Shown one piece after another: positions 1 through 22,140 of a DNA stretch of 22,140 nt. A program made the translations under genes and the position numbers. Origin of the DNA: a virus; IMG/VR virus record IMGVR_UViG_3300008954_002830, positions 1-22,140 of that record, one strand, 5' to 3'. Below the pieces are notes generated by a model. That model was given only the letters and a program-made list of their open reading frames with translations. It made no database searches and was not told the DNA's origin. The first letter of the stretch is position 1, and the number at the start of each line of letters is the position of its first letter.

Positions 1-431
<431 letters not shown>

Positions 432-439
<8 letters not shown>

Positions 440-842
440 CCCAGCTAATCTCCCAATCTTTAAAGTCCGCTGCTAGGCAGTCGATTTTGTAATCTTTTCT
501 GCCGCCGTTAATTTCTTGAATCTTGTTCTTTGCAACGTTTCTGATTCCATTTAGCCCGTGAGTTAGTTCTAAATTGCCGTCACCTGTGCCGGCACGGACC
601 ATTGACTCGTTGTGCCAGATGTGCAAATTCATTTGTGAGAGCACAACGATAGCGCGCACCGTATCGGCTGTCAGTTGCCCGTCAGCCGCGTCTAAAATCA
701 TTTGAATGTCGTGGCATATGTCAGAGATTTCCTGAGCATACTCGGCTTTGTGTTCTGCAATAAACACTTCTTTTAACTGTGCGATGGACAAGCGATCCAC
801 CAGTTCTGAAAGTGTGGGTAAATATTTACGCTGATTGCTCAT
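432..842 (-). CDS. Conserved phage-type protein of unknown function
   Basis: 136 residues, starting MSNQRKYLPTLSELVDRLSI. I chose the ATG at 842 because AGGAG sits 6 nt upstream. The frame stays open further upstream, but that stretch falls inside the preceding glycosyltransferase gene and has no ribosome site. The protein is mostly helical, with features such as LDAADGQLTAD, IVVLSQMNLHIWHNES and KNKIQEINGGRKDYKID. It resembles, from memory, small proteins of T4-like marine phages, but I cannot name a function. No signal peptide, membrane span or catalytic motif is evident. It overlaps the upstream glycosyltransferase by 17 nt and the downstream Mpo1-like gene by 8 nt, so it is translated as part of the glycan operon. 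Confidence 0.8.
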
Positions 843-2493
843 TTGTATCTCCTGTAAATTGTAAGAAGTAATTGTGATATTTATTAAAGTTTGTTTGACC
901 AAATACATCTTTGTATTTGAAAAATACGGAGGCTTCTTCTTTACCTCTGGGTTTGCTGTGCTCTTGCGATGTGGATAATCCATCTTCATTATAATAATAT
1001 AATCCTAGCGGAATATCGATCTTCTTAAACTTAGAATCAGCTTCTACCATACGCAAAAACATATCCCAATCGCCTGCATATGACATCTCTTCATTAAAAT
1101 TACCACACTTTTCATGCACGCTTTTTCTCCACATGGGCATTGGGCCTGGGAGGCATTTAATCATGTTTTCAGGGGAGAAATTATTTAAAGAATGTTCATA
1201 TTTAGTCCCATTGGAAGAATTCGCCTCAAATGTTTCATTTGCAACTGTCGTCTGATAACAATCCGCATATACGAGATCTACATCTTCTGTGAAGTGCAGG
1301 TGTTTAGCCATTATTTCGAGGTGGTTGTGGGCATGGCGATCGTCCACGCATGTTTGCGCAAAGAATTCGCCTGTCGCCATATCAAGAGCCATATTTTCGG
1401 TTTCCATCACAGTAGCTCGATAATCCAACCTTTTATAGATTACATTTTTATGCTTCTTCATAAATTTTTCTATATGCTCTCGCTCGTTTTCCGGAGAGTT
1501 TGCGTCGATAATGATTAGTTCGCATTGGTCGAAAATGGTTTGATTTTCCATATCTTCTAAAAATTTTTCAATATACTTTTCGCCGGCGTATAGCGGACAG
1601 AAAATAGTAATTTTAGGCAAAACTGCTGAGGGGTGATAATCGATAGTGTGATCGCGCACCAAGGTGAGCCAACACTCTTTAAGGTTTTGATTGTTCTGTC
1701 GAATAAAATCTAGCATCTCTTTTCCTTTTAAATGAAAATAGTCTTCGCCGGCGACACCAATCAGATTGTTGGTAACCAATTTTGCTCCCAGAATACGGCC
1801 TTCAACAGAAAAGCGATTATAGGTTTCAAGCCATTGAGGGAAAAAGATTAAAGTTTCTATTTTTGCTATATTTTCGATGAACTGTTCAAACGGCTGCTCT
1901 TGAATAAACTCGAATTCAATATTTTTATGTTTACAGTATGCGATAGCTGCCGGCATCCCTTTGTTTTTATTATGGGAATACAATACCCCATATTTAATAG
2001 TTTTAGGTGTGTCAAGGTTCTTCTCTAATATTGCTAGCTGCTCTTCAGTCCAAATATTGCCACTAAGGCTGACAATATTATCTAGTAAAAGATTGCGTTG
2101 TACAACGCTAGCGTGTTTTTTGCTTTGGCATAGGACTGCGAGTGCATTCTTGTAAAATTCTTTATTTTGAATTTGCGTCTCTGGCGCCAGAAAATTCGCA
2201 TATAATGACGGATTATTAGATTTAATGTATTTATGATCGTGTTCAAATATCACATAGGTTGTATTCGCTAGCGCAATCTTAGACTCTTCGGATAATTGAA
2301 AAAAATTAGCTACCACAAAAAACTTGTCACTATTGTTCTGAATAAATTTGGGGATAACAACCTGCGACTTAATCGCGGCGATCTTAACATCAGGAACCAA
2401 GAGATGCAGAAGGGCATCGTTACAAAACTCTGCACCGCCGCGTACTTCATTTAGAAAAAAATCAGATATAAAAACTATGTCAGCATTAATCAT
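826..2493 (-). CDS. Two-domain glycosyltransferase (GT-B-like part plus GT2/GT-A domain)
   Basis: 555 residues. The N-terminal part (about 1-270) begins MINADIVFISDFF with GGAE, and contains YGVLYSHNKNKGM, like a diverged GT-B glycosyltransferase; the usual EX7E motif is not clear, so this part may be degenerate or bind acceptor. Residues 294-500 are a GT2 GT-A domain: KITIFCPLYAGEKYIE, a DxD-like VDDRH near 383-387, and GDWDMFLRM near 474-482, the usual acceptor/base region. GT2 enzymes transfer a sugar from a nucleotide donor. The start is ATG at 2493, overlapping the upstream stop by 8 nt; a TTG three codons earlier is less likely. It lies with two GT4 genes and an epimerase, and probably helps build or decorate a surface or virion glycan (inference). 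Confidence 0.85.
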   Translation of the reverse strand: MINADIVFISDFFLNEVRGGAEFCNDALLHLLVPDVKIAAIKSQVVIPKFIQNNSDKFFVVANFFQLSEESKIALANTTYVIFEHDHKYIKSNNPSLYANFLAPETQIQNKEFYKNALAVLCQSKKHASVVQRNLLLDNIVSLSGNIWTEEQLAILEKNLDTPKTIKYGVLYSHNKNKGMPAAIAYCKHKNIEFEFIQEQPFEQFIENIAKIETLIFFPQWLETYNRFSVEGRILGAKLVTNNLIGVAGEDYFHLKGKEMLDFIRQNNQNLKECWLTLVRDHTIDYHPSAVLPKITIFCPLYAGEKYIEKFLEDMENQTIFDQCELIIIDANSPENEREHIEKFMKKHKNVIYKRLDYRATVMETENMALDMATGEFFAQTCVDDRHAHNHLEIMAKHLHFTEDVDLVYADCYQTTVANETFEANSSNGTKYEHSLNNFSPENMIKCLPGPMPMWRKSVHEKCGNFNEEMSYAGDWDMFLRMVEADSKFKKIDIPLGLYYYNEDGLSTSQEHSKPRGKEEASVFFKYKDVFGQTNFNKYHNYFLQFTGDTNEQSA

Positions 2494-3748
2494 ATTCCAC
2501 AACTTGTTCTAAAATATCTTGCCATTCATCTTCATCAGATACTCCCATATATTCCAGTGTCGCGTCGACCATGGCTTTATATTGTTTTTCTTGCGCGAAT
2601 CGTTCTTGTACAGTTTCAGCAAAAGCGCAGGAATTCAAGGCAACGCTGTCTCTGTTTTGTGCTTTAAGATCTTCGTAGCACAGCCTCATTTGTTCTTTTG
2701 CCGATTGTTCGCGTGCATAAGCCCACATAGAATCAGGAACTATAACACCATCCCAAACCACTTCGGTCTGTACTGGCGCCAAATCAAACCCTACGTTATA
2801 AAAATTTTGTTTCCCCTGTTCATCGACCAAAAAATCCAACTGTCCGGACCACCCAGTAGCAACCACAGGGGTACCAGAGTAAGCTGCTTCAAAAATAGGG
2901 AGGCCGAATCCCTCTCCATGAGCTAAACTAATAAGAGCAGAAATTTGAGGATGCACTTGAAGCGAGTGCATCTCTTCATCCGACATGTCACCATGAAGAA
3001 GATAAACACTGCACTTTCGGTCCGGATATTGATTTATAATTGCTCTAATGTTGCCGAGAGTATGCTCTCGGTCCATCAAGCAATTTTTAGCTGTATTGCC
3101 TTTGAGCACTAATCCAACTTCGTCATCCTTAAACTCTTCAATAAACCATTTAATGGTATTGATCATATTTTTGCGCGGGCTTAATTGGGCTGCCGCAAGA
3201 AAATTGATTTCATATTCTAATTCTAAATTTACTTCTGGCAATGTTTCAAACTTTTTAGCTGGGTAGTTTACCGCCTTAATCGGACGTTCAAGCTTTAATA
3301 CCAACTCTTGACCGGTATCGCTGTTGACTGCTTGATATTGAGTGTGTTCATAGACATTCTTAGAATGGTGAGATACTACTATGATCCCATTCATTTCATT
3401 GCCTTTTTGAATCCACTGGTGAGCTACTTTTGTGGTCTCTATGCCGGCGGTATAGCCAATATTAATGGGAGCCATGGGTGCCCATTCATTAGGGATAGTG
3501 ACTTGAAATGAAACATCAAATTGTCCGCCTGATTGCATATAGAGAATAGTTTTTTCGATCATCTGGTTAATCCATCTGATTTCTTCGGTATCTTCACCTA
3601 TCCATGAAGTTTGTCCCCATGTTAAGGGTTGGATATAAATATCAAACAAATCTTCTCTGTCTCGCAACGCTCGTATGGCAAATCGCGATTGTTCACCGTA
3701 TCCAGATCGTGTGAGGAGCGGGCCCTTAAAAATTAGTTTCTTTTTCAT
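2486..3748 (-). CDS. Glycosyltransferase family 4 (GT-B fold)
   Basis: 420 residues. The N-terminal domain starts KLIFKGPLLTRSGYGEQSR with the glycine-rich donor-side loop found in GT4 enzymes. The C-terminal domain carries HGEGFGLPIFEAAYSGTPVV at 277-296, the EX7E motif (Glu279, Glu287) that contacts the nucleotide-sugar donor. QLSPRKN at 188-194 is the usual start of the second Rossmann domain. The last roughly 50 residues are acidic and helical. The start codon overlaps the preceding stop (TAATG), with an AGGTG ribosome site in the preceding gene, so the two GT4 genes are translationally coupled. Sugar and acceptor cannot be read from sequence. Together with the neighbours it points to stepwise building of an oligosaccharide. 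Confidence 0.92.
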   Translation of the reverse strand: MKKKLIFKGPLLTRSGYGEQSRFAIRALRDREDLFDIYIQPLTWGQTSWIGEDTEEIRWINQMIEKTILYMQSGGQFDVSFQVTIPNEWAPMAPINIGYTAGIETTKVAHQWIQKGNEMNGIIVVSHHSKNVYEHTQYQAVNSDTGQELVLKLERPIKAVNYPAKKFETLPEVNLELEYEINFLAAAQLSPRKNMINTIKWFIEEFKDDEVGLVLKGNTAKNCLMDREHTLGNIRAIINQYPDRKCSVYLLHGDMSDEEMHSLQVHPQISALISLAHGEGFGLPIFEAAYSGTPVVATGWSGQLDFLVDEQGKQNFYNVGFDLAPVQTEVVWDGVIVPDSMWAYAREQSAKEQMRLCYEDLKAQNRDSVALNSCAFAETVQERFAQEKQYKAMVDATLEYMGVSDEDEWQDILEQVVEYD

Positions 3749-5031
3749 TATGCCACCTCTAACAAGTGCCAGCGCTCATAGCCTTTTCTATTTTCCCAGG
3801 AGCCATATCTCTCTACTATGCTATCCATTAAATCTACCCAACTCTTTTCAAATGTCTCAAAATTATAGTTTTTTCTCACATGTTCTCGACCTTGAATAGA
3901 CATTTTCTTATAAGTTTTGGGACTCAGTTCAATCGCCTTTTTAAGTGCATCAGTAAAGTCTTTTTGTGAAATACGATCCTCATAAATATAAGGTACTTGG
4001 AGAGATCCGATAATTGCCTTGGATGCTGGTTGCAGTCCAAAACCAAACCAGTTCTCACCATCAGTTACCTGTTCTTGAAGTCCTCCGGTCATATTGACAA
4101 TAATAGGGGTTCCGCATGCTAGCGATTCTAGTGTTGCTAGTCCGAAACCTTCTGCATCTGAAATATTAATTGTGAAATCTGCTGCATTATACATCCCTCC
4201 TAGATCGTGAGGAGAAACTTTATCAGTTGATAGCAATATTTGTCCATCCGCAATTCCTAAGTGCTCTATAATATGAGGCAGGTCTTGTCCATGGGGATCC
4301 CGCGCATCTGTATGCATGAGAAGAGTGGCTTTATCGTGTCCTACCTCATCCAAAAATTCTTTAAACCACCAAATCAAAGTACCCGACTGCTTTCTTCGGG
4401 CATTTCTGTTATTCCAAAAAAAGATCTTTTTATCCGGATTTTTATGATTTATAGTGGAGTCCAATATTCGTTGTTTAATCACCTCTTTGCGCGCGAGATC
4501 CTCATCTGTTTTAAATTTATAAAAAGGCTCCGTATGAACTGCATGAGGTAAATAATGATTTTCTACATCTGGCGCAACGGCGGATACAATCTGGTGCGTT
4601 ACTTTCGAAATACTAACAACCACATCCGTAGACTTATAAAATTTTGCATTGAAATGTGGGGGGGGGAAGTTGTCCCATACATGATAATAGATCATAGGAA
4701 TATGGGGGCGAACTTCATTTTCAATTTCCCATAACCAACCATAAAACCGTGGATCGGTCATAAACCAAAGTATGTCCGGCTTCTCCTTTTGAAGTACCGA
4801 ACGAATTATTTCATGAGTGCCATAGCCATCTACAGGGAAAATGCGCCACTCGTCCCCGTGTCCCTCCACTTTTTGAATATCATAATTCGGGTGCTGCATA
4901 GCGCCCCCCAAACATATAAATTCATAGCGCCCTGTTTTACGGAGCGCTTCAATAAAATATTTTGTCTGAGTTCCGACTCCGGAGGGTGATAGCGGATGAT
5001 CGGATAATGTTAAAATCTTGGTCTTTTTCAT
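3748..5031 (-). CDS. Glycosyltransferase family 4 (GT-B fold)
   Basis: 427 residues. The N-terminus KILTLSDHPLSPSGVGTQTK is the first GT-B strand with its glycine-rich loop; NNRNARRKQSGTLIWWF at 207-223 opens the donor domain; and AEGFGLATLESLACGTPIIV at 293-312 is the EX7E motif (Glu294, Glu302). The start is set by AGGAA just upstream of ATG at 5031. Its stop overlaps the next GT4 start. Residues 122-126 (FPPPH) are encoded over an uninterrupted run of nine C on the coding strand, a slippage-prone tract (see findings). It is the first glycosyltransferase of the operon and follows the nuclease gene by 8 nt. Specific sugar and acceptor are unknown. Confidence 0.92.
   Translation of the reverse strand: MKKTKILTLSDHPLSPSGVGTQTKYFIEALRKTGRYEFICLGGAMQHPNYDIQKVEGHGDEWRIFPVDGYGTHEIIRSVLQKEKPDILWFMTDPRFYGWLWEIENEVRPHIPMIYYHVWDNFPPPHFNAKFYKSTDVVVSISKVTHQIVSAVAPDVENHYLPHAVHTEPFYKFKTDEDLARKEVIKQRILDSTINHKNPDKKIFFWNNRNARRKQSGTLIWWFKEFLDEVGHDKATLLMHTDARDPHGQDLPHIIEHLGIADGQILLSTDKVSPHDLGGMYNAADFTINISDAEGFGLATLESLACGTPIIVNMTGGLQEQVTDGENWFGFGLQPASKAIIGSLQVPYIYEDRISQKDFTDALKKAIELSPKTYKKMSIQGREHVRKNYNFETFEKSWVDLMDSIVERYGSWENRKGYERWHLLEVA
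4658..4666. repeat. Homopolymer of nine G/C inside a glycosyltransferase gene
   Basis: Nine consecutive G on the + strand, read as C on the coding strand in the codons for Phe-Pro-Pro-Pro-His. The reading frame is intact at this length. Runs of about eight or more G/C are classic slipped-strand sites in phase-variable glycan genes of bacteria. Whether this one varies cannot be told from a single sequence. Confidence 0.9.
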
Positions 5032-5039
5032 GTGTTTCC

Positions 5040-5813
5040 TTATGGACAGTGTTTAGTTTTATAAAATTTGCACCCATACCCGTTGGTGCATGATAATCTG
5101 TTCTTAATATATCGGCTCTTTTTGATATTCCAAAGAGCCATGTTCAATAGTTTAAGTGCGTTCTTCGTTTTTTGGGGTCCGCTGGTAACTCGGAAGAACT
5201 CTACCCTGTTATTCTTTGCTGTTCTCTTCAATAAAGCGAAATGTGTTTCAATAAACTTAGGATCAGTATCGGTTTTTTGTGCAAAAAAGTGTTTGTAGAG
5301 CGTAAGCTGGTACGTTGTCAACTTCTCATTCTTTCTGCGGGCGTCCCAACCCCAAGAACACGTCTTCCAATCAAAGATGTGGACCTTGCCGTCTGGTGTT
5401 GCTACAATCGCATCGATATATCCTTTAAATGTATAATCGTCTTCCCCTTCAATGGGCTCCATTAGCGGCAGTTCTGATGCCAATACTTCATATTCACCAA
5501 AATAATCTGTTAATGCGTCTTCGATTTCGGGTAAAAGCTTCTTTCCTTGCTCTCGCATATCTGCGACGAGCTTGTCATCAACTTCTACATCTTCCGGTAG
5601 CTTTGCAAGACACTCCTCAAATGATTTAATGAAATGTTCATCATCGTTAATCTCTTCTTTGAGAAGTTTCTTCTCGCAAACATCATGGATCGCAGTACCG
5701 AACGCTGTGAAAGCGTTGCCTTTGAATCCGTCTAGTTTGTCAACTCGTGTTAGTTTGTGATAAAATGCGCAAAAGGACCAATCCTTAAGTTCGCTATAGC
5801 TTATGTGTGGCAC
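5040..5813 (-). CDS. PD-(D/E)XK nuclease, RecB/Cas4-like, with probable Fe-S cysteines
   Basis: 257 residues. Motifs in order: ISYSELKDWSFC at 4-15, AFGTAIHD at 37-44 with His43, FKGYIDAI with Asp134, IFDWKT with Asp148 and Lys150, and the QxxxY motif (Gln169, Tyr173). This is the arrangement of RecB/AddB/Cas4-type nucleases, which cut DNA ends with divalent metal. Cys15 together with Cys242, Cys248 and Cys256 could hold the 4Fe-4S cluster seen in Cas4 and AddB. The start is GTG at 5813 with AGGAG 5 nt upstream; an ATG 2 nt further up is out of frame and stops after four codons. A consensus promoter lies directly upstream. It probably acts in phage DNA replication, recombination or host DNA breakdown, and leads the glycan operon. 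Confidence 0.88.
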   Translation of the reverse strand: MPHISYSELKDWSFCAFYHKLTRVDKLDGFKGNAFTAFGTAIHDVCEKKLLKEEINDDEHFIKSFEECLAKLPEDVEVDDKLVADMREQGKKLLPEIEDALTDYFGEYEVLASELPLMEPIEGEDDYTFKGYIDAIVATPDGKVHIFDWKTCSWGWDARRKNEKLTTYQLTLYKHFFAQKTDTDPKFIETHFALLKRTAKNNRVEFFRVTSGPQKTKNALKLLNMALWNIKKSRYIKNRLSCTNGYGCKFYKTKHCP

Positions 5814-5832
5814 ATAATCTCCTGTTTCCTAT

Positions 5833-5861
5833 ATTATAACCACATTATACCATGTTGTCAA
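5833..5861 (-). promoter_or_regulatory. Perfect sigma70-type promoter, TTGACA-N17-TATAAT
   Basis: On the minus strand, TTGACA (5856-5861) and TATAAT (5833-5838) are exactly 17 nt apart. The -35 overlaps the last codons of the upstream peptidase gene. Expected transcription start is near 5826, about 13 nt before the GTG of the nuclease gene. It should drive the nuclease, the glycosyltransferases and the epimerase. Confidence 0.85.
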
Positions 5862-6552
5862 GGTTTTTTATATCATGCAATAATTGCAACTTCTCATAAA
5901 GCCGCGGCCCGAGCTTTTTTAAGAGACTATGATCGGGGTGCAAATAGAAATCTGTGAATCCTGTGGCAAAATACTCTCGCAGCGAAGTGGCCGCATATGC
6001 ATTAATAAATAACCCCACACAAATCATTCGTAATTTATCTGCTCCAACAATTTCAAATAAGAACTCGTCAAATTCTTTATCATACTCAACATCTAAAAAC
6101 CACTTAAGGGGTGCCCGGTGTCCCAATGACCATAACTTATCGTGCAAAATTTTTCTTTTATATAAAAACTCGGTTCTAACATTAGAATCTGCATATAATT
6201 CACGACCATAAACTTCTTCTACAGAGTGTGCGATTTCATGAATTATATCATCATACATATCGGATGCATCATCTTGCACATTCGATATATGCAAAATACC
6301 ATCTTTATAAAACGCGTTGATGTTTCTATCTTCAAATTCGTCAAACCACCCAACAACTATCATTTCTAGTTCCGATAATAGGTGCTCCGGCAGGGCGCTT
6401 TCTACTTGCGCAATAACCTCTTCCACATTTATTTCGTCGTTAGTTAAATCGTCTTTAAAATAAACATGCGTTCCGCGGGAAGTGTAAAAATCACTCCTCA
6501 CTTCCTGTAGCTGCTTCTGTTTCTGTTTCAAATGTTGTAATTGTAGCATCAT
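5845..6552 (-). CDS. Putative zinc metallopeptidase (HEIAH)
   Basis: 235 residues. The sequence DDIIHEIAHSVEEVYG holds a HExxH zinc motif (His105, Glu106, His109), followed by a helical region and REYFATGFTDFY at 192-203, where Glu193 could be the third zinc ligand as in gluzincins. The first about 20 residues are Gln/Lys-rich and helical. The start is the ATG ATG pair at 6552/6549 with AGGA 4 nt upstream, which overlaps the preceding gene by 62 nt, unusually long for this window; no later in-frame start with a ribosome site was found. No signal peptide is seen, so it probably acts in the host cytoplasm, on host or virion proteins (inference). Protease class is likely; substrate is unknown. 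Confidence 0.75.
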   Translation of the reverse strand: MMLQLQHLKQKQKQLQEVRSDFYTSRGTHVYFKDDLTNDEINVEEVIAQVESALPEHLLSELEMIVVGWFDEFEDRNINAFYKDGILHISNVQDDASDMYDDIIHEIAHSVEEVYGRELYADSNVRTEFLYKRKILHDKLWSLGHRAPLKWFLDVEYDKEFDEFLFEIVGADKLRMICVGLFINAYAATSLREYFATGFTDFYLHPDHSLLKKLGPRLYEKLQLLHDIKNLDNMV

Positions 6553-6796
6553 CTAATCCTAATTGGTAACCTCGTAAAAAATTCTCTTCAGCAATAGCAA
6601 ATAAAAACTCAGGAAACTCTGCTGCAATGGTTTCTGCAATCATATGAACCGTAACACGCTCGTCTTCTGGATCCAGTTTGGCCCCGGTGTAGTTGATTAA
6701 AAATTGCTTTAATTCTGAATCATTATTTGGGGTTGTCGCCAATAGAGGATTGGTGTGGGCTTCTTCTTCGCTAATTACTTTTTCTGTATCATTCAT
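6491..6796 (-). CDS. Small acidic phage-type protein
   Basis: 101 residues, starting MNDTEKVISEEEAH, with AGGAG 6 nt before the ATG. The centre (RVTVHMIAETIAAEFPEFLFAIAEENFLRGYQLG, given here only as positions 46-79) is a conserved-looking helical block with aromatic residues, and the tail is Glu/Thr-rich. From memory, similar small proteins with an AEENxxRGYxxG core occur in T4-like cyanophages and relatives, without known function. It is the first gene after the PhoH gene and has its own promoter-like site upstream. No motif allows a functional call. Confidence 0.8.
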   Translation of the reverse strand: MNDTEKVISEEEAHTNPLLATTPNNDSELKQFLINYTGAKLDPEDERVTVHMIAETIAAEFPEFLFAIAEENFLRGYQLGLDDATITTFETETEAATGSEE

Positions 6797-6813
6797 GATA
6801 ACTCCTATTTTTA

Positions 6814-6842
6814 GTTATAACACAATAATTCAAATTGTGCAA
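6814..6842 (-). promoter_or_regulatory. Probable sigma70-type promoter, TTGCAC-N17-TATAAC
   Basis: Minus strand. The -10 TATAAC (6814-6819) matches 5/6 and the -35 TTGCAC (6837-6842) only its first three bases, at 17 nt spacing. It lies in the 51-nt gap between the PhoH stop and the next start, the natural place for a promoter serving the small acidic protein and the peptidase. It is weaker than the others in the window. Confidence 0.5.
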
Positions 6843-6847
6843 ATGTT

Positions 6848-8182
6848 TTATAAAACTTTTGATGCTAACGTAGCAACTTCGCTACGTTCTCCTTTCTTAA
6901 ATGTTACGTGGCCGGCCAAGGAATAGTCTTTAAACTTCTCTACTGCGTGTGCCAACCCATTAGACGTTTCATTAACATATATATTATCAATTTGTTCAAT
7001 GTCGCCAGTTAAAACTACTTTTGTACCTTCCCCTACTCGGGTAATGATCGTTTTAATCTCATGCATTGTCAGATTTTGTGCTTCATCTACAATCATAAAT
7101 GCGTTTGAAATTGAGCGGCCGCGAATATAGGTCAATGCTTCAATTTCAATCTTGCCCTTTTCTATATATAATTCTAGCGCAGTTTTATCGCCTCCTAATA
7201 AAAATTGTAAATTATCTTGAATGGGCATTAACCACGGCAACATCTTTTCTTCCATCGTTCCTGGAAGAAAGCCGATATCTTTTCCCATGGGTTGTACGGG
7301 GCGCGAGACAATTAAACGAGAATACGGATTCGCGCGCAGACCAATTGTTTGTTGTAGCCCGCATGCAATAGCCAAAAGCGTTTTTCCAGATCCGGCGCGC
7401 CCAACAAGACTGACAATCTTGACTTTAGGATCCATTAACAAATCGATTGCAAACGCTTGTTCTTTGTTCCTTGAATTAATTTTCCAATCGGGGATGCTGT
7501 TGTGGACTATCGTTTTTAATGGGGTCTGGTGACCGTAAAAGCGGGCTAGTGCCGACTTCTTGGGGTGAGCATTGGAGACCATCATGACATATTGGTTCGG
7601 ATGCCATTTTTCTTGGATTTCGTCTTGCTCAATCCGGATATCGTCGCCTTTATAGAATCGATCAACGACAGCATCATCTACCAAATGTTCAACAAATCCT
7701 TGATAGAGTTCATCGGATGAAGTAACCGCTCTTTCAATGATATAGTCTTCTGCCGCCATCCCCAAAGAATCGCAAATAACACGCATATTAATATCGCGCG
7801 ATACCAGAATTAATTTTCGATTCGCTGAATTTAACTTAACTGCCATGGCAGTCGCAATAATTGTATGATCTGGAATTCGTAGATCTAGGTCTGGTGGAAA
7901 CTGCAAGGAACTATTAAGACACTCATATGACATCACTTTGACGATGCCTTTTCCCTTGTCTATTCTCACTCCTTTATTAAGATCGCCTTTCTCTCGTAAT
8001 TCATCAAGAATGCGAATAATCTTGCGGGCGTTGACACCCACCGAATCTTGGCGCTTTTTGTGATTATCAATTTCTTCCAATACTTTTAATGGAATGAAAA
8101 TATCATGATTTTCAAACTGATAGATGGAAGTTGCGTCGGTGAGATAAACACTCGTATCTAAAACGTAATTTTTTTTAGTCAT
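6848..8182 (-). CDS. PhoH-family ATPase with N-terminal PIN domain
   Basis: 444 residues, typical length for the PIN-PhoH (YlaK/PhoH2-like) form. The PIN domain (about 5-150) starts KNYVLDTSVYL with Asp9, then Glu37, Asp105 and Asp130 as likely metal-binding acids; PIN domains cleave RNA. The PhoH ATPase domain (about 225-444) has Walker A GRAGSGKT at 261-268, Walker B FMIVDEAQN at 362-370, and VVLTGDIEQID at 389-399. PhoH2 proteins are reported as ATP-dependent RNA helicase/ribonucleases, and phoH is a common marine-phage gene. The start is ATG at 8182 with AGG upstream. It follows a 39-codon Cys microprotein gene. A role in remodelling host RNA is inferred. Confidence 0.95.
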   Translation of the reverse strand: MTKKNYVLDTSVYLTDATSIYQFENHDIFIPLKVLEEIDNHKKRQDSVGVNARKIIRILDELREKGDLNKGVRIDKGKGIVKVMSYECLNSSLQFPPDLDLRIPDHTIIATAMAVKLNSANRKLILVSRDINMRVICDSLGMAAEDYIIERAVTSSDELYQGFVEHLVDDAVVDRFYKGDDIRIEQDEIQEKWHPNQYVMMVSNAHPKKSALARFYGHQTPLKTIVHNSIPDWKINSRNKEQAFAIDLLMDPKVKIVSLVGRAGSGKTLLAIACGLQQTIGLRANPYSRLIVSRPVQPMGKDIGFLPGTMEEKMLPWLMPIQDNLQFLLGGDKTALELYIEKGKIEIEALTYIRGRSISNAFMIVDEAQNLTMHEIKTIITRVGEGTKVVLTGDIEQIDNIYVNETSNGLAHAVEKFKDYSLAGHVTFKKGERSEVATLASKVL

Positions 8183-8235
8183 TAAAGCCTGCGGACTAGT
8201 GCTGTTTCTTAATTAGTTGGTTGAACATATTTTTT

Positions 8236-8355
8236 CTACACGTTCTCATATAAAGCAGCGGTTTTTAGCGTCCATGGATAACCGCAAACCCCTGCCGGCG
8301 TGAGGATCGGCGCCCTCTTCCCGTTATAAGCGACGAGACAGCGCTGGCAACTCAT
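8236..8355 (-). CDS. 39-residue Cys microprotein
   Basis: A short frame starting MSCQRCLVAYNGKRAPIL with cysteines at 3, 6 and 24 (GVCGYPW). Its ATG overlaps the TGA of the preceding gene (ATGA), as with many real genes here. The CxxC at the start plus one later Cys resembles half of a zinc-binding fold; a fourth ligand could be a His or come from a dimer, but there is no His. The ribosome site is poor, so translation would rely on coupling. A GCGGTT/AACCGC inverted repeat lies inside. It precedes PhoH by 53 nt. It may be real or chance; I favour real because of the coupled start and lack of rival frames. Confidence 0.4.
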   Translation of the reverse strand: MSCQRCLVAYNGKRAPILTPAGVCGYPWTLKTAALYENV

Positions 8356-8828
8356 TCGAGGGTTAGTGTCCCATTCTCTGTCGGGACCGATACTGTCCAC
8401 GAACCAATATATGGATATTTTTCAATAAGTTCACTAACTGGGATGTTTACTTTTGCTGTCAATGTGCAGAATCCGCGCTTGTGATCATAGTGTTCGATAT
8501 TAGTATCGATAAAGTCAAACTCGTAAAAGTTTTCAGTAATGACTTCTGTCAAAAAGTCTTCGAATTCTTCGCTCCCTCTTTCATAATCATCGAGAAGTCC
8601 GGAAGACCGAAGCTCTTCTAAGATATGAGTATTGAATGTGGTTGTGACTGTCAATCCGCCGGGCTCTGCTAATAGTGCAGACAAAGTTTGTACAACATCT
8701 GTCTCTTCAAGCGCAGTTTCAATCTCAGTTTCGTTATGAACAAAGACATCAACTCCGTCACTATAGCGAAGGGTTGCCATAGTGCCTGGATCTAGATTAA
8801 GTTCTGATAGTTTCTTTATGGTTTGCAT
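8352..8828 (-). CDS. Phage-type protein of unknown function
   Basis: 158 residues, ATG at 8828 with AGGAG 6 nt upstream. The N-terminal third alternates strands and acidic helices; the middle has FEDFLTEVITENFYEFDFID and the C-terminus HKRGFCTLTAKVNIPVSELI then a Trp and SVPTENGTL, which looks like a beta-rich end. There is no signal peptide, membrane span or catalytic motif. Similar small acidic proteins occur in T4-like phages from memory, unnamed. The gene lies directly downstream of tRNA-Asn, with 22 nt between, and is probably co-transcribed with it from the promoter inside the preceding gene. Confidence 0.82.
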   Translation of the reverse strand: MQTIKKLSELNLDPGTMATLRYSDGVDVFVHNETEIETALEETDVVQTLSALLAEPGGLTVTTTFNTHILEELRSSGLLDDYERGSEEFEDFLTEVITENFYEFDFIDTNIEHYDHKRGFCTLTAKVNIPVSELIEKYPYIGSWTVSVPTENGTLTLE

Positions 8829-8850
8829 TTTTTCTCCTTTTGTTAAAATG

Positions 8851-8926
8851 TGGCTGGGGCAGCAGGACTCGAACCTGCAACTTCAACATTAACAGTGTCG
8901 CGTTCTGCCAATTGAACTACACCCCA
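8851..8926 (-). tRNA. tRNA-Asn (anticodon GTT)
   Basis: A 76-nt cloverleaf with encoded CCA. The acceptor stem TGGGGTG pairs with TGCCCCA (five Watson-Crick and two G-U pairs), the D stem is GTTC/GAAC, the anticodon stem CGACA/TGTTG with loop CTGTTAA, the variable loop AAGTT and the T stem GCAGG/CCTGC around TTCGAGT. The discriminator base is G, as expected for Asn. Its 5' end is the base right after the stop codon of the upstream gene, and its promoter lies inside that gene. A phage-borne tRNA may support translation as host supplies fall, or match phage codon use. Confidence 0.97.
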
Positions 8927-9187
8927 TTACACTACTTTCAATATATCATCATCAAACACAAATGTCAAATCTTTATTTGCTTTTTTAAATGGTATGTTCC
9001 ATTCTTTTCTTAAAATCTCAATCTCTTTTTGACATATTGGAGTGGCATGCCAACCTGAATATCCGGGCCAGTCAATACGGTTGCCTTTTCTTGGTTCAAC
9101 GATAATTCGTTCTAGTAATTTAACATGTATTGGTGAGATAGCATCCCCAGCGCGAGATTTAACTAAAACAATGTCACCTTTGGTCAC
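8927..9187 (-). CDS. Small SH3/KOW-like protein
   Basis: 86 residues. The opening TKGDIVLVKSRAGD is a beta strand with the GDxVxV pattern of small SH3/KOW barrels, followed by a basic segment (VEPRKGNRIDWPGYSGWHAT) and a charged tail. Start is GTG at 9187, overlapping the preceding TGA as GTGA; the ribosome site is weak, so translation is probably coupled. The last codons double as the promoter for tRNA-Asn, which may constrain its C-terminus. Function is unknown; other small GDxV-type proteins occur in this window at 10972-11229 and 19924-20187. Confidence 0.75.
   Translation of the reverse strand: MTKGDIVLVKSRAGDAISPIHVKLLERIIVEPRKGNRIDWPGYSGWHATPICQKEIEILRKEWNIPFKKANKDLTFVFDDDILKVV
8940..8968 (-). 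promoter_or_regulatory. Sigma70-type promoter for tRNA-Asn, TTGACA-N17-TATATT
   Basis: Minus strand. TTGACA (8963-8968) and TATATT (8940-8945) are 17 nt apart, inside the last 14 codons of the upstream gene. Expected start is near 8933, about 7 nt before the mature tRNA 5' end. It may also serve the 158-residue gene beyond. Confidence 0.8.
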
Positions 9188-9678
9188 TTTTCAGAAACTT
9201 TCGCTTGGTGACGGACTGGTGGTTTTTCATCAAATTGTCGCACATTTTTGACTAAATCTGAAGAACTTGCTAGTTTTTTGTCGCCGCCAATCCCCCACAA
9301 TAATTTAACACCCAACTGTTCGCAAACATCTTGCTCGGGGGTATTACTTCTTCCTCTATCACCACCATTCGCAAAAAAGTCCGGCTTGTGGCGTTGAATT
9401 GCTTCACAAACAGTACCATCGCTGTCGTCAACAGAATCAACCAAAATAACACCTTTGATTGCATTAAGAATTTCTGCTCTCGCTTTGAAATCCATAAATA
9501 CGAAACCCTTCTTTTCGAAAAGCCAATTATCCGAGTTTGCGATCACAATAACATCTCCGTGTTCTGCCGCTGCTCGAATTAAACGGATATGACCCGCATG
9601 CACTGGGTCAAAACCTCCGGAAACCATCACAGTAGGAGTCTCCTCTTCCTTATCAAATATGTCTCGATGAATCGCCAT
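9184..9678 (-). CDS. Cytidylyltransferase-like nucleotidyltransferase (HxGH)
   Basis: 164 residues. GGFDPVHAGHIRLI at 21-34 is the nucleotide-binding HxGH motif (His27, His30) of the cytidylyltransferase-like superfamily, followed by FEKKGFVFMDFKARAEIL, a charged substrate segment, and SSSDLVKNVRQF near the C-terminus in the place of the ISSTxIR motif. The pattern VMVSGGFDPVHAGH with ADGDV-like spacing resembles the HldE/RfaE second domain and GCT/FAD-synthetase relatives, which activate sugars or cofactors with CTP or ATP. Exact substrate is uncertain. AGGAAG precedes the ATG; start and stop overlap or abut neighbours. It could supply an activated sugar to the glycan genes, or act in cofactor metabolism. 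Confidence 0.88.
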   Translation of the reverse strand: MAIHRDIFDKEEETPTVMVSGGFDPVHAGHIRLIRAAAEHGDVIVIANSDNWLFEKKGFVFMDFKARAEILNAIKGVILVDSVDDSDGTVCEAIQRHKPDFFANGGDRGRSNTPEQDVCEQLGVKLLWGIGGDKKLASSSDLVKNVRQFDEKPPVRHQAKVSEK

Positions 9679-9679
9679 A

Positions 9680-9895
9680 TTACTTCCTCTTCTTTTTGTT
9701 TTTCTTGGGTTCTGATGGGTACCATGATTTTACTTTAAATCTCATGCCGTCGTCACCACATCGGTGAACCTTAACCAGCAGCTTATTATCAGTGTTCATT
9801 GATAATAGCACGGCTCTCTCGCTATCAGCTTCTTCGAATGTGTCAAAGATGCCTTCTTGTTTCCAAGTTTTAAATTGTTTTGTCTCTTCGGACAT
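9680..9895 (-). CDS. Small protein with basic tail, unknown function
   Basis: 71 residues, ATG at 9895 with AGGAG 6 nt upstream and a near-perfect promoter just before. It reads as a short acidic helix (TFEEADSERAVLL), a beta segment (KLLVKVHRCGDDGMRFKVKSWY), then a Lys-rich tail (KKNKKKRK). The tail suggests binding to nucleic acid or acidic partners. The compact pattern of a strand repeat before a basic tail is common in small phage proteins, but I recognise no family. It leads a transcription unit running to the nucleotidyltransferase and the tRNA. Confidence 0.78.
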   Translation of the reverse strand: MSEETKQFKTWKQEGIFDTFEEADSERAVLLSMNTDNKLLVKVHRCGDDGMRFKVKSWYPSEPKKNKKKRK

Positions 9896-9913
9896 TTAGG
9901 CTCCTATTTAAAT

Positions 9914-9942
9914 ATCTTAACCCTTAAGTGATGCTTTGTCAA
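9914..9942 (-). promoter_or_regulatory. Sigma70-type promoter, TTGACA-N17-TAAGAT
   Basis: Minus strand. TTGACA (9937-9942) and TAAGAT (9914-9919, 4/6) are separated by 17 nt. It sits in the 54-nt gap before the 71-residue gene, and its -10 is followed by an AT-rich start region and AGGAG. It starts the unit leading to the nucleotidyltransferase. Confidence 0.75.
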
Positions 9943-9949
9943 CTACTTT

Positions 9950-10849
9950 TTATAAAAAAACATAACCGACTTCAATAAGTTCGCCAGGATCTGGGGTAAA
10001 ATCTAAATATACTGTGTTTGTTTCTGGCAAATAATACCACTCTTCTATTTCTCGACTGTTTTTATAAACTACTATGCTATCAATTAGTGGAATCTTGGTA
10101 AGATTTATATAGTTAATCTCGCCAACTAAAAAAGTACTGTTTGAGAGCCATGTTGCCCAATCACTACAAATATCAATCGCGACTTTTCCATAATAAGCAA
10201 CTAAGTCGATATATTTATATCCAACTGATTGAACCCAAATAGCTTCACATTCGCCATTTTCGGGCTGAACAATTGCCACAACATCATGTTGGACCAGTTC
10301 AAACTTTTGAACCAACCAATCGTGAAATATATCTGTTGGAATTGATCCTTGTTCATCCTCATCTGAAATAAAAATTATTAGCTTGTCTGCGTCGTCTCTA
10401 AAAAAGAGTGTTCCTTCGGGTGTATTGGCTACAAAACCATACATGGATTCAAACCCTTCTTCTCTCCAATCTTCTCCAAGGGTATAGGGTGCTAAAAGAA
10501 AATCTATCGGATCCGATGTATAATCATATGGACCCGCGAAATAAGGCATCGTTAACCCAGAATTAATGAACCCAATTCTGTAATCTGTCGTGATTGCTTC
10601 GATGTCTTGTCGGAGGAGTTCTACACCAGTGCTAACCTGCTGATAATTGTCATTCATGGAGCATGATGTATCCAAAACGACTAAAACATCTAATTTCTCA
10701 GGGGGTGACGGTTGAATTAAAGAATCTATCGCCACCTCTGTTGGCTGTATCTCTTCTATGATTTCATATTGCATGCCATAATCTGGACCGCAACTTAAGA
10801 CTCCGACTAATACGCTTAATAACAATAATTTAAGTTTTTTAGTGATCAT
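9950..10849 (-). CDS. VWA-domain lipoprotein
   Basis: 299 residues from the ATG at 10849. An earlier in-frame ATG at 10897 would add 16 residues in front of the signal and is less likely. MITKKLKLLLLSVLVGVLSC is a lipoprotein signal with lipobox Cys20. Residues 53-64 (LDVLVVLDTSCS) hold the VWA metal site DxSxS (Asp60, Ser62, Ser64), and FISDEDEQG around 150-160 the later acid of this domain. VWA domains bind protein partners through a metal ion; proteins of this style, with lipid anchor and a LVVLDxSxSM VWA, are frequent in deltaproteobacteria. A surface or periplasmic lipoprotein on the host would be expected. In a phage it might block superinfection or remodel the surface (inference). It overlaps the Cys microprotein gene by 11 nt. 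Confidence 0.85.
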   Translation of the reverse strand: MITKKLKLLLLSVLVGVLSCGPDYGMQYEIIEEIQPTEVAIDSLIQPSPPEKLDVLVVLDTSCSMNDNYQQVSTGVELLRQDIEAITTDYRIGFINSGLTMPYFAGPYDYTSDPIDFLLAPYTLGEDWREEGFESMYGFVANTPEGTLFFRDDADKLIIFISDEDEQGSIPTDIFHDWLVQKFELVQHDVVAIVQPENGECEAIWVQSVGYKYIDLVAYYGKVAIDICSDWATWLSNSTFLVGEINYINLTKIPLIDSIVVYKNSREIEEWYYLPETNTVYLDFTPDPGELIEVGYVFL

Positions 10850-10979
10850 CGCAATCGCAAGGGGTATATCCGCAACATGGACATCGAAATTTTTCATCCT
10901 CTTTAATATCTAGTTTACTTGATAAGAAAGGAATTCTTTCCATTAGTGTCTTAATTTTTCTGATTATACGTTTAAGCAT
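10839..10979 (-). CDS. 46-residue CPCC zinc-ribbon-like microprotein
   Basis: A short frame with basic helical N-terminus (MLKRIIRKIKTLMERIPFL) and a C-terminus FRCPCCGYTPCDCDDH. Five cysteines at 33, 35, 36, 41 and 43 plus His46 form a compact Cys cluster like a minimal zinc ribbon. ATG at 10979 overlaps the upstream stop by 8 nt, and the stop overlaps the VWA lipoprotein start by 11 nt. A second ATG at codon 13 would give 34 residues and fits a transcript from the promoter that lies across the first codons. The ribosome sites for both are weak. The Cys-rich end makes a real gene likely. Function is unknown; regulation of the lipoprotein is one guess. Confidence 0.7.
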   Translation of the reverse strand: MLKRIIRKIKTLMERIPFLSSKLDIKEDEKFRCPCCGYTPCDCDDH

Positions 10980-10991
10980 TTTTCTTGTCAA
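10963..10991 (-). promoter_or_regulatory. Perfect sigma70-type promoter, TTGACA-N17-TATAAT
   Basis: Minus strand. TTGACA (10986-10991) and TATAAT (10963-10968), 17 nt apart. The -35 lies in the end of one gene and the -10 in codons 4-6 of the Cys microprotein. A transcript would start near 10956 and skip the microprotein's first ATG, keeping its codon-13 ATG and the VWA lipoprotein. Confidence 0.8.
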
Positions 10992-11229
10992 TTTCATCGG
11001 TACTGCTAAGCACTCGTTCTATATGACCCTCCGTCACATATCTAGTTTCTCCATCAACGTAAACCAAATACTTAAATTGAGTATAGGAAAAAGATTCCAA
11101 GAAATCTAAGTCATCTGCCTCAAGAACTTTCATTATTATGCCCGGGTTTTTTTTATCTCTTTGTCTCCGGCCTTTTAAAATAACAAGATCTCCTGGAGAA
11201 AGCTCATCTATTAGTTTTCCGGAAGACAT
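10972..11229 (-). CDS. Small SH3-like protein
   Basis: 85 residues. ELSPGDLVILKGR is followed by a basic turn (RQRDKKNPGIIMKVLEAD) and a C-terminal strand pair (KYLVYVDGETRYVTEGHIERV), the layout of small SH3/KOW-barrel phage proteins where GDLV opens strand 1 and IERV closes the fold. ATG at 11229 has AGGA immediately upstream (short spacing). An in-frame stop lies about 16 codons further up, so no earlier start exists. It is the first gene after the terminator and overlaps the Cys microprotein by 8 nt. Function is unknown. Confidence 0.75.
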   Translation of the reverse strand: MSSGKLIDELSPGDLVILKGRRQRDKKNPGIIMKVLEADDLDFLESFSYTQFKYLVYVDGETRYVTEGHIERVLSSTDEIDKKNA

Positions 11230-11292
11230 TCCTATTGTTCTTGTTTCGGTTCTAAAGGTTCCCCGATACTAAATACAAAAAGTACTCCCACT

Positions 11293-11340
11293 AAAAAACC
11301 TTCCTCTTATTGTAACTATAGTGTTAATATAAGAGGAAGG
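11293..11340 (-). terminator. Strong intrinsic terminator
   Basis: A perfect 12-bp stem (11299-11310 with 11329-11340), with a further TAAC/GTTA pairing inside the loop, followed on the minus strand by TTTTTT (11298-11293). It ends the transcript coming through the large lipoprotein and the 72-residue gene, and separates them from the VWA lipoprotein unit. On the + strand the stem is followed by A, so it acts one way. The whole 11230-11362 gap holds only this and an AT-rich leader. Confidence 0.9.
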
Positions 11341-11362
11341 TAAAAAAGTTTTTATTTTTTAT

Positions 11363-11581
11363 TTATCTGACTTTTCTGCGGCTTTCGATAGCTCGTTCAA
11401 TCTCTTCTGTGGGTAAATCCATAGATTCTTTTATGTCCCAAAGAGCTTGCTCGATTCTATCGTCAGATTCCTGTGTTAAGTCAGTTTTGATATCAAATAC
11501 TCTCATAATCTTTTGATCATTAAAATATCGATACTTGTTGCGATCGCGAATCGCTTCTACTCTATTTTGAAATCTATCCAT
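11363..11581 (-). CDS. Small charged helical protein, unknown function
   Basis: 72 residues, ATG at 11581 preceded by AAGGAGA. Almost fully helical and charged: MDRFQNRVEAIRDRNKYRYF, then DDRIEQALWDIKESMDLP and a basic end ESRRKVR. No Cys, no membrane span, no known motif. It follows the large lipoprotein by 15 nt and is followed by the strong terminator, so it is the last gene of that transcript. A DNA- or protein-binding role would be a guess. Confidence 0.72.
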   Translation of the reverse strand: MDRFQNRVEAIRDRNKYRYFNDQKIMRVFDIKTDLTQESDDRIEQALWDIKESMDLPTEEIERAIESRRKVR

Positions 11582-11596
11582 TTTTGTCTCCTTCGT

Positions 11597-13495
11597 TTAT
11601 TCCACCAAAAGTGGCACCATTTCTCCTGAAAATACTTGTGCATATATTGGCAAACCATCGGGACCTGCGGATAATGTCATCGATAGGTTAAATATCGACG
11701 CTCCACCCCAGCCTGCCGGCAATCCAGCCAAAGTCGATGGCGAAATGGTGAAGTTCCCACCATCATCAAGTCTACATATTACTTGCTCATCTCCGACCAT
11801 CGCAGAAAAGAAGACATCATCACCTGTGCTATTGCCATAACTTACCAATAGAGGCGTGCCATCCGCCGTCAGACCAGACGCAGAAAAGTATACTTGGTCA
11901 GGAACCGTTGCAAAATTTGCAACAGCCCAGGAGCCAAAATACGAGCTAAAGTCTCCATCGGCTTGAACGCTAATATTTTGTCCTTGCTTGAAATCCGGAC
12001 GATCTGTCGAAATGCGGTCTCCCTCCATTTCATGAGAATCCCAAACGTAAAAGGGCAGATTTCCTTCAAGACTTTTCTCCATTCGATAAGAACGATAGTC
12101 ATTTGAAAGTTCGACCCAAGTACCTGCTGAGCGGGCACTATCGGGAATACCAGGGAAAGCACTCTCTGGAAACATAGAAACAATTTCTTCATTGGTTCCG
12201 CTCCAGCACTCGCCTACCTCTAAGCTATCCCAAGGATTCTCGCAATATGAAGTTGGTCCCGGCGGCTCCCAGAAGACAGCAGAAATTCCATCGGCAGGGG
12301 CACTTTCAGGATCGTTGGCATCTACAATAGAATCATAGTTTCCAACATTAATTGCTCCCGCAAGTCGACAGACATCAATCTGAATGTCTGGGATTGGCTC
12401 ACAATCAGCCGCGGATGAACCTTCACTATCCATAAAGATAGTCCCCTTTGTCTTGTGCCAATCTTGACCACCCACAAAAGTGCGGCCGGTAAAATTGACA
12501 TAATCGCCAACCATGATGCTGCATTGATACTCACCATCGTCATTTGTAACCGCGGTGGAGGTCGTCTGACCGCCGGCACACGTCACATCGGCTCCACGTA
12601 CCGGAAAGCCCTGAAAGTCGATTACACGACCTTCTGCACACGATGGGACGAATCCCATATCGCAGTTCCACCACGAAAAGTGTGGAGCTTCAAAAACAAA
12701 ATACAACTGATCACCAGCGGCGCTGACTGTTCCAGTTGCTTCTTCGATCCAAGTTCCCTGGATAGGATCAAAAGACCATGTATTTTGAATATCGCCCGCT
12801 TCCATGTGGAGTCCGTCTGGAAGGCTCCCATTGGTGATTGGAATACGCAGGGTTGCTGGCTTATCCATGTCAATCGAAAGCTCTTGTCCGTCTTCTCCGA
12901 ATAATGACACATCAACCATTCCGTAAGAAACAAGCTGAGAGTCTCCACTATTAGAAATAGCAGACAAATCGCGGGGCGCGCCAGAAAGCTCATCAGTTGA
13001 CGGGTCAACATGAGTAACTTCCGCGGTCACATCACCATTATAACGCTGTCCTGTTGATTTGTCGGTGAAACTGTTAGGCTCGAAAGCTACAGTCGTGTTC
13101 TCAATGATGAAATAGGATTCGTCAAAACTTGAGAACGTCTCGACCCCATCAACCGACAGAAGCATTGCGTTGGATGCGACAGTTTCCCAAGTCATCAATG
13201 AAGTGACCTTATAATTAGACGCATAGCCGCGCTTACTAAACTTAAGCACGATATCGGATGCAGGCTGCACCTCTAAAAGAGTATACGAGCCATCGGCCGA
13301 TGTGGTTGTGGTGAGTTCGCCGGTCGATACTGATACATCTGCAAGAGGCGCGCCAGTTTCGTCAGTGACAAAGCCACCAATTCGACCTTGGGGGTCGAGG
13401 GGGGTGACGGCAGCGCTATCGCCGCTGTCGGGGGTGTTGTTGTCCTTGTTGCATGCCGGAACAAGCAACAAAGGCAATAAAATTAATCTATTCAT
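11597..13495 (-). CDS. Large surface lipoprotein with carboxypeptidase-regulatory-like repeats
   Basis: 632 residues. MNRLILLPLLLVPAC is a lipoprotein signal (Cys15) followed by a low-complexity DNNTPDSGDSA spacer. Residues 38-110 form a carboxypeptidase-regulatory-like Ig-type domain (GRIGGFVTDETGAPLADVSV ... ADGSYTLLEV), and a second, Cys-containing copy lies at about 285-345 (EGRVIDFQGFPVRGADVTC ... NDDGEYQC). Between and after are beta-rich segments; a Cys-rich region ends near 430. Such domains bind or display glycans or proteins on the outside. This reads like a host lipoprotein of a deltaproteobacterial type. The gene is clearly richer in G+C than its neighbours (37/60 in 12541-12600 against 21/60 in 15001-15060), suggesting transfer. 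AAGGAAGG precedes the ATG; a 40-residue membrane protein overlaps its start. Confidence 0.85.
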   Translation of the reverse strand: MNRLILLPLLLVPACNKDNNTPDSGDSAAVTPLDPQGRIGGFVTDETGAPLADVSVSTGELTTTTSADGSYTLLEVQPASDIVLKFSKRGYASNYKVTSLMTWETVASNAMLLSVDGVETFSSFDESYFIIENTTVAFEPNSFTDKSTGQRYNGDVTAEVTHVDPSTDELSGAPRDLSAISNSGDSQLVSYGMVDVSLFGEDGQELSIDMDKPATLRIPITNGSLPDGLHMEAGDIQNTWSFDPIQGTWIEEATGTVSAAGDQLYFVFEAPHFSWWNCDMGFVPSCAEGRVIDFQGFPVRGADVTCAGGQTTSTAVTNDDGEYQCSIMVGDYVNFTGRTFVGGQDWHKTKGTIFMDSEGSSAADCEPIPDIQIDVCRLAGAINVGNYDSIVDANDPESAPADGISAVFWEPPGPTSYCENPWDSLEVGECWSGTNEEIVSMFPESAFPGIPDSARSAGTWVELSNDYRSYRMEKSLEGNLPFYVWDSHEMEGDRISTDRPDFKQGQNISVQADGDFSSYFGSWAVANFATVPDQVYFSASGLTADGTPLLVSYGNSTGDDVFFSAMVGDEQVICRLDDGGNFTISPSTLAGLPAGWGGASIFNLSMTLSAGPDGLPIYAQVFSGEMVPLLVE

Positions 13496-13610
13496 TTTCC
13501 TTCCTTGTTAATAGTTGTTTGATATAGTAATCTTTAGTTATGTGGTGTCCTGCTAAAATACCGAACGTAAGTGCGGCCATTAGAAAACACATTTGTGAAA
13601 TAATTTCCAT
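13488..13610 (-). CDS. 40-residue single-span membrane microprotein
   Basis: A short frame beginning MEIISQMCFLMAALTFGILA, a hydrophobic span, then a basic tail GHHITKDYYIKQLLTRKENE. AAGGAA lies 6 nt before the ATG, a good ribosome site. The TAG overlaps the ATG of the large lipoprotein by 8 nt, the same coupling seen across the window. It has one likely transmembrane helix with the basic end in the cytoplasm. No family is recognised. Close coupling to a surface lipoprotein suggests the two work together at the envelope (inference). Confidence 0.72.
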   Translation of the reverse strand: MEIISQMCFLMAALTFGILAGHHITKDYYIKQLLTRKENE

Positions 13611-13623
13611 GTTGTTCCTTATT

Positions 13624-13836
13624 TTAATCGCTCAACAAATCGATAAGCTCTGCCTTCTTCAAGGTTGAATAACCCTTATGTCCTCGCTCTTTGGCCAAAG
13701 CTTTTAATTCTACCACTTTTAATCCGCTCAAGTCTGTAGCGTCCGGATCTGTGGTAGCACCACAAGCTGAAGCACATGTCACTTTTTTAGGTTGGTTAAG
13801 CTTAAAAAAATCCTTAAATCTATCTAAAAAACTCAT
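13624..13836 (-). CDS. Small protein with Rho-N/SAP-like module
   Basis: 70 residues. The first 20 are basic and aromatic (SFLDRFKDFFKLNQPKKVT), then CASACG and an Asp-rich linker, and 37-70 form a Rho-N/SAP-like helix-turn-helix module (LKVVELKALAKERG then HKGYSTLKKAELIDLL). These modules bind single-stranded RNA or DNA. The same module, with LKALAKER and KGYSTLKK identical, ends the FKBP gene 10 nt upstream. AAGGAAG precedes the ATG. A nucleic-acid-binding partner or paralogue of the FKBP is likely. Confidence 0.82.
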   Translation of the reverse strand: MSFLDRFKDFFKLNQPKKVTCASACGATTDPDATDLSGLKVVELKALAKERGHKGYSTLKKAELIDLLSD

Positions 13837-13845
13837 TTTTCTTCC

Positions 13846-14409
13846 TTAGTTGTTCAACAATTGAACAAGTTGTGACTTCTTAAGCGTTGAATAACCCTTA
13901 AATCTACGTTCCTTGGCAAGAGCCTTCAGTTGAGGAACCGTTAAACTTCCAAAGTCTATGGTACCATTGGTGGAGGTGTCAATTTCTACCAATTCGATAT
14001 CAAAACTCAACTCTTCGCCGGCTAGCGGATGGTTCATATCAAGCAATACTTGTTGAGCTTCTTCTTCAAGCGCATGAATTTTGGCCAAAAATGGGCCTCG
14101 GGGACCATTACCTTGGACGGTACCGCCCAGAATAAACTCAAAATCCGGGCCAAATGCTGCCATGGGGACCGGCTGAATTGCCTCTTCAATGCGATCGCCA
14201 TATGCTTCTGCCGGGGAAAGAGTGAATGACTTAGTTTCCCCCTCACTCATGCCCAAGACTGCGCTATTAAAGCCTTTGATCATGTTGCCAGAACCGACTT
14301 CAAAAGCCAACGGCTCATCGCGGTTATGAGAACTATCAAATTCTGTGCCGTCTGCTAATGTTCCGACATAATGTACTTTTACGTTGTTTCCAACTTCTAC
14401 TGTTTTCAT
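13846..14409 (-). CDS. SlyD-like FKBP peptidyl-prolyl isomerase with C-terminal Rho-N/SAP-like module
   Basis: 187 residues. The FKBP domain (1-65 and 121-143) has VKVHYVGTLADGTEFDSSHN, MIKGFNSAVLGMSEGE and the SlyD-type LLDMNHPLAGEELSFDIEL; the inserted flap domain spans about 66-120. SlyD proteins catalyse proline isomerisation and act as chaperones. SlyD of E. coli ends in a His/Cys-rich metal-binding tail; here that tail is replaced by a nucleic-acid-binding module at 153-187 (LKALAKERRFKGYSTLKK). ATG has AAAGGAAA upstream. It begins 24 nt after the tmRNA 3' end with no terminator between, so the two may share a transcript. A chaperone tied to RNA or ribosomes is a reasonable reading. Confidence 0.92.
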   Translation of the reverse strand: MKTVEVGNNVKVHYVGTLADGTEFDSSHNRDEPLAFEVGSGNMIKGFNSAVLGMSEGETKSFTLSPAEAYGDRIEEAIQPVPMAAFGPDFEFILGGTVQGNGPRGPFLAKIHALEEEAQQVLLDMNHPLAGEELSFDIELVEIDTSTNGTIDFGSLTVPQLKALAKERRFKGYSTLKKSQLVQLLNN

Positions 14410-14433
14410 TGGTTTTCCTTTTGTTTATGAAAA

Positions 14434-14775
14434 TGGTGGAGACGGCGGGAGTCGAACCCGCGTCCACGACAAGTCAAAATTCAAGTCATTCACAAGTTTA
14501 TCAGTTTTTGTATCCCCTAACTGAAAGGGTAGACAACTATAATCTAATGCTTATTGCCATATTGCATTAAATGGTTTTGATTTTTGCAACTTGTCTGTTG
14601 GTTTGCTTAGATTGGATTGAAGGCTCTAAGCGCCTCCCGATTATGCCGCTAGTGCGTAATCGAATGCAACGTTATCGTTGGCAGTTGTTTTATTTATAAC
14701 ATGGTTTAAGTCTTTGTTATCGTTGACTACTTGCACTATTCTTTCTTCTTATCCTGTCGAATCCGTTTCGTCCCC
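14434..14775 (-). ncRNA. ssrA: Transfer-messenger RNA (tmRNA)
   Basis: 342 nt. The 5' end GGGGACG pairs with CGTCTCC near the 3' end (six Watson-Crick pairs and the usual G-U at position 3), the signature CGGATTCGACAGG follows, and the T arm is GCGGG-TTCGACT-CCCGC before A-CCA. The tag is read from GCC at 14682. tmRNA with SmpB frees stalled ribosomes and marks the product for proteolysis. Its first 40 nt overlap the end of the 81-residue gene upstream. tmRNAs are known in some large phage genomes; otherwise this would be a host gene. No promoter of consensus quality lies directly upstream; a TATAGT lies about 25 nt before, and a full consensus promoter at 15272-15300. Confidence 0.96.
14641..14682 (-). 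other. tmRNA tag reading frame, ANDNVAFDYALAA
   Basis: Reading from GCC at 14682 gives ANDNVAFDYALAA then TAA at 14641. The AND start and the YALAA end are the normal tmRNA tag layout; ALAA at the end is the ClpXP/ClpA degradation signal in bacteria. The tag therefore looks functional and would mark proteins for host proteases. Confidence 0.95.
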
Positions 14776-14981
14776 TTTTTAAGTTTGTGTACTATAACGC
14801 CTGCTGGTGTGTGGTTTTCACCATCAAGCCATATAAGTATCTCATCTTTTCTTTTTTCTCTCTCGGAGAATTCAAAATCTATTGTTTTTTTTGCTTTTTT
14901 CATTGCAGCATCTTCAGTTTTGTGCCGGCTAACCAAATCGCCTTCAATATAATGTCCGTTGTATTTATAAAGTTTCCACAT
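14736..14981 (-). CDS. Small phage-type protein overlapping the tmRNA 5' end
   Basis: 81 residues: MWKLYKYNGHYIEGDLVSRH, then helix AAMKKAKKTIDFEFSEREKR, strand EILIWLDGENHTPAGVIV and a basic tail. The last 13 codons, including the tail GTKRIRQDKKKE, are the same bases as the first 40 nt of the tmRNA, so the tail sequence is set by the RNA. Start at 14981 has no good ribosome site and overlaps the preceding gene by 17 nt, so coupling is likely. The overall shape (short strand, EDAAMKKA helix, strand) fits small phage proteins. No family name. Confidence is moderate because of the weak start. Confidence 0.62.
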   Translation of the reverse strand: MWKLYKYNGHYIEGDLVSRHKTEDAAMKKAKKTIDFEFSEREKRKDEILIWLDGENHTPAGVIVHKLKKGTKRIRQDKKKE

Positions 14982-15324
14982 CGTTAAAAAAAGTTGTTAC
15001 TTTGTATTTTTTTACTGCTTTCTTAAAATCGCTGTAGGTTAGTCCTAAGAACCTTGCTGCATCTTTCTTTGAATTGGTTGTTGAAAGCGCAAACTTTAAT
15101 AAAGCCTCTTTTATAATATAACCTGATTTTCTCCAGATGTCAAATCCATATGGCCTATTATTTATATGATTAGCTGAAAGTTCTAATTTAATAGCTATTA
15201 GATCTTCTAAAGTTAAACTATTAATACAAACTAACAAACTATCATTCAGAAGGTTTTTCGCTTTCAATGCTAGTATAACGCTCTTATTTTTGGTTGTCAA
15301 GTTCTTTTTTGAACTTTTTATCAT
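14965..15324 (-). CDS. Fis-type helix-turn-helix protein
   Basis: 119 residues. The N-terminus is basic (SSKKNLTTKNKSVILALKAK); the centre is LEDLIAIKLELSANHINNR with YGFDIWRKS, then IIKEALLKFALSTTNS; and the C-terminus KKDAARFLGLTYSDFKKAVKKY (about 86-107) is a Fis/NtrC-type helix-turn-helix that binds DNA. From memory, very similar proteins recur in marine T4-like phages. ATG at 15324 has GAGGG 3 nt upstream. A consensus promoter lies inside its first 20 codons. It may regulate phage transcription. The DNA-binding call is good, the role is inferred. Confidence 0.85.
   Translation of the reverse strand: MIKSSKKNLTTKNKSVILALKAKNLLNDSLLVCINSLTLEDLIAIKLELSANHINNRPYGFDIWRKSGYIIKEALLKFALSTTNSKKDAARFLGLTYSDFKKAVKKYKVTTFFNDVETL
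15272..15300 (-). promoter_or_regulatory. Sigma70-type promoter, TTGACA-N17-TATACT
   Basis: Minus strand. TTGACA (15295-15300) and TATACT (15272-15277, 5/6) are 17 nt apart, within codons about 9-18 of the HTH gene. It would drive the rest of that region, the 81-residue gene and the tmRNA, and possibly FKBP beyond. Confidence 0.7.
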
Positions 15325-15331
15325 TTCCCTC

Positions 15332-16135
15332 TCAGAATTCTAAATCTAGCTCTTCTTCGCCGGCTGCTTCCTCTTCTCCACCGAGTTCTTCCTGGTCAGA
15401 CTTAGCATCTTGATAAGCTTGATTTGTCGGTTCTTCCACTCCGGGTTCCAGTTCCTTTTCGAATTTGTCGAAATAGAGCTTCAAGTTGGCGATTAAGTAA
15501 TCATAAAATAATTCTTGGTCTTCTGGGTTAGAAAGTAATTCGTAAGCATCAATAATTGACGCTTGAACTTTTTTAAAAGCATTATATGCCACATTGCGCC
15601 CGGTTTCGTCTGCCCCCTCAACCCCAAAGTCATCTCGCGGGTCTTCTGGCTCTTCTTCGTCGGCCTTTTCTGCATCGGTACGAATATCAATAAACTTTTC
15701 TTCATCGTCGCCTACTTCTATGTCGATTTCTTCATCAAGTTGATCAGCTTCTGCTCCTTGTTCGCCGGCATCGTTATTTGCTTCAGCCGGAATAAGAGTA
15801 TCAATTACTGCGTTAATAATATGCGATCGAAAGGAGGTACGTTGTTCAGGATCTGTAGTTAAAAGTTTATAATCGGTCTGTAAAACGGGAATGATCTTCT
15901 TTAAAAGATCTTCTAAAACATTAATTCCAGTCGACTTGTTTGGAGTAGGTTCGTTATCAGGGACCGCAGCTTCTTGTAAATGTTGCACCTCTATTTCGAT
16001 CAAATCGCGTATAATAGTTCGAAGTCGATCTTCTTCTGCTAATAAGATTTTTTGCTCATCTGTTCTTTTCTGCTTGACAATTTCGACAAGTTGTCTTATA
16101 TTCTCTCTTAGGATTTGCTCTTGCGCTTCGTTCAT
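15332..16135 (-). CDS. Very acidic structural or scaffold-like phage protein
   Basis: 267 residues. A helical N-terminal part (QEQILRENIRQLVEIVKQKR, LLAEEDRLRTIIRDLIEIE), a block GINVLEDLLKKIIPVLQTDY KLLTTDPEQRTSF, a long acidic stretch (about 120-175), TGRNVAYNAFKKVQASIIDAY, a FYDYLIANLKLYFDKFE block and a Glu-rich end. From memory, proteins with the TTDxxQRxSFRxHI and DYLxxNLxLYFDKxE blocks recur beside ligase-like/nucleotidyltransferase genes in marine T4-like phages, often called structural. The acidic make-up would also suit a prohead core or assembly chaperone. ATGA overlaps the fusion gene stop. An antisense promoter-like site lies in its 5' end. Confidence 0.8.
   Translation of the reverse strand: MNEAQEQILRENIRQLVEIVKQKRTDEQKILLAEEDRLRTIIRDLIEIEVQHLQEAAVPDNEPTPNKSTGINVLEDLLKKIIPVLQTDYKLLTTDPEQRTSFRSHIINAVIDTLIPAEANNDAGEQGAEADQLDEEIDIEVGDDEEKFIDIRTDAEKADEEEPEDPRDDFGVEGADETGRNVAYNAFKKVQASIIDAYELLSNPEDQELFYDYLIANLKLYFDKFEKELEPGVEEPTNQAYQDAKSDQEELGGEEEAAGEEELDLEF
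16074..16102 (+). promoter_or_regulatory. Possible antisense promoter, TTGACA-N17-TATATT
   Basis: On the + strand, TTGACA (16074-16079) and TATATT (16097-16102, 5/6), 17 nt apart, inside the acidic-protein gene. A transcript would run antisense to the end of that gene's neighbour, the ligase-nucleotidyltransferase gene. By chance such a match is rare, but it falls in coding sequence, so it is tentative. Confidence 0.45.
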
Positions 16136-18354
16136 TTTCGAATACCTCTTTCCATAATTAGTGTTAATACTTCGTCAACAACAGAAAAATCCATAGTTTC
16201 TTGGTATGGTTTCAATTTCTTCTTCTTTTTTTTTATGTCGCGCTTGCCAACCGGCGCCGCATATCCTGCGACAGCACCACCGCCGGCGGCTGAGATTTCT
16301 TGTAATCCAGGACTGAAGCCAAGAATAGACAGGACATCGAAAAGGTTTTTTTCGCCCGTAAATTCTTCTAATTCATCCATGACTTCCTCGTATTGTCCAA
16401 AAAGATCTCGAAAATCTGTTGCACTAAATGGATTGCCATTAGAACGCATCAAAGGCTCTACAGCAAATTGGTTAATAGGTAATATTCTAACACCCTCTTT
16501 GACATATTTCTCCGCTTGATCATACCGGCTGACATCGTTCCCTTTAGTAGAAGCGCCTAGGATTACATTCGTTCCTGCTTCTAAGGGCCCATCCTTTCCG
16601 ATAAAATCATATGTTGCAGTAATCGGAGATGCGTGAGGGGAGATTTCTACTTCAACGTTGGGTAAATGTCGCGTATACACATCCCAAATCTTTTTAGAGT
16701 CTTCGGCAGTAATTTCTCGACCATTAGGGAGTTTTCTACCGGCTTTTAAAGGTGATGAGATCAATACTACCACTTTGTCCGCCTTATTAGCGTATTCTTC
16801 TACCATCGCTAGGTGTCCTGCATGCGGCGGCTTAAATGCACCAGGGACAAGCGCAATTGTCTGATCCCCAGCCATAGAGCCGGCAGGATCAGTATCTTCG
16901 TTGTCGACTAACTCTACATCTGCGTCCTCCTCTTCTGCCTCCACAATAATTCCGGCGCTATAGCGCAGAACTGTATTATAAATCATCTCTTGCGCAAAAT
17001 CTTGCTGAACGATTTCAATAATAGGAATGCCAGAGAGAATATCGTTATAAACGAGAGTTGGTGGCTTCTGATACTTGTGTTTAGCATCTTTTATTTCTCT
17101 CAGCCAACTATTAAGGGTTTTGGTGATCTCACGATCTTTTGAGACTTTAATAGTGAAATTCTGCGACAAACCTTCCGTAATGGAAGGATGATCCCCATGT
17201 GTAGATGCGAGTCCTTGAACAATAAAATCTCCGGTCAATTTAACCAAAAAATTCTCCAAACCCCTCAATACGACGCCTTCGTGTGCAGCGAGAGATCCGG
17301 CTTCGCTTGTGAGTGCGTTTTTGACCGCCTGTCCCAAGAGTCGTGTAGCATGATAAAATATACCACCATTAATAGCATCTGTAATATCGTTGGGATCTTC
17401 TAAGTATTCGCTTAAAGATTCTCCATGTTCTTGTGCACTATTGAGGACAGCCAAGTAGATATCCTTACTAAGTGCATTGGCTACTTTTCTCTTTCTATTT
17501 TTCTTTTCATTTGCGCTTATAGTTACTTTTCTCTCTTGAGGGTGTTCTACTTTTTGTAGCCATTGTCGCAAAGTTCCCGTTTGTATATTATTGGGGGAAA
17601 AACGGATGGATATTGGTGTTTCTAAAGTTTTTTCTAAATCAACAAACTCCATTTCCGGATTAAACTCAACAGACACGTCACCATAAACTTCAAAACCCTG
17701 TGTGATAGCAATCGGCCTAACTTTTTCTATAAGACTTCGTAAAGCTTTATGATTATAGGGAATTTCAATGCCGCCGGCTTTAATGGGTTTGCCATCGGCG
17801 CCAATTGGCCGCGGCGCGCCAGGGCGATCCATGGAAGTCCCAGCGCGTATACGCCATGGCTGGGCCTTCTTTTCGTAAAATTGGTTGATGCCGTGGATAG
17901 CTAAGATATTTTTATCATATTCTTGCACATTAGACTTGCCTTCTCCGGCAGATCTGATATATTCGGTATTAAAATATTTGGTTGGATCCTCCCACAATCC
18001 AAGCGTTTTTAGTTCCGGCTCAATTTCGGGAAGAGCCGTATTAAATATATCTAATAGTGTTTTGATAGCATGGGGCATGCCATGTGTTGCTCCCCATTTT
18101 TCTAAGGCGCCTGCAGCATCTAAACCTATAACTGAAGAAATATCACTAGTTCCGCGATCCATGCGGAACTCTTTTTCGCCACTTTTGTTGGTGATAAGCT
18201 TAAAGCTAGTATTAATGCCATCCCATTTTACACTACCTTCAATTTCGCCAGCATGCAGACGCAATGCTGCCGTATTGATGTAATCGATAAGATCTTGACC
18301 ACTTTTAACTTCGTCAACATCGAAAGGGTGGGCCATGTGCCCTGGTGTGCCCAT
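16132..18354 (-). CDS. Fusion of ligase-like nucleotidyltransferase (KxDG) and HxGH adenylyl/cytidylyltransferase
   Basis: 740 residues. The N-terminal part carries the covalent-nucleotidyltransferase motifs of DNA/RNA ligases and capping enzymes: KWDG at 43-46 (Lys43 the likely AMP-bearing lysine), FNTEYI at 128-133 (Glu131), EGVVLR at 359-364 and VKLTGDF around 371-377. A linker (about 465-495) is acidic. The C-terminal domain has LVPGAFKPPHAGHL (His511, His514) and FSATDFRD at 643-650, the HxGH and ISxTxxR-like motifs of NMN adenylyl- and cytidylyltransferases. The end is Gly/Ala-rich then Lys-rich (about 706-713). From memory, similar ligase-like proteins occur in marine T4-like phages. 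Substrates are unknown; RNA repair, RNA capping or NAD metabolism are options. GAGGG lies 6 nt before the ATG, and the ATG overlaps the upstream stop. Confidence 0.85.
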   Translation of the reverse strand: MGTPGHMAHPFDVDEVKSGQDLIDYINTAALRLHAGEIEGSVKWDGINTSFKLITNKSGEKEFRMDRGTSDISSVIGLDAAGALEKWGATHGMPHAIKTLLDIFNTALPEIEPELKTLGLWEDPTKYFNTEYIRSAGEGKSNVQEYDKNILAIHGINQFYEKKAQPWRIRAGTSMDRPGAPRPIGADGKPIKAGGIEIPYNHKALRSLIEKVRPIAITQGFEVYGDVSVEFNPEMEFVDLEKTLETPISIRFSPNNIQTGTLRQWLQKVEHPQERKVTISANEKKNRKRKVANALSKDIYLAVLNSAQEHGESLSEYLEDPNDITDAINGGIFYHATRLLGQAVKNALTSEAGSLAAHEGVVLRGLENFLVKLTGDFIVQGLASTHGDHPSITEGLSQNFTIKVSKDREITKTLNSWLREIKDAKHKYQKPPTLVYNDILSGIPIIEIVQQDFAQEMIYNTVLRYSAGIIVEAEEEDADVELVDNEDTDPAGSMAGDQTIALVPGAFKPPHAGHLAMVEEYANKADKVVVLISSPLKAGRKLPNGREITAEDSKKIWDVYTRHLPNVEVEISPHASPITATYDFIGKDGPLEAGTNVILGASTKGNDVSRYDQAEKYVKEGVRILPINQFAVEPLMRSNGNPFSATDFRDLFGQYEEVMDELEEFTGEKNLFDVLSILGFSPGLQEISAAGGGAVAGYAAPVGKRDIKKKKKKLKPYQETMDFSVVDEVLTLIMERGIRK

Positions 18355-18611
18355 TAGGAACCCTCGTTAAGGCTCTCTTCTAAGATATTAAGCCTTTCCT
18401 CTAAAACTTGGAGTTCGTTTTGCATTCTCCGAGCAGATTTGCGCACTTCACGCAAATGATTATTAGCGAGCTTTAAACGACGCTCCTCTGTCATAGATTT
18501 TGGTTTAATATTGGAGATAATTTCTTGGAGACCTTGAAGATAGGTAAAAATGTTCCTTTCCTCTAGGTTTTCTCCTAAAATAAACCGGTTCCAATCTCTA
18601 TTCAAAGACAT
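18354..18611 (-). CDS. Small coiled-coil protein
   Basis: 85 residues. It begins MSLNRDWNRFILGENLEERN, a Trp/Arg/Phe start somewhat like the leader of the HAD gene at 21353, then NIFTYLQGLQEIISNI and a long charged helix (about 40-82, RRLKLANNHLREVRKSARRM, NELQVLEERLNILEESL) with leucine/isoleucine heptads, a coiled coil. AGGA lies 9 nt before the ATG. Its stop overlaps the fusion gene start (TAATG). It probably dimerises or binds a structural partner. No enzymatic motif. Confidence 0.8.
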   Translation of the reverse strand: MSLNRDWNRFILGENLEERNIFTYLQGLQEIISNIKPKSMTEERRLKLANNHLREVRKSARRMQNELQVLEERLNILEESLNEGS

Positions 18612-18626
18612 TATTGTGATTCCTTT

Positions 18627-18812
18627 TTATTTGGCTTTCTTGATGCTTTTTTTCTTAGTTGTTTTCGGTGCTCTTTTAGGAGCAGCCGCCACAATTGGCG
18701 TTTCTGTGCTGGCGTTATCGTTTGTTTCTGATACAGTTGTAGCAGCAATCTCAGCCGCGGCTGCAGCGGCATTTCTTCGTGCTCTAAGCAACTTTTTCCA
18801 TTTTTTACCCAT
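18627..18812 (-). CDS. Ala-rich, basic small protein
   Basis: 61 residues: a basic start (MGKKWKKLLRARRNAAAAAA), an Ala/Thr/Glu-rich middle and a Lys-rich end (KTTKKKSIKKAK). AGAGG lies 8 nt before the ATG, which overlaps the upstream stop. Composition like this is seen in histone-like or DNA-binding tails, and in small phage proteins of marine T4-like phages. No fold can be assigned. It is translated after the protease/structural gene and before the coiled-coil protein. Confidence 0.7.
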   Translation of the reverse strand: MGKKWKKLLRARRNAAAAAAEIAATTVSETNDNASTETPIVAAAPKRAPKTTKKKSIKKAK

Positions 18813-19170
18813 TTTGTTTGACCTCTTTTAAACGTTCAATAACTCTCTTGGCAACTTCGCGAATTTGTGCTTCAGATACGCCCGGGGACCCATCAGAGCC
18901 GTTTCTCTGACTGTGGCCGGCATCTCTACCTTGTTCACGGTCACTATCATTACGATCGCCTGATCCTTCTTCTAACTCTTCCTCGTCACCGCAAGACTCT
19001 TCTAATTCTGCGTCTTGTGCTTCTTCGTGCACTTCCTCTTCCTGGGACTCTTCTTGAATTTCTCCGGTACCGTCGAATTCTTCGAATTCTTGAAGGTTGT
19101 TAAATTTAAAACCCCAAGCTTCCGAGAGAAGAGTTGAGATTTCCTCATTCTTCCAATCTTTTATGGACAT
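18805..19170 (-). CDS. Possible internal product: 121-residue acidic protein
   Basis: An in-frame ATG at 19170 within the protease gene is preceded by AAGGAG at 8 nt spacing, a far better ribosome site than that of the full gene. The product would start MSIKDWKNEEIS and contain only the acidic linker and basic helix. This is the typical start of a small phage structural-type protein, so the full frame may be a protease fused to it, with both products made. Confidence 0.45.
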   Translation of the reverse strand: MSIKDWKNEEISTLLSEAWGFKFNNLQEFEEFDGTGEIQEESQEEEVHEEAQDAELEESCGDEEELEEGSGDRNDSDREQGRDAGHSQRNGSDGSPGVSEAQIREVAKRVIERLKEVKQNG

Positions 19171-19590
19171 CTTTTTATCTCCTTTTTGTAGATGTTTATA
19201 GTAAATAGTCTCTTTTAGGCTGTCTTCCCAATCTCTGAAAACTATTGATGCTTGATATGCTTGAATTTCCATATTTCGCATGTGAGCGTTGTTTTGAGCG
19301 TATCCTTCCTCGCCCATTCCTTGAGATTCGGTATTGTCGAAGTCTCCATTACATTTTTGAGTGTGATGCATCAATTCATGTGCCAATGAACGCAAAATAT
19401 CCTTTGGGTGACGCCCAGAAATGTATAAAGTGATAGATTCCGCATGCGGATCGTAAAATCCGGTTTTTCCGAGCGGATTTGCGGCATTTTCGGCATCTTG
19501 ACGCAAAAAAAGCTTGGGAGGGCGGTTAAACCCCATTTGTTCTTGTGCAAAAGGCATAAATTGTTGAATTAGTTGCTTTAAGTCATCCAT
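18805..19590 (-). CDS. HExxH metallopeptidase joined to an acidic C-terminal region
   Basis: 261 residues. Residues 1-130 are a zinc protease domain: LRSLAHELMHHTQ with His71, Glu72, His75, and NMEIQAYQAS near 106-115 where Glu108 may be the third ligand. Residues 141-261 begin with MSIKDWKNEEISTLLSEAWG, followed by a Glu-rich stretch, a Gly/Asp/Ser/Arg-rich linker and a basic helix (REVAKRVIERLKEVK). The second half has its own ribosome site (see next entry) and may also be made alone. In phages, such proteases can mature the head or act on the host. ATG at 19590 overlaps the VOC gene stop by 8 nt; its own ribosome site is weak. Confidence 0.82.
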   Translation of the reverse strand: MDDLKQLIQQFMPFAQEQMGFNRPPKLFLRQDAENAANPLGKTGFYDPHAESITLYISGRHPKDILRSLAHELMHHTQKCNGDFDNTESQGMGEEGYAQNNAHMRNMEIQAYQASIVFRDWEDSLKETIYYKHLQKGDKKMSIKDWKNEEISTLLSEAWGFKFNNLQEFEEFDGTGEIQEESQEEEVHEEAQDAELEESCGDEEELEEGSGDRNDSDREQGRDAGHSQRNGSDGSPGVSEAQIREVAKRVIERLKEVKQNG

Positions 19591-19927
19591 TGTCCAAAAA
19601 TACCTTTTTTTGCTCTTCAGAGTACCAAATATACTCTAAATAGTTCCCAAATGGGTCTTTTACATAAACTCCGATGGTTCCATCGCGATGTTTTACAACT
19701 TCGCCTTTTTCAAGCGGTAAATCAGCGATATTTTCGACTAAAATACCAAAATGTGCGCAAGGATAGTGTTTTTTGTCAATTAAAGCAATATTTGTGTTTT
19801 CTAGCTTGATTCTAATGTATTTTTCGTCCCTAAAAGTAACTTTTGCGGCTAATTTGTCGCAATACCACTCCTTAGCCTTCGTTAGATCGTCTACAAGTAT
19901 TGCAATATGGTCAACAACACAACTCAT
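19583..19927 (-). CDS. VOC-superfamily (glyoxalase/bleomycin-resistance-like) protein
   Basis: 114 residues, a single VOC module pair. VVDHIAILVDDLTKAKEWYCDKL opens with His7, KHYPCAHFGILV has His59, and DPFGNYLEYIWY ends with Glu98; these three are the usual metal ligands. The superfamily covers glyoxalases, dioxygenases and antibiotic-binding proteins, so the reaction cannot be named. The metal ligands are present, so it is probably an enzyme. ATGA overlaps the upstream stop, and its stop overlaps the protease start. Confidence 0.88.
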   Translation of the reverse strand: MSCVVDHIAILVDDLTKAKEWYCDKLAAKVTFRDEKYIRIKLENTNIALIDKKHYPCAHFGILVENIADLPLEKGEVVKHRDGTIGVYVKDPFGNYLEYIWYSEEQKKVFLDNG

Positions 19928-20187
19928 TCGTCTTTTGCTTCAGCCCCACGCGATATTAGCTTTAAACTAGGTGTAAAAAACTCCATTTCAATCGCATCAG
20001 TGGCTAATGGGGACACTATCGATACTGAAACCATGCGCGCAGCCCTAATTTCGTTTTTAATCTCGGTTATTAAACCATAATGCGGCCGCCAGTCTTCCGC
20101 TTCCTCATTCCATATTGACCATTCGACAATATCGCCCACTTGTAGCTCTGTTGCAGCTAATTCGCCAAATGCCGGCTGCTCATCCAT
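19924..20187 (-). CDS. Small SH3-like protein
   Basis: 87 residues. An acidic start, then LQVGDIVEWSIWNEEAEDW, HYGLITEIKNE, ARMVSVSIVSPLATDAIEMEFF and a terminal strand LKLIS: the order GDIV-xW / GLI / V-V / L of small SH3-barrel proteins common in marine phages (from memory). The ATG overlaps the preceding stop by 8 nt. The C-terminus ATGA-couples to the VOC gene. It contains the NotI-type palindrome at 20082-20089. Function is unknown. Confidence 0.75.
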   Translation of the reverse strand: MDEQPAFGELAATELQVGDIVEWSIWNEEAEDWRPHYGLITEIKNEIRAARMVSVSIVSPLATDAIEMEFFTPSLKLISRGAEAKDE

Positions 20188-20338
20188 TATAGACCACCAC
20201 CCATGAGCAAATTCCTTTCTTAAGAAGTAGATTCATTTTATTATAAGCTTCGTCTTTTTTCATGAAAGGTCCATCTGATACTAATTCTTCATTGGAAATA
20301 TCAAATTTATAGAGAATATAAAGAGTTTTACCTTTCAT
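20180..20338 (-). CDS. Small protein, 52 residues, unknown function
   Basis: Starting at the ATG at 20338 gives MKGKTLYILYKFDISNEELV, then DGPFMKKDEAYNKMNLLLKKG and WVVVYNG: a strand, a Lys-rich helix and a strand. I prefer this start because it overlaps the stop of the preceding gene by 11 nt, the local habit. An earlier TTG at 20416 and an ATG at 20389 are in frame but would run deep into that gene. The pattern resembles the 81-residue gene at 14736 (W/L-Y start, helix with KxEAxxK). No family. Confidence 0.65.
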   Translation of the reverse strand: MKGKTLYILYKFDISNEELVSDGPFMKKDEAYNKMNLLLKKGICSWVVVYNG

Positions 20339-20564
20339 CCCGGGATCTGTTGGTAGGTATGCCTTTTTCTTGCGCTGTGTTTGGTGCATCTTGCCTATAA
20401 GTAGAACTTTTTTCAACTATTGAGCCGGAAATTTCTAAATTTTCAACTAAGGACTCTTCATCAAAGTTTAATATAGTTGTGCGCCGCCGGCCTTTGGTTA
20501 TATTAATAACTTCTACCACACCACAAATGCTATAGTTCTTATTTTTTCTTTTTTTTCTACTCAT
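20328..20564 (-). CDS. Small basic phage-type protein
   Basis: 78 residues. It starts MSRKKRKNKNYSICGVVEVI, with a basic head and a short beta segment, then NITKGRRRTTILNFDEESLV and ends SSTYRQDAPNTAQEKG, IPTNRSRDER. The end resembles, from memory, a STYRxDAPNTAxxxGIPTNRxRDxR tail in marine phages, which supports the frame. ATG overlaps the stop of the membrane microprotein by 8 nt. Ribosome site weak. Function unknown; the basic head suggests nucleic-acid contact. Confidence 0.72.
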   Translation of the reverse strand: MSRKKRKNKNYSICGVVEVINITKGRRRTTILNFDEESLVENLEISGSIVEKSSTYRQDAPNTAQEKGIPTNRSRDER

Positions 20565-20697
20565 TGGTAGCTTGGGTAGCTAAAATCAAAGACAACAACG
20601 TCACAGTAGTTAATTCAAAGCCCCATAATCCATAAAAAATCCAACCACCTACTACAGTTAATAAAATTAACCAAAATTTATTAAATTCAAACAACAT
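20557..20697 (-). CDS. 46-residue membrane microprotein
   Basis: A short frame MLFEFNKFWLILLTVVGGWI, then FYGLWGFELTTVTLLSLILA and TQATNE. Two hydrophobic segments split by GLWGFELT suggest one or two spans. The ATG overlaps the stop of the upstream gene (TAATG) and the TAG overlaps the next ATG by 8 nt, matching local gene spacing, which is the best evidence that it is real. Near the coiled-coil membrane protein at 20999, it could serve in lysis or membrane change, but no lysis gene is recognised. Confidence 0.7.
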   Translation of the reverse strand: MLFEFNKFWLILLTVVGGWIFYGLWGFELTTVTLLSLILATQATNE

Positions 20698-20987
20698 TAA
20701 TTAAATCCAATTTCTTCAATCTCTTCTTTATCTATTACAAACACAATTCCATCAGATGAAAACGCCAAGCAATCCGGATCACTTTCTTCGCCCATATCTA
20801 ATACATATATTTTACTATTGCGGGGGATTCTAATCATGGTTTTGGTTGTCGGCTGATAACACCAAATAATACCCTTTCCTTTTATGGCATGATAAGGTAC
20901 TAGTTCGCCATCCTTTTCAGTGATAGTTCCGCTGATTTGTTTAACAAGTGCTTTAAATTTCTTTTCATTGATATAATCAAACGACAT
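20697..20987 (-). CDS. Beta-rich small protein, unknown function
   Basis: 96 residues. MSFDYINEKKFKALVKQIS leads into several short strands (GTITEKDGELVPY, GIIWCYQPTTKTMIRIPRN, KIYVLDMGEESD, LAFSSDGIVFVIDKEEIEEI). It looks like a compact beta barrel. No signal, no span, no motif. TAAGAC precedes the ATG at 20987, a weak ribosome site. Located between two membrane-type genes, it is probably co-transcribed with them. I do not recognise it. Confidence 0.7.
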   Translation of the reverse strand: MSFDYINEKKFKALVKQISGTITEKDGELVPYHAIKGKGIIWCYQPTTKTMIRIPRNSKIYVLDMGEESDPDCLAFSSDGIVFVIDKEEIEEIGFN

Positions 20988-20998
20988 GTCTTAAGTAG

Positions 20999-21319
20999 CT
21001 ACATAAGCTTAGATAAAGCTAATATAGTAGCCATGAAAAACTGCACCCCAGCGAAAATAGTGACTGCTTTTGTCTTGAAGGTTTTTAAATCTTCAATTTC
21101 TTGTAGTGCGTTTTGTAGCTGTGTTGGGGATGCTACCTCATCAATTTTCTCTTTCCACTCTTTAAGGTCTTGTATTCGATCCTCTTTTGCTTTTAATTCT
21201 GTTAACTGGCTTTTAACGTCTTGGAGTTCTGCGCGCAAACCTTCGATGCCGTTAGAAAGAGTTTCTAACTGCTGTAAAACTAAACGTGAATATTGATCCC
21301 AAGATTCTCCTTCGGGCAT
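20999..21319 (-). CDS. Coiled-coil protein with C-terminal membrane span
   Basis: 106 residues: a long heptad-rich helix from about 14 to 80 (QQLETLSNGIEGLRAELQDV, QLTELKAKEDRIQDLKEWKE) and a C-terminal hydrophobic span AVTIFAGVQFFMATILALSK. This coiled-coil-plus-span layout resembles XhlA-like or holin-associated phage membrane proteins, and from memory the EWKEKIDEVASPTQL block is seen in other phages. AGGAG sits 6 nt before the ATG. A role in lysis timing is possible but not shown. Confidence 0.8.
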   Translation of the reverse strand: MPEGESWDQYSRLVLQQLETLSNGIEGLRAELQDVKSQLTELKAKEDRIQDLKEWKEKIDEVASPTQLQNALQEIEDLKTFKTKAVTIFAGVQFFMATILALSKLM

Positions 21320-21352
21320 ATTATTGTCTCCTTCCGCGCTCTCTTAATTAGT

Positions 21353-21928
21353 TTAAAGTCCGAGTTCCTGCAGTATTGACAGTGTTTTTTCTAGGTCTGA
21401 ATCTCGATGCAAAATAGCTATTCCGCCGTGCTCCTCCCAAGGAATGGTGTTTTTTGTCCAGTCATCGATCAAAATACTATTTTTATTGGCCCAGTTATAT
21501 TTCTCTCTCGACATAAAAACTTTTTGCGGTGGAGGATTTAAATTATTATCAATCCAGGCTTGCTTTCCAATCTCTGAGCCATACCCCATAGGAGTGGTAA
21601 GAATATTGGGATTGTAGGGAGCAATCGCAGCCCATAATTCAGGACCATTCGGCATCCAGGGCAAATCCTCCCAAAACTCCGCATTATGTTCTAATTCTTT
21701 GTACATATAGTTTCTGACCGCTGTATTAGATCTAATGTCCTCAGCGGTGATATAATCGCGTCCAAGCTCTTCCCCTAACTCGGAAGCCTTTCCGCTTTTT
21801 AAGTCGCTTGTGATGTGTTCTACGGCTCCTAATTCGAAGTCTACAAGCACACCATCCATGTCACAGTAAATCTCATACTCGTGTTCCTCATTTAAAAATC
21901 GTCGCCAATTTTCCATTAAAAGCTTCAC
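21353..21928 (-). CDS. HAD-superfamily 5'(3')-deoxyribonucleotidase-like protein
   Basis: 191 residues from the GTG at 21928, which overlaps the preceding stop (GTGA); an ATG at 21970 in frame lies deep inside the upstream gene. It begins MKLLMENWRRFLNE, a leader I recall at the start of several marine-phage proteins. YCDMDGVLVDFE at 21-32 is the HAD motif DxDG (Asp23, Asp25), and ILIDDWTKNTIPWEEHGG is the later acid motif. NT5C-like HADs remove phosphate from deoxynucleoside monophosphates and occur in many phages, where they help adjust dNTP pools. The reaction is inferred from motifs. Confidence 0.85.
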   Translation of the reverse strand: MKLLMENWRRFLNEEHEYEIYCDMDGVLVDFELGAVEHITSDLKSGKASELGEELGRDYITAEDIRSNTAVRNYMYKELEHNAEFWEDLPWMPNGPELWAAIAPYNPNILTTPMGYGSEIGKQAWIDNNLNPPPQKVFMSREKYNWANKNSILIDDWTKNTIPWEEHGGIAILHRDSDLEKTLSILQELGL

Positions 21929-22140
21929 TGGACTTCCACTCCCATGGTATTTAGTCCGCCTCGACTCCATTCGTGATGCATAATATGACCAGTTTGGTTA
22001 TAATCTAGCCAGCCAAGCGCATGGCCAAGCTCGTGTTCTAGAATTCGGTCGGCTTCGCCCCATGTATTTTTAAGCGCAATTTTGGCTTTCAAAATCTCTC
22101 GGGTTTCTCTGTCAATCCACGACGTTGTGGTTGCGAGCGC
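21925..22140 (-). CDS. Metzincin-type zinc protease, C-terminal part (cut by window edge)
   Basis: The last 71 residues of a protein whose start lies beyond 22140. EHELGHALGWLDYNQTGHIM contains the HExxHxxGxxD zinc motif of matrixin-like metzincins, with the Met of the Met-turn (IM) following. The tail is HHEWSRGGLNTMGVEVQ. Metzincins are secreted or surface proteases; in phages they are usually thought to act on proteins of the envelope or virion. The upstream part, including any signal peptide, is not visible. Its TGA overlaps the HAD GTG. Confidence 0.85.
   Translation of the reverse strand, partial: ALATTTSWIDRETREILKAKIALKNTWGEADRILEHELGHALGWLDYNQTGHIMHHEWSRGGLNTMGVEVQ

Follow-up and report, generated by a model that had tools for sequence, protein, structure and literature searches.

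The window, by which we mean the whole 22,140-base virus record analysed here, carries a gene for a 740-aa KxDG/HxGH fusion protein, P0001, at 16132..18354 on the minus strand, where the open reading frame runs from 18354 down to 16132. An earlier note on this DNA had given the same coordinates and length, both of which are correct, and had pointed to KWDG with Lys43, EGVVLR and an HxGH site in the protein; all three are present, at aa 43-46, aa 359-364 and, as HAGH, aa 511-514, respectively. Upstream, and overlapping P0001 by one base, is an 85-aa ORF (18354..18611, minus strand) that starts MSLNRDWNRFILGE and ends SLNEGS; a homologue of this ORF adjoins a fusion protein of the DUF6267 type at another locus, L002. 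Downstream is a 267-aa gene (15332..16135, minus strand) for which a search in phages gave no match, and a relative of which is found at locus L015 as a C-terminal fusion to the same protein. A search of the whole window against 50,697 phage records found no near relative, the only matches being 30-base tmRNA matches, and none of the defence-system HMMs matched P0001.

The KxDG and HxGH domains of P0001

The N-terminal part of P0001 (aa 1-384; 17203..18354, minus strand) resembles a covalent nucleotidyltransferase domain of the RNA-ligase type. Close to its start is GHMAHPF (aa 5-11; 18322..18342, minus strand), which is invariant in relatives except for the A, and which lies where relatives carry [LIVF]xE/GG (here and below, a slash marks the junction discussed in the next section). 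Motif I is KWDG (18217..18228, minus strand), followed by a candidate motif Ia at R67-G68 (DRG; 18151..18156, minus strand), a candidate motif III at N129-E131 (NTE; 17962..17970, minus strand; N129 and E131 invariant), a candidate motif IV, EGVVLR (17263..17280, minus strand), and a candidate motif V, KLTG (aa 372-375; 17230..17241, minus strand), in which Thr replaces the second Lys; the glutamates of motifs III and IV were assigned by order and spacing. Across 89 relatives, K43, D45, G46, R67, G68 and E131 are invariant, while E359, G360, K372 and T374 are each retained in 97%, and KxDG is retained even in 15 of 15 loci found with a search pattern that did not include the K. Conservation of the motif residues from K43 to K372 is more than chance would give. 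Set against the features of the covalent nucleotidyltransferase superfamily, the domain has the KxDG of motif I and the glutamates of motifs III and IV, and lacks the KxK of motif V, the second position being Thr. A motif V with a single lysine is found in NAD+-dependent ligases (LigA). The spacing from E359 of EGVV to K372 is 13 residues, and motif IV E227 and K240 of T4 Rnl1 are also 13 residues apart.

An AlphaFold2 model of aa 1-390, built with 44 homologues, has a pLDDT of 93.2 and a pTM of 0.90. When this model was compared with known structures using VIA, the top 50 rows were all nucleic-acid ligases, with RNA ligases ranked before DNA ligases (Z 5.8-6.3 for the latter); the first row was T4 Rnl1, at 3.8 Å over 178 residues and with a Z of 8.9 that barely exceeds the typical best Z (7-8) of unmatched models. 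Foldseek alone placed ligases on top at an E of only 0.035, and listed capping enzymes. At the level of sequence, the Pfam RNA and DNA ligase families did not match P0001, for which only CTP_transf_like appeared, at E up to 0.1, and no ligase was matched when profiles of the three KxDG families described below were compared with the sequences of solved structures. We read the N-terminal domain as a divergent RNA-ligase-type domain on the basis of its predicted fold, with the Z of 8.9 being modest. The earlier note had claimed a ligase-type nucleotidyltransferase domain, and had named two observations that would speak against it, namely a structure prediction without a ligase-type fold and loss of the lysine in close relatives; neither was seen, as the prediction points to such a fold and Lys43 is invariant in all 89 relatives.

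The second domain (aa 497-682; 16309..16866, minus strand) is an HxGH adenylyltransferase domain of the CoaD/NMNAT class, as judged by HMM, profile and predicted fold. Its HAGH (16813..16824, minus strand) is accompanied by the second motif of the HxGH superfamily, SxTxxR, as SATDFR (aa 644-649; 16408..16425, minus strand). The domain scores 24.7 bits with Pfam PF01467, above the cut-off of 21, and 31.1 with NCBIfam TIGR00125, above the cut-off of 27.7; the archaeal NMNAT 1f9a is first in a profile search of solved structures (E 1.6e-7), and the C-terminal model matches CoaD at Z 15.9 and NadD at Z 13.3 over aa 497-682, such that the two motifs, the Rossmann-like fold and the HMM evidence expected of the superfamily are all present. 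The claim of an HxGH nucleotidyltransferase therefore holds for the NMNAT/CoaD class; since the best scores with the NMN adenylyltransferase and CoaD equivalog HMMs are far under their cut-offs, we do not assign it a specific activity. The two domains are separated by a middle alpha/beta segment (aa 398-470; 16945..17163, minus strand) that is shared with the DUF6267-type fusion at L002 and absent from the relative at locus L001. We considered whether this segment duplicates part of the N-terminal domain, and rejected the idea because BLASTP gave no alignment. A low-confidence linker and a C-terminal helix (aa 683-740; 16135..16308, minus strand) complete the protein.

Relatives in aquatic phages and signs of head packaging

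Our scans of IMG/VR turned up close relatives and, after these, two more KxDG families. The family of the window protein, with motifs GHMxHPF, KxDGxN, DRG, NxE, EGxVxR and KxTGxF, has at least 437 relatives; a second family, EKTDG, with motifs EK[TL]DG, RNK, EGxVF and KLTG, has at least 579 loci; and the DUF6267 family, with motif KWDGAPA, has 201 confirmed loci, with DUF6267-like matches in 469 phage records. The window and EKTDG families are homologous (hhalign 98.2%), whereas the N-terminal domain of P0001 and DUF6267 are not joined by sequence (hhalign 7.6%; no match with the Pfam PF19782 HMM for DUF6267). Predicted structures of DUF6267 proteins are nonetheless among the best matches of this domain (BFVD E about 1e-5 to 2e-6). 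Domains have been exchanged between these proteins: in L002, DUF6267 stands in place of the window-type N-terminal domain with the middle and HxGH parts kept; in L001, the N-terminal domain is kept and the middle part dropped; and in EKTDG proteins the HxGH domain precedes the KxDG domain. The ORF with the KxDG domain also has an HxGH motif in 53 of 80 window-family, 36 of 76 EKTDG and 72 of 80 DUF6267 loci, and these counts are lower bounds, since many loci are contig fragments. Thus, in aquatic T4-like phages, three KxDG families are fused to, or lie beside, HxGH domains. Repeated fusion in both orders and in three families is strong evidence for a functional link between the domains. A CCA-adding domain is present in 6 of 76 EKTDG-family loci, some of which also have an HD domain, and in no window-family locus.

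Related fusions of DUF6267 and HxGH are already known in databases, and hundreds of aquatic phages carry relatives of the window protein. In S-SM1, T4-GC71 overlaps the HxGH gene T4-GC190 and, like DUF6267 proteins, matches PHROG 455; S-PM2 p139 combines the second half of DUF6267 with CTP_transf; and PHROG 455, which is labelled as of unknown function, already spans both DUF6267 and HxGH parts. In cyanophages, DUF6267 adjoins replication genes, and published work lists the HxGH partner as one of their core genes. A search of bacterial genomes, about 85,000 species genomes in all, gave four matches, and since all four come from metagenome-assembled or "uncultured" records, a cellular family is unlikely. 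A literature search for the name DUF6267 found no paper that uses it. The statement in the earlier note that the role had not been described is right for the ligase-like half, but goes too far for the fusion, given the S-PM2 and PHROG 455 entries, and for the HxGH partner, which has been reported in cyanophage virions. Neither the wide distribution of the fusion nor the signs of head packaging appeared in that note.

The residues immediately before the KxDG domain read [LIVF]xE/[GA], resembling a site for the T4 prohead protease, in 118 of 119 distinct contexts (60/61, 46/46 and 12/12 by family), as compared with about 0.4% of positions in the same proteins; the contexts are drawn from related sequences and hence are not independent. 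KxDG proteins that lack upstream residues start with Met near the place of the junction, as in the M/GTPGHM of the window protein. The internal proteins of T4 have a capsid-targeting propeptide of 10-20 residues; the prohead protease, whose cuts fall after Glu, takes it off (PMC5694885). As read from NC_000866, T4 internal proteins start MKTFKEF...ITE/A and MKTYQEFIAE/A, and the starts of family members, MKTFKQYYNTILNE/GG or MITFKQFLLE/GG, resemble these propeptides. P0001 starts MGTPGHM and has no propeptide, so that it lacks the hallmark of a prohead protease substrate, though its relatives have it. A gene for a T4-type prohead protease (Peptidase_S77) is present in 16 of 19 contigs of relatives; none was found within the 22 kb of the window. 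A loose capsid-targeting (CTS) pattern, which is a weak test, is found in 18 of 72 window-family, 24 of 42 EKTDG and 0 of 80 DUF6267 proteins, versus 7.7% of background ORFs; the junction is a better test than this statistical pattern. HxGH partners have been detected in virions of S-SM1 (T4-GC190; PMC3037559), S-CREM2 (ORF154; PMC10665884, whose authors note that co-purification is possible) and S-SCSM1 (ORF91; PMC9602691), and the N-termini of these virion-detected partners are MKKFSAFLNE/A, MKNFSSFLTE/A and MKSFLQFLKE/A. The proteins detected are the HxGH partners; we found no mass-spectrometry evidence for the KxDG domain in published virion proteomics. From these sequence signs, together with the published detection of HxGH partners, we infer that the KxDG/HxGH families are packaged in virions, and that the window protein itself may be.

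Proposed function and alternatives

We propose, with a probability of about one half, that P0001 is a bifunctional nucleotidyl enzyme belonging to a virion-delivered set, and that it likely repairs or remodels RNA ends with the HxGH domain supplying a co-substrate. The N-terminal domain, given its predicted fold, would form a covalent lysyl-nucleotide on Lys43, and the C-terminal domain, given its class, would couple an NTP to a phosphorylated partner. Proteins of this kind would be carried in the virions of aquatic T4-like phages and delivered at infection, with the propeptide of relatives, ending [LIVF]xE/G, being removable as in T4 internal head proteins. As infection begins, they would most likely mend or remodel the ends of RNA, probably of tRNA that has been cleaved, and the HxGH unit may supply or regenerate the nucleotide co-substrate. 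The earlier note had suggested a possible two-step reaction that would join or cap RNA, or handle NAD. We favour RNA repair because RNA ligases have the closest folds and because CCA-adding domains, some with HD domains, accompany members of the EKTDG family. T4 Pnkp and Rnl1 repair tRNA cut by host nucleases after being synthesised; enzymes that enter at infection would be well placed to mend tRNA damaged in this way. General background for repair after host nuclease cleavage is available (PMC9503650). More tentatively, the heads of aquatic T4-like phages may be loaded with whole kits released by the prohead protease, comprising ligase-fold KxDG enzymes paired with HxGH enzymes and, in a subset of phages, CCA-adding, HD, superoxide dismutase, plastocyanin or SET domains; these would be ejected so that RNA is repaired, and nucleotide pools with it, ahead of any phage gene expression.

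An alternative is that P0001 is an NAD+ enzyme, in which the HxGH domain, acting as an NMN adenylyltransferase, would replenish the NAD+ that host defences deplete, and the KxDG domain would use NAD+ as AMP donor, with the freed NMN recharged by the HxGH domain. Archaeal NMNAT 1f9a is the top profile match, NMNAT models match weakly, and the single-lysine motif V is shared with the NAD+-dependent LigA. Moreover, cyanophage homologues found in virions are annotated as NMNAT (PMC9602691), and phages carry NAD+ salvage systems (PMC9503650). We nonetheless consider this unlikely: the NMNAT equivalog cut-offs are unreached, the CoaD structure fits as well or better, and no nicotinamide phosphoribosyltransferase gene was recognised when the ORFs of the 22-kb window were inspected by eye. 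A scheme in which NAD+ cycles from one domain to the other would be an appealing hypothesis.

DNA ligases have an OB domain placed after motif V. The model of the N-terminal domain stops soon after motif V, and RNA ligases score higher than DNA ligases; together with the CCA-adding fusions, which indicate RNA, this makes it improbable that P0001 is a virion-borne ligase that seals nicks in the incoming phage genome, even though DNA ligases do match the fold and replication genes adjoin DUF6267 in cyanophages. The KxDG domain might instead cap RNA or nucleotidylate a host target, as a virion-delivered takeover enzyme like T4 Alt. Capping enzymes share the fold, appearing in the Foldseek list, and the HxGH partners are virion-associated, but we saw no OB or triphosphatase domain and no specific match, and regard this as very unlikely. 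Lastly, the HxGH domain could make NDP-sugars for nearby glycosyltransferases, with the KxDG domain as a non-catalytic scaffold; inspection by eye found three glycosyltransferase-like genes in the window, and HIGH nucleotidyltransferases of cyanophages have been interpreted in this way (PMC7824862). To this we give very little credence, since a separate HxGH gene at 9184-9678 (rfaE_dom_II, E 1e-14) suits the role better, the KxDG domain shows no variation in its catalytic residues, and the fusion recurs where no glycosyltransferase adjoins.

Comparison with known systems

If virion delivery of a bifunctional nucleotidyl enzyme for RNA-end repair is correct, it would explain the recurrent "NMNAT/cytidylyltransferase" proteins in cyanophage virions, and ligase-type enzymes would join what phages deliver alongside their DNA. 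It also offers testable chemistry for phage families of considerable size that have had no explanation: IMG/VR has at least 437 window-family and at least 579 EKTDG-family loci, and DUF6267-like matches occur in 469 phage records. Like T4 Rnl1 and other RNA ligases, the window protein has a predicted nucleotidyltransferase core (at the modest Z of 8.9), KxDG, EGxV and a Lys 13 residues past the motif IV Glu; unlike T4 Rnl1, with which it has no sequence-level match, it has about 200 residues between candidate motifs IIIa and IV, K-x-T rather than K-x-K, and a fused HxGH domain. The DUF6267, PHROG 455 and cyanophage T4-GC71/T4-GC190 proteins have a KWDGAPA domain fused to or beside HxGH (S-PM2, S-SM1, L002), and in L002 the middle and C-terminal parts are common with the window protein, although the N-terminal domain of the latter is not DUF6267 by HMM and is so only weakly by profile comparison. 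The EKTDG family of large aquatic phages (Microcystis phage Mel-JY01 WWT39297; huge-phage records LR756508 and LR756500) has a homologous KxDG domain (hhalign 98%), which shares a protein with HxGH in Mel-JY01 and has HxGH nearby in LR756508, but differs in placing HxGH first and, in some members, in having additional HD and CCA-adding domains. The KxDG relatives resemble T4 internal proteins in their short propeptide ending xxE/[AG], which the window protein lacks. They also resemble polyvalent proteins in being multi-enzyme and predicted to be injected; the relatives carry many domains, but the hub domains of polyvalent proteins (ART, MPTase, ArdC) were not among the Pfam families found in them, and the window protein, with two recognised domains, does not qualify as polyvalent. 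Lastly, the bifunctional NMN adenylyltransferases NadM and NadR, like the window protein, place HxGH in a two-enzyme protein, with a Nudix or kinase partner where the window protein has a predicted ligase fold (PMC9503650).

Sequence junctions near the fusion gene

The gene for the 740-aa KxDG/HxGH fusion protein overlaps by a single base an 85-aa ORF (18354-18611, minus strand) whose C-terminal end, SLNEGS, immediately precedes the MGTPGHM start of the fusion protein. Judged from sequence, the SLNEGS/MGTPGHM arrangement looks as if an LxE/G junction (the slash marking a T4 prohead-protease-like site) had been divided by a stop and a start. We also note that the N-terminus of a 5'-nucleotidase-like protein (PHROG 2643; 21353-21970, minus strand), KLLMENWRRFLNE/E, resembles a capsid-targeting propeptide.

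Other genes of the window

The window encodes a second HxGH protein, separate from the fusion (9184-9678, minus strand), for which heptose-1-phosphate adenylyltransferase is nearest (rfaE_dom_II, E 1e-14). Also on the minus strand are three consecutive genes judged by eye to be glycosyltransferase-like (826-5031) and two encoding lipoprotein-like proteins (9950-10897 and 11597-13495), both with signal/Cys motifs at their starts; one of these proteins has a VWA/integrin-like stretch and the other has CarboxypepD_reg domains. The same strand of this phage contig carries genes for tRNA-Asn (gtt; 8851-8926) and for a tmRNA with the tag ANDNVAFDYALAA (14434-14775), the latter overlapped by a short ORF.

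Added domains and neighbouring genes in other phages

HxGH, HD, CCA-adding and EKTDG ligase-like domains are combined in single ORFs of 1378 aa (locus L022, 3064-7200) and 1735 aa (locus L202, 1999-7203). Among 43 proteins scanned with Pfam, drawn from the family A and K members of alignment A5, a few combine a KxDG domain with superoxide dismutase, plastocyanin, SET, GNAT, DUF192 or DUF5661 domains. Two genes past DUF6267, Pelagibacter phage HTVC008M encodes a P-loop kinase-like protein starting MIPFILKE/G (locus L005, 7673-8335). Two genes past the virion HxGH protein of S-CREM2 is the gene for gp156 (locus L275, 8013-8726), a virion protein detected by MS that matches NTP_transf_2 weakly.
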